NCBI RefSeq assembly: GCF_014696675.1
Contig: NZ_JACJQN010000004.1
Location: 186,001-250,000, forward strand
DNA from: Phormidium tenue FACHB-1052
GTDB lineage: Bacteria; Cyanobacteriota; Cyanobacteriia; Phormidesmidales; Phormidesmidaceae
DNA length: 64,000 nt
Direction: 5' to 3'
Positions 1-64,000 of this stretch are shown here, one piece after another; the stretch's first letter is position 1; each line of letters starts with the position of its first letter. A model generated the notes under the pieces. The model saw only the letters and a program-made list of their open reading frames with translations. It did not search any database and was not told the DNA's origin. The translations under genes and the position numbers were made by a program.

Positions 1-715
1 TGGGCTGCTGGAGCGTGGAATTGGGGTAACGTCCGTTCTTGAACCATGGGTTTTGCTGGGTCCTACGCCGCGATGTCCAACATTTGACTATACCGAAAAG
101 TATCCCCCCTTGGGCAGAGAACCGGCTGGGATATGCCCTTCATCATACCGACCGGGCTGCGGGCAACAGTGTTCACCTTGGCCATCGAGCCAAGATTATT
201 CTGACTGTTGTGCCCCCTGATTGCTCTCTGCTGCTCAATGTGAAGCCGTCTGGAGCCAGGCATAGGATCTTCATTCAACTTTTAATAGGCTCGACGACGA
301 GGTGAATGGTCTTTAAACCTAATTGAACTGAGCGCTAACACTGGGACTCGCTGAAGCATCTAGCTGACTTAGACTGAACGATGGCCAGCCGGATGGTGTT
401 GGCTGGGTTAGTCAAGGGTCGCGATCGCTCTGGCAGGGGCGGCGAACATGTGTTATAAACTTCACTTTTGTCCTGATTTTGGGGCAAACGCGATAGGGTG
501 TAGCTATTTCCCAGAGTTCCGTTGGGCAATAAAGTGACGCGGTCTAGGGGAAGCGATGGTCAAAACCAGGGTTATGGGCCGTGGCTATGGGGCGAAGGCC
601 TGGGAGCGTAGGGTGCGGAGCGCAGCGTAAGCTATAAAGTTCAGCGGTTTAGACAGTCCGCAATAAATCTTTTTGGATACTATTTCGAGTGAATTCGCCG
701 TTGGGGACGTGAGCT
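1..715. other. Leading non-coding stretch, no gene recognised
   Basis: No reading frame here looks like a conserved protein. Frame 1 is open from base 1 to a TGA at 40-42 and could be the last 13 codons of a gene lying before the window, ending WAAGAWNWGNVRS, but this cannot be decided. Another frame stays open to about base 224 but has Cys- and Pro-rich composition unlike the neighbouring genes. One HIP1 octamer lies near 421. The last roughly 100 bases before 716 should hold the promoter of the division gene; no clear -10/-35 pair was identified. Confidence 0.4.
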
Positions 716-3202
716 GTGCAAATTCCGTTAGACTACTACCGAATTTTAGGATTACCCATCCAGGCGACCGCCGACCAGCTAAAACAGGCCCACCGCGATC
801 GCGGCTTGCAGCTGCCCCGGCGCGAATTCTCCACCGCCGCCATTGAGGCCCGCAAGCAGCTCATTGACGAAGCCTATACGGTGCTGTCTGACCGCGATCG
901 CCGCCGCAATTACGACAGCAGGTTTCTCGCCAGCGCCTACACCGTCGACATGGCCCCCGAACCCCTGCCCGAGGGGCGCATTCCCGGCCTAGAGGTGAGT
1001 GCTGATGCGGGAGAAGCAGCGCTCAGGTCGCTGGCCACCGAGCCCGGCGGCAGCGAGGCCCAGAGTTCCAAAATTGAGATCGAGAGCGATCAGCTAGTCG
1101 GGGCGCTGCTGCTGCTGCTAGAGCTGGGCGAGTACGAGCAGGTGCTCCAGCTGGGCCAGCCTCAGCTAGTTAACCCCTACGCCAGCGGCGGTCTAGCCAC
1201 CCCCGAACCTGCACAGGACGACGTGGTGCTCACCCTGGCCCTGGCCTGCCTAGAGCTGGGTCGAGAGCAGTGGCAGCAGCGCCAATACGAAATTGCCGCC
1301 GAGTCGCTGCAAACCGGCCACGAGCTGCTGGCCCGAGGCAACCACTTTCCCAACATTCGAGCTGAGATTCAAACCGAGCTGTATAAGCTGCGGCCCTACC
1401 GGGTACTGGAGCTGCTGGCTCGCCCCCTCGACCAAACCCGCGAGCGCCGCCAGGGACTCAAGCTGCTCAAGACCATGCTCGAAGACCGAGGCGGCATTGA
1501 GGGCAGCGAGGACGACCTCTCCGGCCTAGCGATCGACGACTTTTTGCGCTTTATTCAGCAGCTGCGCGACTATCTCACCGCCAGTGAGCAGCAGGAGCTG
1601 TTTGAGCACGAGGCCCGTCGGCCCTCGCCTGTGGCTACCTACCTGACTGTGTATGCCCTGCTGGCCCGAGGCTTTGCCCGCCACCAGCCCGCCCTAGTGC
1701 GCCGCGCCAAACAGCTGCTGCTGCGACTGGGGGCTCAGCAAGACGTCCACCTAGAGCAGGCGGTGTGCGCCCTACTACTCGGCCAAACTGAGGAAGCCAA
1801 CCGCGCCCTGGAGATGAGCCAGGAGTATGAGCCCCTGGCCTATATTCGCGAGCATTCGCGCCAGTCGCCCGACCTACTGCCGGGCCTGTGCCTCTACGCC
1901 GAGCGCTGGCTCAAGGACGAGCTGTTTCCGCACTTTCGCGACTTCAAAGATCAAGAGGCCACCCTCAAGGATTACTTTGCCGATGTCCAAGTGCAGGCCT
2001 ATCTAGAGACTATGCCTACTGGCTCGGGCGCGGAGCTGCGATCGGAATCGCGCCAGCCACCTGCTCCCCAGGGGGTGTTTGAGCAAACTTCCTTAACCAA
2101 CGCCTCGGGAACCGGCCAATTTCCAACGGCTCAGTTTCCCACGATTGAGGGGTCGTTGCCCATTGGGGCACCGACCATGCCGAATCCCGCTAATCCATCG
2201 GTTCAAGGTGCCCGCCGCCGTCCGCCTGAGCCGGTTCACGGCAGCAGTCGCCGTCCACCTGAGCCAGCCCATACCAGCAACGGTAACGGTGCTTATCCTA
2301 CACCGACTGCCCGCAACGGCAATGGTCGCCCGAGCCAGCCCGAGCCCCGGCTCAGATTGGCAGAGGATCATAGTCCTGACCCCGAGCCTCGCAGCGACTA
2401 CGACGAGGATGATCTCACGGTGGCCGAACGGGTCGCCCAGCTGTCGCCCGAGGGCAAAATGACCGCACCGGGGGGTGAGGCTCCGACTAAGCCCTTGCCC
2501 GAACGGCGACCCAAGCCAGGACCAAGACCCAGGCCAGAACCAACCGCCTTGGCGACAGGGCAGGCTCTACCGCCCGCCGTCGCCCCGGGGCGGCGCAATC
2601 GTGGGACGGCCCCTCACTGGGGTCGGGTAGCTCTGGTTGGCGCGGCAGGCGTGCTGGGCATCGGCATCTTGGCCTTTGGCACCATGCAGGCCTTGGGCTG
2701 GGTTACGAGCGCCTTCAGCGGCCCTAGAATTTCGGGCAGACCCCTGGCTATTCGCGTTGACCAACCCGCCTTCGAAATTCCAGAAGCGCCCCCCGCCCCC
2801 ACCGAGATTGGCGTCAACGATATGGCCGGTCGGGTGATTAACGAATGGCTAGACATCAAGCGGGGAGCGTTAGGTGACAGCTACCAGGGCGATCGCCTCG
2901 ACGATATTCTGCTCGAGCCGGTGCTCACCCAGTGGACTCGCCGGGCCGATGCCGCCGCCGCCGAAAGCTGGTACTGGGAATACGAGCACAACGTGGAGAT
3001 TGAATCGGTTACACCCGATGATCCGACCGCTGACAATTTGCAGGCGATCGCCGTCGTTTCTGAACAGGCAAAGCTGTTTGAGTTTGGCGTCGAAAACGCT
3101 GACGCCGCCTACAACGACACCCTGAGAATGCAGTATGACCTGGTGCGCCAGGATGGCAAGTGGTACATCAAGGGCATGAATAAGCTAGCCGATGTGAATT
3201 AG
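716..3202 (+). CDS. ftn2: Cell division protein Ftn2/ZipN (ARC6-type)
   Basis: Cyanobacterial divisome scaffold, the ancestor of plant ARC6; in the family it tethers FtsZ to the inner membrane. The 828 residues start with a J-like domain (about 4-70, DYYRILGLPIQATADQLKQA) in which the HPD tripeptide of true DnaJ proteins is absent, as usual in Ftn2. A helical repeat region follows to about residue 430, then a Pro/Gly/Arg-rich linker, one membrane helix near 636-660 and a C-terminal IMS (DUF4101) domain from about 700. The start is GTG at 716, because the conserved J-like domain begins four codons later. The IMS domain should face the periplasm. Monocistronic as far as can be seen. Confidence 0.93.
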   Translation: MQIPLDYYRILGLPIQATADQLKQAHRDRGLQLPRREFSTAAIEARKQLIDEAYTVLSDRDRRRNYDSRFLASAYTVDMAPEPLPEGRIPGLEVSADAGEAALRSLATEPGGSEAQSSKIEIESDQLVGALLLLLELGEYEQVLQLGQPQLVNPYASGGLATPEPAQDDVVLTLALACLELGREQWQQRQYEIAAESLQTGHELLARGNHFPNIRAEIQTELYKLRPYRVLELLARPLDQTRERRQGLKLLKTMLEDRGGIEGSEDDLSGLAIDDFLRFIQQLRDYLTASEQQELFEHEARRPSPVATYLTVYALLARGFARHQPALVRRAKQLLLRLGAQQDVHLEQAVCALLLGQTEEANRALEMSQEYEPLAYIREHSRQSPDLLPGLCLYAERWLKDELFPHFRDFKDQEATLKDYFADVQVQAYLETMPTGSGAELRSESRQPPAPQGVFEQTSLTNASGTGQFPTAQFPTIEGSLPIGAPTMPNPANPSVQGARRRPPEPVHGSSRRPPEPAHTSNGNGAYPTPTARNGNGRPSQPEPRLRLAEDHSPDPEPRSDYDEDDLTVAERVAQLSPEGKMTAPGGEAPTKPLPERRPKPGPRPRPEPTALATGQALPPAVAPGRRNRGTAPHWGRVALVGAAGVLGIGILAFGTMQALGWVTSAFSGPRISGRPLAIRVDQPAFEIPEAPPAPTEIGVNDMAGRVINEWLDIKRGALGDSYQGDRLDDILLEPVLTQWTRRADAAAAESWYWEYEHNVEIESVTPDDPTADNLQAIAVVSEQAKLFEFGVENADAAYNDTLRMQYDLVRQDGKWYIKGMNKLADVN

Positions 3203-3364
3203 TAGTAATAACTGGGCTCTCTGTCAGAGGCCGGTTGTTGCTCTGACCGCTGCATGAGTTACCATAAACGCCCCTTGCAAAGGCTGTAGTTCGGCAATTT
3301 CTCCGGACGGGCAGAGCCTGACTGTGTTTTGATAGAATGCTGTTCGTATTAACCCTAGAGCTGA

Positions 3365-3970
3365 ATGCCAGTAGATAGCCCGCCCGCTCCCCAGCCGCCC
3401 CTAGTGCTCGACAGCCTTGCTAACCCAGGGTTGCCCAGCGACGAATGCCCGCGTCGGGCACGCATTCAGATTGACCTGCTGCTGCTGGCCATCGAGGCCC
3501 TTGACCTCGGAGGTGGCGAAGCCATGCTGGGCACCGTCCGCGACCTCGGCCTAGAGGGCTTGGTTAAAGGTCGGGTGCATCTGTGGTTGCTGCGAGGCAC
3601 CAACCCCATGCGCCGCTACAGCCAGCGGCGACCTTTAGATATTGAAGAAGCCAAGGCCCTGGTAATTATTATTTGCACCCTGGCGCGGCGGTTGACGGTG
3701 GTGGTGCGCCAGCTGCTGGTAGGCTATCAACAATTGGCTGACAAACAGCTCTCCCCCGAGCACCACTTTCGCTTGGCCGACTACCTGAGCCGGTTTCGCA
3801 GCCATTTTCGCGCCCGCATGAACCCGCGCCGCGCCGGGGTGATTGCCTACAGCAGCGACGAAAAACTCGACGAGCTGGCCCTTGAGCTTTTGCAAGAACT
3901 GCTGCTGTGTGCTGGGGTACTTGGCCCCCAGCGCCTTTGGAATAGCCTGTTTGACGGAGAAGTATCATGA
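3365..3970 (+). CDS. DUF3038 domain protein
   Basis: Conserved cyanobacterial protein of unknown function, 201 residues, recognised by its overall pattern (RIQIDLLLLAIEALDLGG near residue 32, the WLLRGTNPMRR segment, helical C-terminus). No signal peptide or membrane segment is visible, so it is probably cytosolic. Its stop overlaps the start of the DUF4335 gene by four bases (ATGA), the arrangement expected for translational coupling; the two families commonly occur together in cyanobacteria. No catalytic motif was recognised. Confidence 0.85.
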   Translation: MPVDSPPAPQPPLVLDSLANPGLPSDECPRRARIQIDLLLLAIEALDLGGGEAMLGTVRDLGLEGLVKGRVHLWLLRGTNPMRRYSQRRPLDIEEAKALVIIICTLARRLTVVVRQLLVGYQQLADKQLSPEHHFRLADYLSRFRSHFRARMNPRRAGVIAYSSDEKLDELALELLQELLLCAGVLGPQRLWNSLFDGEVS

Positions 3971-5373
3971 CCGTTCGACGGCAATATACCCTGCCCCACT
4001 GCAATCTGGTTTTAGAGGGGCTCAGCGCTGACGCCAACGACCCCCTGTCGCCGCTGGCGGTGCTGATGAATGCCGAGTGCTACCTGCCCGGCGCCACCGA
4101 TGCCACCCTGGCCGGGGGACGCGAATTTTTAGACAGTTTAGTGGCCGCTGTGAGCCGCTACGGTCAGCAGTTGCTCAGCGGCGTGCCCTACCCCAGGACG
4201 ACGGGGTCAGCGCCACCAATGGTGGAGATCAAACCAGGGGATCTCCCCTACCACCACCATCTAATCGTGCAGCAGCAGCCCCTAGGCGGGCCCGTCAGCG
4301 ATGTCAACGCACTGCCGCCGCTGGATATCCAGCTCACCACAGTGCAGTTCTATGACCTGATGGAAGCGGTCGATCAGCTCCTGGCCGACACTCAAACACT
4401 GCCCGACATGAAGGCCCAGTTTCAAGCAGTGTCGCGACGACTGGTGCGGCCCACCGAACCGATGACGAAGCGGGCGGCCCCCGCAGCCTTGGGAGCGGCG
4501 GCCTTGGCTGCTGCCGGACTGGCCCTATTCTTTGTGCCCCCGCCCGAGTTTGAGCCCAGTCGCCCAGAGTCTGAGGCCTCAGCTCCAGCGGCAGCGAGCG
4601 CAGTGTCTGGGGCACCCCCTAGAGCCGATGGTGAAGAATCTAGCGAAGCGGTGGCTACGGATGGCGATAACTTAGACCGCCTGGAGGGTGCCCCAGCAAT
4701 TACCGACGCGGCCACCATTGCTCTGTTGCAGTCTGATGTGACCCAGCGGTTGCAGGAGGCCTGGGCCGATGCGCCACGACCCAGTGGCGACCTAGCCTAT
4801 CGGATGGCGGTTTCTGAAGACGGCGATATTTTGGGGTATCAATACGAGAACGATTTGGCGCTAGAAGAGGTCGATAACACCCCACTGCCCCAGCTCACCT
4901 TTGTGCCGGTAGCCGGTGCAGAGCCAGTGCGGGAGCGTGTGGCCCAGTTTGTGGCAACCTTTACCCCTGATGGGGAAGTGCGGTTGGAGCCGACAGAGGC
5001 CCAGTCTGGGGCTGATGCGTCTGAGGCCGAAACCCCTGGAGTCGAAGCCGCTGAGCTACCGGATCTAGAGGATAAAGTGACCGACGGCGATCGCATCCGT
5101 GAACTCAACAGCGACCTCTACGACAGCATTTTGGATGAGCTAGAGCCCCTATCGGCCAACGAGGATCTGCGGTTTCGGGTGCGCCTGACCGAGGCGGGCG
5201 AGGTGGTGGGCTATGAGCCCGTCAACGCTGCCGCTGGCCTGTTAGCGAACGAAACCCCCCTGCCTAACTTGGTTACCGAGGCTGACAGCACCGCCAATCA
5301 GGTCGACTTTCAGGTGGTGTTTACCGAAAGCGGTGTGCTAGAGGTCAATCCCTGGGATGGCTGGCCCCAATAG
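3967..5373 (+). CDS. DUF4335 domain protein, membrane anchored
   Basis: 468 residues. The N-terminal about 150 residues (RQYTLPHCNLVLEGL onward) match the DUF4335 pattern. A single Ala-rich membrane helix lies near 172-195, followed by an acidic, Ala/Glu-rich exported or cytosolic tail that contains two similar segments, each with a TPLP motif (NTPLPQLTFV near 300 and ETPLPNLV near 436), suggesting an internal duplication. It is translationally coupled to the DUF3038 gene. Function unknown; the pairing suggests that the two products act together. Confidence 0.85.
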   Translation: MTVRRQYTLPHCNLVLEGLSADANDPLSPLAVLMNAECYLPGATDATLAGGREFLDSLVAAVSRYGQQLLSGVPYPRTTGSAPPMVEIKPGDLPYHHHLIVQQQPLGGPVSDVNALPPLDIQLTTVQFYDLMEAVDQLLADTQTLPDMKAQFQAVSRRLVRPTEPMTKRAAPAALGAAALAAAGLALFFVPPPEFEPSRPESEASAPAAASAVSGAPPRADGEESSEAVATDGDNLDRLEGAPAITDAATIALLQSDVTQRLQEAWADAPRPSGDLAYRMAVSEDGDILGYQYENDLALEEVDNTPLPQLTFVPVAGAEPVRERVAQFVATFTPDGEVRLEPTEAQSGADASEAETPGVEAAELPDLEDKVTDGDRIRELNSDLYDSILDELEPLSANEDLRFRVRLTEAGEVVGYEPVNAAAGLLANETPLPNLVTEADSTANQVDFQVVFTESGVLEVNPWDGWPQ

Positions 5374-5437
5374 CTCGTCTCCTAGCACTGCCGATGCCCT
5401 TATGATGCTGGCCTAATGTTTCTAGCCCGATCGCGTC

Positions 5438-6487
5438 ATGGCTGATTCCCCCGATCTGCCACCGTTGCCCTCAGACCCTGCTCCGGCGGCTCCCCGCTCG
5501 GTTCCGCCTCCTGCGCCCAATCGACCTTGGGCGGGGCTGCACGCGCTGTGGACCCTGGTGGTGCGCCTGATTATTTTGGGTGCCGGGGTCAGCGTAGGCT
5601 GGCTAATTGGCATGCTAGTGGCCCAGGCGGTGCCCTCCCGTAATCCCGAACCGCCGCTGACAGAGGCGGCCCTGCGCCAGGGCAGTCAGACCGTACGCAA
5701 GCTGCGGCAGTTGCCCGGGTGGTGGCAGGGCGATGGCCCAGTTGACGGGGTTGTCGATGAGGTGGCTCCAGCGATGGACTCTTCCCCGTCAGCAGCCTCT
5801 GGTGTCACGGCTGCACCAGAGGCTGAGCCGCCCGTACCGGAGGAGGAGCGCGATCGCATTCAAACCGACCTCACCGCCCTGCGCCAAGACCTAGCCAGCC
5901 TTGATGCCCGCCTAAGCGAGCTAGAAACCAGCCTGGGCACCCCCGCCACCGGCACCCTTGAAGATCGTCTACAGCGCCTCGATCAGCGGCTCGGTGCCGA
6001 CGGTGGAGCTGGTGATGCACCAGCAGCGGCGGCGGCAGAAGCTCCATCGGCAGAGCCATCGCCTGAGGCCGAGACAGGTGAGGCCGAGACAGTAGCTCGG
6101 GTGCCCTACCAGGAGCCGAGCTTTCCGCTGGTGCGCGATCGCGTTGTTTTGCCCAGCGCCCTGCTCTTTGAGCCAGGCAGCAGCATTCTCACCCCCTCGG
6201 GTCAGCAACTGCTCGACAGCATTGCCGCCGACTTAAGCCGCTACGGTGCCGCAACCCTGCTGGTGGGCAGCCATACCGACGGGGCATCATCCCCTGACCT
6301 GGCCAGTCAGCTCACCCTGCAACAGGCCGTGGCGGTGCAGCAATACCTGAGCCCTCAGCTAGAGGGCGGCGGCATTCGCTGGGTGCCGGTGGGCTATGGT
6401 CAAACTCGCCCCACCGCTGTAGGCACCACCCCCGCTGACCAGCAGCGCAACCAGCGGGTCGAAATTGGCATCGTGCCTGGTAACTAA
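5438..6487 (+). CDS. OmpA-family peptidoglycan-associating protein
   Basis: 349 residues: short Pro-rich N-terminus, one membrane helix at about 32-58 (LIILGAGVSVGWLIGMLV), a predicted coiled coil near 145-175 (heptad-like Leu/Ala/Asp pattern), a low-complexity Ala/Glu linker, and an OmpA C-terminal domain from about 235 (LLFEPGSSILTPSGQQLL, SHTDG, NQRVEIGI). Such domains bind peptidoglycan. The architecture is that of an inner-membrane protein reaching the cell wall, like MotB, but no flagellar partner is nearby. It ends three bases before fmt, so the two are probably cotranscribed. Confidence 0.85.
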   Translation: MADSPDLPPLPSDPAPAAPRSVPPPAPNRPWAGLHALWTLVVRLIILGAGVSVGWLIGMLVAQAVPSRNPEPPLTEAALRQGSQTVRKLRQLPGWWQGDGPVDGVVDEVAPAMDSSPSAASGVTAAPEAEPPVPEEERDRIQTDLTALRQDLASLDARLSELETSLGTPATGTLEDRLQRLDQRLGADGGAGDAPAAAAAEAPSAEPSPEAETGEAETVARVPYQEPSFPLVRDRVVLPSALLFEPGSSILTPSGQQLLDSIAADLSRYGAATLLVGSHTDGASSPDLASQLTLQQAVAVQQYLSPQLEGGGIRWVPVGYGQTRPTAVGTTPADQQRNQRVEIGIVPGN

Positions 6488-6490
6488 CCC

Positions 6491-7495
6491 ATGCGACTTG
6501 TATTTTTTGGAACCCCTGACTTTGCTGTGCCCAGCCTCCATCGGCTGCTGGCCGAGCCAGGGTTTGAGGTGGCCGCCGTCGTCACCCAGCCCGATCGCCG
6601 CCGGGGCCGGGGCAGCCAGGTAGATGCGTCCCCCGTCAAACAGGTCGCCGCCCAGGCCAACTGTCCAGTGCTGCAACCAACCCGCATCAAAAAAGATGAG
6701 GCCACCCTCGCCGCCCTAGAAGCGATCCGGGCCGATGCCTTTGTGGTGGTGGCCTACGGTCAGCTGCTCTCCCAGCGCATTCTAGATATGCCTCGACTGG
6801 GCTGTATCAACGGCCATGGCTCGCTCCTGCCTGCCTACCGAGGAGCCGCTCCGATTCAGTGGTGCATCGTCAACGGCGACACCGTCACCGGCATGACCAC
6901 CATGCTGATGAACCTAGGCATGGACACGGGCGACATGCTGCTCAAGTCAACCCTGCCCATTGGCCTGCTCGACACCGCTGGGGAGGTAGCAACGACTCTG
7001 GCTCAGCAGTGCGCCGGGCTGCTGGTAGAAACCCTGCATGGCCTGGCCGATGGCATTCTTAGCCCCCTGCCCCAGGATGAGGCCCTGGCCACCTACGCGC
7101 CGCTGATTCAAAAAGACGATTTTGAGCTGAATTGGGGCAAGGGGGCGATCGCAATCCACAACCAGGTACGGGGCTTCTACCCCAACTGCGTCACCACCTT
7201 TCGAGGACAGCCGCTCAAGATTATGGCCACGGCTCCCCTGGGAGAGCCTTACTGGACAGAACTGCCCTCAGAACTGGTGGCCATGCGAGAGGTGGTGGAG
7301 GCCATTATGGCTGAGACTGCCCCTCCAACTCCCCCGGGAACCCTGGTGGGATTGCTCAAGGGCCAAGGCCCTGTCGTTCAAACCGGCGACGGGCTGCTGC
7401 TGCTACGCCAGGTCAAACCCAGCGGCAAGCAGGCTCAGGCAGGGGGCGATTTCGTCAACGGCAGCCGCCTACAAACTGGCGAATTCCTCGGCTAG
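6491..7495 (+). CDS. fmt: Methionyl-tRNA formyltransferase
   Basis: Transfers the formyl group of 10-formyl-THF to Met-tRNA(fMet) for initiation. 334 residues, near the usual 310-335. The N-terminus [16 protein letters not shown] is the family hallmark, and the folate-binding/catalytic core [18 protein letters not shown] with a downstream DTGDML segment is present. The C-terminal domain (from about 210) carries the tRNA-binding OB-like fold. It starts three bases after the OmpA-like gene ends. Confidence 0.97.
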
Positions 7496-7564
7496 ACCAA
7501 GTGCCTCACACCCGATTAGTCAGCTCGATCAATTTGGCCATCCTTTCCGCAGAGATAACGACCG

Positions 7565-8398
7565 ATGGAAACAGAGCCTTCAGCATCGGCGGTCTATGGC
7601 CCCGTACCGGAATATCTGCAAGCCCGCCGCGAAGTCGTATTTTTGGTGCTCGGGGGGCTGTTTCTTGGCACCCTGGGGATGCTCAATATTCTGGGGATCA
7701 GCCGGTTTATCAACATATTTACCTGGGGCGATTTTGCCGTCACCGTGGCGGTCGGGGTGCTGCCCTACCCCCTGACCTTTCTCTGCACCGACCTGATTTC
7801 TGAACTCTACGGCAAGGAGCGGGCCAACCAGGTGGTCTGGGTGGGGCTGCTGCTCAACCTGTGGGTGCTATTTATCGTGTGGCTGGGGGGCGTGCTGCCG
7901 GGGTTTGAGGCCACCGATCCAGCTACGGGTGAGCTATTGCGCGATACCGCCGGGCGACTGCCGGTCTTCTTTGAAATTCGCAACCTCACCTTTGGGGCGG
8001 TGACGGCCTCAATGCTGGCCTACCTGATGGCCCAGTTTGTCGATGTCTATCTGTTTCACTTCTGGAAAGAACTGACCAACGGCAAGCACCTCTGGCTGCG
8101 CAACAACGGCTCTACCCTGGTCAGCCAACTGGTCGATACCATCGCTGTCGTGCTGATTACTCACTTTCTCGCCGGGGCGCTGCCTATCGATGCAGGCCAA
8201 GAGCTGTGGCCGCAGCTCATTCGCTTTATGGGCTACGGCTACCTGTTTAAACTAGTCGCTGCCTTGCTCGACACTGGGCCGTTTTACCTAGGCGTATTTT
8301 GGCTGTCGAACTATTTGGGCTTAGAATCTCCCGTTGCCGAAGTTAAAGCCCCTTTGCCTAAGCCGCCTAGGACAAAATTAACCGATGGTTCCCGATGA
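7565..8398 (+). CDS. yhhQ: VUT-family transporter (queuosine precursor, YhhQ-like)
   Basis: 277 residues with about six membrane helices; the pattern LPYPLTFLCTDLISELYGK near residue 60 is the signature of the VUT/DUF165 family, whose E. coli member YhhQ imports 7-cyano-7-deazaguanine for tRNA queuosine synthesis. Further family segments are the DVYLFHFWK helix and the NNGSTLVSQLVDT loop. The substrate is inferred from the family. The ATG at 7565 is chosen because the N-terminus before the first helix is short in the family. Confidence 0.88.
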   Translation: METEPSASAVYGPVPEYLQARREVVFLVLGGLFLGTLGMLNILGISRFINIFTWGDFAVTVAVGVLPYPLTFLCTDLISELYGKERANQVVWVGLLLNLWVLFIVWLGGVLPGFEATDPATGELLRDTAGRLPVFFEIRNLTFGAVTASMLAYLMAQFVDVYLFHFWKELTNGKHLWLRNNGSTLVSQLVDTIAVVLITHFLAGALPIDAGQELWPQLIRFMGYGYLFKLVAALLDTGPFYLGVFWLSNYLGLESPVAEVKAPLPKPPRTKLTDGSR

Positions 8399-8480
8399 TT
8401 TCCCACCAAAATTGTATTTCTACAAGAATTTTTCCTATACCCGTTGCTGGTAGCTCCAGGAATTGTAGCTTGGTTCAAAA

Positions 8481-8912
8481 ATGAAGCTCAAAATCCGAAA
8501 AATCCATGATTTAGCTATTCTTCCGTCCTATGCCCATCCAGGAGATGCTGGGCTGGATCTCTACTCCATTGATGACATAGATATTGCTGCAGGTGATGTG
8601 GCGCTCATCCACACTGGAATTGCGATCGCCCTACCCCCCGGTACTGAAGCCCAAATCCGGCCTCGAAGCGGTTTGGCGCTGAAGCACTCAGTGACAGTGC
8701 TCAATACCCCAGGCACCATTGATGAAGGGTATCGAGGCGAAATTGGCGTAATTTTGATCAACCACAGCAAGCGTGCATTTCAAGTCGTCAAGGGTATGAA
8801 AATCGCTCAAATGGTGATTAAGCCAGTCCTACAAGTTGAGGTTGAAGAAACTGACGAGCTATCTCAAACCGTAAGAGGCCCGCAAGGATTTGGCTCAACA
8901 GGCATGTCATGA
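8481..8912 (+). CDS. dut: dUTP diphosphatase
   Basis: Hydrolyses dUTP to dUMP and pyrophosphate, keeping uracil out of DNA and feeding dTMP synthesis. 143 residues with all five trimeric-dUTPase motifs in order: [20 protein letters not shown], the [14 protein letters not shown] segment with the catalytic Asp and Tyr, IAQMVI, and [10 protein letters not shown] at the flexible C-terminus. Its codon use is visibly more AT-rich than that of fmt or the transporter upstream, which suggests a different history, possibly acquisition. Confidence 0.96.
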
Positions 8913-8961
8913 CCCGATTGCTTTAAAAGATAACAGCCGATCGCTAAACCGATCAATAGAG

Positions 8962-9402
8962 CTAAACCGGCTGTACAACCGGTAGGTCTGACACCTCGTT
9001 AATCTGCTCTAAACTGCGGCTCTTAAACTCGATTTGAGTCAAAAAGCGAAAGGTTTCTTGATACATGGGCTTCCAGTATTCGTTGCTCATGTTTTGACTC
9101 ACTTCTAGCGGGTCAACCATGGGATGGGGTACCAAGGCTTCGCTGGGGAAAGTGTACAGGTAGTGGTTATCGTAGCGCTTGAATATTGAGGCCTGACTGA
9201 GAGACTGCGCGAATTTTTGGTTGGTTTGGAGGTCAGCGGCATCTTCGTTTTCGGTCAAAATCATCAGCGTTGGCTAGGAAAAAGCGCCGTCGCGCCGGTC
9301 AGGCCGGGCGGCAATGGTTTGTACGTAGGCGTCAATGCGCTGCCGCGTCATTTGGATCTGCTCGTGAGTCGGAACCGTGGGGCTGGTTTGCAGGATGACC
9401 AT
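8962..9402 (-). pseudogene. Broken alpha/beta hydrolase, C-terminal fragment
   Basis: A continuous minus-strand frame runs from ATG at 9402 to a TAG at 8962 and is interrupted by one in-frame TAG at 9274-9276. The two halves read as one protein: an upstream part MVILQTSPTVPTHEQIQM..., the stop, then PTLMILTENEDAADLQTNQ and a tail with HPMVDP and NEYWKPMYQETFRFL. PTLMILTE followed by an acidic loop resembles the last strand/acid loop of alpha/beta hydrolases, and the fragment lacks the nucleophile half. A TGA sits just upstream of the ATG, so this is a truncated relic with a later or independent amber mutation. Assignment to the fold is tentative. Confidence 0.55.
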
Positions 9403-9467
9403 GAGCCTAGGAAATCAGGGCTATACCGTAACTACCGGCGGCAGACAAAGGCTGCCTTACCCGGTTG

Positions 9468-9953
9468 CTACAGAGACACTAGCCCAAATTCCACCAGGGC
9501 GGGATAAAAATTGCGGTTTTCATGACTTGGGCGGCTGAGCTTGATTAGGGCAAAGCGTTGCAGGGGACGCAGCGATCGCCACTGCTCCAGCCCAATTTGA
9601 GCCCCCTCTGCCTGGGCCTGGGCCTGTACATCGTCAGGGATGACCTCTCCGTTGTGCCAGGGAGGATGGGGGTCAATAGCCAGGGTTGAGGCCGGAGCGC
9701 CCTGCACGCGATGCACCAGCGCCTGCACGTAGGCGGTATAGGCCACGGTGGAGGCGCGATCGCCACACTGGAGCTGGGTGAGTTGCTCGCGATCGGCCTC
9801 GCTAAACCGATGCCAGTGTTCTAGCTTGAGCTTGACACCACAGGTGTCGAGCTTGAGGCGCACCTGCATGGGAATGCAGCGCAGCGACTCCACAAAGTCA
9901 GCCTCAAACTGAAAGAAATCGTTAGTCTCTAGGGAGATATTGGCCTGGGTCAT
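9468..9953 (-). CDS. Nitrate reductase-associated protein (Nitr_red_assoc family)
   Basis: 161 residues matching the small cyanobacterial family named for its frequent location near nitrate assimilation genes: N-terminal FFQFEADFVESLRCIPMQVR, central KLKLEHWHRFS, and C-terminal RPLQRFALIKLSRPSHENRNF. Biochemical role unknown. Here no nitrate or nitrite reductase gene is nearby; instead it follows the MCE gene by only about 20 bases on the same strand, so it may be cotranscribed with a lipid transporter. Confidence 0.85.
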   Translation of the reverse strand: MTQANISLETNDFFQFEADFVESLRCIPMQVRLKLDTCGVKLKLEHWHRFSEADREQLTQLQCGDRASTVAYTAYVQALVHRVQGAPASTLAIDPHPPWHNGEVIPDDVQAQAQAEGAQIGLEQWRSLRPLQRFALIKLSRPSHENRNFYPALVEFGLVSL

Positions 9954-9974
9954 AGCGGGTTGGGGGCAAGGCTC

Positions 9975-11234
9975 CTAGCGGGGCTGAATAGAATGCACGT
10001 CGAGCCGGTAGGTCTGCCCCTGGTGGGTGATGGTCACCGGGGTAGGGCCAGCCCCAGTCGGCGGGGGCGGAGCCGGTATGGGGGTAAAGGTGACCCGCTC
10101 CACCTGGGCACCAGCGGCGGGGGTAAGTGACCCGGCCACCTGACTGGCCTGCTCTAGCTGATTAGTCAGCGACACCAGACCGCTGAGCCCGTTGATCAAA
10201 TCGCGCAGGTTGCGGCGTAGAACCGGGTCGCCGGTCAGCTCATCCACATCGGCCATCACCTTGTGGGCGCTTTGAAAAACGCTGCGGGCCGAGTCGAGGG
10301 TTTGCTGGAGCATGACCAGATTTTCGGCACTGTTGAAGGTGCCCGTAATCGAGCGAATATCGGCAGCCGCGACGGCGGCATCGGCGGAAAGGCGCTCAAG
10401 GTTGGCAATAAATTCGCCCTGCCGCAAGGCCGGACTGAGGGTAGTGGTAATAGCCTGGATTTCGGCGGCGCTGCGATCGAGGTTGGTCAGGGTATTCACC
10501 AGGGTGCCCCGGTTGGTGACCACCAGACGGTTGACCTCAGCGCCCGTAATTTCGAACTGGGCAGCGGCACTACTGACATTGTTGGTAGCCCGGTTGGCCG
10601 AGGCGGCCAGCGGCCCTAACTCGGTCTGGAGCTGCCGCGACAGCACAATCAGCTCCGTTGACAGCAGATTGGCGCTCTCGGTCAGGGTGGTGGCGTTGTC
10701 AAGGGTGGTTTTGAGGTCGGCAATTAGCTCAGGATCGGCAAAGGCATTAGCGAGTCCTTCAGCCGAGCGAATCAATGAGTCGTAGCTGGCTCCTACCTGA
10801 CCGCTGAGGCGATCGCCGTCACAGATAACCGTCTGTCCGAGACAACTCTCCCCCGTCGGGTCAACCGCTAGCTCTTGCTCACTCAGCAGCCGCTGAGGGG
10901 TGATGTCAATAGTGGCGTCGCCAATCAGCCCCGATTGGTTGACCATAACCACGGCGTCGCGGGGAATACGCAGCTCGCTGCTGCCAATTTCCACCGCTAC
11001 ATCTACAGCATTGGCGGTGGGCACAATGCTCAACACCTGCCCCACGGGCACTCCTCGGTAGCGCACGCTGGTGCCCTCCTGCATGCCCAAGGTGTTGTCA
11101 AACACAATGGTGGCTCGGTAGGTCTGTCTACCCGGGTTTAGCCCCCGCAGCCACAGCACCAACCCGCCAAACAACCCCACCGCTATGAGAATTAACAGCC
11201 CCACCGATCCTTCTCGAATTGCCCTTGCCCGCAT
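9975..11234 (-). CDS. MCE/MlaD-family lipid-transport protein
   Basis: Substrate-binding subunit of an MCE-type ABC transporter moving lipids between membranes (like MlaD, or TGD2 of plastids). 419 residues: short basic N-terminus, one membrane helix at about 10-30 (GLLILIAVGLFGGLVLWL), then the MCE domain (about 38-115, GTSVRYRGVPVGQV and IDITPQ), and a long helical region with many Thr/Ala/Leu, likely a coiled-coil or tunnel-forming segment. The C-terminal about 60 residues are Pro-rich. It lies directly downstream of its ATPase. Confidence 0.92.
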   Translation of the reverse strand: MRARAIREGSVGLLILIAVGLFGGLVLWLRGLNPGRQTYRATIVFDNTLGMQEGTSVRYRGVPVGQVLSIVPTANAVDVAVEIGSSELRIPRDAVVMVNQSGLIGDATIDITPQRLLSEQELAVDPTGESCLGQTVICDGDRLSGQVGASYDSLIRSAEGLANAFADPELIADLKTTLDNATTLTESANLLSTELIVLSRQLQTELGPLAASANRATNNVSSAAAQFEITGAEVNRLVVTNRGTLVNTLTNLDRSAAEIQAITTTLSPALRQGEFIANLERLSADAAVAAADIRSITGTFNSAENLVMLQQTLDSARSVFQSAHKVMADVDELTGDPVLRRNLRDLINGLSGLVSLTNQLEQASQVAGSLTPAAGAQVERVTFTPIPAPPPPTGAGPTPVTITHQGQTYRLDVHSIQPR

Positions 11235-11337
11235 GGTGCCTCTTAACTCAACCGCTCAACGGCTTACTCACAATTCCATTCTCTATCGAATTAGCACTAC
11301 CTGAGCCAGGTCAACCATAGCGCTGGCCAACTTGGGC

Positions 11338-12207
11338 CTACTGCACCATCTGAATTGGCCCCTCGACTCGACCGCTAAAGAACTGTCGCACAAAGGGATT
11401 ATCGGTTTCATCGACGGCGGCAACCGGCCCCTGCCACTGAATCTTGCCCCGGTGCAAAAAAATCACCCGATCGGCGGTGCGACGAATGGTGCTGTCCTGG
11501 TGGGTGACAATCAGGTACGAGCTGCACCCGTTGTTGCGCTGAATGGCGCGAATCAGGTCTTCGATCACCGTGGAGGCGATCGGGTCGAGGCCCGCCGTCG
11601 GCTCATCGTAGAGCAGCAGTGCCGGTCGATCCTGAGGATTTTCAGGGTTTGAGACAATCGCTCGGGCAAAGCTGACCCGCTTGCGCATGCCCCCCGATAG
11701 CTCTGCTGGGTAGCGGCTGCCCGTACCCGGCAGCCCCACCATGTCGAGCACGTCATCGACGATCTGGCGAATCTGGTGGTTGGGCAGTCGCGAGTGCTGA
11801 TAGAGCAAAAACCCTACATTCTCTTCCACTGAAAGGGAGTCAAACAGCGCCGCTTGCTGAAACACCATGCCAATGCCCACCGGATCAGGCGAGTCTTCAA
11901 TCAGCCCATCCCGCTGGTTCCCCTGCACATAGATCTCGCCTTCGTCAGGGGCCAACAACCCGGCAATGATTCTTAAAATAGTTGATTTTCCGGTGCCTGA
12001 GGGGCCAATGATTGCTACCGCCTCGCCTCGTTTTAGCGTGAGATCGACGTTGTCGAGCACCTGATTGTCGTCAAATCGCTTCGAGATGCCCTTGAGCTCT
12101 AGCAGAATCTCGTCGCTGCCGCTCCCCCCACCGGGCTGAGCGGCCCGAGGAGACCCAGGGACACTGAATTGCCCTGAAATAGTGCTGGAATCGTGGAGAT
12201 CGGCCAT
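11338..12207 (-). CDS. ABC transporter ATPase of the MCE system (MlaF-like)
   Basis: 289 residues with Walker A GPSGTGKST, signature LSGGMRKR, Walker B LLLYDEPTAGLDP and the H-loop VTHQD. The LSGGM(R/Q)KR signature is typical of MlaF/TGD3 ATPases. The first 30 residues are a Ser/Gly-rich extension before the ATPase domain. It precedes the MCE gene on the same strand with about 100 bases between; the permease (MlaE-type) is not in this window and is presumably encoded elsewhere. Confidence 0.92.
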   Translation of the reverse strand: MADLHDSSTISGQFSVPGSPRAAQPGGGSGSDEILLELKGISKRFDDNQVLDNVDLTLKRGEAVAIIGPSGTGKSTILRIIAGLLAPDEGEIYVQGNQRDGLIEDSPDPVGIGMVFQQAALFDSLSVEENVGFLLYQHSRLPNHQIRQIVDDVLDMVGLPGTGSRYPAELSGGMRKRVSFARAIVSNPENPQDRPALLLYDEPTAGLDPIASTVIEDLIRAIQRNNGCSSYLIVTHQDSTIRRTADRVIFLHRGKIQWQGPVAAVDETDNPFVRQFFSGRVEGPIQMVQ

Positions 12208-12528
12208 AGACCTTACCGATGGGAGTACCCGTGTCTGCTCAGCGGTCTGGTTGCCTAGGGTTGTTGGGCCTAGCGGTTGGGTTTACCAACCATTAATCAC
12301 CCCTGGGCATATCCATGCCTTGACTCTATCAAATAGCCGCTAAAATCGAAGGCGCTGGTGCTCATCCTATCAAAGGCTGTTTGAAACACCTGGGCAAATT
12401 TCATCCACCGACTGGGAAGTTGCCTGGGATAGGTATTTGGGCTGGGTACGGCAGCCCGATCGCCCACAGCCCCACTGTCCGCTGCAAACCGCCGCTCAGG
12501 TTGGTCAGATCGCTATCGACCTCCTTTC
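12208..12528. promoter_or_regulatory. Divergent intergenic region (MCE ATPase / YvcK-like)
   Basis: About 320 bases between divergently transcribed genes; it should hold both promoters. No convincing operator, hairpin or small gene was identified. Confidence 0.3.
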
Positions 12529-13911
12529 ATGTTCTTAAAACCTTTTTATATGGCCCTAACTAGGCTGTTTCGTCGGGTCAGACGAGAGACGCTAACCCTG
12601 GCTCCGCCACGGCGGGTGAATCGGCTCCTGTGGTGGCTAGCACCGGGGCTGTTGGTTAAGCGCTGGCTGTTGCTCAGCATGGCTGGGGTGCTGCTGGTCG
12701 GGGTCGGCGGCATGATCTGGCTCAAGCTGACGCCGGTATTTTATACGGGGCGGCTGCTCGGAGCGGCGCTGCGGGCCTTTACGACCCACGTACCCAACTA
12801 CGTCAGCGGCCCCCTGGGCATCTTGCTGGGGCTAGGGCTGATTTTTTGGGGCCAGAGCCGCACCGTGGGGGCGATCACCGATGTGCTGATTCCGGGAAAT
12901 GAGGAGGATCTGCTCGACGCCCTGCTGACTCAGCGGCGGCTGTCGCGGGGGCCAAAGATTGTGGTGGTGGGCGGTGGCACCGGGCTGTCTAACCTGCTGC
13001 GGGGCATGAAGCGCTACAGCTCAAACATTACGGCCATTGTGACGGTGGCCGACGACGGCGGCTCGTCGGGGCGGCTGCGGCGCGAGATGGGGGTGCTGCC
13101 ACCGGGGGATATTCGCAACTGCCTGGCGGCGCTGGCGGACGAGGAAAAGCTGCTGACGGAGCTGTTTCAGTATCGGTTTGAGTCGGGCAGCGGCCTGGTA
13201 GGTCACAGCTTTGGCAATCTGTTTTTGACCGCCATGAATGAGATTACGGGGGATCTGGAGCAGGCGATCGCGGCCAGTTCTAAGGTGCTGGCGGTGCGGG
13301 GCCAGGTGCTGCCCTCAACCTCAGTGGATGTGCAGCTCTGGGCCGAGCTAGAGGACGGTCGCCGAATTGTCGGTGAGTCAAAAATTACCGAGGCGCGGGG
13401 CCGCATTGTACACATTGGTTGCCTGCCGCCCAACCCACCAGCCCTGGCCAAGGCGGTCAAAGCAATTGAAGAGGCCGACTACATTGTGATTGGCCCTGGC
13501 AGCCTCTACACCAGCATTATTCCTAACCTGCTGGTGCCCGATCTGGTGAAGGCGATCGCGGCGCGGCAGGTGCCTCGCATCTATATTTGCAATATTATGA
13601 CCGAGCCGGGCGAAACCGATGGTTTTTCGGTATCTGACCACATTCGGGCGATCGACTCGGCCTGCGGCTGCTACCTATTTGATGCGGTGCTGGTGCAAAA
13701 GGTGATGCCCTCCGATACGGTAATCAGCCACTACGCCAGGGCAGGGGTCGGGCCAGTGCTGCTCGATCGCGCCGCCATTCTCGACTCGGGCCGCCGCATC
13801 ATCGCCGCCAACGTCATGGAAGAGAGCGCCGATCTGACGGTGCGCCACCACAGCGAGCGGCTAGCACGGGTACTGCTGCGGTGGTATACGCGCACGCAGC
13901 GGCTTTGGTAA
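12529..13911 (+). CDS. yvcK: YvcK/CofD-like protein (gluconeogenesis factor family)
   Basis: 460 residues. The core from about residue 142 has [37 protein letters not shown] and [13 protein letters not shown], the hallmarks of the YvcK/CofD-like family, which binds UDP-sugars and in Bacillus is needed for growth on gluconeogenic carbon and for wall shape. Unlike B. subtilis YvcK (about 320 residues), this protein has an N-terminal extension with two membrane helices (about 32-60 and 75-105). ATG at 12529 is used; an alternative ATG lies seven codons further. Confidence 0.9.
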
Positions 13912-13917
13912 GCAGGG

Positions 13918-13972
13918 TATCAGGTTCAGGGTTCAGGGCCGCACTATACCTTGAACCTAACACCTTGAACCC
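13918..13972. repeat. GAACC-type intergenic repeat
   Basis: GGTTCAGGGTTCAGGG is followed by CCTTGAACC, a 5-base spacer and CCTTGAACCC, so the tandem units also form an imperfect inverted repeat between the convergent YvcK-like and small membrane-protein genes. A related run of CCCTGAACC/CCTTGAAC units lies near 19165-19190, so this is a dispersed genomic repeat. Confidence 0.55.
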
Positions 13973-13979
13973 GTAATTT

Positions 13980-14243
13980 TTAGGAAGGGTCGGCGTTAAA
14001 GCGACGACCAACCCAACCGACGATGCCGCTGGCGATCGCCCCGGCCATCAACACGCTTAGGGCAGGCATAATCAGCGGGTTCCAAAGGGAGTACCAGAGG
14101 TCTAACCCAAGGTCAACATTCATGCTGCGCCCCAGTACGGCCACCAAAAACCAGCCCAAGCTAAGCAGCACCAGGCCTAAATCGGCCACCAGTACCCAGC
14201 TAATCAGGCTAGAGATGCGTTGTGTTATGGGCGTTTGTTTCAT
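13980..14243 (-). CDS. Small two-helix membrane protein, unknown function
   Basis: 87 residues with two clear hydrophobic segments (about 12-35 and 52-77) and a short basic C-terminus GRRFNADPS. It appears to be a conserved-type small cyanobacterial inner-membrane protein, but I do not recognise the family. The reading frame is convergent with the YvcK-like gene. No motif suggests a function. Confidence 0.55.
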   Translation of the reverse strand: MKQTPITQRISSLISWVLVADLGLVLLSLGWFLVAVLGRSMNVDLGLDLWYSLWNPLIMPALSVLMAGAIASGIVGWVGRRFNADPS

Positions 14244-14335
14244 AGGGTTAAGGATAAATCAGCCTGGGATGAAGGAGACATTGGGAGAGATTGAGGGAGC
14301 GAGCCTCAATCTCGGTCAGCACCGATTTTACGTGG

Positions 14336-14370
14336 AAAAATAGGCTGCTCTAGATCCTTAGAGCAGCCTA
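14336..14370 (-). terminator. Rho-independent terminator
   Basis: A perfect 11-bp inverted repeat (TAGGCTGCTCT / AGAGCAGCCTA) with an 8-base loop, followed on the minus strand by TTTTT. It lies about 80 bases after the 14448-14630 gene and supports that small gene being transcribed. Confidence 0.85.
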
Positions 14371-14447
14371 CCAAAAAGACTAAAGCTTATTAACTGATTG
14401 ACACAAAATTTGCCTTGGCTGAGGCAGGTAGCTGGCCTGGAGTTATC

Positions 14448-14630
14448 TTAAGCGTCAAGATTCTGAATCAGCAGATTGTCGGGGTCGACGTAGTGACAAA
14501 CGGCATCATCCACGCAGATAAGGGCCCAACCAGAGGCTTCGATACTGACCAATTCGTAGTCTGCATCTTGTACAAAGAATCCCTTGTGATTCCGGGTTTC
14601 GGGCTTAATTCCAACAGGGCTATTAGACAT
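14448..14630 (-). CDS. Small hypothetical protein
   Basis: 60 residues from ATG at 14630 (MSNSPVGIKPETRNHKGFFV onward), rich in acidic residues with a compact beta-like pattern (YELVSIEASGWALICVDD). The frame is open 28 codons further upstream, but that part encodes an unrelated hydrophobic stretch and the internal ATG gives a more typical soluble protein. A strong terminator follows. Family not recognised; real coding is moderately likely. Confidence 0.5.
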   Translation of the reverse strand: MSNSPVGIKPETRNHKGFFVQDADYELVSIEASGWALICVDDAVCHYVDPDNLLIQNLDA

Positions 14631-14714
14631 GATTAAGGCTCTCCAGATAACAGCGACCAGCAACGGTAAGAAAAGCTTATGGCTTACTTGAGGAAATCCT
14701 ATCACCGCCTTCAT

Positions 14715-15104
14715 GAGAATTTTATTAAGTAATCTAAGGCTTTATTGCAGAGAAGCCGTGTAACTGGATGTTACGAGGCGATCGCACCTCCGGCGTAGCT
14801 TGTCAATCCCTTGATTTATCGTTTACAAGTCGAGGAAACACACATTTTTTGCCATCAAAGGAAGATTAACTAAAGTTTTATGAATTCTCTATCAGTTCCG
14901 CAAAATCACTGAAGAAGCAGTAGAAATACTCACCGATCGCAGCAGTTTCCCTAGGGTTTTTCCGGTTCTTCCCTGATCCCCGCTAGGTTAGACCCATCCT
15001 AGGCGGCGGTGCAACCCGTCTAAAGATAGTTGTTAACTTAAATGTAATCCCTGCGGCCCGACTCTCATAAATGTTTGCCACCACCGCTCACTTTCCTCTA
15101 TCAG
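14715..15104. other. Intergenic region, nothing recognised
   Basis: About 390 bases upstream of the NUDIX gene and of a possible 29-codon ORF. It is more AT-rich than the surrounding genes and presumably contains divergent promoters. No RNA gene or operator was recognised. Confidence 0.3.
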
Positions 15105-15194
15105 ATGCCCACAAACCTACCAGAATTACGGCAATTCAAGCTCAATGACCAAGGCCGAACCCTAGAATTTAGCTTACTCAAATCGATGGATTGA
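15105..15194 (+). CDS. Possible 29-codon ORF upstream of the NUDIX gene
   Basis: ATG at 15105 to TGA at 15192 encodes 29 residues, MPTNLPELRQFKLNDQGRTL continuing to a TGA nine bases before the NUDIX ATG. It could be a leader peptide, the start of a truncated gene, or chance. No ribosome site stands out. Confidence 0.22.
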   Translation: MPTNLPELRQFKLNDQGRTLEFSLLKSMD

Positions 15195-15203
15195 TCGCGT
15201 CCT

Positions 15204-15827
15204 ATGACTTCCCCATGGCTAGGCTGGATTCAGCAACTTCAGGGCATTGCCCAAACCGGGTTGCACTACAAAAACCATCCCTTTGATACAGAACGCTACG
15301 AGCAGATCCAGGCGATCGCCGCTGCCATGCTCGCCGCCCAGGTCGAATCCGATCCGCCCACTATGCTCAATCTCATGCAGCAAGACCAGGGCCACGCCAC
15401 CCCTAAAGTCGATGTCAGAGGCGTCGTGTTTCGCGACCAAAAAATTCTGCTGGTGCAGGAGCAGTCGGATGGGCTGTGGGCGCTGCCCGGCGGCTGGGCC
15501 GACGTCGGCGACTCCCCCAGCCACGCCGCTGAGCGCGAAATTTTTGAAGAATCTGGCTTCACGGCCAAAGCCACCCGCCTGCTAGCCTGCTACGATCGCG
15601 CCCACCCTCGCCACGGACACCCGCCAGCCCTGCACCACAGCTACAGGCTGGTGTTTCACTGCGAAATTACCGGCGGCCAGCTCACCCCCAGCTACGAAAC
15701 CCCAGCCGTTGACTTCTTTGGTGCCAACGACATTCCGCCCCTTTCCCTAGGACGCACCGGGCCAGAGCAAATTCAGCGCTTCTTTGACTATCTCAAAAAC
15801 CCCGACCAGCCCACCGATTTCGACTAA
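15204..15827 (+). CDS. NUDIX hydrolase with N-terminal NUDIX_N-type domain
   Basis: 207 residues. The first 65 form the helical N-terminal domain found in a NUDIX subgroup acting on nucleoside diphosphate-X compounds; the catalytic domain starts at about 68 (VDVRGVVFRDQKILLVQE). The NUDIX box reads G-x5-D-x7-REIFEESGF: the first Glu of the consensus is Asp here, while the metal-binding REUxEE core is intact. Substrate cannot be told from sequence; homologues include ADP-ribose or sugar-nucleotide pyrophosphatases. Confidence 0.9.
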   Translation: MTSPWLGWIQQLQGIAQTGLHYKNHPFDTERYEQIQAIAAAMLAAQVESDPPTMLNLMQQDQGHATPKVDVRGVVFRDQKILLVQEQSDGLWALPGGWADVGDSPSHAAEREIFEESGFTAKATRLLACYDRAHPRHGHPPALHHSYRLVFHCEITGGQLTPSYETPAVDFFGANDIPPLSLGRTGPEQIQRFFDYLKNPDQPTDFD

Positions 15828-15856
15828 CCCTCATCTCCCCCACCTTCCCATCTCCC

Positions 15857-17968
15857 TCACGCTTTCTCCCCGCCCTTCTGCAGCGCCCCCTGAAACACCC
15901 GTCGCCCGACAGGCTCTCCCCCCGAGGGCACCAGCCGCAGCGGGCTCTGTCCATTCGCACTAGCCATTAGAGGTTCGTAGGCAATGGCGATAGGAAAATC
16001 GCGCTGGTCAAAGGCTTCTAGTAGGGTCTGTCGGGGCAGTTCAGCGGGGTCAATAAAAGCCGGATCGTAGTCAAAAAAGGCCTGGCGCTGGCGATCGATC
16101 TGCACGCCGCTGGCCCGCATGTTTTCGTCGTAGGCCAGGGTGTAGTTAACAAAGTCAGGCTGGCGTTCCCCCAGCTGAATACGGTCTTTGATCACAATGC
16201 GATTTTTAACCGTGAGGGTGTACTGGCTAGGGGCCAGCGTGTCGTCGGCAAAGTAAAGACGCTTGAGGTCAGTTTTGGCGGCTAGGGCAACACGCTGGCC
16301 CGCTGGCAACTTGAGGCCGCTGAGGTCAAAGCCAGAGCTTTTGGACACCTGGCGATCGGTAATCGAAAACCCGGTTTCTGGGGTAGACGAGTTGAACTGG
16401 TAAGCGCTGGTGTCATCGGTGAGACTGATCGACAGGTGGGGCAGGTCGGTGGCTCGATTGGCCACCAGGGTAATCTCCGGCCCGGTGGCGTTGGCCACCA
16501 AAAACAGGGTGAGGGTTTGGCTAGGGTCAAGCCTGAGTTCTTCAACGTTGGCCGTATACCCCGGCCCCGTGAGCTGGAGCGTAGCGGTCTGGGTGGGTGC
16601 CGTGGCCATCCCAGTTAGGGTGACTTGGAGAGGTTGCCCTAGCTGGTCGGCGGGCAGTCGATAGCTAGCGGGCACCCCGCGGTTCAATCCGCCTTTGAAG
16701 GGCACTAGCTCCACGGCATCCTGATTGCCGACAGACAGTAGGGTTAGGTCAGCGTCCGCTGTCTCCTCGTAGGGGGTAACAGTGAGCACCCCTTCTCCAA
16801 TGAGAGTGATGTCTACGGTGGCGGTGGCTTTTGTCTCAGCCTCGGCTTCAGTTTCGGCTCCAGGGGCACAGAAGGGGCAGGTGAAGGGGCCAGTGGCAGC
16901 CAGCGGTTGATCGGCTGGAGGTTGCCGCCACGATCGCTGCGTCAGATCGAGGGTTTTGCTCTGCCCATCGCCTTGAAATACCTGACCGCTGGCAATGGGC
17001 TGGTAAGTCCAAGTGTCAGCCTGGGTGTCAAACTCCACGTGGAGGTCGGCGGGGCTGCTGGGGCGACCAGCGGGGTAGTTGCTGTCATAGACGTAAACCC
17101 AGTATTTGCCGCTGCCCCGATCTTCGACGCGGTAGGGGGTGAGGCTGTGGCCTTCGGTCAGGGCACCCTCCAACCGGCGATAGATCCCCATGGTGAACGG
17201 GTCGAGGGAGCCACTGAGAAAGACACCGAGCAGCGATCGCAAAATTTGAGTCGGGGTAAAGGTGTCGCGCACGGCCTGGGTCTGCTGGGCCACCTCCGTC
17301 ACCCCCTGCATCAGAAACAGGTTGGCGATGAAGGTTTGCAGGTCAAACAGGGTGCGTACCAGGCCAAACACCGTGCGCCCCAGCAGGGCGTTAACCAGAC
17401 GCTGCCACCAGGGCAGGCGCGGCTGGCTGGGCTGCCACAGGTCGAGCACCGCAGCGGCCATGCCCTCCGAAAGGCCCTGGTTCATGCGGCCTAGCTGGGT
17501 TTGTAGCCAGCTTTGGGCGGCGGCGGTGAGCACACAGGTAGCCGATTCGCCCCCGATACAGACCTGAGTGCCAAACAGCTGTTGCAGTTGCTCGGTCAGC
17601 ACTTCTTCCCAAGCCTGAGGGTTGCGGGTGGTATCGATGGCCTGGGTTAACTCCTGGTTGGAAAACTGAAACCCGTTCACTGCTGGATCAAAATTGGGCA
17701 GGGCCACGCTACCGCCAGGCAGCGGTTCGAGCTGAGCCAACCTATCCAAATGATCAGAAGTTAGGGCAGCCGCTGGAGTCTGCCTAGTTGCCCAGGGCGA
17801 AACCGCAGCCAGCGCCCCGTAGGGCAGCAGTTGTACGGTGATATACGTTGTGAGCAGCATGACTGCCAACCACTGCCACCGCCGCCATCGACTCAGTTTG
17901 ATGCTGCGAAGAATTGCCACTGCCCTATCTACAACGCACTGCCTGGTGATTGTAACTAAAGGGGCCAT
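15857..17968 (-). CDS. Large exported protein of unknown function
   Basis: 703 residues. The basic N-terminus (RSIKLSRWRRWQWL) and the hydrophobic segment at about 34-55 look like a long signal peptide or anchor. The region 60-270 is helical; a hydrophobic patch near 195-225 (RLVNALLGRTVFGLVRTLFDLQ) may associate with membrane. The rest is rich in beta strands with repeated LTLTG/LTVTPYEE-like stretches, and contains one CPFC pair near residue 370. I do not recognise the family. It begins about 170 bases from the divergent small gene at 18138. Confidence 0.7.
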   Translation of the reverse strand: MAPLVTITRQCVVDRAVAILRSIKLSRWRRWQWLAVMLLTTYITVQLLPYGALAAVSPWATRQTPAAALTSDHLDRLAQLEPLPGGSVALPNFDPAVNGFQFSNQELTQAIDTTRNPQAWEEVLTEQLQQLFGTQVCIGGESATCVLTAAAQSWLQTQLGRMNQGLSEGMAAAVLDLWQPSQPRLPWWQRLVNALLGRTVFGLVRTLFDLQTFIANLFLMQGVTEVAQQTQAVRDTFTPTQILRSLLGVFLSGSLDPFTMGIYRRLEGALTEGHSLTPYRVEDRGSGKYWVYVYDSNYPAGRPSSPADLHVEFDTQADTWTYQPIASGQVFQGDGQSKTLDLTQRSWRQPPADQPLAATGPFTCPFCAPGAETEAEAETKATATVDITLIGEGVLTVTPYEETADADLTLLSVGNQDAVELVPFKGGLNRGVPASYRLPADQLGQPLQVTLTGMATAPTQTATLQLTGPGYTANVEELRLDPSQTLTLFLVANATGPEITLVANRATDLPHLSISLTDDTSAYQFNSSTPETGFSITDRQVSKSSGFDLSGLKLPAGQRVALAAKTDLKRLYFADDTLAPSQYTLTVKNRIVIKDRIQLGERQPDFVNYTLAYDENMRASGVQIDRQRQAFFDYDPAFIDPAELPRQTLLEAFDQRDFPIAIAYEPLMASANGQSPLRLVPSGGEPVGRRVFQGALQKGGEKA

Positions 17969-18137
17969 CGCCTTGAGTCAGTGGCTAGGGCAGATCAGCA
18001 ATTGATCAAAGCTTGTGCGTTTGGGGATTTTTTAAGTTTTGTAACAGCATTAGAGCGGCTGGCTAAAATGCTAGCTCCCTGCGATCGCCAACTTAGTTAG
18101 AATGACGACCACATCAGGGTGACTATAGGAATTAACT

Positions 18138-18335
18138 ATGTTTTTTCAGCTACCGCCGACTCTGCCTCCCGCCGCTACAGCTCCCATGATCGAGCTCATG
18201 GCTGAGTGCGAAAAGGGCAGTCGTGACTGTTTCCCTGAAGATCGAGTTGGGGTTACGGTTGAGACCGATAAAACGACTGTTCTTGACCTCACAGGGGCCA
18301 TTGCCGCCATGCTTCACCGTGAAGCGCACGCTTAA
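18138..18335 (+). CDS. Small hypothetical protein
   Basis: 65 residues, acidic, with two Cys (ECEKGSRDCF) in the middle and a helical C-terminus. It is flanked upstream by a divergent gene and downstream by a T-tailed hairpin that supports transcription on this strand. No family recognised. Confidence 0.5.
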   Translation: MFFQLPPTLPPAATAPMIELMAECEKGSRDCFPEDRVGVTVETDKTTVLDLTGAIAAMLHREAHA

Positions 18336-18360
18336 AGCAGTGAACTCCTGCTCTATGCTG

Positions 18361-18389
18361 GCCGCTGGGAATTGACCTAGCGGCTTTTT
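18361..18389 (+). terminator. Rho-independent terminator
   Basis: GCCGCT and AGCGGC pair across a 12-base loop and are followed by TTTTT. It ends transcription from the 65-codon gene and overlaps the last codons of bioD, which is convergent. Confidence 0.7.
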
Positions 18390-19093
18390 GCTAGGTGGGG
18401 AACCGTTGCTGAGTAGAGTGACTCTAACTCCAGATTGGCCGCCGCCGCCGCCAGGGCTGCCGGTGACTCTGGGGTAGATAGGTAGGGCAGCGTACCCAGC
18501 ACCGGGGTCTGGGCCAGGTTGGCGATCAGCCCGGCTGGAGCCCACTGGTCGATCTGCTCAGGGGTACAGGGCTGAGAGCAGTTGAGCACAATGCCCCGCA
18601 AATCGATGGCGTTTTGCCGAGCCAGGGCCACGTTGGCGATCGCCTGAGCGATCGCCCCCAACTTGACCGGCACCACCAGCACCACCGGCAGATGCCAAGC
18701 CGCTGCTAAATCCGCCACGGTGAGTTCGTAGGTGACTGGTGACCCTAGCCCGCCCAGCCCTTCTACCAAAACCCAGGGGTGTTGCTGGGTGGCAGTTTCT
18801 AAAGCGCGCCAGGCTGAAGTGAGATCTACCGAGCGACCCTCTAAGGCAGCGGCCAAGGGTGGGGCTAGAGGCGCATCAAAGTGCTGAGACGTAATGGCAT
18901 CTAGGCTCATGTCCGGAAAAAAGAGGCGTTGGTACAGCTCGCGATCGCCCACCCCCGACTGAAACGGCTTCAGCACCGCCGGAGCTTGAGCTGTCCGATG
19001 CTGCTGCCAATAGGCCAATAGAGCACTGGTGAGCACGGTTTTGCCCACTTCGGTGTCGGTACCGGCCACCAGGAGCGCATTTAGAGAAACCAT
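18377..19093 (-). CDS. bioD: Dethiobiotin synthase
   Basis: ATP-dependent closure of the ureido ring of dethiobiotin from DAPA and CO2, the penultimate biotin step. 238 residues with the P-loop AGTDTEVGKTVLTSAL at 9-24, the LKPFQSG segment, VEGLGGLGSPV as the second nucleotide/DAPA motif, and VVPVKLGAIAQ. No other bio gene is adjacent. ATG at 19093 places the P-loop at the expected position. Confidence 0.96.
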   Translation of the reverse strand: MVSLNALLVAGTDTEVGKTVLTSALLAYWQQHRTAQAPAVLKPFQSGVGDRELYQRLFFPDMSLDAITSQHFDAPLAPPLAAALEGRSVDLTSAWRALETATQQHPWVLVEGLGGLGSPVTYELTVADLAAAWHLPVVLVVPVKLGAIAQAIANVALARQNAIDLRGIVLNCSQPCTPEQIDQWAPAGLIANLAQTPVLGTLPYLSTPESPAALAAAAANLELESLYSATVPHLAKSR

Positions 19094-19138
19094 ATACCCC
19101 TTTAGAAAAACCTGAGTTAGAGAATCGGTGAGGGTGCA

Positions 19139-19196
19139 AGGTATAAAGTCTAAGGCCGCCCCCTGAACCCTGAACCCTCAACCTTGAACGTCCACA
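19139..19196. repeat. GAACC-type intergenic repeat
   Basis: Contains CCCTGAACCCTGAACCCTCAACCTTGAAC, related to the units near 13918-13972. It fills most of the gap between the kinase gene and bioD. Confidence 0.5.
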
Positions 19197-19202
19197 TCAC
19201 CC

Positions 19203-21098
19203 CTAATTTGCCGATATCGTCAGCACGTAGTTAGACGGGCGGGGCGACGACACATCCACAATGTAGTTGCCGCTGGTGGGCAACTGGCCCTGCCACGACA
19301 GCACCCGCGACGCATCAGGAATCAGCTCGCCGTTGGGAAAGCGCACATCCAGCGTGACCGGGCCGCTGACGCTGGGCAGCTCTAGAGCCAAAACCTGCCC
19401 CTCCTGGGCATTGACAATGTAGCGGCGAGAGCGGTCTTGGTTGACCTGACCCGACACCTGCACACTGGTCTGCCCCGGCGGAATCTGCACCCGTTGCTCA
19501 ACCACGTTGGCGTCAGGGTTTGGCTCCGGCTCGGGGTCGGGCTGAGGCTCAACTGTGGGTGACGGCTCAACGCTGGGTTCGGGTTCGGGTTCAGCCGTAG
19601 CTTCGGGGTCGGGTTGGGCGCTGAGGCTGACCTCTAGCTCGTAGTCGCTCTGCTCTAGACCCTGAACCGGGCGTAGCTGCACAATATATTCACCATCGAC
19701 GGGTAGGGTGCCTTGCCAGTTGAGCACCCGCTGAGCTGAACTATCCACCGGCTCTCCTTCGGGAGTGAGCACTGTAACCAGCACCCCTTCGCCGGTCATG
19801 CGGGCTAGCAATACCTGACCAGCTAAGGCGTTGAGGCGATAGTTAATGGTTTCGTTGCTGCGCAGGCTGCCCCTGACGGTGCGATCGCTCCCCGGTTGAA
19901 TGGCCAGGTTTTGGCTGTACTCGACCGGGCTAGTTTCGGGGGTGGGCTCGGCGGTGGGTTCGGGAGTAGGTTGGGGCTGCTGAGGTTCAAGGGTGATCTC
20001 AGGCGTGGGCACCGGGGTAGGGGCTGGGGTGCGGTTGAGCAGACTCACCAGCGTCCAGCCGCCGAGGCCCGCCAGCAGAGCCAAAATTCCGCCGATCACA
20101 GCCACGGCCCAGGGGTTTTCCCACAGAGTGGCGGGCTCGGCAATGGGCACCGGGGCGGTGTAGTTAGGCGCTTGGGTTACAGCACCAACCTTGGTGGGCT
20201 GATACTGTCGCCCCACGGCTACCGTTCGCACCTGGGAGGGCGTTGATGCTGCGGCAGGACCGGGCGCTGTGCCCACGGCACCGAGGGCCTGAGCCATTTC
20301 GCTCACCGACTGGTAGCGATCGCCCGGTCGGTAGCTAGTGGCCTTTCGCAGCACCTGAATTAGGCCGGGGCTAAGAGTGTTGGGCAAATGCCAGCTAAGG
20401 TTGACGTCGTCAAAAATTTCCTGGGGTTCTTTGCCGGTGAGCATCACAATGGCGGTGACCGCTAAGGCATAGAGGTCGCTACTGGGGTAGGCTCGGCCCG
20501 ACTGCATTTGCTCGCTGGGGGCATAGCCCAGCTTGCCCACCGAGGTGGCCTGGCTCAGGGTGCCCGGCGGCTGAATGCGGGTGACGACTTCTTTGACCAC
20601 CCCAAAGTCGATCAGCACCGGCAGGCTGTCAGCCCGGCGCTGCATGACGTTGTCGGGGCTGATATCGCGGTGAATAATGCCCTTGCTGTGAATGTGGGCC
20701 AGCACCGGCAAAATCTGCTGCAAAAACTGCCGCACCTCGGCCTCTGAGAAGGCCATGCCCTGCTGAATTCGCTGGTTGAGCAGGTCGCGGTAGGTGACAC
20801 CGTCGATATAGTCTTGCACCAAAAACAGGCGCTGGTTTTCCTCAAAGATGGCCTGAAACTTGGGAATTTGCGGATGCTCAATGCTGTAGAGGATGGCGGC
20901 TTCGCGCTGAAACAGTTGGAGCGCCTTGTCGGAGAACTGATCGCCCTGCTGGGGTTCGAGTTCTTTAACGGCGCAGCGTTCGTTAAAACGACCCAGATCT
21001 TCGGCCAGGTAGGTGCGCCCAAAGCCGCCATAACCCAGCTCTTGCAGCACACGGTAGCGGTTCTGAAGGGTGGTACCAGGGATCAGGGTGGGGTGCAT
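19203..21098 (-). CDS. Serine/threonine protein kinase with PPC-like tail domains
   Basis: 631 residues. Kinase domain about 14-275: Gly-rich loop GYGGFG, ATP Lys in CAVKEL (K45), catalytic loop HRDISPDN (D145; IS replaces the common LK/IK) and DFG (D164). A Pro/Thr-rich linker leads to one membrane helix at about 330-352, then extracytoplasmic domains: two similar beta domains of about 90 residues (near 400-490 and 545-631) resembling bacterial pre-peptidase C-terminal (PPC) domains, separated by a Pro/Glu-rich spacer. This is a membrane receptor-type kinase; its ligand is unknown. It is on its own, upstream of bioD on the same strand. Confidence 0.92.
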   Translation of the reverse strand: MHPTLIPGTTLQNRYRVLQELGYGGFGRTYLAEDLGRFNERCAVKELEPQQGDQFSDKALQLFQREAAILYSIEHPQIPKFQAIFEENQRLFLVQDYIDGVTYRDLLNQRIQQGMAFSEAEVRQFLQQILPVLAHIHSKGIIHRDISPDNVMQRRADSLPVLIDFGVVKEVVTRIQPPGTLSQATSVGKLGYAPSEQMQSGRAYPSSDLYALAVTAIVMLTGKEPQEIFDDVNLSWHLPNTLSPGLIQVLRKATSYRPGDRYQSVSEMAQALGAVGTAPGPAAASTPSQVRTVAVGRQYQPTKVGAVTQAPNYTAPVPIAEPATLWENPWAVAVIGGILALLAGLGGWTLVSLLNRTPAPTPVPTPEITLEPQQPQPTPEPTAEPTPETSPVEYSQNLAIQPGSDRTVRGSLRSNETINYRLNALAGQVLLARMTGEGVLVTVLTPEGEPVDSSAQRVLNWQGTLPVDGEYIVQLRPVQGLEQSDYELEVSLSAQPDPEATAEPEPEPSVEPSPTVEPQPDPEPEPNPDANVVEQRVQIPPGQTSVQVSGQVNQDRSRRYIVNAQEGQVLALELPSVSGPVTLDVRFPNGELIPDASRVLSWQGQLPTSGNYIVDVSSPRPSNYVLTISAN

Positions 21099-21436
21099 AG
21101 ATTTGGAACAATTCAGGGCTGAAAATAGGCAGCCAGTCTGCCAGAGCGATCGCTACACCAGTTTACAGTAGGATTACCGACCGCTTCATGGGTACCCTGG
21201 GCGGGCATCTACGCCGCCAATGGGGAGGAAGACCCTACTGGAGGAATGCTAACCCCTTTGCAACAATAGTAAAGCGGGCACCAAGGTTAGGGCAGGCCGT
21301 TCTCCAGGGTTCGAAGCCGGCTGACACAATGCTGGTGGCGATCGCGGTTCAGCCCCGGGCGGGTCAGGGGAAACGGCCGGTCGCATCGGGCCGTCATCAC
21401 CGCTTAATTACAACTTATATAGAAAGGCAGTAGGCC
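21099..21436. other. Divergent intergenic region, kinase / GTPase
   Basis: About 340 bases. It contains weak hairpins (GGCGG...CCGCC near 21200-21218 and ACGGCC...GGCCGT at 21373-21394) and one HIP1 site. No RNA gene was recognised; the string GGTTCGAAGCC near 21308 looks like a tRNA T-loop, but its flanks do not pair. Confidence 0.3.
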
Positions 21437-23092
21437 ATGGGGCTAGGGTTAACGGGCAAAGACGACATTGCCAGCGATCTCGATACAGAGACTGCGGGTA
21501 CTAGCGCGAGGGGGTTTCTCCCGCAGCTAAAACCGATGCTGGCCCTACCGGCGCTGCTCAAGCGACCGCTGTTGGTGGGCGGCCTAGGCCTTTCTGCTAC
21601 CCTAGCCCTGCTAGGCAGCACCCATATCAACCCGCTAGACAGCTCGACGTTGCTCAGCGCCATTGCTCTGGGCTCTGGTCTGTGGTGGTGGCGGCGGGGT
21701 GTGCCTGCGCCAGCGGCCCCCAAGCCCATTGCCCCACCCGTGGTCGATCGCTCTCGAGTTGAGATCGAACTGGCAACGCTGTTGGCCCTGATCGATACCC
21801 TGGCCCAGGAAGCTGAGTCAGTCGGTCAGGTAGCCCAAGTCTCTGCGCCGCTCACCACCTATCGCCAGGAACACCAGGCCCTAGGGGCAGGACTCGATCG
21901 CCAAACGTTACGGGTGGCGATCGCAGGCGAACCCCGCACCGGCAAAACCACTTTACTCACCCTGCTTACGCCCCCAGCCGACGCAGCCGTTGAGAAAGAC
22001 GCTGCCCTGAGCTTTGAGGAAATGGCCCTGACCGCCACCCCTGACTGGCTCAACTACGACGGCCTGCTGCTAATCACCGACGGCGACATCACTGACAGCG
22101 CCCTCACCCTGCTGCGGGAGCGCGCGATCGCTGGCCAAGGGGCGGTGCTGGTGTTTAACAAGCACGACCACTACGACGCTGCCGACCAGCAGACAATTTT
22201 GACCCAGCTTCAGCAGCGGGTGGCAACCCTGCCCGCCACCGTGCCCGTTGTCACCGCTGCCGCTGCCCCTCGCTCCATTAAGGTGCGCCGTTACCAAGCC
22301 GACGGAACCTTTACCGAAACCATGGAAACGCCCGCCCCGGCGATCGCCGGACTCCAAGCTGCCCTCGATCGCGCCCTGGTGGCTGAACGGTCAACCCTGG
22401 TCGCCGCCACGGTGCTGCGCCGCAGCCAGGCCCTACGCCAGCAGGTGCAAGCCGACCTCAACCGCCTGCGCCGCGATCGCGCCCTGCCCCTGATCGATCA
22501 GCTCCAGTGGGTGGCCGGAGCCGCCGCCTTTGCCAACCCCGTACCCACCCTCGACCTGCTGGCCACCGTCGCCATCAACGGTCAACTGATTCTCGACCTG
22601 GGCAAAATCTACGGCTTCAACCTCACCCTCAACGAGGCCAAAACCGCCGCCGGTACCCTGGCCAGCCTGACCGTCAAGCTGGGCCTGGTCGAACTCTCGA
22701 CCCAGGTGCTCACCGCCGTGCTCAAAAGCCACTTCGCTACCTACCTAGCCGGGGGGCTGGTGCAGGGGCTCAGCGCCGCCTACCTCACCCGCATGGCCGG
22801 CCTTAGCCTGATCGACTACTTTGAGCAAGCCGCCCTGGCCGGCACCCCCACCAGCGAACTGTCCTGGGAGGCGATCGCCCAACGCCTGCAAACCACCGTT
22901 CAGCAAAATCGCCAGCTCAGCCTGCTGCAAACCTTGGCCAAACAGGGCATCGACATTCTCAAGCCCACCCCCGCCCAACTCCCCGCCAGCACCGCCGCCC
23001 CCCTCGATCTTGAACCGACGGCCCTCGACGCGATCGCCGAAACCATCCCCGCGATCGCCATCCCCCTCGAACCTACCCCACCCAACTCTTAA
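21437..23092 (+). CDS. P-loop NTPase with DUF697-like membrane domain
   Basis: 551 residues. Membrane-prone segment at about 40-75, then an NTPase domain with P-loop GEPRTGKTT (near 158-166), and NKHD (near 239) in the place of the G4 motif NKxD. The C-terminal half has amphipathic and hydrophobic helices with the DUF697 pattern (NPVPTLDLLATVAINGQLI, LVKLGLVELSTQ). These proteins may act on membranes as Era/dynamin-like GTPases, but function is not established. It is followed after 48 bases by a second GTPase of similar layout, so the two are probably an operon and may have arisen by duplication. Confidence 0.8.
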   Translation: MGLGLTGKDDIASDLDTETAGTSARGFLPQLKPMLALPALLKRPLLVGGLGLSATLALLGSTHINPLDSSTLLSAIALGSGLWWWRRGVPAPAAPKPIAPPVVDRSRVEIELATLLALIDTLAQEAESVGQVAQVSAPLTTYRQEHQALGAGLDRQTLRVAIAGEPRTGKTTLLTLLTPPADAAVEKDAALSFEEMALTATPDWLNYDGLLLITDGDITDSALTLLRERAIAGQGAVLVFNKHDHYDAADQQTILTQLQQRVATLPATVPVVTAAAAPRSIKVRRYQADGTFTETMETPAPAIAGLQAALDRALVAERSTLVAATVLRRSQALRQQVQADLNRLRRDRALPLIDQLQWVAGAAAFANPVPTLDLLATVAINGQLILDLGKIYGFNLTLNEAKTAAGTLASLTVKLGLVELSTQVLTAVLKSHFATYLAGGLVQGLSAAYLTRMAGLSLIDYFEQAALAGTPTSELSWEAIAQRLQTTVQQNRQLSLLQTLAKQGIDILKPTPAQLPASTAAPLDLEPTALDAIAETIPAIAIPLEPTPPNS

Positions 23093-23140
23093 CCCCCTAC
23101 CCACCACTCCCCACCCATCCACCCCCTACTCCCCACCCCT

Positions 23141-24514
23141 ATGCCCCCCTCCCCCCTCCTCTCCCGCGCCCGCCAAACTCTCAGCCAGGCCGTGACTCGC
23201 TACTCCACAGCGGTACAGGGCAGCGCCAACCCCCATCAGGCGGCGGTGAAGCAGGGGCTGGGTCAGCTCCAAAGCCTCAGCGCCAAGCTGGAGTCGCGCT
23301 GCTTGCGGGTGGCGGTGTTTGGATTGGTGAGCCGGGGCAAATCAGCGGTGATCAACGCCCTGGTGGGAGAAAGCATTCTTGAAACTGGCCCGCTGCACGG
23401 GGTTACCCGCTGGCCCCGGTCGGTGTACTGGCAGCCCGAGGCTGACAGCGACCTGTCCTGGCAGATCGAGCTAGTGGATACCCCGGGCCTAGATGAGGTT
23501 GGGGGTGATATTCGCGCCGACATGGCTCAGACCGTAGCCACCCAGGCAGATTTGATTTTGTTTGTGGTGGCAGGGGAGATCACCCAGCTTGAGTACGACG
23601 CCCTGGCAGAGCTACAGCGCGGGCATAAGCCACTGCTGCTGGTGTTTAACAAGGTCGATCTGTATCCCGAAATTGACCGCCAAGCGGTATACAACACCCT
23701 CAATAGTCTGCGGGCTGAGCTAGGCCGAGATACCCCAGGGGCCAAGCTGGCTGTAGAAGAGGTTGTCATGGTGGCGGCTAGTCCGGCCCCGCTTCAGGTG
23801 CGGGTAGAATGGCCCGATGGTCGCACCAGCGACGAGTGGGAACCTCAGCCTCCTCAGATTGAGCCGCTGCGCCGGGCGCTGTTGGCGATTGTCAGCCAGG
23901 ATGGCTCGGCCCTGGTAGCTCTCAACGCCCTGCGCCACGCCCGGTCTATTGAGGGCGATATGGTAGGCCACGTCAGTCGTCTGCACAGCGATCGCGCCGA
24001 CGAAACCATCTGGCAATTTGCCAAGTACAAAGCTGCCGCCGTGGCCCTCAACCCGATCGCGGGCCTCGACCTGCTGGGCGGCGTGCTGATTGACCTGGTG
24101 ATGATTCGCACCCTGGCGCGGCTCTACGGCTTTCCGATTACGGGCCACGAGGCGGGGCGGCTGTGGCGGGCGATTCTCAAAAGCTCGGGCACCCTGCTGC
24201 TGAGTGAGCTGGGCAGCGGTCTGCTCGGGGCAGGCAAAACCACCGCCGCACTGGTCACTCTGGTGGATAGCGCCTCGGGGGTAGCCGCCTTAGCGGGGGC
24301 AATTACCGCCCAGGCCAGCGCCGCCGGGTACGGGGCCTACACCGTTGGCCAGGCCGCTAAAACTTACCTGGAGCAGGGTTGCACCTGGGGGCCAGAGGGA
24401 GTTAGCGCGACCCTGGCAGCCCTGCTCAACGATACCCAGACCTCGGCCACCCTGGCTCGTCTGCGTCAGGAGGTTGAGGCCGATCTGGTAGCGGTTTCGA
24501 CGCCCCACAGCTAG
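23141..24514 (+). CDS. Era-like GTPase with DUF697 domain
   Basis: 457 residues with complete GTPase motifs: G1 GLVSRGKSAV (near 61-70), G3 DTPGLDE, G4 NKVD. The C-terminal domain from about 285 holds the hydrophobic DUF697 helices (NPIAGLDLLGGVLIDLVMI, GAGKTTAALVTLVDS-like Gly/Ala helices), suggesting membrane association. The G2 Thr appears to be in HGVTRWP. It follows the related 551-residue NTPase on the same strand across a C/A-rich spacer. Role unknown; heterodimer with its neighbour is an inference. Confidence 0.88.
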   Translation: MPPSPLLSRARQTLSQAVTRYSTAVQGSANPHQAAVKQGLGQLQSLSAKLESRCLRVAVFGLVSRGKSAVINALVGESILETGPLHGVTRWPRSVYWQPEADSDLSWQIELVDTPGLDEVGGDIRADMAQTVATQADLILFVVAGEITQLEYDALAELQRGHKPLLLVFNKVDLYPEIDRQAVYNTLNSLRAELGRDTPGAKLAVEEVVMVAASPAPLQVRVEWPDGRTSDEWEPQPPQIEPLRRALLAIVSQDGSALVALNALRHARSIEGDMVGHVSRLHSDRADETIWQFAKYKAAAVALNPIAGLDLLGGVLIDLVMIRTLARLYGFPITGHEAGRLWRAILKSSGTLLLSELGSGLLGAGKTTAALVTLVDSASGVAALAGAITAQASAAGYGAYTVGQAAKTYLEQGCTWGPEGVSATLAALLNDTQTSATLARLRQEVEADLVAVSTPHS

Positions 24515-24638
24515 GCTGCGTGCGATCGCTAAAGGGGTTAAACTCCAGAGCCAACTGGGCTGCCCCTACCCGCAAAGGCCGCACGGTTCCTAGTCGCCTG
24601 GCTTCAGTAGAACTGTGCCCACGGTGTTTGAGCCATCT

Positions 24639-25142
24639 CTAGGGTTGCAATCCCACGGCTTGGATAACCTCATCCCCAGGCTCCAGGGTAACCAGGGCCA
24701 TGCCGTTTTCATCTAGGGCATTGAACACATCTAGGGTGGTGCCGCTGTCGAGGGTGATCAGCAGACGAGTCCAAATCTCAAGCTCGCTGCCGCCGATAGA
24801 CATCTGCCCGCGGCCCAGGGAGACAGCGGCAATGGTGGTACCGAGAATGGCGTCGAGCACCGCCACCCCTTCCCACAACCAGCGCACCGTCGATCCGCCG
24901 AGGGAAAAAGGCAGCACCCGGCCCATCTCAATGGCCAAGTCGTCAAACTTTTGCCAAGAGATCGACAGAGTAGAGCTGCCCACGGTCAAAAACAGGGGCA
25001 AATCCATCCAGTCGCTCCATCGTTGGTCGTCGTCACACCACATCTGGGCCAGCTCGTAGCCCACAATGGGCTGCCCGATCAGCCCCGAAAATCGGTTTTG
25101 AATTAGCTGTAGCTTGGCCTCTTTGGCGGTGACGTAAAGCAA
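24639..25142 (-). CDS. Conserved-type hypothetical protein
   Basis: 167 residues from a TTG at 25142; a TGA lies seven codons upstream and no ATG or GTG is available near the 5' end. The protein is beta-rich with three Trp/Asp clusters (MWCDDDQRWSDW) and ends ...DEVIQAVGLQP. No signal peptide or membrane helix. Family not recognised. Confidence 0.6.
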   Translation of the reverse strand: MLYVTAKEAKLQLIQNRFSGLIGQPIVGYELAQMWCDDDQRWSDWMDLPLFLTVGSSTLSISWQKFDDLAIEMGRVLPFSLGGSTVRWLWEGVAVLDAILGTTIAAVSLGRGQMSIGGSELEIWTRLLITLDSGTTLDVFNALDENGMALVTLEPGDEVIQAVGLQP

Positions 25143-25258
25143 GGGATAGCCGGTTCGAATTCAATACACCTAAGTCGAAAACAGTCCCCTAGCTAGGGCA
25201 AAAGTTGTTTGTCCTGCTGGCTCAAAAGCCGCCCAACAGAATTGGGTAACAGAGGGCG

Positions 25259-25873
25259 CTATGGCGACTCTGGCAAGAACTGTAAACCATAGCGGCTAGC
25301 GATCGCCGCGACCTGACTGCGATCAAGGGGTTGTTCCTTGGGCAGTTGGTCAATCTCAACAAAGAACTGCTCAAATCCGCCGGGGGTCATGGTGTTCATC
25401 GCCATGCCAGGCTCAGAGCCGATATTGCGAAAGGTGTGGGGAATGTGGGCCGGCAGATGCACAAAATCCCCTGGGTTAGCGACTACGGTTTCGTCACCAA
25501 AGCGAAACTCATAGGTGCCCTCGAGAATGTAAAACAGCTCGTCCTCATGCTCATGCACGTGGAGCGGCGGCCCACCCTTGGGGGGAGTATTGCTAATCAC
25601 CACCGAGTAAGCCCCGTTGGTCTGCGAACTCATAACTTTGCCCACAATTTCTAGGCCAAAGATACGCCAGGTGGTGCCAGCATCGGCCCCAACCTAAAAC
25701 GGCGCAGCAGCAGTTTCAGGCGGATTGGCATCGGGTACATCCGCCCAGGTGAGCGAGGATCGACTGCTCAGGATGAGAATAACCAGCGTCATTAGAGCGG
25801 CGATCGCAGCCCAGCCCAAGCGTCGCAGCGAAAAGAACCGGCTGCCATCAATCGATCTAAATCTGCTGGTCAT
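25259..25873 (-). pseudogene. Membrane-anchored cupin gene split by one in-frame TAG
   Basis: One frame runs from ATG at 25873 to the stop at 25259 with a single TAG at 25694-25696. The first 59 codons give a signal-anchor (FFSLRRLGWAAIAALMTLV...), then after the stop VGADAGTTWRIFGLEIVGKV leads straight into a cupin domain: HVHEHEDELFYILEGTYEF, FGDETVVANPGDFVHLP, HIPHTF. The metal ligands (H-x-H, E, H) are all present. The second part alone could be made from GTG at 25645 (128 residues, soluble) but would lack the first strand. Either a recent pseudogene, readthrough, or a sequencing error. Product and substrate unknown. Confidence 0.65.
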
Positions 25874-25972
25874 AATGAGTTGTTACCCAAAATATGAGAG
25901 ATCGATTCTCGATCAATCTCTTAATATTTTTAACCCTTGTATTGGCCCCCAAATCTAGTTGTCGCTAAATTG

Positions 25973-26263
25973 TTACCGAAGACTCGCTCTAACCCCTGCA
26001 GCATCTTGATTGACAAGTTCTTGTACGTGGGCGGGCTGTAACCCAAGCCAGCTAATGGTTTGGTCTAAACTTGAGCCTTTGTAGTCAGCGATCGCCCGCA
26101 GATGGGTCAGGGTAATAGCAGGCGAAGGTTTGGTGAGCCAAGACTTAATTACATGGCGTTCTACGCCTAATACGGCTTCTAAGTCTTGTTTCGTGCGGTA
26201 GCGAAGTTCTTGATTGAGCCAATCTACTAGAGTCTGAGTATTCCAGGGATAGTAATTTTGCAT
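25973..26263 (-). CDS. Small helix-turn-helix-like protein
   Basis: 96 residues, all helical. Residues about 20-55 (YRTKQDLEAVLGVERHVIKSW) have the spacing of a helix-turn-helix, followed by an LTHLRAIADYKGSSLDQTISWL pattern like the Xre-type N-terminal fold. It may be a DNA-binding regulator or an antitoxin-like protein, but no toxin partner is adjacent. It lies downstream of urtE on the same strand, separated by about 340 bases. Confidence 0.55.
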   Translation of the reverse strand: MQNYYPWNTQTLVDWLNQELRYRTKQDLEAVLGVERHVIKSWLTKPSPAITLTHLRAIADYKGSSLDQTISWLGLQPAHVQELVNQDAAGVRASLR

Positions 26264-26605
26264 AATAAAAAGCTCTCAACAGCTATTAGGTTTCAGCATG
26301 AAGAAGGGGTTGTGCCGATCATAAAATTCAAAAGTGACAACTTTGTGACTAGAGCCACTGTCGCTATTTCAGCCCGGTGACAAGCAGGCGATCGCAAAAC
26401 TACAGGGATGGCTTCTGCACTGACCATCCCTAGTCACTACCCCTGAGAAAGACTGAGCGGCGCACTAGCGTATAGCCATCGGACGCACTGGCGTGGATCG
26501 CTAATGGACATGAAGCGTTTTCGCAGCTGCCATGACAATGGACAAAGGCGGTAAACCTTTACCCAACCAGAATTTTCACGCCCTTGGGATGAACTCCCCG
26601 AAGCG
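26264..26605. other. Intergenic region downstream of urtE
   Basis: About 340 bases without a gene. An 8-bp inverted repeat (AGGGATGG / CCATCCCT, 26404-26431, 12-base loop) lies in it and might help end the urt transcript, though no T-run follows. No other element recognised. Confidence 0.35.
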
Positions 26606-27358
26606 CTACACAGCTAAGAACTCTTGAATGATGTCGTTGGTGAGTTCGCTGGTGGGGCCGTTGGCCACAATGCCGCCCCGCTGCATAGCGTAGTAGTAGT
26701 CGGCCTGGCGCACAAAGTGCAGGTGCTGCTCTACCAGCAGCACTGAAATACCGGTGGTTTTAATGATCTTCTTCACCGCCGCCTCAATATCGAGAATGAT
26801 TGAGGGTTGAATGCCTTCGGTAGGTTCATCCAGTACGAGCAGTTTGGGCTGGCCCATGATGGCGCGGGCGATCGCCAGCTGCTGCTGCTGACCGCCGCTG
26901 AGGTCACCTCCCATGCGATCGAGCATGGTCTTGAGCACCGGAAATAGCTCATAGATCTCTTCAGGCACTTCTTTCTGCGCCTTGCCACGGCTGCCCAAAG
27001 CCTCCTGGCCAATGAGCAAATTCTCTCGCACCGTTAGCCTCGGAATCACTTCTCGGCCCTGGGGCACGTAGCCAATGCCGAGGCGGGCTCTGCGATCGGG
27101 AGGAAAGCTATTCACCACCTGCCCCTCAAAGCGAATTTCACCCGTGCGGGGCCGCAGCACCCCCATGATGTTTTTGAGCATGGTGGTTTTGCCCACGCCA
27201 TTGCGGCCAATCAGGCAGACCATTTGCCCCTTGGGGATAGTCATGCTCACATCGCGCAGGATGTGGCTTTCGCCGTAGTAAAAGTTCAGCCCCGAAACCT
27301 CAAGCATGGGCGCGGTCAGGGGGTCTTGGAGAGCCGGGGCGGGGAGGGTGGTGGTCAT
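26606..27358 (-). CDS. urtE: Urea ABC transporter ATPase UrtE
   Basis: Second ATPase of the high-affinity urea importer. 250 residues from ATG at 27358; the frame runs 28 codons further upstream, but that part is translated from an AT-rich intergenic repeat and is not protein-like. Walker A GRNGVGKT, signature LSGGQQQQ, Walker B LLVLDEPTEG, and H-loop LVEQH are present. It is the LivF-like member of the pair. The gap to urtD is about 100 bases and is filled by the AAATTC repeat. Confidence 0.95.
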   Translation of the reverse strand: MTTTLPAPALQDPLTAPMLEVSGLNFYYGESHILRDVSMTIPKGQMVCLIGRNGVGKTTMLKNIMGVLRPRTGEIRFEGQVVNSFPPDRRARLGIGYVPQGREVIPRLTVRENLLIGQEALGSRGKAQKEVPEEIYELFPVLKTMLDRMGGDLSGGQQQQLAIARAIMGQPKLLVLDEPTEGIQPSIILDIEAAVKKIIKTTGISVLLVEQHLHFVRQADYYYAMQRGGIVANGPTSELTNDIIQEFLAV

Positions 27359-27364
27359 AGGGGT

Positions 27365-27458
27365 TTGAAGTTTTGAGTGCTTAGTTTTGAGTTTTGAGTT
27401 AAGTCTCTGGAGGTTGAGTTTGAGTCTGAATTCAAAATTCAAAACTCAAAATTCAAAA
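27365..27458. repeat. AT-rich TTTTGAGTT / TTCAAAATTC repeat
   Basis: Several copies of TTTTGAGTT in one half face ATTCAAAACTCAAAATTCAAAAC in the other, giving direct and inverted repeats between urtD and urtE. This type of low-complexity intergenic repeat is common in cyanobacteria. It could slow or stop the transcript between the two ATPase genes. Confidence 0.6.
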
Positions 27459-27459
27459 C

Positions 27460-28590
27460 CTACCCCCGCGCAGCTAATTCCTCTAGGGCAGCGGCTTCTA
27501 GGCGGCTGACGGTCTCCGGTGGCAGACCCAGCAAGTTCAGCAATTTTTGGTAGACCACTGCCTCGGTCTGGTTGATCTGATTCGAGCTAATCACTTCGTA
27601 GCTGAGCATGAGGGCTTCTTCGCGCTGGGCCTGGGTGGTGAGCTGAGGTACCAGCTCTTCTAGGGGAATCTCGGTGGCCAGCAGGTTCTTCAAATCGCTC
27701 CGCAGCTCGGCCTGCTCTTCGGGGGCATGGGCAAACTTGCGGCTGAGGCGATCGAGAATTACGGCCTGCTGCACGTCGGCAAAGTTGTCGTCGGCCCAGG
27801 CCATGGTGGCGGCAATGCGCAGCAGCAGCATTTGCTCGGGGGTGAGGCCGGTTTCTTTGCCCAGGTAGACCTCAATCACCTTGGGGTCGGTCTGTACCTG
27901 GTCCATCGTGCCTTCAAAGAGAACGCTGCCCTGGTGCAGCACGGTGACCTGGCGGGCGATCTGGCGCACAAACTCCATGTCGTGCTCAATCACCACAATG
28001 GAGTGGCTCTCAGCTAGCGACATCAGCAGTTTGCCGGTCTGCTCGGTTTCTTCGTCGGTGAGGCCCGCCACTGGCTCATCCACCAGCAGCAGATCGGGCG
28101 ACTGGGCCACCAGCATGCCGATTTCAAGCCACTGCTTTTCGCCGTGGGAGAGCAGCGCGGCAGGGATGTCAGCTTTGTGGTCGAGGCCAATAGTTTCGAG
28201 CAGGCCACCCACGGTGCGCTTTTCAGCGGGCGGGGCCTTTTTGAACAGCGTGGAGAAGACGTTTTTGTGGCGATTGCAGGAGAGATCGAGGTTTTCGCGG
28301 GGGGTGAGGTTGAGGTAGACGCGGGGAGTTTGAAACTTGCGCCCAATGCCCAGGCGGGAGATCTCATGCTCTTTATATTTGCGCAGGTCTTGACCCTTAA
28401 AGTAGGCCGCGCCCTCGGTGGGTTTGGTTTTGCCGCTGATCACGTCTAGGAAGGTGGTTTTGCCCGCGCCGTTGGGGCCAATAATCACCCGCAGTTCGCC
28501 CTCATCCATGCTGAAGTTGAGGTTGTTGATGGCCTTAAACCCATCGAAACTGACGGTGACATCTTTAATTTCTAAGACTTTGGTGCTCAT
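27460..28590 (-). CDS. urtD: Urea ABC transporter ATPase UrtD with extra C-terminal TerB-like domain
   Basis: 376 residues from ATG at 28590 (MSTKVLEIKDVTVSFDG); a start 17 codons upstream would add only a Pro/His-rich stretch. Residues 1-about 246 are a full LivG-like ATPase: Walker A GPNGAGKT, LSHGEKQ signature, Walker B LLLVDEPVAGL, H-loop VVIEHD. Beyond it lie about 130 residues that LivG/UrtD ATPases do not need: LTPEQMLLLRIAATMAWADD, a second helical half with LSYEVISSNQINQTEAVVYQ and a LGLPPETV end, the two-fold helical pattern of TerB-like domains. The fusion is unbroken, so the domain is translated with the ATPase. Its role is unknown. Confidence 0.9.
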   Translation of the reverse strand: MSTKVLEIKDVTVSFDGFKAINNLNFSMDEGELRVIIGPNGAGKTTFLDVISGKTKPTEGAAYFKGQDLRKYKEHEISRLGIGRKFQTPRVYLNLTPRENLDLSCNRHKNVFSTLFKKAPPAEKRTVGGLLETIGLDHKADIPAALLSHGEKQWLEIGMLVAQSPDLLLVDEPVAGLTDEETEQTGKLLMSLAESHSIVVIEHDMEFVRQIARQVTVLHQGSVLFEGTMDQVQTDPKVIEVYLGKETGLTPEQMLLLRIAATMAWADDNFADVQQAVILDRLSRKFAHAPEEQAELRSDLKNLLATEIPLEELVPQLTTQAQREEALMLSYEVISSNQINQTEAVVYQKLLNLLGLPPETVSRLEAAALEELAARG

Positions 28591-28618
28591 TGTGGGTGGA
28601 TGGGTGGGGGGTGAATGG

Positions 28619-28760
28619 GTAGGGTGGGCACTGCCCACCATTGATCTGTGGCGCTGATCGAGGCTTTTGCAGAGTTAGGTGAGCAATGCCCCAGTAAGGA
28701 GTTATTGCCTGAGCTAGGCTAGGGAAACCCTAATTACAATGGGGGCAATGCCCACCCTAC
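28619..28760. repeat. GGGTGGGCA inverted repeat between urtC and urtD
   Basis: GTAGGGTGGGCACTGCCCACC at 28619-28639 and its near-complement GGGGGCAATGCCCACCCTAC at 28741-28760 face each other about 100 bases apart. Each unit is itself partly palindromic. The spacer is the urtC-urtD intergenic region. The motif is a widely dispersed cyanobacterial repeat type. Confidence 0.6.
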
Positions 28761-28771
28761 TTTTCAGCAGA

Positions 28772-29944
28772 CTACTTTTCGGCAAACTCGGGGACAGCTT
28801 CAACTACCGAGTCGCTATCGCTGGCGTAGGGCACATCCGTAGGGGTGAGGCCCAGAGCTAAGCTAACCATAGGGCCAAACTGGCGACGACCCCAGCCAAT
28901 AATGCCGTCGGGCAGTGCCGTCACCACAATCAGGAACAGCGCCCCCTGGAAGAACAGCCATACGTCGGGGAAGCGCTCGCTGAGCAAACTGCGGGCCATG
29001 TTCACCAGCACGGCACCCAGCACAGCACCTACCAAAGTGGCACGCCCACCCACGGCAACCCAGATCACCATCTCGATGGAGAAGGCGATATCCATCACCT
29101 GGGGCGAGATAATGCCAGATTGAACCGTGTAGAGGGCACCGGCAATACCGGCGATCGCCCCGGAGACCGCAAACACCAGCACCTTAAACGCCGTCGGGTC
29201 ATAGCCCGAAAAGCGCACCCGGTTTTCGTCGTCGCGAATGGCCACTAGCATGCGGCCAAAGCGCCCGCTGGTGAGCCAGCGGCAGAGGGCGTACATGGCA
29301 ATCAGCGCAATGACGGTGCTGATGTAAAAGAACATCCGCATGCCGTCGCTGCCCACCTGCTGATTCATAAACACCGAGGTGGAAGTTTTTAGACCGTTGG
29401 TGCCGTTGATCAGCTTTTGCTGACCATTGAACAGGTTAAAAAACACCACCAGGGCCGCCTGGGTCAAAATTGAGAAGTAGACCCCGCGAATGCGGTTGCG
29501 GAACACCAGGTAGCCCAGCAACCCCGCCACGATCGCCGGGATGGTAAAAATCGCCAGCAGCGTGAACGGCAGCGAGTTGAACGGCTGCCAAAACCAGGGC
29601 AGCTCCGTCACCCCGTAGAGACCAAAGAACTCCGGCAGTTGCCCCTCGCCCAGGGTGTTTAACTCCAGGTACATGGCAAAGGCATAGCCCCCCAGGCCAA
29701 AGAAGATGCCGTGGCCCAGGCTGAGCAAGCCCGTGAAGCCCCAGATTAAGTCGATGCCCAGGGCCACAATGCCGAGGGCCAAAAAGCGCCCCAGCAGATT
29801 GAGCCGAAAGCCCGTCAGCAGCATTGGCATGATTAGAATCAGGATCAGGGCGATCGCAATCACCGCGATCGCCTCAATCATAAACTTGCGCTTTTGGCTG
29901 GCCTTGGCGGCGCGGCGCGGTTGAACGGCCATATCTGTAGTCAT
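28772..29944 (-). CDS. urtC: Urea ABC transporter permease UrtC
   Basis: 390 residues, LivM-like permease with about ten membrane helices and a basic cytosolic N-terminus (QPRRAAKASQKRK). Family segments GHGIFFGLGGYAFAMYL, IRDDENRVRFSGYDP (the cytosolic ATPase-coupling loop) and AVGGRATLVGAVLGA are present. It follows urtB after four bases. Confidence 0.95.
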   Translation of the reverse strand: MTTDMAVQPRRAAKASQKRKFMIEAIAVIAIALILILIMPMLLTGFRLNLLGRFLALGIVALGIDLIWGFTGLLSLGHGIFFGLGGYAFAMYLELNTLGEGQLPEFFGLYGVTELPWFWQPFNSLPFTLLAIFTIPAIVAGLLGYLVFRNRIRGVYFSILTQAALVVFFNLFNGQQKLINGTNGLKTSTSVFMNQQVGSDGMRMFFYISTVIALIAMYALCRWLTSGRFGRMLVAIRDDENRVRFSGYDPTAFKVLVFAVSGAIAGIAGALYTVQSGIISPQVMDIAFSIEMVIWVAVGGRATLVGAVLGAVLVNMARSLLSERFPDVWLFFQGALFLIVVTALPDGIIGWGRRQFGPMVSLALGLTPTDVPYASDSDSVVEAVPEFAEK

Positions 29945-29948
29945 CGCC

Positions 29949-31121
29949 CTATAGCTCCACCGAACGACCCTTCGGCGGGAACAGCCCAGCGGGCCGCACC
30001 TGCAAGAAGGCGATAATCAACGCAAACACCATCACCTTGGCCATACTGGTTGTGGCAAAGAACGTAAAGAAGTCAATCGCAGGCTGAAAGAATCCAGTAG
30101 GCGGCAACAGCAGCGCCATCGTACCCGACCCCACCAGGTAGGTCGTGATGCCAATCACGAGCGCCGCCACAATGCTGCCTACCAGCTTGCCGACCCCGCC
30201 AACGACTACCACCATGAAGGCATCAACGATGTAGTTTGCCCCCAGGTTAGGCCCCACCGAACCCAGCAGGGTCACCGCGCACCCAGCGATTCCCGCCAGT
30301 CCAGACCCCAGCGCAAACGTAATCGCATCCACCTGCCCGGTGGGAATGCCCAAGCAGGCGCTCATGCCTCGGTTCTGGGTCACAGAGCGAATTCGCAGCC
30401 CCCAGGCCGTGCCGTTGAGAAACCAGTAAACCGCCACCAGGCAAAGAATGGTGAGCACAATAATGAACAGTCGCGCCGAGGGAAATTGCAGCGAGTTGCC
30501 CAGGGTAATGCCCCCCCGCAGCCAGCTGGGCGGCGTGACATCCACGTTGCGGGTGCTAAACCAGGGCCGTGAGAAGGCTGCACTGCCAGCGTTGCCAATC
30601 AAAATCCAGGCCAGCACTGCGATCGCCGCCGACAGCCCCAAAAACACCGGGTTGGCCCAAGATTGAATGCGCTCCCAGTCGGTGTAGCGGGTCAGCACCC
30701 AGCGACCGACTAAGAACAACACCGCAAAAATGCCCAAGCCAATCACCATCGGCAGGCTGACGCTGCGGATGAACTGAATCAAAATCAGGCTCACCCCCCA
30801 GGTGGCCAGCAGCGTTTCTAAAGGACGCCCATAGAGATAGCGAATTACCGTTCGTTCTAGCAGCAAGCCCAACAAAGCGGCCACCAAAAATGCCAGAGGC
30901 AGGGCCGCAAAAATGTATAGATCAGGAGCAATCCCCCCAATGCTTTTGGCCACATTTTGCACCACAAAGGTGGTGTAAGCCCCAAACATCATCAGTTCGC
31001 CGTGGGCCAGATTGATGACCCCCATCAAGCCAAATACAATGGCTAAACCCAACGCCACAATCAATAGCACCGCACCAATGCTAATGCCATTAAAAAGGCC
31101 ACCAATTAAGCCTTCCAACAC
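29949..31121 (-). CDS. urtB: Urea ABC transporter permease UrtB
   Basis: 390 residues, LivH-like permease. Motifs: GLMGVINLAHGELMMFGAY near the N-terminus, the coupling loop region VTQNRGMSACLGI, and VVVVGGVGKLVGSIVAA. About nine membrane helices. The extracytoplasmic insert between helices (about 170-210) is as usual for UrtB. Separated from urtA by about 400 bases, so internal processing or a second promoter is likely. Confidence 0.95.
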   Translation of the reverse strand: MLEGLIGGLFNGISIGAVLLIVALGLAIVFGLMGVINLAHGELMMFGAYTTFVVQNVAKSIGGIAPDLYIFAALPLAFLVAALLGLLLERTVIRYLYGRPLETLLATWGVSLILIQFIRSVSLPMVIGLGIFAVLFLVGRWVLTRYTDWERIQSWANPVFLGLSAAIAVLAWILIGNAGSAAFSRPWFSTRNVDVTPPSWLRGGITLGNSLQFPSARLFIIVLTILCLVAVYWFLNGTAWGLRIRSVTQNRGMSACLGIPTGQVDAITFALGSGLAGIAGCAVTLLGSVGPNLGANYIVDAFMVVVVGGVGKLVGSIVAALVIGITTYLVGSGTMALLLPPTGFFQPAIDFFTFFATTSMAKVMVFALIIAFLQVRPAGLFPPKGRSVEL

Positions 31122-31522
31122 AGCCTTTACCGATTTAAGAACAACGCGCTACTTAACAAATGTTAACTGGCCTGTCACAAGAACCAGGCACAATCTTAGT
31201 GGAATACTAATGCGCCCCATATAGAAGAAATGTTCACCCTCTACAGTTTTTGCCTGTTTAAAGTATTGATCTCTAACCCATTACGTGGGACTATTCTTCA
31301 CTTTATCTTTTTGAAAAATTAACTTGACAAAAAATCTTGACTACGACAGAAATCCCGAAATTCTAAGTTGAGAGATTTCGCTCTCTATTCCCTCAGCAAA
31401 CGGCAAGAGTAGGTGCTTATCTAAAAATTTGACCGACCCTATACGAGGAGCGGGGATACAGCTTGCTGCACCCCCGCCAAACTACCGTTCGACAGTGCCG
31501 CGATCGCAGCTACAGCCTAGCC
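31122..31522. promoter_or_regulatory. urtA-urtB intergenic region with stem-loop
   Basis: About 400 bases, AT-rich in the middle. Just after the urtA stop lies a strong imperfect hairpin at 31450-31477 (GCGGGG...CCCCGC plus an inner CAGC/GCTG arm), without a T-run. Such structures after binding-protein genes often protect the upstream mRNA and lower downstream expression. No GTA-N8-TAC NtcA box was found in it. Confidence 0.45.
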
Positions 31523-32827
31523 CTAGATCTTAAACTTGCCGCCCTTAGCGGTATCAGACCAGTCGCAGGCAAAGCCAATGGTATCGGGCACAAACTGGTT
31601 CCAGGGTTCAGGATCAACGGGGCCATCGGTTTCCCAAACGATGTCAAACATACCGTCGTCCATGATTTCCCCAAGGCGCACCGTTTTAGAGAGGTGATGG
31701 TTGGCGTTCATGGTCACGGGGCCTTCGGGGGCCGCCATTTCCTGGCCGTAAGCGGCTGCCCGCACCTCAGGAATATCAAAGGTGCCAGCCGCTTCTACCG
31801 CCTGCTTCCACAGATAGACCATGATATAGGCGGCTTCCATCGGGTCGTTGGTTACCCGATCGTCGCCAAACTCGGCCTTGAAGTCGGCGACCCACTTTTC
31901 GTTTTCGGGGGTTTCCACGGTTTGGAAGTAGTTCCACGAAGCCAGGTGACCCACCAGAAACTCGGGGCCAATCTGACGGACTTCTTCTTCGGCCACGCTC
32001 ACTGACATCACCGGATAGAGGTCTGGCCCCATGCCCGCGCCCTGGAGCTGCTTAAAGAAGGCCACGTTGCTGTCACCGTTGAGGCTGTTGAAAATCACGC
32101 CGCCGTCGGGCATGTTGGCCTTAATTTTGGTGATGATCGGGGTGACTTCGGTGTTGCCCAGGGGCAGGTAGTCTTCACCCAGGGTGTTGCCGCCCTTGGC
32201 CTTTAGCTGTTCTTTGATGATGGTGTTGGCGGTGCGGGGGAAGACGTAGTCAGACCCCACCAAGAAGAAGTCTTTGCCCTTATTCTCAAGCAGCCAGTCT
32301 ACCGCCGGTTCAATCTGCTGGTTGGGAGCAGCTCCAGTGTAGAAGATATTCTTGGAGCACTCTTGGCCCTCGTACTGCACGGGGTACCACAGCATGTGGT
32401 CTTTTGACTCGAATACGGGCAGCACGGCCTTGCGGCTAGCGGAAGTCCAGCAGCCAAACACAACGGCTACCTGGTCGTCGTCGATCAGCTTTTCAGCCTT
32501 AGAAGCGAAGGTAGGCCAGTCAGACGCGCCATCTTCGGTGATGGCTTCAATTTGCCGACCTAAGACACCACCAGCCTCGTTGATTTCTTTAATAGCCAGC
32601 ATCTCAGCGTCAACCACAGTGGTTTCACTGATGGCCATGGTGCCGCTGAGGGAGTGAAGAATGCCTACCTTGATGGTTTCGCCATCGGCGGCGGCAGTGT
32701 CGGTGCCCGTATCGGTGGAACCGGCATCAGTGGTGGTGCTGCCGCCACAGGCTTTGAGCAGCATAGAGGTGCCCAGGGTCGCAGACCCGTACACCAAAAA
32801 CTTACGTCGATTAAATCGAGTTACCAT
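31523..32827 (-). CDS. urtA: Urea ABC transporter substrate-binding protein UrtA
   Basis: 434 residues. The N-terminus has a twin-arginine signal ([19 protein letters not shown]) joined to a lipobox (LLKAC), so the mature protein is probably a Tat-exported lipoprotein starting at Cys27, followed by a Thr/Asp-rich linker. The type I periplasmic-binding domain ([20 protein letters not shown] onward) is full length. Binds urea in the periplasm and hands it to UrtBC. Confidence 0.95.
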
Positions 32828-33091
32828 TCAACCTCGCTCCTGACTCTGTAAGGGAAGACTTGTCTGATCGAGAAATCACGTAGACCGTCAGAGTGGATAT
32901 TAGGAGGTGTGATTGGCAGTAAATGTAGCGTGAGACACCAAAAGCCCCAACTTCTTTGTAACGTTTCTGAGACACGTGGCCTAGAGTGACCTCTCCCTAA
33001 AGGCTGATTTTGGGCGATCGCCGCAGATATAACGACCTGTGGCCCCAACCAAGGCTTTAGCCAAGCTTTGTATTGAGCCCTCAACCTGGCT
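32828..33091. promoter_or_regulatory. Region upstream of urtA
   Basis: About 260 bases between ureG and urtA, both on the minus strand; the urt promoter should be here. In cyanobacteria urt genes are often under NtcA (GTA-N8-TAC). I found no exact copy, only half-site-like GTA...CAC arrangements, so regulation is unresolved. Confidence 0.3.
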
Positions 33092-33718
33092 TCAGCTCAG
33101 GCCTGATGGCACCGGTTCAGCCACCGCGTGGTAGCGAATAAAGTCGATAATGGTGGTCAAACCTGCCTGGGTTTTGAGGTTGGTGAAGCCGAAGGGGCGA
33201 TCGCCCCGCATCTTGAGCGCATCCCGCTCCATCACCTCTAGGCTGGCCCCCACCATGGGAGCCAGGTCAATTTTGTTGATCACCAAAAAGTCTGATTTAG
33301 TGATCCCCGGCCCGCCCTTGCGGGGGATTTTGTCTCCGGCGGCTACGTCGATCACGTAGAGGGTCAAATCGACCAGTTCGGGACTAAAGGTACTGGCCAG
33401 GTTGTCGCCACCGCTTTCCACAAACACCAAATCGAGGGGATTGAACCGGGCTTCGAGATCTTCGATCGCCACCAGGTTCATGGAGGCATCTTCGCGGATG
33501 GCGGTGTGGGGGCAGCCGCCAGTCTCGACCCCGACGATGCGATCGGGGCTGAGCGCCTGGCTACGCACCAAAAACTGGGCGTCTTCCTGGGTGTAGATGT
33601 CGTTGGTGACGACCGCAATGGAATAGCGATCGCGCAGCGCCTTGCACAGGCTATCCACCAGGGCCGTCTTGCCCGAGCCCACCGGGCCTGCCACACCAAC
33701 GCGAAAGGGAGTCGCCAT
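33092..33718 (-). CDS. ureG: Urease accessory GTPase UreG
   Basis: GTPase that helps insert nickel into urease. 208 residues with P-loop [10 protein letters not shown] (11-20), the metal-linked Cys-Pro-His motif ([15 protein letters not shown]), Switch segment [17 protein letters not shown] and base-recognition NKIDLAP. No urease structural gene is in the window, but ureG directly precedes the urea importer on the same strand, a sensible functional pairing. Confidence 0.96.
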
Positions 33719-33784
33719 GTACGCTTAAGCCAACATTAGAATGCTTGGTATCTTACATCGCTCGTCGGACGTTCTGGTAGCAGC

Positions 33785-33816
33785 AAAAAATCCCAGTGCT
33801 GCTAAGGCCCTGGGAT
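33785..33816 (-). terminator. Rho-independent terminator after hemA
   Basis: ATCCCAG/CTGGGAT arms around a 13-base loop with TTTTTT following on the minus strand, about 40 bases downstream of the hemA stop. Confidence 0.85.
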
Positions 33817-33853
33817 ATGAGTTAGCTGACACTGGAAACTCGATTGCTAAACG

Positions 33854-35146
33854 CTAGCTGTACTTCTCGTTGGAAGTGGTCTCTAGGTCAAACAGCACCT
33901 GTAGGGTCTGCATGGCGCGCTTGCGAGCTTCAATGTCTCGCTGGGCGCGTAGCTGCACCATAGGGTCGTGGAGGATTTTGTTGACGATGCCCCGAGTCAG
34001 CGCCTCGATCACTTCCTGGTGCTTTTCGGCGAACTCACTGCCCAAGCGCGACAGAGCCTTCTCTAGCTCCTGCTCACGGATGGTCTCAACCTTGCTGCGC
34101 AGGCTGCTGATCGTACCCACAGTGTCGAGGGAACGCCACCAGTCCATAAAACTCTCCACCTCTTGGTCGAGCAGCACCTGGGCCTCCATAGCCATACGGC
34201 GGCGGCTGGCCTGGTTTTGGGCCACTACGGCCTTCAGATCATCGACGTTAAAGGCATGGACATTGTCCAGCTCGTTAGCGTTGGTGTGAACGTTGAGGGG
34301 CACCGAGATGTCGAACACCATCAGGGTGCGATTGTTGACCAACGGAGCCAGATTGTCGCGATCCAGAATTGGCTCAGTGGCCGAAGTACAGGTAAACACC
34401 ACATCACAGGCTTCCACCGTCTCCAGCATCAGGTCGAGGGTGCCAGTGCAAATGTTGGCATCGGGGAACTGCTTGGCCAGCTCGTTGGCGCGATCGATGG
34501 TGCGGTTGAGAATGGTGATGGTGCAGGCGGAGTCTTTAGAAACTAGGTGCTGCACCAGCAGGCGAGCCATCTTGCCCGCGCCCAGAATGCTAATGTGGCA
34601 GCTGTTCAGATGGGGCACCTTCATGCGGGCCAGCTCTACCGCCGCCGAGCTAATAGAGACGGCCCCAGTGCCAATGCTGGTCTCGCTGCGCACCCGCTTG
34701 CCAGCGGTGAGGGATTGCTTCAGCAGGCGGTCTAGCACCCGGCCAATGCTCTTGTGCTGCTGGGCTAGCTGGTGGGCGTGCTTCACCTGGGCGAGAATTT
34801 GCCCTTCACCCAGCACCAGGCTGTCGAGGCCCGCGGCCACCCGCATTAAGTGGTTGACAGCATCTTGATGCAGCAGGATGAACAGGTGCTGGCGCAGCTC
34901 GTGGAGGGGCAAACCGCTGTGCTCGGAGAGAAACTGAGTTACTTCACGAATGCCCTGCTCGGTTTCCTCGGTCACGATGTGGATTTCGAGCCGGTTGCAG
35001 GTGCTGAGGATGGAGACTTCGTCGATGTGGGGACAGTGGGTGAGATGGGCGATCGCGTCACCTGTCTGAGCCGTCGGAATGCTAAGTTTTTCGCGAATTT
35101 GCACCGGGGCGGTTTTGTGGCTCAGGCCAATTACGGCGATATTCAT
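33854..35146 (-). CDS. hemA: Glutamyl-tRNA reductase
   Basis: First committed step of C5 tetrapyrrole (chlorophyll, haem, bilin) synthesis: reduces Glu-tRNA to glutamate-1-semialdehyde with NADPH. 430 residues. Active-site Cys50 is in [26 protein letters not shown] and the NADPH-domain ILGAGKMA are present. The C-terminal dimerisation helix is complete. Monocistronic, bounded by a terminator. Confidence 0.96.
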
Positions 35147-35532
35147 TCTTCCTCCACGCGTTTAGTAGTCACCTAATTTTATGGTGTTGACAGATCCTTC
35201 GGGGGAGCCTGGTCGCCTGTAAATGGCCGCCCCAAGGTTGCTGCATACACAATTGCCAATATGTTCGAACTTAGAGATAAACAGGACTCGACTCAAGGAA
35301 ACTCAACAAAAGTCCATCAAAAACTGTGAACAAGGCCAAAAAAAGAGATGCGAGGATCCCGCATCTCTAGGCTAACGAATTTAACCCGTACTCTAAGACG
35401 CTTTCTGCGCCCGTCGGTGTTTATTTGCCAGGACTAGCCCCCCAGAGGTGTGCTGTCTAGGGCAACCTCATTTACCCTCCTTGAAGGAGGTAAGGGGGGA
35501 TCACATCAAGCATCTGCCAGGTCTATGAGCAC
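35147..35532. other. glpX 3' region and hemA upstream region
   Basis: About 390 bases. Next to glpX it holds TTACCCTCC...GGAGGTAA, a short palindrome near 35470-35492, and further on the terminator described separately. The part close to hemA presumably contains its promoter. No RNA gene recognised. Confidence 0.35.
35338..35368 (-). terminator. Rho-independent terminator after glpX
   Basis: AGAGATGCG and CGCATCTCT form a perfect 9-bp stem with a 7-base loop and are followed on the minus strand by seven T. It lies about 165 bases past the glpX stop and insulates hemA. Confidence 0.9.
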
Positions 35533-36570
35533 CTAGTGCAGTTGGAGAGCCTTGGGCTGGTCAACCATGTGGATGGTGTCCACAAAGCGAGCGGTCTTGG
35601 ACTGGCTAGAGATTACCAACGACTGGGTTCGCATGCCGCCATGGAAGAAGCGCACCCCTTCCATCAGTTCGCCGGGGGTGATGCCGGTAGCAGCAAACAG
35701 CACGGTTTCACCTGAGGCCAGCTCGTGAGCATCGTAGACTTTGTCGATGTCGGTGATGCCCATTTCGTTGAGACGGGCAATATTGGCTTCCTTGCTTTCG
35801 CCAATCAAGCCGGTTTTGACTACCGCAGGGTCATAGATCAGCTGACCCTGGAAGTGGCCACCCAAACAGCGCATGGCCGCAGCACTAATCACCCCTTCAG
35901 GAGCCGCACCGATGCCCATCAGGGCGTGGGTATTGGTACCTGAGAAGGCACAGGAGATGGCCGCACCAACGTCGCCGTCAGCAATCAGCTTGACGCGGGC
36001 GCCGGCATCGCGGATTTCTTTGATCAGGTCGTTGTGGCGATCGCGCTTCATCACCACTACCACCAGCTCATCAATGCCGCGATCGAGGCACTCACCCAAA
36101 ATTTTCAAGTTTTCGGTAGCCGACTTGTTGATGTCAACCTTGCCCTTGGCCTGGGCCGGAGCCGCCAGCTTCTTCATGTAGAAGTCGGGCGCGGCGAACA
36201 GACCACCCTTCTCAGAAATTGCCAGCACGGCCATAGAGCCGTTTTGGCCGTAGGCAACCAAATTGGTGCCTTCGCAGGGGTCAACGGCAATGTCAATTTC
36301 CAGCAGTTCGTCGGGGTTGCAGAAATCGGTAGCGTTGGGCTGGGTGCAAATGCCCACTTCTTCACCGATGTAGAGCATTGGAGCATCGTCCCGCTCACCC
36401 TCGCCGATCACGATGCGACCGCGCATGTGAATTTTGTTCATGCGCTCCCGCATGGCTTCGACTGCCACCTGGTCAGCGATGTTTTTTTCGCCTTTGCCCA
36501 TCCAGCGGGCCGATGCGATCGCAGCCTGTTCGACAACCTCAATAATCTCAAGACCGAGGGTACTTTCCAC
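35533..36570 (-). CDS. glpX: Class II fructose-1,6-/sedoheptulose-1,7-bisphosphatase
   Basis: Calvin-cycle bisphosphatase of the GlpX family, which in cyanobacteria usually hydrolyses both FBP and SBP. 345 residues; [27 protein letters not shown], the metal-binding [12 protein letters not shown], and [19 protein letters not shown] are characteristic. No other Calvin gene is adjacent. Confidence 0.95.
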
Positions 36571-36670
36571 GGGATCAATCCTCCAAACTGCCTATATTTA
36601 GTGGGTTTCGCGTTCCCCATCTCGATTTCCCAGTCTATCAGACGGTGGGATCAAGGCATAGGAAATTGTG

Positions 36671-37708
36671 CTATGGCACCGTATACTCCGACTCCACAGC
36701 CGGTAGCTCACCCTGCTGCACCAAAGCCTGGTGAATCATCGCCACAATCTCGGCGCGGGTAGCCGCCTGGGCTGGCTTGAGCTGATCGCGGTTGGGGTAG
36801 TTCACCACCAGGGCGTTTTCGGCGGCGGCAGCCACCTTGGGCCGAGCCCAAGCGGGCAGAGGGCCGAGGTCAACAAAGGCTTGCAGCGTTTGGTCTGGTG
36901 CGGGCGGGTCAGCCAGGCCCAGACCCGAGGCTAGGGAAACCAGCACCTCGTAGCGAGGTACCGCCTGATCGGGGCGAAAGTCGCCTTCGGGATAGCCGTT
37001 CATAAAGCCCTGGGAGATGGCGCTGTCGATCGCAGGAGCTGCCCAGTAGTTGCTGGGTACATCGACAAAATCTCGCACTGATCCCTCCCGGGGGACATCA
37101 CCAAAAGCCTGGCTGAGGAGGGCCGCTAGCTCAGCTCGGGTCAGGGGTTGATCCGGCTGAAAGCTACTCTCAGGAAAATCGGGCAAGTATCCGCCATCAA
37201 ACATGGGCTTGATGAAGGGGTAGGCCCAGTGGGTAGTCGGCACGTCAGAAATATCAAGGGGCTGAGTGGTACCGATGACCTCTGTGGAGGGGTCGCTCGG
37301 CACCTCAGTAGGATTAACTGGAACCACAACACCCGATGGGGATTCCCTGGGGACTACTGAGGTGCGCTGATCTTCAGGGCCAAAACTCGGTGGCCCAGCG
37401 GCGGGATCTTGCCGGGAGCGATCGCCTCGTTCAAAGGTGCGCGGTTCAAAATCTTCCTCCGTCCCCTCCGGTGCTGTCTGGGTGAGGGAAGACGGCTCCT
37501 CAACCCGACGCGACAGCAAGTCCGGATCGGCCAGTAGCCCCTGGCTGCGGGTTAAGCCCCACCATAGGATGGAGCCTATACCCAAGAAGGCCAGCACCAC
37601 CGCCAGCAGCTCATCAGGCTCAAGGGCACGACGCGCTTGGGGCGCAGTGTCGCTGACGCGGCGACTGGCATCAGACGGGTTGGGCGGGTCGGGGGGTAGA
37701 TTCACCAT
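36671..37708 (-). CDS. SLH-domain envelope protein
   Basis: 345 residues from ATG at 37708 (an upstream TTG would add seven residues). Soluble basic start, one membrane helix near 33-55 (ELLAVVLAFLGIGSILWWGL), a Pro/Ser/Glu-rich linker, then SLH repeats from about 170: PTTHWAYPFIKPMFDGGYLPDF, QPLTRAELAALLSQAF, VPSNYWAAPAIDSAISQGFMNGYPEGDF and RPDQAVPRYEVL. Such proteins bind the cell wall or outer membrane. It starts 30 bases after the clpC stop, so it may be cotranscribed. Confidence 0.9.
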   Translation of the reverse strand: MVNLPPDPPNPSDASRRVSDTAPQARRALEPDELLAVVLAFLGIGSILWWGLTRSQGLLADPDLLSRRVEEPSSLTQTAPEGTEEDFEPRTFERGDRSRQDPAAGPPSFGPEDQRTSVVPRESPSGVVVPVNPTEVPSDPSTEVIGTTQPLDISDVPTTHWAYPFIKPMFDGGYLPDFPESSFQPDQPLTRAELAALLSQAFGDVPREGSVRDFVDVPSNYWAAPAIDSAISQGFMNGYPEGDFRPDQAVPRYEVLVSLASGLGLADPPAPDQTLQAFVDLGPLPAWARPKVAAAAENALVVNYPNRDQLKPAQAATRAEIVAMIHQALVQQGELPAVESEYTVP

Positions 37709-37738
37709 GGTTCGGCAGGCTGGCAGCAACGTCCAGGG

Positions 37739-40216
37739 TCATCCTACCAGAGCTGGCTGGCGCTGGGGGGTAACAATGGGATTACCGGCCTCGTCAATGT
37801 CGAGGTGGCCACGATCGCCCTCCTCCAGAGTGCCAGATAGAATCGCCTCGGCCAGGGTGTCTTCGACTAGGCGTGCGATCGCGCGGCGCATAGGACGAGC
37901 CCCGTAGCGCTGGTCGTAGCCCTCACCCGCCAGCCGCGTGCGGAAGGCATCGGACAGGGTTACTTGCATCTGGCGATCGGCCAAGCGCTTATTCACCTGC
38001 TCTAGCATGAGATCGGCGATCTGATTGACCTCGTCACGGGTGAGCTGACGGAAGACGATGATCTCATCGATTCGGTTCAGCATTTCCGGGCGGAAGTACT
38101 GCTTCATTTCCTCATTCACAAGATTGCGAATGTTGTTGTATTGGCTGGTGGCCGCGTCGGTGGTGGCAAAGTCAAAGCCGAGACCAGCACCGCCCTTCTC
38201 AATTACCTGGGAGCCGATGTTTGAGGTCATGATGATCAGGGTGTTCTTGAAACTCACCACCCGCCCCTTAGCATCGGTCAGTCGCCCGTCATCAAGCACC
38301 TGCAAGAGTACGTTAAAGACCTCGGGGTGAGCCTTCTCAATCTCATCCATCAGAATGACGCTGTAGGGCTGGCGACGCACCGCCTCGGTCAGTTGACCGC
38401 CTTCGTCGTAGCCCACAAAGCCCGGAGGCGAACCAATCAGCTTCGACACCGTATGGCTCTCCATAAACTCCGACATATCGAGGCGAATCATCGCCTCTTC
38501 GGAGCCAAATAGCGCCACGGCTAAGGCCTTAGATAGCTCGGTTTTGCCGACCCCAGTGGGGCCAGAAAACACCAGGCTGGCAATGGGGCGATCGCCGCTG
38601 GCCAAACCCGATCGCGCCCGCCGAATCGACTTGGCAGCCGCCATTACGGCTTCGTGCTGGCCAATCACCCGCTCGTGGAGCACGTCTTCGAGGTGCAGCA
38701 GGCGCACGGCTTCGGTTTCGGTCATCCGGTTCACCGGAATACCTGTCCAGGCGGCGACGATGTCGGCGATGTTGTCTTCATCAACGTTGGGCAGTGCGGG
38801 CAGGCTGTCGACCACGGCCTCGCCATACTCAGGAATGTCGGCCTGGAGCTGCTGAATCAGCGCCTGACGCTGCTCCCGCAGGGTTTTGGCCTTAGGGAAT
38901 TCTTGCAGCTGAATGGCTTCATCTAGTTCTTTGTTCACCTGACGCAGCTGCTGCTTGAGTTCCTTAGAGGGGTACTTGGGCATGAACCGCAGCTTCACCT
39001 GGGAGCCCGCTTCATCGAGCAGGTCGATAGCTTTGTCGGGCAGGTGGCGATCGCTAATGTAGCGATCCGACAGCTTGGCGGCAGCCTCTAGGGCCGCATC
39101 GGTAAAGTTCACCTGGTGGAACTGCTCGTAGCGGCTACGCACCCCCTGGAGAATCTCGATGGTCTCGCTCACTGAGGGCGGGCTGACGGTGACGGGCTGA
39201 AAGCGGCGCTCTAGGGCGGCATCGCGCTCAATATATTTGCGGAACTCATCAATGGTGGTAGCGCCAATGCACTGCATCTCGCCCCGCGCCAAGGCGGGCT
39301 TGAGCATGTTGGCGGCGTCGAGCCCGCCTTCGAGGGAGCCAGCCCCAATCAGGGTGTGAATTTCGTCGATCACCAGCACCACATCGGGATCTTCGCGCAC
39401 TTCCTGCACGAGCTGGGTGAGGCGCTCTTCGAAATCGCCCCGAAAGCGGGTGCCCGACACCAGGGAGCCCATGTCGAGGCTGATGACGCGCTTAGTAATC
39501 AGCGCTTCGGGCACGTCTTGGTTGACGATGCGCTGGGCTAGGCCCTCGGCGATCGCCGTTTTGCCCACCCCGGGCTCACCCACCAAAATAGGATTGTTCT
39601 TGGTGCGGCGACCGAGAATTTGCACAACGCGCTCGATTTCCTTAGCGCGACCCACGACGGGGTCAATTTTACCAGCAGCGGCTAGGGCCGTCAGGTCGTG
39701 GCCAAACTCGGCGAGAATTTTGCCGGTCTTGCGGGAGCCGTCGCGATCGCTCTCACGGCGACCACCAGCGGGCGTAGCAGCCACTTCGCCAATGTCTTGA
39801 ATGATGCGGGTGCGAACTTTAGCTGGGTCAACCCCCAGGTTGGTGAGCACCCGATAGGCGACGCTCTCGGTGTTTTGGCAAAGGCTGAGCAGCAGATGCT
39901 CGGGCTCGATGTAGGGTGAGTCCATCTTGCGGGCCTCTTGAAAAGCCTGCTCAAACACCTGCTTGACCTTGGGCGTGAAGGGGATTTCGGGGGGCACGCT
40001 ACCGCTGCCGCGACCGATGATAGCTTCGACCTCGGCGCGGGCGTCGTTGATGTTGACGCCAAACTCGCCCAGCACTTTAGCCGACAGAGTCGATTCTTCT
40101 TTGATCAGGCCCAGCAGCAGTTGCTCGGTGCCGACAAAGTTGTGGCGCAGTCGGCGGGCCTCTTCCTGGGCCTTCATGATGACGGCGATCGCGGTATTTG
40201 TGAAGTGTTCAAACAT
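37739..40216 (-). CDS. clpC: Clp protease ATPase ClpC
   Basis: Hsp100 unfoldase that feeds ClpP and is essential in cyanobacteria. 825 residues from ATG at 40216 ([19 protein letters not shown]), the conserved family start; an upstream TTG would add 20 atypical residues. Two N-terminal Clp repeats, Walker A1 GEPGVGKT, a UVR-like middle helix ([20 protein letters not shown]), and Walker A2 GPTGVGKT are present. Confidence 0.97.
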
Positions 40217-40718
40217 GGCAGTTAAATCAGTACCAATGGCGTGAGGAGTGACAGAGGGCCGAAATTGACTGGGCAAGAACGGGCTGCGACTGTAGCTAAT
40301 GTCGGGGCCATGGACCCCCGAAGCATGAATATGGGCCTAATGGGTTATTAATACTTTACGTAGATGCACGCATACTCAGCAGTGGGGAGAACCGTAGGAA
40401 ACGGGTCGGGTTAGTCATTTGTTGGCCAAATCGGCTTTATGGGTGAGATGAACCACCAGCAGCAAAAATTACAAGCAATAGTTTTTCCTTAGAGATTATT
40501 TACATTACTTAATCTTATCTTATAGTCTAGAATCCAGTTCGGCAAATCGCTGGGGTTGACCCGCAAAATAGCGGAACCACTTTAAAGAATCGCTTTATCA
40601 TTGCAGCACTGTTGCAGAATCAACCTGCTATCAGCTCAATGTTCTAGCGATTTTCGATCTCAAGACCAGATCTCGCTTTAATATTGGTACATAAGAACTA
40701 CATTTCCCTGGATCGATC
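40217..40718. other. Divergent intergenic region clpC / 40719
   Basis: About 500 bases between divergent genes, GC-poor in the half near 40719. Promoters of both genes must lie here. No gene, RNA or recognisable operator found. Confidence 0.3.
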
Positions 40719-41495
40719 GTGACCGTTGCCCTAGAGCTTGCCACTGCAGAAGACCTCCGAACCGCGCTAGGGCGCTGGCTAGAAGACTATGGCCACAGCG
40801 TTCACTACCAGGTGCCCTGCCCCGAGGAGGGAAATGTAGACCTGCTCACGCCGGCCTATGCCATCTATTGCCCTCCCACCCTCACCCCCCCCGACCTGTG
40901 GACAACGGTCGACAACATTCAGCTCCACCAGCCGCACTTCCCTGACCAGAGATCGGTGATTGCTGGGCTCACCCCCGAGACCGACTGGGAATCTGCCCAG
41001 GCCATTGCTGAGCAAATTCAGCCCAAGGGCATTGAGATTTGGTTTCTCGATCAGATGCCTCAGTTCGTGGATTATTACCGACAGATCAATGCCGAGCCGC
41101 TGCCCCAACCGCCGGGGCGTTTGACCCGGCGCACCCCCCTGGCTGGCTGCTTAATCTCCCTAGGTATGGCGGCAATCTTGAGCGCCAGCTTTTGGCTGGC
41201 CTACCGCATTTTGGATCGCTACCAGCTCCGAACGGCTTCTAGTAGTCAGGAAAATCGCCTGTGGGAACAGCTGCACAACTCTGTAGAAGTCTGGGACATG
41301 AATACGACCCTGGCCACCCTAGAGCGCCTGAGAGCCAGCCGCAGCCCCTGTGCGTCGCAGTTCGCCGAACGATTTGAGACTAGCCTGAGGCAGCAGGGAG
41401 CGGAAGGATTTAGGGACATTAATCCAATTAAGCGCGCCCTCAATCTACAAGATGACTGCCGTTTAGAGATTCGGGAATACGACTTTTCTCAATAG
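40719..41495 (+). CDS. Membrane protein of unknown function
   Basis: 258 residues starting with GTG. The first 130 residues form a soluble, Glu/Pro-rich domain; one membrane helix lies at about 143-165 (AGCLISLGMAAILSASFWLA), and a helical tail of about 90 residues follows. The family is not recognised. It is followed by more than 300 bases without a gene. Confidence 0.6.
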   Translation: MTVALELATAEDLRTALGRWLEDYGHSVHYQVPCPEEGNVDLLTPAYAIYCPPTLTPPDLWTTVDNIQLHQPHFPDQRSVIAGLTPETDWESAQAIAEQIQPKGIEIWFLDQMPQFVDYYRQINAEPLPQPPGRLTRRTPLAGCLISLGMAAILSASFWLAYRILDRYQLRTASSSQENRLWEQLHNSVEVWDMNTTLATLERLRASRSPCASQFAERFETSLRQQGAEGFRDINPIKRALNLQDDCRLEIREYDFSQ

Positions 41496-41724
41496 CGAGT
41501 CTCGGTAGTGCCGGGAGAGGCGATCGCCTCATCTTGTGCTTTGTGAACGGCATAGAGGCGATCGCTTTAGCCATTTTTGTTGATACCAGAAATCAATAGC
41601 TTCAGTCCTTCGAGTCGGCTGCAGCCGACTCGAAGGACTGACTAGTGGCAGAAATATTCCTGCGCCACCCCTTGCACCAAACTTCAAGACCCGCTTGCCA
41701 GCAAGCGCAATAAAACTTAATCTT
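41496..41724. other. Intergenic stretch with palindromes
   Basis: Region upstream of the iron-stress locus, lacking a gene. It contains two HIP1-type octamers, the 40-base palindrome at 41602-41641 and a smaller inverted repeat CGCTTGC/GCAAGCG at 41693-41708. Confidence 0.4.
41602..41641. repeat. Perfect 40-base palindrome
   Basis: Each 20-base arm starts TCAGTCCTTCGAGTCGGCTG and the second is its exact complement, meeting at CTGCAG with no spacer. There is no T-run. It could form a cruciform or a very stable RNA hairpin. Confidence 0.8.
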
Positions 41725-41760
41725 TTACTATTGAGAATCATTCCGATCTATGGTCAAATC
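41725..41760 (+). promoter_or_regulatory. Fur-box-like site with possible promoter
   Basis: ACTATTGAGAATCATTCCG at 41725-41743 agrees with the classical Fur box at 12 of 19 positions, including GA-AATCATT. TTGAGA (41729-41734) and TCAAAT (41752-41757) are 17 bases apart and could be the -35 and -10. A second TTCTCAAT at 41776-41783 complements ATTGAGAA. This fits iron control of the isiA remnant and isiB. Confidence 0.5.
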
Positions 41761-41813
41761 TTTTTATTGAGTTTCTTTCTCAATAAGCGTCGTATTGATT
41801 CTGACTTTAGTAA

Positions 41814-41990
41814 GGATTCGTTAGCTATGCAAACCGATGGCAATCCCGAAGTGCCTATGACTGGTGGGCCGGTAATGCCTGCTTTATTTTGGCGCTTCTC
41901 TTCTTGCAGGGCCGTCTGTGGCATGCTCTGCGCGCCATCGGGTTTGACTTTCGCCGGGCAGAAAAGGCCCTGAGCGTCGTCGAATCCTAG
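41814..41990 (+). pseudogene. isiA: isiA (CP43') C-terminal remnant
   Basis: A 58-codon open frame without a start codon, preceded by TAA and ended by TAG at 41988. It encodes [20 protein letters not shown] followed by [20 protein letters not shown], which matches the last membrane helix and tail of the chlorophyll-binding iron-stress protein IsiA/Pcb (F-F-x-L-Q-G-H-x-W-H-A-L-R-A-x-G-F-D-F). The location directly upstream of flavodoxin is that of isiA in isiAB operons. The first five helices are missing, so this is the scar of a deletion that kept the promoter side and the 3' end. Confidence 0.75.
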
Positions 41991-42119
41991 CTTCAGCGTT
42001 GGGTTAACTTCTCCTCTCTTGGGGGGCACCTATAGGGCTCCAACATCCTGCCCCCCTTTCCTCTTCATTTATGACTGCAACCCTCTGCCTCTGCTGTTGC
42101 GACCCCTTGCGTTGACGAC

Positions 42120-42153
42120 CGGTTGGGCAAATCAGAGCAGTGTTGCCCAACCG
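42120..42153. repeat. Hairpin in the isiA-isiB interval
   Basis: CGGTTGGGCAA and TTGCCCAACCG form a perfect 11-bp stem with a 12-base loop. There is no T-run. A shorter palindrome, CGGCCCATGGGCCG, follows at 42170-42183. In isiAB operons such structures can attenuate or process the transcript between the two genes. Confidence 0.6.
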
Positions 42154-42246
42154 ATCGCCCAGCTATGACCGGCCCATGGGCCGTCAGCTTTAGCGAGCAG
42201 TCTTTCAAGGTTCCATTAGTTTCATTCATTCAGGACAAGGTTTCCC

Positions 42247-42759
42247 ATGACTAAGATTGGCCTCTTTTTTGGCACCCAGACCGGCAATACCGAAGCGATC
42301 GCCGAGGCGATTCAGGCGGAATTTGGTGGCGATGGCGTGGTCACGCTACACGATGTCGCCGATGCCAGCCCTGACGACTTTATCGGCTACCCCTGCCTAA
42401 TTATCGGCTGCCCCACCTGGAATATCGGTGAGCTGCAATCGGACTGGGAGGGTCTGTATGACGAGCTGGACGAGATTGACTTCAGCGGCAAGCAGGTCGC
42501 CTATTTTGGCGCAGGCGACCAGGTGGGCTACGCCGACAATTTTCAAGATGCCATGGGCATTTTGGCCGAGAAAATTACCGAGCTGGGAGCCACTACCGTC
42601 GGCTACTGGCCCACCGATGGCTATGACTTTAGCGACTCTAAGGCAGTGCATAACGGCAGGTTTGTCGGGCTGGCCCTGGATGAAGACAATCAGCCGGAAC
42701 TGACGGGCGATCGCATCAAAGCCTGGGTCACCCAGCTGAAATTGGCCTTTGGTATCTAG
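42247..42759 (+). CDS. isiB: Flavodoxin
   Basis: FMN electron carrier replacing ferredoxin under iron shortage, accepting electrons from photosystem I. 170 residues, the usual long-chain flavodoxin. The FMN phosphate loop TQTGNTEAIAEAI (about 10-22), the W-containing loop CPTWNIGELQSDW, and the Y-loop GAGDQVGYADNF are intact. It lies downstream of the isiA remnant and a Fur-box-like site, so iron-regulated expression is likely. Confidence 0.97.
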   Translation: MTKIGLFFGTQTGNTEAIAEAIQAEFGGDGVVTLHDVADASPDDFIGYPCLIIGCPTWNIGELQSDWEGLYDELDEIDFSGKQVAYFGAGDQVGYADNFQDAMGILAEKITELGATTVGYWPTDGYDFSDSKAVHNGRFVGLALDEDNQPELTGDRIKAWVTQLKLAFGI

Positions 42760-42829
42760 GTGGCGGTGCGCTGTGCCCTTCCCCTGACCGTCTTACCCCC
42801 CTCCCCACCCCTCACCCCCTTACGCCCCT

Positions 42830-43576
42830 ATGACCCTTTCCACCTGCCCCGATGCCCTGTGGCTCAACGTCAGCCCCAGTTTTGAGCGGTTTGATCACAA
42901 GCTGCTGGGCCGCCTAGCCCGCCATGTCGAAGTTGCCCATTGGGCCTACCGTCAAACCCCCGATGAGCCCAGTTCCCTGGATATTGCTGTTACCCTGCTG
43001 CACGATTACCTCAAAGGTCACAACCGGCCAGTACACCTGATGGGACACGGTCTAGGCGGGCTGGTGGGGTTGCTCTACACTCGCCAAAACCCCCATCGGG
43101 TCAAGTCGCTAACGCTGCTCTCGGTAGGCGTTAACCCGATGGTCGATTGGCAAGCCCATTACTACGCCCAACTCGAACGCTTGCCCTGCCAGCGGCGGCA
43201 GGTGCTGACCCAAATGGTCTATAGCCTGTTTGGCCACCAGGCACGGCCTTTGGTGCCTGGCTGGGTCAACCTGTTAGAGCAGGATTTGCTGCACTCGGTA
43301 TCGCCTCACTCGCTGCTGAAGCGGGTTAGCCTCTGCCCCGGCAGCGTAGCGGTGCCCCTGCTCATTTGTGGTGGCGAAGCAGATTCTATCGTTGATCCGA
43401 CTCAAATTCAGGGATGGCAGCCGTGGCTCAAGGGAAGCGATCGCACAGCTTTATTTCCAGGCCGTCACTTTTTTCATGCCAGGCATCCCCATCCTGTAGC
43501 CAGCCAAATTTTGAGCTTTTGGGGAACCACTGACAACCTGCTAGTCGCACCTCAGAGCCTTAAAACGGTTTCCTAA
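42830..43576 (+). CDS. Alpha/beta-hydrolase-fold protein lacking the usual nucleophile (IsiC-like position)
   Basis: 248 residues with the alpha/beta hydrolase pattern: HLMGHGLGGLVGLLYTRQNP at the nucleophile elbow, then PLLICGGEADSIVDP as the acid strand and GRHFFHARHP as the His loop. The elbow is GHGLG rather than GxSxG, so residue 74 (the normal Ser) is Gly: either inactive as a hydrolase or with another function. It follows isiB by 70 bases; a hydrolase-like gene, isiC, is reported behind isiAB in some cyanobacteria, and this may be its counterpart. Confidence 0.75.
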   Translation: MTLSTCPDALWLNVSPSFERFDHKLLGRLARHVEVAHWAYRQTPDEPSSLDIAVTLLHDYLKGHNRPVHLMGHGLGGLVGLLYTRQNPHRVKSLTLLSVGVNPMVDWQAHYYAQLERLPCQRRQVLTQMVYSLFGHQARPLVPGWVNLLEQDLLHSVSPHSLLKRVSLCPGSVAVPLLICGGEADSIVDPTQIQGWQPWLKGSDRTALFPGRHFFHARHPHPVASQILSFWGTTDNLLVAPQSLKTVS

Positions 43577-43663
43577 CTTCCACCAACAATTTCAGCGAGG
43601 TTCCCTAACCCATCGGCTATTAGCCCACCCGGCGGACTCGGCCCCTTCGGCGATAGCGACGAC

Positions 43664-43689
43664 GGCTGCCCTCCCAGTTTCAGGCAGCC
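43664..43689. repeat. Hairpin between convergent genes
   Basis: GGCTGCC/GGCAGCC stem with a 12-base loop between the hydrolase-like gene and the DUF3370 gene. No T-run follows on either strand, so terminator function is possible but unproven. Confidence 0.4.
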
Positions 43690-43727
43690 CAAGTGAACTT
43701 TTCGATAAAAAAGTAGTCCACGGCAGG

Positions 43728-45365
43728 TTAGTTTCGCAGGAGATCGCGGCTGAGGGCAGGGGTATTAGGGGACTCAATGGTCTCAGCCTCAAACATTTCG
43801 GGCACGCCGCCATTGAGTACGGTGAGCACCTGGGGCGGAGTGGCATCGGGAGGATAGACCAGATCTACCTCTAGATCTTGGCGGGCTTCGGCAGGAATGT
43901 TGAGCTTGAGCAGGGCTTCAGCCTCCTGCCCCCGGCGCTGCACCAGGTGAACGTAGTGGGTGCGCTCTAGCCCCATCTGATTTCTAAACTTCAGCCGCAC
44001 CGTGCCTCGAAAGAACACCCGGTCTTCGGGAGGACGACGAAAGCGCAGCCCCTGAACCAATTCCTCATCGCGAATCGGGGTTTGAAACTTGAGAGTAATG
44101 GCTTGCTCGACGCCCCGATTATTGTAAAAGGGGAGCTTGAGGCTGTAGCGCACGCCGTAGTTGCCGTGGGCGCGGTAGGCCGTGTCGGGGTAACGGGCCA
44201 CCATAGGAGCACTCTGGATTTGTCCGGTGCCAAAGGTGTTGCGATCGACGGAGCTAATCACGTAGGAGAAGGCATTGCCGGGGGCCGGAATCGTCAACAC
44301 GTCGGTGTCGGGGGAGTCGGTGAGCGTGGCCTTCCAGCTAGCACCCTTAGCCACCCCGGCTACTCGACCGTAGTAAAACCGCCCAAACCGATAGGTCTCG
44401 GGGTCAGAGGGAGGAATGTCGCGGGGGCCAGCTAGGTTGCCTTGCTTGAGCACCTGAAGCCAGTCTTGCAGGGTAGGCACGCGCTCGTTGCCGTTGGGCA
44501 TCACGTCGGCATAGCGCGCCAGGCTGGCCACATGCACCGGGCCGCTGCTGGAGAGATACATCATAGCCGTGCGGCCATTGCTGGGAATCGGGCGCGGGGC
44601 TAGGGGACGGGGTAGGGCAGCCGCGCCAGTTTCGCCAGTTTCAGGATTGATTTGAGCATCGGCGGCGGTCAGCGTCACGGGGCGGATGGGAGGCTTGGGA
44701 ATCACAGCTCCCTGGGGATGACTGCCGTTGACCGGTACGGTGAGCGATCGCAGCGGGATGGGGGTGTTCATCAGCAGTTGCACATGGCCAGGGGGCACGG
44801 TGATGCGATTGGGCCAGTGGGACTGGTTGGCTCCGCGCAAAATGTCGGTGGTGGTGCGGCTGCCGGGGCCAGCGTAGACATTGCCGTTCGAGCTGAGGCG
44901 AGCGTCGGGCAGGTCGATAAAGGGAGCCTCTTGGCTGAGGTAGCTGACTCCCTGATGGATGGTGATGTCGATCGGTTCGCTGCCGGGGTTATATACCAAA
45001 ACGCCCATAAACAGAGTGCGGCGATCGTCAGCGTTTGCCCCTCGGGCAATGTGGTGGGCAAAGAGATCGAAGCGGCCATTAAAGGCATAGTTGAGATGGG
45101 CATCGGGGGATGCCATGCCGTCCTTAGGAAAGGTGGACAGCAGAATGCCGTTCTGCTGCACGACTTCGGGGCTGTTGCTGTTGAACACAGGAGTTTCGTC
45201 CAGGCCGCCGGGGAGGGGGCGCACTTCCTGGTAACGAATCACCTCGGCATAGCTACCGTCGCGGGGAATGACGACGGTTTTGGCCTCTGGGGCTGGGGTG
45301 GTTTCACCCGGCGGTAGTTGAGCAAACAGCGGGGAAAGGGTGAAAGCGACTAACGCACTCAGCAT
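43728..45365 (-). CDS. DUF3370 exported protein
   Basis: 545 residues from ATG at 45365; the frame extends to a TTG at 45452, but the inner start puts a signal peptide first (MLSALVAFTLSPLFAQ, probable cleavage before Gln). The mature protein is beta-rich and matches the cyanobacterial DUF3370 family (RPLPGGLDETPVFNSNSP near the start; FNGRFDLFAHHIARG; LLMNTPIPL; NYGVRYSLKLPFYNN). Function unknown; it is periplasmic or outer-surface. Same strand as the metalloprotease, with about 280 bases between. Confidence 0.85.
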   Translation of the reverse strand: MLSALVAFTLSPLFAQLPPGETTPAPEAKTVVIPRDGSYAEVIRYQEVRPLPGGLDETPVFNSNSPEVVQQNGILLSTFPKDGMASPDAHLNYAFNGRFDLFAHHIARGANADDRRTLFMGVLVYNPGSEPIDITIHQGVSYLSQEAPFIDLPDARLSSNGNVYAGPGSRTTTDILRGANQSHWPNRITVPPGHVQLLMNTPIPLRSLTVPVNGSHPQGAVIPKPPIRPVTLTAADAQINPETGETGAAALPRPLAPRPIPSNGRTAMMYLSSSGPVHVASLARYADVMPNGNERVPTLQDWLQVLKQGNLAGPRDIPPSDPETYRFGRFYYGRVAGVAKGASWKATLTDSPDTDVLTIPAPGNAFSYVISSVDRNTFGTGQIQSAPMVARYPDTAYRAHGNYGVRYSLKLPFYNNRGVEQAITLKFQTPIRDEELVQGLRFRRPPEDRVFFRGTVRLKFRNQMGLERTHYVHLVQRRGQEAEALLKLNIPAEARQDLEVDLVYPPDATPPQVLTVLNGGVPEMFEAETIESPNTPALSRDLLRN

Positions 45366-45644
45366 GGATAACCCGTGGAACGACCAAAATACTAGTGAAT
45401 TCAGTGTGCCCAGGTAAAACAGGCCTGAAGCAGTAGACGACGACCCTGACAATGGTCAACATTGGTGAGGGTGGAGAGCAGTGTAGCCAGCCCTGGGGTT
45501 GCCGAAAATCTAGGCGAAAAACAGCGATCTAGAGGCGGCGATGACAATGGCTATATTGCCCGATCCACAATAGCACCTTGGGGGGTGGGGTATTTCGCCA
45601 CGTTTTCAGGAAAATCATTGAATCTTCATCGATCGGGCTTGGGC

Positions 45645-48482
45645 CTATTGCCCCCGCAGGGGAGCATCTAGCACCTTGACGATGCGATCGCTGACATCTT
45701 CGAGGTAGGCCAGGGTCGCCAGATCAAGCCGCTGGGCGTGGCGGTTGAGGTGACGGGCGATCGCCCCTTGAAGCTGCCTTAGCTGATAGCGGGCCAGCAC
45801 TCGGGCTTCTTCGGGGGCACCAAAGGTGGCCTCTTGGGCAACAAAGCCCAAAAGGTCAGTGACACCTTCACCGGAGCGGTGGTTGCGCAGCACTAGGCTG
45901 GTGAGGGTGTTGAGGTGATGGCGCTGCAGCCCCTGTCGCAGGCTAGAAATGGGCGCTGCCTCAGTGGGTGGACTCAGCACTTCGGCCCAAACCGCCTGGC
46001 TCAACGTGTCAAACAGCTCAGCTAGGGTAAAGGAATCTGGCCCTTGATATTTGAGTTCGCTGTCGCGCAGGCGCAGCAGCCGATCGCCCTCCAGCAGATT
46101 GCTAAGGGTGAATGCCTGAGTCGACACGATGCGATCGTAGATCGGGTAGTCGAGGCGATCGCTAGACAGATCTTCCCCCCAGGGCGACCAGAGATCGGAA
46201 GCTAGGCGGTTGACCAGTTCTGGGGATAAGGCGATGGCATCGGGGGCAAATACCTGCTGGTTGAGCACAGCCAGGGCGCGCCGCTGCTCCGCTGCCCCTA
46301 TGGACTCGAAGGGAGCCCGCCCGCCAGAACTCCAGGGGTCGGTGCGGGTAAAGCGCTGCCCCCCAATGTAGTTAGAGATAATCATTGCCTGTAGGTCGTA
46401 GTGGAAAAACACCAGATCTACCCACTGCCGCAGTTGGCCATAGCCCTCGCCGGGGTTGACCGAAAACCAGTCAAGGCGATCCCAAATGGACTGGGCGATC
46501 GCCATTTGGCCCTCGGCATAGCCCAGAGGGTCACTGCTCATATCCCAGGGGTTGGCCTTAGGGTCGACCATGGTGTAGGCGTCTTCTTCGGTGGCGTAGG
46601 CCAGGGCCGGATCTGCCGCACGATCGGCAATGGACTGAAGCTCGCGCTGGGCGGTGGCGCGGCTGGTGACTGGGCGATAGCCATACTCAATAGCCCAGCG
46701 ATCGTAGGGGCCGAGCCGAGTCGGGAAGTAGTCGCCTTGGGGCTGACCAACGGGGGCCAGGTTAGGGAGCGTGTAGTCCATGATGGAGCCGGTCATGCCC
46801 TGGGCCTGGATGATGGCCGGGTTATTGAGGTCGGCGGGAGACAGCAGAGTGCTGCCCAAAAAGTTGTGTCGTAGCCCCAGCACGTGACCCACCTCGTGGG
46901 CAGTTAGCTCTCGCAAAAATTGCTCTAGGTAAGCCGCCTTGGCGTCACGGGTTGAAAACGGTGGCGCTAGGGTGGCGATGGCCAGAGAGCCAAAGGCATT
47001 GGCACGGGAGGCTCGTAGGCTAGCGCAGTGATCTAGGGTGCCGAGTTGGGGTGAGGCAGAGCCTTCAGCGGCTTGGGCGGTGAGCCGGGCTATCAGGCGA
47101 TCGCCCAGAGGATGGCCGCACAACGCCATTTCATCCCTAGCAAGCGCTCCTCGATCGGCCAGCGTGTCGTACTGCAGGGTGAGGTCGCGCACAACGCTAG
47201 CATCGAGCAGAATGTCGGCATCCAGAATTTCACCAGTCAGGGGGTTGACTCGCACAGGCCCAAACCCTGCGTATTCAGAGTAGAGCGAGTCTGACCAGCG
47301 GATTACGTTGTAACGCACATCGGCTGGGTCCCAGTCGGCGTTGGCGGGCATTTGGCGCACCTCGATCGCTTGGGTAAAGCCAGCTTGCTCAAAGGCAGCG
47401 TTCCACCACTCGATGCCGTCGCGAATGGCCGCGCGGTATTCCTCAGGCGTCGTGTTCTCAATCCAGAAGACCAGCGGCGTTTTGGGGGGCGAGAGGGCGG
47501 CGGTGGGGTCTTGTTTTTCTAAATGCCAGCGGTGAATGTTGCGTACGAAGGGGTCGGCAATGCCGGGGCGACCTAGCGATTGGTAGGTCGTGAGAAAATA
47601 CCCCACCCGCTCGTCGGCCTGCCGGGGCTGAAAGGTAGGGTGATTGGGAATGACTGAGAGACTGTAGCGTACCCGTAGGTTAAACCCTCGGCTGTCGGGG
47701 ATGCCCTCGAGCCCAAAAAAGAAGGGTGAGTCAGAGCTGGCCCCGCCCGAGAAGCCCAGTACGGTCTCCAGCTCGACATTATCGGGGAAAGCTCTGACCG
47801 GCCCCAGGTAAGAGGCGTCGGCGTTGAGGGCGTAGCTGCCCAGCACTGAGGGAAACTGGCTTACCAAGTTAGCAGGGTCACGAGTGATCAGCCAGTCTTT
47901 GAGGTCGATGAGCAGTTCACCCGTTTCGTCATCAATGGCCTGAATGGGTAGCGTCGTCACCACCGAATCGCTAAAGGATTCTCGCAGCAGCTGCTGAGCC
48001 TGGGGCTGCGAATTGCGAAACAACGTGTTGGGAACCGCCACCTGCAAGCGGTTGTCAGGAATCTGGCGAAACTGAACCATAAGATCGTTGACGGGCCAGC
48101 CTCGAAACAGCCCGGCCTCGCCAACCCCTGATTCTAGGGTGGCAATAAACAGCAGGTTTTGGTTGAGCTGGGCAGGCTTTAGCCCTAAAAAGGCTCGATT
48201 GAGCTCAAGATCGTGGTAAACCGTAAACAACCCTTGGGAGACGGCCAGCCCCTTGACTGTCTCTTCAAAGGACTTGGGGCTAACGGGTTCTGCCCCGTCA
48301 TTAGGAGCTGACTCATCGGGGGAGGGCTCGCTGACCTGGGCCGAAAAAACGCCAGGAGCCGGTTCCACCGCTGGAGAAATCTGGGGTGTTGCCCCCTGAC
48401 TGCTGAGGCTGAAGGAGAGGGTCAACGCGATCGCCAGGCCCAAGAAAAAAACCAGGCCTAGCCGTATGCTCTGCTTTACCAA
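45645..48482 (-). CDS. Exported zinc-dependent metalloprotease (DUF5117-type)
   Basis: 945 residues. A TTG start at 48482 is used because AAGGAG lies about seven bases before it and the signal peptide begins at once (LGLVFFLGLAIALTLSFSL). The middle contains the DUF5117-type domain, and the zinc site HEVGHVLGLRH at 529-539 is the metzincin pattern HExxHxxGxxH with all three His and the Glu. A MDYTLP segment follows at about 570, possibly the Met-turn. Secreted peptidase; target unknown. Confidence 0.92.
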   Translation of the reverse strand: MVKQSIRLGLVFFLGLAIALTLSFSLSSQGATPQISPAVEPAPGVFSAQVSEPSPDESAPNDGAEPVSPKSFEETVKGLAVSQGLFTVYHDLELNRAFLGLKPAQLNQNLLFIATLESGVGEAGLFRGWPVNDLMVQFRQIPDNRLQVAVPNTLFRNSQPQAQQLLRESFSDSVVTTLPIQAIDDETGELLIDLKDWLITRDPANLVSQFPSVLGSYALNADASYLGPVRAFPDNVELETVLGFSGGASSDSPFFFGLEGIPDSRGFNLRVRYSLSVIPNHPTFQPRQADERVGYFLTTYQSLGRPGIADPFVRNIHRWHLEKQDPTAALSPPKTPLVFWIENTTPEEYRAAIRDGIEWWNAAFEQAGFTQAIEVRQMPANADWDPADVRYNVIRWSDSLYSEYAGFGPVRVNPLTGEILDADILLDASVVRDLTLQYDTLADRGALARDEMALCGHPLGDRLIARLTAQAAEGSASPQLGTLDHCASLRASRANAFGSLAIATLAPPFSTRDAKAAYLEQFLRELTAHEVGHVLGLRHNFLGSTLLSPADLNNPAIIQAQGMTGSIMDYTLPNLAPVGQPQGDYFPTRLGPYDRWAIEYGYRPVTSRATAQRELQSIADRAADPALAYATEEDAYTMVDPKANPWDMSSDPLGYAEGQMAIAQSIWDRLDWFSVNPGEGYGQLRQWVDLVFFHYDLQAMIISNYIGGQRFTRTDPWSSGGRAPFESIGAAEQRRALAVLNQQVFAPDAIALSPELVNRLASDLWSPWGEDLSSDRLDYPIYDRIVSTQAFTLSNLLEGDRLLRLRDSELKYQGPDSFTLAELFDTLSQAVWAEVLSPPTEAAPISSLRQGLQRHHLNTLTSLVLRNHRSGEGVTDLLGFVAQEATFGAPEEARVLARYQLRQLQGAIARHLNRHAQRLDLATLAYLEDVSDRIVKVLDAPLRGQ

Positions 48483-48526
48483 CTGCGCTCCTTCGCCCCT
48501 AGGGTAGGGGTTTTTTATGTTGTCAT

Positions 48527-49204
48527 ATGATAGACCTCATTTCCCCAATTCTCGATGCTATGCCAGAGACTGCTCCCAACCTGATTTCGCCACCGCTGCC
48601 CAACCCCTGGCCCCAGTTTGAGCGGCCCCTCAAACTAGGAGTGATGGCCTCGGGCAACGGCAGCAACCTAGAAGCGATCGCCCAAGCTATCAGTCGGGGT
48701 GATCTGCACGCTCAGATACAAGTAGTGGTGTACAACAACCCCAAGGCTATGGTAGCCGAGCGATCGGCCCGCCTTGATCTGCCCACCGTGCTGTTGAACC
48801 ACCGCCAGTACCCCAGCCGTGAGGCCTTAGACCACGATATTGTGGAAACGCTCCGTGTCCACGGGGTTGACTGGGTGATTATGGCGGGCTGGATGCGCTG
48901 TGTGACATCGGTATTAATTGACGCGTTTCCCCAGCGGGTGCTGAACATTCACCCCAGTCTGCTGCCCAGTTTTCCGGGGCTGCGAGCGGTCGAGCAGGCA
49001 CTGGCGGCAGGGGTAAAGGTGTCAGGCTGCACCGTACACCAGGTCGAGCTTGCGGTAGACAGCGGCCCGATGATTATGCAGGCGGTGGTGCCAGTGCAGC
49101 CCGGCGATACCCCCGCGACGCTTCAGGCTCGCATTCAGCAGCAAGAGCACCGTATCTACCCAGCGGCGATCGCCCTGGCGGCCCTGGAATGCGATCGCCC
49201 CTAA
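48527..49204 (+). CDS. purN: Phosphoribosylglycinamide formyltransferase
   Basis: Third step of purine synthesis: formylates GAR with 10-formyl-THF. 225 residues, slightly longer than E. coli PurN (212) because of an N-terminal Pro-rich extension; an internal ATG at 48560 is an alternative start. GVMASGNGSNLEAI, the catalytic NIHPSLLPSFPG (Asn, His) and the Asp-containing VELAVDSGPMI are present. Divergent from the metalloprotease with 44 bases between. Confidence 0.96.
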   Translation: MIDLISPILDAMPETAPNLISPPLPNPWPQFERPLKLGVMASGNGSNLEAIAQAISRGDLHAQIQVVVYNNPKAMVAERSARLDLPTVLLNHRQYPSREALDHDIVETLRVHGVDWVIMAGWMRCVTSVLIDAFPQRVLNIHPSLLPSFPGLRAVEQALAAGVKVSGCTVHQVELAVDSGPMIMQAVVPVQPGDTPATLQARIQQQEHRIYPAAIALAALECDRP

Positions 49205-49243
49205 TCCCGCCTAGCCGTTGGGGCAAATTCGCCGGGCGTTTTC

Positions 49244-49933
49244 CTAGCAGCGCTGCACCATCGGGTTTAAGAGTTGATTGGCCGGAAACCGAGGGTCAAG
49301 TTGAAGCACGATCTGGCGTTGGTCGATGGTCAGCCAGCCTTCGGCCTTAAAGTCTTTCAGCAGGCGAGTCACGGTGACGCGGGTGGTGCCGATGGCGGTA
49401 GCCAACTGGTGGTGCGTCAGCCGCATGGGAATGCGAATGCCACTGGGTTCGACATGGCCAAAATCTTTGGCCAGCATCAGCAAAAAGTGCTTGAGGCGAT
49501 CGGCCACCAGGCGCTTGCCTGAAAGCGCCAGCCAGGCTTCGGCCTGCTGCATTCTCAAAGTTAAATTGCGAAACATGCCCGCCATTAGCACCGACGAACC
49601 TTCAATTTCGGCCATGGGCAACGACAGCACATCGACATCGGTGAGGGCGGTGGCCCAGTAAGGATCAACGGTGGTCAAGGGGAGGCCGACGGGCATCGAT
49701 GGCCCAGCCAGGCCCAGTAGCGTTTCACTGCCGTCGTGCTGAATGGTGAACAGTTGCACAATCCCCCGACAGATAATCAGCACCTCATTACTGCGTAGAG
49801 GAATGGGCCGCCCTGCCACAAAGGGCACGAGAGCCCGCTCGCGGTAGAGCTGCTCTAGGATCTGAATAAAGGTTTGATGACTGCGGAAATCAATGGTGGG
49901 ATTGGGGGCAGCAGAGGTTGCGATTGCAGACAC
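49244..49933 (-). CDS. Crp/Fnr-family transcriptional regulator
   Basis: 229 residues: a cyclic-nucleotide-binding-like beta barrel (about 20-130) in which the phosphate-binding cassette is not conserved, a dimer helix, and a helix-turn-helix LTHHQLATAIGTTRVTVTRLL at about 176-196 closely resembling that of NtcA. The barrel, however, is unlike NtcA. It probably acts as a dimer on TGT-N-ACA-type sites; target genes cannot be told. Confidence 0.88.
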   Translation of the reverse strand: MSAIATSAAPNPTIDFRSHQTFIQILEQLYRERALVPFVAGRPIPLRSNEVLIICRGIVQLFTIQHDGSETLLGLAGPSMPVGLPLTTVDPYWATALTDVDVLSLPMAEIEGSSVLMAGMFRNLTLRMQQAEAWLALSGKRLVADRLKHFLLMLAKDFGHVEPSGIRIPMRLTHHQLATAIGTTRVTVTRLLKDFKAEGWLTIDQRQIVLQLDPRFPANQLLNPMVQRC

Positions 49934-50254
49934 GGGGGTACCTAGAGTTCGCCCGGGTAGGCTGCCAGCGAGAAGAGGGGGTTAGGACGGCCCTTGGGGG
50001 CGATCGCAACATCCCAAAAACCAGGCATCCTGAATGACTGGATTCTGGCTAATGCTAGCAGCCTGCCCAGACCCATCTTCGACGGCTGAAATTAAGGAAC
50101 CCCCCAGTCAAGGTTAAGCCCAGGCAAATAGTTCGTTAACGTTTGTGATTTACCGCACTAATCGCCAGATTTTTGGCTATGTGCAATACCTTTGTCCCAA
50201 GGTTATAGATGAGTAGGGAGTGCTGACGGTTATCTACATCAGGTAGGCGGGCTG
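49934..50254. other. Intergenic region leuC / Crp-type regulator
   Basis: About 320 bases, promoter region of the regulator and 3' region of leuC. No gene or element recognised. Confidence 0.3.
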
Positions 50255-51667
50255 TCAGGCGGGGGACAAATAGTCGCGCACATCGGTCACCTGTCCGGCC
50301 AGGGCTGCCGCTGCCACCATCGCCGGACTCATCAGCAGGGTGCGGCCCGAGGCCGAGCCCTGGCGTCCTTTAAAGTTGCGGTTAGAGGATGAAGCACTGA
50401 TCTGCCGACCCTGGAGCTTGTCGGGGTTCATGGCCAGGCACATCGAGCAGCCTGCCTCGCGCCACTCAAAGCCCGCAGCGGTAAACACCTGGTCTAGCCC
50501 TTCGGCCTCGGCCTGCTGCTTCACTCGCTCAGAGCCAGGCACCACAAAGGCTTTTATCCCCTCGGCCACGGTTCGACCCTGCACCACCTTGGCCGCTTCC
50601 CTTAGATCGCTGATCCGCCCGTTGGTGCAGCTGCCGATAAAGCACACGTCAATGGCGGTGCCCTTCAGGCTTTGGCCGGGGGTGAAATCCATATAGGCAA
50701 AGGCGTCTTGGGCCAGCACCTGCTCTTCGTCGGGCAGGCTGTCGGGTAGCGGCAGCAATTCGGTGATCGCAATGCCCTGGCCAGGGGTAATGCCCCAGGT
50801 CACGGTGGGGGCAATGTCGGCGGCGTCGAACACAACCACGTCGTCGTACTCGGCGTTGGGGTCGCTGCGTAGGGTATTCCACCAGGTCACGGCCTCATCC
50901 CAGGCGGCCCCTTGGGGTGCAAAGTCGCGCCCGTGGAGGTAGTCGTAGGTGATTTGGTCGGGGTTGACGTAGCCGCAGCGCGCCCCCCCTTCGATTGCCA
51001 TGTTGCAGAGGGTCATGCGCTCTTCCATCGACATGGCCTCGATCGCACTGCCAGCAAATTCGTAGGCATAGCCCACTCCGCCCTTCACCCCGAGCTTGCG
51101 AATGATGTGCAGCACCACGTCTTTGGCGTACACCCCAGGCAGCAGGTCGCCATTGACCTCCACCCGGCGCACCTTGAGCTTGCCAAGGGCCAGAGTTTGG
51201 GACGCCAGCACGTCGCGCACCTGACTGGTGCCAATACCGAAGGCGATCGCCCCAAAGGCTCCGTGGGTCGAGGTATGGCTGTCGCCACAGGCAATGGTCA
51301 TGCCGGGCTGGGTCAGCCCTTGCTCGGGGGCAATCACATGCACAATGCCCTGACTACCCGAGCCAATGTTGTAAAAGCGAATGCCGTGTTCTTGACAGTT
51401 TTGATCGAGAGCCTGCATCATCGCCTCGGCCAGGGGGTCAGCGAAGGGGCGGGCCTGGCTTTCGGTGGGCACGATGTGGTCAACAGTGGCGACGGTGCGC
51501 TCAGGATACATCACCGTGAGCTCGCGCTCGCGCACCATGGCAAAGGCCTGGGGGCTGGTGACCTCATGCACCAGGTGCAGCCCAATAAACAGCTGAGTCT
51601 GCCCAGAGGGCAGGGTACCTACGGTGTGTAAATCCCAAACCTTGTCGAACAGCGTACCCTTACTCAT
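50255..51667 (-). CDS. leuC: 3-isopropylmalate dehydratase large subunit
   Basis: Leucine synthesis: isomerises 2- to 3-isopropylmalate with a [4Fe-4S] cluster, together with LeuD, which is not in this window. 470 residues. Cluster cysteines are in [10 protein letters not shown] and [26 protein letters not shown] and the C-terminal [11 protein letters not shown] are conserved. Monocistronic here. Confidence 0.97.
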
Positions 51668-51960
51668 GGCAGACCTGCGGGCGATATACGGTAAAGCAGT
51701 AGTGATGAAAACGATGGCGAATGCGTTGCCAGCTTTCTATCTTAGCCCAAAGCCTCTGCCCCAGACTTCAGCGAAATATTCCTGAAGACTGAGTTGGCAA
51801 CTGTATCCGGCGGCTCTTGCCAGATCTTTACCGATTCTTTACGATTTTCTGGTACGTTTCAGCTCAGTGCGGCTACAGCCTTTGGCAAAGGCATGAAGAG
51901 CTTTAGCCAAAGTTAGTCTGTACAGAGCGAAACCGGTCCGATTCATTCAGGAGATATGTC

Positions 51961-52296
51961 ATGGGTTTTCTAGGCAAACTGTTCGGCAAGAAAGAAGAAG
52001 AAAAAGCTAAGGCCGCCCCTAAGATTGACGTGAAGCAAGCGGCGACTAAAGCCTCTATCGAGCCCGCCAAGGTGGGCATTGATGGTGAGTTCGACGAGAG
52101 CGGTTTGGCCAAGCGTGTAGCTCTGGCCCTCGACCAAGCCAATATCTCTGACACGGTTGGCCTCTGGGTGGCTCAAACCGGCTCCACCGTGGTGCTGAAG
52201 TACAACCCCGATGCTGAAGGCGTGCTGGAGCAGGCAAAGAAAGTTGCCCTCACGGTAGATGGCGCTGATAACGTAACCACCGAGCCTAATTCCTAG
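51961..52296 (+). CDS. Small conserved-type protein, unknown function
   Basis: 111 residues with a strong ribosome site (AGGAGA eight bases before the ATG) and a downstream terminator, so it is expressed alone. The N-terminus GFLGKLFGKKEEEKAKAA is a Lys-rich amphipathic start; the C-terminal about 60 residues (SGLAKRVALALDQANISD, TGSTVVLKYNPDAEGVL) have alternating helix and strand resembling a BON domain, but this is weak. Cytosolic, possibly membrane- or wall-associated. Confidence 0.7.
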   Translation: MGFLGKLFGKKEEEKAKAAPKIDVKQAATKASIEPAKVGIDGEFDESGLAKRVALALDQANISDTVGLWVAQTGSTVVLKYNPDAEGVLEQAKKVALTVDGADNVTTEPNS

Positions 52297-52360
52297 AACG
52301 ACGTTAAGCCAACATTAACCCTCGGTTGGGATGGCTCACCGCCCAATAGCAACTCATACC

Positions 52361-52401
52361 AACGCCAGCACTGGCAACTCTGCCATGGTGCTGGCGTTTT
52401 T
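52361..52401 (+). terminator. Rho-independent terminator
   Basis: AACGCCAGCAC pairs with GTGCTGGCGTT (11 bp), followed by T. It ends the 51961-52296 transcript. Confidence 0.85.
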
Positions 52402-52434
52402 AGTGAGATAGATGCAATGGTTCAGCGCCAGTGG

Positions 52435-53532
52435 TTATGGTCTCAATTCCTCGGAGACTTCTAACGGAGCATCTACTAAGGCGTCAACGTGGGAAATCTT
52501 TTCAATTAAATGCAGGTAATGGGCGCTGGCAGCAGGAGAAAGACCGCTAATGTCAATCTGGGGAATATTCCTAGGGCGTCGCTCTAGGTCGTGGCGGTAG
52601 GCGCGATCGTAGTAGTCCAGAATGATGGCGCAGGCGGCGCGCAGGTTCCCCGACTGGATGTGATTTATGGCTGCCTGGGTGCGATCGCCCCCCAGTCGCT
52701 TCCGAATTCGCTCCGTCGCCGCCACCAAACTCTCCGTGGATGCTTCGCCATAGATCTCTACCAGCAGGTCAAGGCGCTCATCGAGCGATCGCACCACCTC
52801 CACCGCCGGAGCCGCATCCATCTGCACAAACAGCTCGTCGGGAATCCGGCAGGTTCCTACCCGGCGGCTTTCGGCCTCTAGCCAGATGGGGCGTTGGCCC
52901 TCTGGGGCCAGTCCTTGACCATCGTTTCCGAACTGCGCCCATTGGTTTGCCAATAAATTCTCGTAGTGCTCAGTCGAGGGCTGGGGCGGCAGCAGCAGCG
53001 CCCCAAAGCTGCTGCCCCGGTGGTTGGCCAAGCCTTCTAGATCTAATACTGACTCTCCCAAAGCGGCCAGCTCTTGAAGAATCAGCGTCTTGCCGCTGCC
53101 CGTCATCCCGCCCAAAACCACAATCGGTTTGGGCGTTGCTAAGGTCTGCCGCACCCAACGACGGTAAGCTTTGTAGCCACCATCAAGGAGGTGGACACTG
53201 AACCCCGCCAGTTCCAAAATCCAGCCCATGCCGCCGCTGCGCATGCCACCGCGCCAGCAGTGAATTCGCAGGTGGCGCTCGGGGGCCAAGGCCTTGGCGG
53301 CACGCACAAACTCGCCGCACTTAGGGCCAGCAATGTCAAAGCCCAGCTCTACCGCTGACTCTCGCCCCACCTGCTTATAACAAGTACCTACTTGGGCGCG
53401 CTCTGCATCGGTGAATAAGGGAAAGCTAATCGCGCCAGGAATGTGCCCCTGGTGAAATTCCCCTGGGCTGCGCACGTCAAGAATTGGGCCAGAGCCTTGC
53501 AGAAAATCATCGATATCTAGAGGCTTTGGCAT
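52435..53532 (-). CDS. mnmH: tRNA 2-selenouridine synthase
   Basis: Replaces sulfur by selenium at U34 of certain tRNAs, via geranylation. 365 residues: N-terminal rhodanese domain with the active Cys92 in HCWRGGMRSGG, and a C-terminal P-loop domain with GGMTGSGKT (141-149). No selD is adjacent, so selenophosphate supply must come from elsewhere. Confidence 0.95.
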   Translation of the reverse strand: MPKPLDIDDFLQGSGPILDVRSPGEFHQGHIPGAISFPLFTDAERAQVGTCYKQVGRESAVELGFDIAGPKCGEFVRAAKALAPERHLRIHCWRGGMRSGGMGWILELAGFSVHLLDGGYKAYRRWVRQTLATPKPIVVLGGMTGSGKTLILQELAALGESVLDLEGLANHRGSSFGALLLPPQPSTEHYENLLANQWAQFGNDGQGLAPEGQRPIWLEAESRRVGTCRIPDELFVQMDAAPAVEVVRSLDERLDLLVEIYGEASTESLVAATERIRKRLGGDRTQAAINHIQSGNLRAACAIILDYYDRAYRHDLERRPRNIPQIDISGLSPAASAHYLHLIEKISHVDALVDAPLEVSEELRP

Positions 53533-53559
53533 AGGTAAATGGACACAATTTCAGGGTTG

Positions 53560-53880
53560 CTAAGGTTTTAGTGTAGCGGTTTGAATAGGAGCGTTAGCCG
53601 GAGCGGAGACGATGATATAGCCCTCAGCGCGATCGCCCAGCACCCAATTCCGTCCCTTGCCCCAGGTCTACCAGTGAGCTGCTACGTAGGCACAGGTGAG
53701 GCTGGCGAGCTGGTCTTTCACCGCTTTTAGGGCCGCTCCAGTAAACGGGATATTGGGTTAAATACGATCGGGCGATCGCAGTCCAGTTTCATTAGGCTTT
53801 AACGCAGGGGCATCCACCGCGACGACAGCATGGGTAGAGCCCTTGGCCCAGTGAGAGATCTAGTTCTCAAGCTGCGTGAG
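53560..53880 (-). pseudogene. DUF429-family relic
   Basis: One frame contains AVVAVDAPALKPNETGLRSPDR and, further on, LTCAYVAAHW, a stop, TWGKGRNWVLGDRAEGYIIV, all typical of the DUF429 nuclease-like family, but interrupted by TAG (53860), TAA (53758) and TAG (53668) and missing the middle of the family. Two of the TAGs stand where Trp would be expected (EN-W-ISHW and HW-W-TWG). It is a decayed gene between mnmH and a cupin. Confidence 0.6.
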
Positions 53881-53884
53881 TCAT

Positions 53885-54337
53885 TCATTCTGACAAATTC
53901 ACGTAGTCGCGCTGGTCGCCTCGCCGGTACAGGCGAGTGTTGACCTTGGGATAATCGCAAATGTCAAACTCCAGCCGCATGCCGCCGACCAGGTACACTA
54001 GGTCTTCCGTAAAGGGGTTGCTCAAGCTATGGGCCAGCCCGCCAGCGGCAAAGCCCATAAAATCGCCGGGGCCGACCTCCACGGTCTCGTCACCAATTTC
54101 CGCCAGCCCTCGCCCCGAGAGAATGTAGATAAATTCCTCCTCGGCCTGGTGGACGTGGTATTGGGTTGAATCGTGGCCGGGCTCGACCCGCACCAGGTGA
54201 ACGCCAATGTGCTCAAACCCGACGGCATCGCCCAGCGACCTGCCATGGCGGATTGCTCTAGGATTGAGGGGATGGACAAAGGTGGATTCGGGCAGGGCCG
54301 CGATCGCAGCGGCAGTCATCAAGGGGTGACGGTGCAT
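53885..54337 (-). CDS. Cupin-domain protein
   Basis: 150 residues. Cupin motifs: EPGHDSTQYHVHQAEEEFIYILSG (His, His, Glu ligands) and GPGDFMGFAAGGLAHSL (final His), so metal binding is likely. The N-terminus FVHPLNPRAIRHGRSLGDAV resembles enzymes of the auxiliary sugar-cupin type. Substrate unknown. Divergent from argS; the DUF429 relic starts right behind its stop. Confidence 0.88.
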   Translation of the reverse strand: MHRHPLMTAAAIAALPESTFVHPLNPRAIRHGRSLGDAVGFEHIGVHLVRVEPGHDSTQYHVHQAEEEFIYILSGRGLAEIGDETVEVGPGDFMGFAAGGLAHSLSNPFTEDLVYLVGGMRLEFDICDYPKVNTRLYRRGDQRDYVNLSE

Positions 54338-54391
54338 AGGCCAATCAATATTTAGGGATTATTTTGGAGCGCAACGGGGTTAGAACACACC

Positions 54392-56149
54392 ATGAAGTCT
54401 ACACTTGCACAACTTACCGCCCGGTTTGACCAGGCTTTGGTCGCCGCCTTTGGTGCAGACCTAGCGGGTACCGACCCCATGCTGGTGGCCACCAGTAACC
54501 CTAAGTTTGGCGACTACCAGGCCAACTTGGCCATGTCGCTCGCCAAGCCACTCAAGGGAAATCCTAGGGCGATCGCCGCCCAAATCGTCGAGCAGCTCGA
54601 CATCAGCGACCTCTGCGAACCGCCCGAAATTGCTGGCCCCGGCTTTATCAACCTACGCTTCAAAACGGCCTATTTAGAAGACCAGCTGCGGGCGATGCAG
54701 GCCGACCCTCGCCTAGGAGTAGAGCCTGTGAAGACTCCCCAAAAAGTAATTGTCGATTTCTCTAGCCCCAACATTGCCAAAGAAATGCACGTGGGGCATC
54801 TGCGATCGACCATCATCGGCGACTCCATTGCCCGGGTGCAGGAGTTCATGGGCAACGACGTACTGCGACTCAACCACGTGGGCGATTGGGGCACCCAGTT
54901 CGGCATGCTGATTACCCATCTCAAGGAAGCCTGTCCCGAGGCACTAGAAGCTGACTCCAAGGTCGATATTGGCGACCTGGTAGCTTTCTACAAGCAGGCT
55001 AAAAAACGTTTTGATGACGACGACAACTTCAGAACCCGTTCCCGTGAGGCGGTAGTAGGGTTGCAGGCGGGGGATGCGATCGCCACCAAAGCCTGGCAAA
55101 CCCTTTGCAACCAGTCTCGCCACGAGTTCCAAAAGCTCTACGATCGCCTCGACATCCAAATCCAAGAGCGCGGCGAATCCTTCTACAATCCCCTGCTAGC
55201 CGACGTAGTGAAGGACTTGGCATCCCTTGGGCTGCTGGTGGAAGATCAAGGGGCCAAAGTAGTTTTTGCCGACGGGTTTACCAACAAAGACGGCGACCCA
55301 CTGCCGCTGATCATCCAAAAAACCGACGGCGGTTACAACTATGCCACCACTGACTTAGCTGCCATCCGCTACCGCACCCAGCAGGATGGGGCGGAGCGGG
55401 TGCTCTACGTAGTAGATGCGGGACAGGGCAGCCACTTTGCCCAGGTCTTTCAAGTCGCGGCCAAAGCAGGGTGGATTCCCGACGGCGTCGAGCTGACCCA
55501 CGTGCCCTTTGGCGTAGTGCAAGGTGAGGACGGTAAAAAGTTTAAAACTCGCTCCGGCGATACGGTGAAGCTGAAGGATCTGCTGGATGAAGCGGTCAGC
55601 CGCGCCCGCACCGACCTGGAGTCTCGCATTCAAGCCGAAGAGCGGCAGGAAACGGAGGAATTTATTCAAGACGTGGCCGAAGCGGTGGGCCTGGGTGCGG
55701 TCAAGTACGCCGATCTGAGCCAAAACCGCACCAGCAACTACATCTTTAGCTTTGACAAAATGCTGGCGCTGGCAGGCAACACTGCCCCCTACATGCTCTA
55801 CGCCTACGTGCGCGTGCAGGGCATTAGCCGCAAGGGCGACATCGACTTCGACCACCTGCCCGCCGAAGCCCGCATCCACCTAGAAGACGACAGCGAGTTT
55901 GCCCTTGCCCGCCACCTGCTCCAGCTCGACGAGGTGCTGGAAGAGGTAGCGCAGGATTTATACCCCAGTCGCCTCTGTCAGTACCTATTTGAGCTGAGCC
56001 AAAAGTTCAACCAATTCTACGATCGCTGTTCTGTGCTTCAGGCCGCAGAACCCCAGCGCACCTCGCGCCTGCTGCTCTGTGATCTAACGGCCAAAACTCT
56101 GAACCTGGGCCTTTCACTATTGGGCATTCGGGTGCTAGAGCGCATGTAG
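54392..56149 (+). CDS. argS: Arginyl-tRNA synthetase
   Basis: Charges tRNA(Arg). 585 residues, normal for bacterial ArgRS. An N-terminal Add-1 domain is followed by the class I signature [11 protein letters not shown] (a HIGH variant, near 132) and the anticodon-binding helical C-terminus ending LGIRVLERM. ArgRS lacks a canonical KMSK, as here. Confidence 0.97.
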
Positions 56150-56519
56150 TTTTGGAACTAGGATTGATGGCATCTTCCTAAAGGGAGGGGGCAAACATCC
56201 TAAAACATGTTTTCCTCAAGATGGGGGCGAAATTACGGAGATTCAGCATAAATGCTGAATGTATATCTTTAGGTCAAAACGATAATTTAGTTCTCCATAA
56301 CCAACTACTGTTTCCCTCGGCGAAAGGCATAGCAAGCCTTAAAATTAGGGTGTTGTGGTGCGTTTATTAACTTAGCTAAGGCTCGGTTTATCAAAATTTT
56401 GTTATTCCGAAAGAATTGTGCTCTTCGACACAAAAGAGTGGTGAGGGTACAGGGAGTTCGGGAAAGATAGATGTGCATCTAGGCAATTCTATGTTTAGTC
56501 TTCGGTTGAAACTACCACG
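56150..56519. promoter_or_regulatory. Region upstream of the hybrid kinase
   Basis: About 370 bases, AT-rich. It includes ATTCAGCATAAATGCTGAAT at 56241-56260, a perfect inverted repeat with 9-bp arms and an AA centre, which may be an operator or an argS 3' hairpin. No small gene recognised. Confidence 0.4.
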
Positions 56520-59500
56520 ATGGCCTATACGGTTGTTGGTCATTACAACGCTGGTTTAGTCTGCTTGTCTTTCGGAATTGCCATTCTGGCCTCATACACC
56601 ACGCTGAGTCTAGGGCAGCAAATTTTGGCCGCAACAGGATGGCGGCAGTGGCCTTGGCTGACGGGCGGTGCCCTAGCCATGGGCACCGGCATTTGGGCTA
56701 CCCACTTTGTGGCCATGCTGGCCTTTGAGCTACCGCTGTCGGTCAACTACGATCTGCTCATTACTGGGCTCTCGTTAGTGTATGCGGTGCTGGCGGCGGG
56801 GGTGGCCCTAGGGTTGGTCAGCCGCATCGGCTTTAGCTGGTCGAGTCTGAGCGCGGCGGGCATTGTGATGGGGCTAGCGATCGCCTGGATGCATTACACG
56901 GGCATGGCCGCGATGGAGATGCCCGCCCACATGAGCTTTCGGTGGCCCCTAGTGGGGCTGTCGGTAGCCGTTGCCATTCTGGCTTCGACGGCTGCCCTGG
57001 GCTTAAGCCTCCAGGCGCGTCGCCGATCTAAACCGGGCGATCGCTGGCTCGCCCCCCTGGCAGTACTAGTTTTGGGCTTGGGAATTGGCGGCCTACACTA
57101 CATCGGCATGGCGGGGACAGTGTTTTTAGTCAGCTCCACCCCCATAGAAGTCGCTGGAGTTTGGCCAGATTTAGAGGGGCGCTGGCTGGCGCTAGCGGTC
57201 GGGTTGGGGGCGGGGCTGATTTTGCTGAGCATTCTCGTCACCCTGAGAATTAACCAGCGCCTCACTCGGCAGCGCCTGCAAACGGAGGCGCTATCCCAAA
57301 GTGAACTCCGCTTTCGTATCCTGATTCGCGAGATGGGGGTAGGGGCACTGCTGCTCAACCCCAAGGCCGAGATTTTAATTAGCAATCGGGCAGCCCAGCA
57401 GTTTTTGCTGCTGCCCACAGCCGATGGTGCGCCTCTGGTGTTTGGTCAGGCGGGGATAATTTGCCGCGAAGATGGCACCCCCTTTACGCCCAATGACCTG
57501 CCGGTGCAGCAGGCCATTGCCCATAAGACCCCGATCGGGGACGTGATTATGGGGGTAAGGGCCGCGATCGCCGACCCACCGCGATGGCTGCTGGTCAATG
57601 TTGACCCCCAGCTCAACGAGGTCGGCAACATCGAACGGGTGGTCTGCACCTGTAGCGACATCACGATTCAAAAGCAGGCCGAAGACGCCGTGCGAGCGGT
57701 GGCCAACCGCGAAAAGGCGGTCATTCGCATTGTGCAACGCATGCGCCAAACTCTCGATTTAGAGACGATTTTTGCCGCCACTACCCAAGAACTTCAGCAG
57801 GCGATCGGCTGCGATCGCGCCTGGATCTATCGTTTTAATGACAACTGGAGTGGCTCTGTTGTGGCCGAAGCCCTCGCTGACCCCATGGCCCCCTCGACTG
57901 TGGCCGATCCGGCCACGGGGCAATCGCTGCTCGATCGCGATGACTGTGGTGCTCGTGAGATGCAAAACAGCGGCTTTGACGAGGGCTATCTGCTGTTAGA
58001 AGACACCTACCTCCAAGAAACCCAAGCCGAAACCTACCGCCAAGACCGCACCTACCACCGCGTTAACGATATCTACGACGAAGGATTCGACAGCTGCTAT
58101 CTAGAGTTTTTAGAGCGTTGGCAGATCCGCGCCTACGTCATCGTGCCGATTTTTGCGGGCAGCCAGCTCTGGGGGCTACTCGGGGTTTATGCCCACCACC
58201 AGGTTCGCACCTGGACTCGCCACGAGGTGAAAATGGTGCTTCAGGTAGGAGCACAGTTGGGTACCGCCGTACAACAGGCCAACCTGCTGCGCAAAACCCA
58301 GCAGCAGGCCCAGGCCCTAGAAATTGCCAAGCGCGCCGCCGATGCCGCCAGCCAGGCTAAGGGCGATTTCTTGGCCAGCATGAGCCATGAACTGCGCACG
58401 CCCCTCAATGCCATTTTGGGCTTCACCCAAATCCTGCATGACGACGACAGCCTCAGCGACGACCACCGCGACTTAATTGCCATCGTGAATCGCAGCGGCA
58501 ATCACCTGCTGGGGTTAATCAACAATGTGCTGTCCCTAGCCAAAATTGAGGCCAACAAAATTAGCCTCGACGAAGCGGCCTTCGATCTGCACTATCTCCT
58601 TCAGTCCGTAGACGATATGTTGCAGCTCAAGGCTGAGGCCAAGGGCATTCGCCTTGAGGTGGTTCAGCCGCCGCCGCTGGCCCATCGGCTGTGGGCCGAC
58701 GAGGGTAAGCTGCGACAAATTTTGATCAACCTAATCAGCAACGCCATCAAATTTACGGCCCAGGGCCGCGTCACCGTGCGATCGCGCCTGCGGGGTAGTG
58801 CCCTGATGCTCGACAGCGGTGACAGCAAAACCCACTGGCTCGAAATTACGGTGCAAGATACCGGCGTCGGCATCGACGCCGACGAGCTTTCTTACCTGTT
58901 TCAGCCCTTTGAGCAAACTCAATCGGGGCGACGCTCCGCCGAGGGTACAGGGCTGGGCCTATCGCTGAGCAGCAACTTTGCCCAACTCATGGGGGGCACC
59001 ATAGCGGTCACCAGCCTGCCCAGTAAGGGCTCTACCTTTACCCTGAGTCTCCCCGTCGGGGCGGTGACCACAGCCCTGCTCGAACCCACTAAGGCAGAAC
59101 GGTCAGTTGTGCATCTAGCCCCCCATCAGCCTCACTACCGCATCTTGGTCGCAGACGACGTGGCCGAAAGCCGCCGCCTCATGCGCCACTGGTTAGAAGG
59201 GGTTGGGTTTGAAGTCCGCGAAGCCAGCCAGGGGGAAGAAGCGATCGCGTTGTGGACAACCTGGCAACCCCACCTCATCTGCCTCGATATGCGGATGCCC
59301 GTACTCGACGGCTATGGCGTAGCTCGCCAGCTGCGCCAGCTACCCGGCGGGAGCGCTACGGTCATTGTTGCCGTTACCGCTAGCGTGTTTGAAGAGCAGC
59401 AGTCAGACTGCATCGCAGCGGGTTGTAATGCTGTGTTGCCCAAGCCCCTCCAGCGCAATCAGCTACTAGAACAGATTGGTTGCAGCCTTAACCTCATCTA

Positions 59501-59813
59501 CCAATACGCCGAAGTCGGGCATGCCGACGATAAAACAGATACCGTTAGCCTCCATGGTGTTGACGGACACAGCTCAAGCAGAGACCAACGCCCCCTTAGC
59601 CAAGCCGATTTCAAGACTCTAGCCCCCGACTGGCTGGCTCAAATTCACCAGGCAGCTCAAGCCGCCAACGATCGTCAGGTTCGCCAGCTAATTGCTCAAC
59701 TTCCCGCCGAGCAGAAGGTTCTGGCCCAGCGGCTAGACCGCCTAGTAAACGATTTTCGCCTCGATGTCATTATCGACCTGACGGCTGTTCCTACCGCACC
59801 CGTTTCCCTGTAG
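56520..59813 (+). CDS. MHYT/GAF hybrid sensor histidine kinase
   Basis: 1097 residues. N-terminal MHYT sensor with about seven membrane helices (1-250; ATHFVAML, WMHYTGMAAMEM, LHYIGMAGTVF supply the repeated H-Y/M-H metal ligands), a PAS-like region (about 265-385), a GAF domain (about 410-590), HisKA with SHELRTPLN (His near 622), HATPase (LINLISNAIKFT, DTGVGID, GTGLGLS) and a receiver with DMRMPVLDG (Asp near 920) plus a helical tail. The GAF carries DSCYLEFLERWQIRAY, placing Cys526 where bilin-binding GAFs have Cys-His or Cys-Tyr. A response-regulator/cyclase gene follows nine bases later. Confidence 0.93.
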   Translation: MAYTVVGHYNAGLVCLSFGIAILASYTTLSLGQQILAATGWRQWPWLTGGALAMGTGIWATHFVAMLAFELPLSVNYDLLITGLSLVYAVLAAGVALGLVSRIGFSWSSLSAAGIVMGLAIAWMHYTGMAAMEMPAHMSFRWPLVGLSVAVAILASTAALGLSLQARRRSKPGDRWLAPLAVLVLGLGIGGLHYIGMAGTVFLVSSTPIEVAGVWPDLEGRWLALAVGLGAGLILLSILVTLRINQRLTRQRLQTEALSQSELRFRILIREMGVGALLLNPKAEILISNRAAQQFLLLPTADGAPLVFGQAGIICREDGTPFTPNDLPVQQAIAHKTPIGDVIMGVRAAIADPPRWLLVNVDPQLNEVGNIERVVCTCSDITIQKQAEDAVRAVANREKAVIRIVQRMRQTLDLETIFAATTQELQQAIGCDRAWIYRFNDNWSGSVVAEALADPMAPSTVADPATGQSLLDRDDCGAREMQNSGFDEGYLLLEDTYLQETQAETYRQDRTYHRVNDIYDEGFDSCYLEFLERWQIRAYVIVPIFAGSQLWGLLGVYAHHQVRTWTRHEVKMVLQVGAQLGTAVQQANLLRKTQQQAQALEIAKRAADAASQAKGDFLASMSHELRTPLNAILGFTQILHDDDSLSDDHRDLIAIVNRSGNHLLGLINNVLSLAKIEANKISLDEAAFDLHYLLQSVDDMLQLKAEAKGIRLEVVQPPPLAHRLWADEGKLRQILINLISNAIKFTAQGRVTVRSRLRGSALMLDSGDSKTHWLEITVQDTGVGIDADELSYLFQPFEQTQSGRRSAEGTGLGLSLSSNFAQLMGGTIAVTSLPSKGSTFTLSLPVGAVTTALLEPTKAERSVVHLAPHQPHYRILVADDVAESRRLMRHWLEGVGFEVREASQGEEAIALWTTWQPHLICLDMRMPVLDGYGVARQLRQLPGGSATVIVAVTASVFEEQQSDCIAAGCNAVLPKPLQRNQLLEQIGCSLNLIYQYAEVGHADDKTDTVSLHGVDGHSSSRDQRPLSQADFKTLAPDWLAQIHQAAQAANDRQVRQLIAQLPAEQKVLAQRLDRLVNDFRLDVIIDLTAVPTAPVSL

Positions 59814-59821
59814 ATCCACCT

Positions 59822-61006
59822 ATGATTACCGCCGAACCCCACACTAACCAGGATGTAGATATTCTGCTAGTAGACGATATCCCCGACAATCTGCGGGTGT
59901 TGTCCACCATTCTTGAAATCGAAGGCTATCGCTGTCGCAAGGCCATCAGCGGGGCTTTGGCACTCAACGCCATTGCCCTCGCCCCGCCCGATCTGATTTT
60001 GCTCGACATCACCATGCCCACCATGGATGGCTTTGCCGTGTGTCGCCAACTCAAAGCCAACCCCACCACCCAAAGCATTCCGGTGATTTTTCTCACGGCT
60101 CGTGATGCGGAAGCTGAAAAAGAGCAGGCCTTTCAACTGGGGGCGGCAGATTATATCGTCAAGCCGTTTATGGCCTATGAGGTACTGCTGCGGGTCAAGC
60201 ACCAGCTAGCCCTGCGGCGGCAGCAGCTAATGCTTGAAGCTCAAAATCAGCAGCTCCAGGCCGAAATTAAAGAGCGCCAGCTAGCCGAAGCAGAACTGCG
60301 TCGCCAGCGCCAGCGCTCCGAAGAGCTGCTGACCAATGTGCTGCCCTTTCAAATTGCCCAGCGATTGAAGGAACGGGAGCAGGCGATCGCCGATCACTTC
60401 GACGGTGTCACTATTCTGTTTGCCGACATTGTGGACTTTAGCACTGTGGCCGCCAAACTCACCCCCTGCGAGCTGGTGCAGTTGCTCAACCGCATGTTTT
60501 CTCGGTTTGACGAGCTGGCCTCCCTCTACAAGCTCGAAAAAATCAAAACCATCGGCGATGCCTACATGGTGGCGGCGGGGGTACCTACACCGCGCCCTGA
60601 CCATGCCCAGGCGATCGCTCGCATGGCTCTCGATATGCAGACGACCATCCGCGACTTTCGTCGGCCCGATGGTCGGCCTTTTGAGCTACGCATTGGCATC
60701 AACTCGGGCAGCGTAGTGGCCGGAGTGATCGGCATTCGCAAGTTTATCTATGACCTCTGGGGCGACACCGTCAATATTGCCAGTTTTATGGAAACCACGG
60801 GCGAAGCAGGCAAAATTCAGGTGTCAGAGCTGACCTATGCCCACCTTAAAGACCACTTCACCCTAGAGCCCCGAGGCCCCATTTGCCTCAAGAGTGGCGA
60901 TAGCATGACTACCTACTGGCTGATCAAACAAGACCAAGACAGCTCTTGCTGCCCCCCGCTGGTCACCCTAGAGTATCCCACCAGTTCAGCACTCTGCTGC
61001 GGCTAA
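59822..61006 (+). CDS. Response regulator fused to class III nucleotide cyclase
   Basis: 394 residues: receiver with phospho-acceptor Asp62 (LILLDITMPTMDG) and a coupling Lys (FLTARD, VKPF), a long coiled coil with a QAEIKERQLAEAELRRQRQR segment, then the cyclase (about 195-365). Metal-binding Asp residues sit in FADIVDF, and substrate-selective EKIKTIGDAYM plus WGDTVN point to ATP. The transition-state Arg of NxASR is Phe322 here (NIASFMETTG), so activity is uncertain. It follows the hybrid kinase and is probably its partner. Confidence 0.9.
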   Translation: MITAEPHTNQDVDILLVDDIPDNLRVLSTILEIEGYRCRKAISGALALNAIALAPPDLILLDITMPTMDGFAVCRQLKANPTTQSIPVIFLTARDAEAEKEQAFQLGAADYIVKPFMAYEVLLRVKHQLALRRQQLMLEAQNQQLQAEIKERQLAEAELRRQRQRSEELLTNVLPFQIAQRLKEREQAIADHFDGVTILFADIVDFSTVAAKLTPCELVQLLNRMFSRFDELASLYKLEKIKTIGDAYMVAAGVPTPRPDHAQAIARMALDMQTTIRDFRRPDGRPFELRIGINSGSVVAGVIGIRKFIYDLWGDTVNIASFMETTGEAGKIQVSELTYAHLKDHFTLEPRGPICLKSGDSMTTYWLIKQDQDSSCCPPLVTLEYPTSSALCCG

Positions 61007-61010
61007 AGGC

Positions 61011-61080
61011 TGCCCGGTTCTGCACGCTGGGTGCCCCTAACCACCCAGCGCCGCTCTTCACCATCGCGACAGAACCGGCA
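61011..61080. repeat. Nested inverted repeat between convergent genes
   Basis: Outer arms TGCCCGGTTCTG (61011-61022) and CAGAACCGGCA (61070-61080) with one bulged base enclose an inner 9-bp stem CGCTGGGTG/CACCCAGCG (61025-61050). It lacks a T-run. Could be a bidirectional transcription stop or a processed structure between the cyclase and pyrG. Confidence 0.6.
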
Positions 61081-61156
61081 CAAAGACCCGACGCTGTTGC
61101 GCTGGTCAACAGCCCTGACTAGCGCTGGGCTGATCGCCCAAGGACAGCGAACCGAT

Positions 61157-62809
<1,653 letters not shown>

Positions 62810-62900
62810 TCAACCCAGACCCCAGAAGCGTGAACCCGTTAATTGTGCCACAGGCACCAGGCACCCCGCCTATCTTTAACCATTGGGTTCGGGTGCGTTG

Positions 62901-64000
62901 TTATAGGCTAGGGGCACCGTCGCTGCTATCAGGCTGCACTCGCCGCTGCACTGAGTCGCCGTGGGAGGGCAGCCCTTCAGTTTCAGTCAGTACAGCGATC
63001 GCCTCTGCCACTCCCCGAAGTGCCTCTGGCGAATACTGCATCAGGCTAGAGTGCTTCATGAACGTTTCAGTGGACAGGGGTGAAGCGTAGCGGGCAGCCC
63101 CAGAGGTGGGCAAGGTGTGGTTGGGTCCAGCCAAATAATCACCCACCGCTTCCGGGGTCGAGTGCCCCAAAAAGATTGCTCCAGCGTGGCGAACATGCTC
63201 CAGCAAATCCCAGGGTTCGGCGACCTCCAGCTGAAGGTGCTCGGGCGCAAAGCCATTGGAAAGGTCGGCGGCTAGCTCCAGGCTATCGACAACAACTGCC
63301 AGACCATAGTTTGCGATCGCCTTTTCCGTCAACGTCTGGCGCGGATGGCCCAGGAGCTGTCGATCGACCTCAGCTGCCACCGCTTCAGCTAGAGCGGCAC
63401 TGGTAGTAATCAAAATCGCTGCCGCGATCGGGTCATGTTCAGCCTGCGCCAGCAGATCGGCTGCCACATGGGCTGGGTTGGCGGTATGGTCAGCAATGAC
63501 CAACACTTCCGAAGGCCCTGCTAGGGAATCGATGCCCACCGTCCCAAACACCAGCTTTTTAGCCAGCGTCACATAGATATTGCCGGGGCCGGTAATCACA
63601 TCCACCGCCGGAATCGTTTCGGTACCATAGGCTAGAGCTGCGATCGCCTGAGCTCCTCCAACCCGATAGATCTCCGTGATCCCAGCCTCCTGGGCCGCAA
63701 CCAACACAGCTGGGTTGACCGTGCCAGTCTTACTGGGCGGAGTCACCATAACTATTTTGGGTACCCCAGCCACCCGAGCCGGAATGGCATTCATAATCAC
63801 GGTGCTCGGATAGGAAGCGCGCCCACCAGGCACGTAGAGCCCGGCTCGATCGACAGGGGTATAGCGCTTACCGAGTACTACCCCATTGTCCTCAAACCGC
63901 ACCCAGCTTTGGGGCACTCGCTGACGATGAAATGACTCTACATTTTTACAGGCCAGACGAATCGCATCCAGCAGGCCCTTGCTGACCTGTTGATAGGCCG
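62901..64000 (-). CDS. hisD: Histidinol dehydrogenase, 5' end beyond window
   Basis: Last two oxidation steps of histidine synthesis. The frame is open to the window edge at 64000, adding LLDAIRLACKNVESFHRQR before a possible internal GTG at 63917; the true start is outside. Seen: DRAGLYVPGGRASYPSTV, GPGNIYVTLAKK, GIDSLAGPSEVLVIAD, and the Zn/catalytic region with HLGHSTPEA-like FLGHSTPEAVGDYLAGPNHTLPTSG. About 366 of the usual 430 residues are in the window. Confidence 0.95.
   Translation of the reverse strand, partial: AYQQVSKGLLDAIRLACKNVESFHRQRVPQSWVRFEDNGVVLGKRYTPVDRAGLYVPGGRASYPSTVIMNAIPARVAGVPKIVMVTPPSKTGTVNPAVLVAAQEAGITEIYRVGGAQAIAALAYGTETIPAVDVITGPGNIYVTLAKKLVFGTVGIDSLAGPSEVLVIADHTANPAHVAADLLAQAEHDPIAAAILITTSAALAEAVAAEVDRQLLGHPRQTLTEKAIANYGLAVVVDSLELAADLSNGFAPEHLQLEVAEPWDLLEHVRHAGAIFLGHSTPEAVGDYLAGPNHTLPTSGAARYASPLSTETFMKHSSLMQYSPEALRGVAEAIAVLTETEGLPSHGDSVQRRVQPDSSDGAPSL

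Follow-up and report, generated by a model that had tools for sequence, protein, structure and literature searches.

An isi operon of Phormidium tenue FACHB-1052 reduced to an isiA scar, with its promoter region, a conserved hairpin block, flavodoxin and hydrolase genes retained

The window analyzed here, a stretch of 64,000 nucleotides from Phormidium tenue FACHB-1052, contains an isi operon that has almost certainly lost isiA and kept the rest. We consider it very probable that isiA was destroyed and that isiB, a hydrolase gene, the promoter and a conserved hairpin block were kept, the block most likely functioning at the level of RNA. A deletion of 861 bp, bounded by imperfect direct repeats of 12 bp, disrupted the antenna gene. 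Because the promoter, the hairpin block, isiB and the hydrolase gene remain, iron starvation should still induce flavodoxin and hydrolase, now without the antenna or IsrR. Across the genus about seven losses of isiA appear to have occurred, suggesting that IsiA is dispensable in those lineages, and the promoter, hydrolase and hairpin block would still be under selection. Observations that count against this explanation include a sigma-70 scan that misses the promoter and, in one relative, G002, changes in the block at 9 of 65 positions.

In the scar (41827-41990), the first 17 codons of isiA, ATG included, run into the part coding for helix VI and tail. The start codon and first nine codons (MQTDGNPEV, 41827-41855, forward strand) were assigned by translation and by alignment to relatives G025 and G023. 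In the remainder (41856-41990, forward strand, stop codon at 41988-41990), YDWWAGNA leads directly into helix VI and tail. A base has been lost at 41854-41855, where the window has GTG-CC-TAT and G025 has GTGAGTTAT; YDWWAGNA is therefore read in another frame than MQTDGNPEV. The frameshift is an event separate from the deletion unless it is a sequencing error, in which case a short in-frame gene of ~54 residues would remain. Since 17 N-terminal residues and the last ~40 are present, the break is internal to isiA. The original prediction had read a 58-codon frame before flavodoxin as the sixth helix and tail of IsiA, which was correct, but had described it as lacking a start codon, which was not: the ATG at 41827 opens the IsiA N terminus.

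Similarity of the fragment to IsiA was significant. Residues 301-341 of the IsiA from G025 matched the frame 41856-41990 with 80% identity (E 7e-15, small database). The IsiA/Pcb model TIGR03041 matched with an E value of 2e-8 over model positions 264-321, in a span that begins upstream at 41781 and passes through 5 stop codons. At 36 bits the remnant is far below the curated cut-off of 335 bits and does not qualify as a full-length six-helix IsiA. The Pfam model PSII gave E 0.0066, below its cut-off, with the 44 residues alone. Descent from isiA at the isi locus was established by the alignment of both gene ends and by the intact isiA present at the same site in 14 relatives. The relatives carry full-length isiA or other deletions there, not the same short gene.

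Alignment to intact relatives showed that exactly 861 bp of isiA are missing, equal to 287 codons and in frame. In the intact genes of G001, G011 and G013, a 12-bp repeat near the start (AATGCCCGCTTT) and one near the end (AATGCCCACTTT) are identical at 11 of 12 positions and lie 287 codons apart. The same pair was recognized in ten of the other 11 intact genes with 8-10 of 12 matching positions; the comparison in G004 was set aside, as the wrong anchor had been taken. At the junction in the window (41874-41885, forward strand, placed by comparison with relatives), a hybrid of the two repeats is present, AATGCCTGCTTT. Slippage or recombination between the direct repeats would be the natural explanation for the deletion. 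The breakpoint is thus readable, as had been proposed, in the form of a gap bounded by imperfect repeats that are still seen in intact relatives.

Upstream of the scar, a putative isi promoter was read from the sequence at 41731-41759 (forward strand). It is composed of TTGAGA (41731-41736), a 17-bp spacer and a TG-extended TCAAAT (41754-41759), and it overlaps the Fur-box-like sequence TATTGAGAATCATTCCGAT. An inverted repeat, TTATTGAG-N7-CTCAATAA, likewise read from the sequence, follows at 41764-41786; it is putatively a second Fur-box-like site or an operator over the presumed transcription start, and was retained with small changes in all 8 isiA-less loci described below. The promoter region is conserved in the genus, for example with 2 differences in 58 positions between G002 and G024, and the sigma-70 scan reported no site at the putative promoter. 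These AT-rich promoter-like sites are putative Fur boxes, and control of the operon by iron is predicted from the resemblance and conservation of the promoter; of the Fur-box-like site predicted upstream, the AT-rich sites and their conservation stood, and its identity as a Fur site is presumed. A perfect 38-bp palindrome, CAGTCCTTCGAGTCGGCTGCAGCCGACTCGAAGGACTG, lies at 41603-41640 between the upstream gene and the isi promoter and is perhaps the terminator of that gene or a repeat element.

Downstream of the scar, isiB (42247-42759, forward strand) is an intact long-chain flavodoxin gene, assigned by two NCBIfam flavodoxin equivalogs over cut-off. Compared with G025 it differs at 11, 7 and 43 first, second and third codon positions; judged from its sequence, the gene is under constraint. 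The loss of isiA with retention of isiB and the promoter region is therefore as originally described. The third operon gene, in the isiC position, encodes an alpha/beta hydrolase (42830-43576, forward strand; Abhydrolase_1 E 3.5e-10). A hydrolase gene with 46-51% identity was found downstream of isiB in 4 of 11 regions fetched from other genera (G120, G138, G142 and G155, belonging to two other families); it was not found in the other 7, five of which also lacked isiB. We infer that the gene is the isiC of the literature (PMC8635728). The isiAB(C) gene order is present in the window, with isiA as a remnant. Between the scar and isiB, at 42071-42115 (forward strand), lies the decayed remnant of a small CxxC ORF. 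A small CxxC..CPTC ORF is found between isiA and isiB in G023 and G024, and inspection by eye showed comparable ORF starts behind isiA in other cyanobacteria; this ORF may correspond to Synechocystis ssl0461.

Twenty-five relatives from the genus were examined. Three (G008, G018 and G020) had no DNA match to the site, and the loci of the 22 others were fetched. By tblastn, 14 of these carried full-length isiA (G001, G003, G004, G007, G010, G011, G013-G016, G021 and G023-G025) and seven carried scars or nothing (G002, G005, G006, G012, G017, G019 and G022); one, G009, was unreadable because the site falls at a contig edge. With the window included, seven distinct deletion junctions were counted by eye. 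The isiA coding sequence is entirely gone from G005 and G022, the junctions of G017 and G019 join other parts of isiA, G002 retains the first 62 codons with frameshifts, and G006 and G012 have one junction in common. A shared deletion in the latter two was not rejected (AU p 0.10), and the tree places G012 beside the genome of the window. The fewest changes of isiA state came to 7, with direction not enforced, on a tree of the two flanking genes with 22 rows and several branches open. The distinct junctions show that loss of isiA is recurrent in the genus. The site had originally been described as a single natural isiA knock-out; the loss was borne out, yet it is one of several in the genus.

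The site also varies in its other genes. isiB was lost from the site as well in five of the isiA-less relatives (G002, G006, G012, G017, where a fragment remains, and G022). The reverse of the window, with isiA present and isiB missing from the site, was observed in G003 (L065) and G007 (L069); both genomes have flavodoxin-like DNA matches at another location (G003:C2 and G007:C179). All 8 losers, the window and the seven relatives, retain the isi promoter and the downstream hydrolase. In G022 (L081) isiA, isiB and the hairpin block are all gone and the isi promoter stands directly before the hydrolase gene, an arrangement that is possibly a rewiring to a single-gene unit. In G019 (L079, 3509-3814) the two ends of isiA are joined in a single open frame of 101 codons; the sequence of this fusion has drifted, and it is therefore probably a pseudogene.

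The genome of the window comprises 5.82 Mb in 36 contigs with a completeness of 99.99%. A search of the whole genome for an intact isiA, as had been suggested, found none; CP43, CP47 and the scar remnant were the only members present. The antisense RNA IsrR (RF01419) was called where its covariance model scored above 52 bits antisense to isiA. All 14 intact isiA loci scanned in the genus scored above the gathering cut-off, at 68-93 bits, and three further loci with only an isiA end gave no match. The covariance model did not find IsrR in the window, where Rfam as a whole returned nothing above the gathering cut-off. As IsrR lies inside isiA in every intact relative, it was lost along with isiA, in agreement with the original prediction.

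Between the isiA remnant and isiB, a conserved block at 41998-42065 (forward strand) is composed of GTTGG, a CU-rich tract and a GC hairpin, and is a candidate 3'UTR RNA. It is 68 nt long in the window and 66 nt in most loci. The CU-rich tract (42008-42020) reads TTAACTTCTCCTCTCTT, and the hairpin (42021-42056) has the stem GGGGGGC..GCCCCCC and the loop GGGCTCCAACA. The string GCTCCAACA was present in 22 of 23 genus loci and CTCCTCTCT directly preceded it in all 22; within the block alignment the loop is invariant by construction, as the rows were collected by the loop string. Seven of the 8 losers carry the block, G022 being the one without it, and G002, G006, G012 and G017 have kept it in the absence of both isiA and isiB. 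Promoter retention was dropped as a proof of RNA function, since the downstream hydrolase explains it equally well.

Divergence of the block was compared with that of neighboring sequence in hand-chosen pairs by one-sided, uncorrected Fisher tests, with gaps not counted. Between G019 and G015 the block differed at 0 of 69 positions and the isiA remnant at 64 of 297 (p 3.6e-7). Lower divergence of the block than of the remnant was also obtained for G002/G024 (9/65 versus 48/184, p 0.029), G000/G023 (2/68 versus 13/109, p 0.03) and G017/G024 (3/64 versus 17/116, p 0.032). For G006/G012 the block differed at 2 of 66 positions, compared with 18 of 73 in the leader and 0.37 at fourfold sites (p 0.00018), a comparison that is weaker than its p value because G012 stands beside the genome of the window on the tree. 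In pairs with intact isiA, the block differed at 0-6 of 66-68 sites and the isiA 3' end at 3-13 of 110. Intact isiA is thus about as conserved as the block, so that the comparison with decayed remnants is the only informative one, and more distant intact pairs reached isiA values similar to those of G019 (G015/G010, 42/198; G015/G007, 20/99). As a control for the leader, 45 intact pairs had a mean divergence of 0.13 and a maximum of 0.23; G006/G012 differed at 16 of 62 positions (~0.26).

The single-strand fold of the block was no more stable than that of shuffled sequences (z 0.14), a terminator scan did not call it, and no covariation was detected in the stem within the genus, where tract and loop are nonetheless present in 22 of 23 loci. 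A covariance model of the block matched 21 of 25 genus genomes, 20 of which had supplied training rows. Over 31 sources it matched the window and each of the 14 intact genus loci, with weak matches to three other loci (E 0.1-0.9). Over 386 genomes of the phylum it matched the genome of the window only, a weak negative because the first look scored 12 of ~1970 candidates. Of 16 loci inspected by eye in other genera of the family, 3 were unreadable; among the remaining 13, the tract was present in 6, next to stems of a very different kind, and missing or incomplete in 7. Across the phylum, 40 loci were fetched and 31 parsed, at least four of these 31 wrongly (L169, L183, L197 and L202); a CU-tract downstream of isiA was marked automatically in 8 of the 31, and some of the tracts were simple TC repeats. 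Among the open-access papers returned by literature searches, no title or abstract opening reported an isiA 3'UTR RNA or comparable isiA scars.

The complement of the CU-tract, AGAGAGGAGA, occurs 8 times in the genome of the window: once in the block, three times before start codons and four times elsewhere. Of the 7 sites outside the block, these three start 15-17 nt ahead of the ATG; the genes that follow were identified with NCBIfam and Pfam as psaA, a second psaA and psbE. In G000, G012 and G025 together, 27 matches were found, 24 of them outside the block. Eleven of these 24 precede an ATG-started ORF of at least 60 codons within 40 nt, and eight of the 11 ORFs are psaA or psbE, those of G012 and G025 being named by near-identical N termini. 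One of the 11 matches precedes a CDGSH iron-binding protein of G025. The reversed pattern, used as control, gave 20 matches, four before ORFs of at least 60 codons (five at 40), none of them psaA or psbE. Predicted duplex energies were -22.6, -24.6 and -25.4 kcal/mol, whereas the strongest value among 42 ORF starts of the window was -18.0; as the targets were chosen by match, the energies are no independent test. The psaA site is equally conserved where no block was found, in G022 and in G033 (another genus, without isiA), and the same holds for the psbE site in G008, G018 and G022. Within 3 mismatches, the psbE site was matched in 20 of 25 genomes and not found in the block-bearing G010, G015, G019 and G021. 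Nothing therefore indicates coevolution of sites and block. The tract could pair with the sites of psaA and psbE, and judged from sequence such pairing would appear specific. Two or three psaA-like genes are present in most genus members (genus loci; L260, L216), and one psaA-like gene leader is almost invariant across the family.

Several readings of these data were weighed. That the block acts at the RNA level as a partial terminator or processing site is the most probable single role, at somewhat under even chances. It would then be an intercistronic terminator or mRNA-stability hairpin tuning read-through into isiB and the hydrolase gene, a reading that we favor to the same limited degree. 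The hairpin with a short T-rich tail between isiA and isiB fits this role, as do the monocistronic isiA and dicistronic isiAB transcripts known from Synechocystis in the account cited above (PMC8635728), and with the hydrolase kept in every loser, there is still a gene on which a leader element could act. A stem and a U-run would suffice for termination, yet loop and CU-tract are kept in 22 of 23 loci of the genus, the tract persists with quite different stems in the 6 loci of other genera, and neither the terminator scan nor the fold statistic singles out the block. Alternatively, the block may be an iron-controlled small RNA, produced from the isiA 3'UTR or, in loci without isiA, directly from the isi promoter. 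Its UUCUCCUCUCUU stretch would base-pair with the ribosome-binding sites of psaA and psbE, lowering the synthesis of the iron-rich photosystems. The placement of the 10-nt complement before psaA, the second psaA and psbE, the excess over the reversed pattern and the duplex energies argue for it, as does retention of the block in the four relatives that lack isiA and isiB. The target sites are as conserved in genomes where the block was not found, however, the psbE site was not found in four block-bearing genomes, and a CU-tract can pair with any GA-rich Shine-Dalgarno site. We regard the small RNA as a tentative possibility, with a similar chance that the CU-rich 5' part of the block doubles as a 3'UTR-derived RNA, and leave the remaining probability to a neutral or other role. 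The more specific proposal that the isiA 3'UTR of this family is an iron-controlled RNA whose CU-rich seed represses psaA and psbE and which repeatedly outlived its host gene is slightly more doubtful still. If it were true, the isiA deletion would have turned a protein-coding operon into a promoter-sRNA-flavodoxin/hydrolase unit.

It is unlikely that the whole site is neutral debris in which promoter and block persist only because the deletions are recent. The remnant in the window differs at 12-17 of 109 positions, slightly more than the intact isiA ends with 3-13 of 110, and on this reading the deletion in the window would be young. The remnant of G002 is more diverged, with 38-48 differences in 184 positions against 13-36 in intact pairs, and its promoter differs at only 2 of 58; the leader of G006/G012 lies beyond the maximum of the intact pairs, with the block nearly unchanged; and promoter and hydrolase were retained in 8 of 8 losers and the block in 7. 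Continued translation of the remnant as a short IsiA-derived membrane peptide is highly improbable. The deletion is in frame and open frames join the IsiA ends in G019 (101 codons) and G017 (48 codons), but in the window the frameshift separates the start from helix VI, no frame joins both ends in G002, G005, G006, G012 or G022, and G019 has lost residues that intact IsiA proteins share, with 39% identity in the first 33. The genus provides a set of natural isiA knock-outs whose remnants have decayed to different extents. With it one can ask when the IsiA antenna can be dispensed with and which parts of the iron-stress operon are truly selected. The block that was kept suggests an RNA link from iron starvation to photosystem synthesis, which can be tested.

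Among the closest known systems is the isiAB operon of Synechocystis and Synechococcus, which also has isiC and isiD (PMC8635728). The order isiA-isiB-hydrolase is the same, an iron-responsive promoter is expected and IsrR lies inside isiA in the relatives; unlike in that operon, isiA of the window is a scar, IsrR is gone, and flavodoxin and hydrolase are now the first genes. IsaR1 (NC-181) of Synechocystis is an iron-induced small RNA of 68-70 nt (PMC6202907, PMC3516471). Compared by description only, the block resembles it in size, expected iron regulation and predicted photosynthetic iron-protein targets, whereas IsaR1 (TSS 3164320) lies far from isiA/IsrR (1518034) in Synechocystis and the block adjoins the isiA remnant. 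ApcZ, a small RNA derived from the 3' end of apcABC, was shown experimentally (PMC8136909); like it, the block would be an RNA located 3' in a light-harvesting transcript and with targets in photosynthesis, its role being predicted. Actuatons (PMC5386190) are mRNAs arising by read-through from an abundant small RNA, and the isiA-less loci have a similar order of promoter, RNA block and then isiB or hydrolase. Unlike in actuatons, this arrangement arises by gene loss and is known here from sequence alone.
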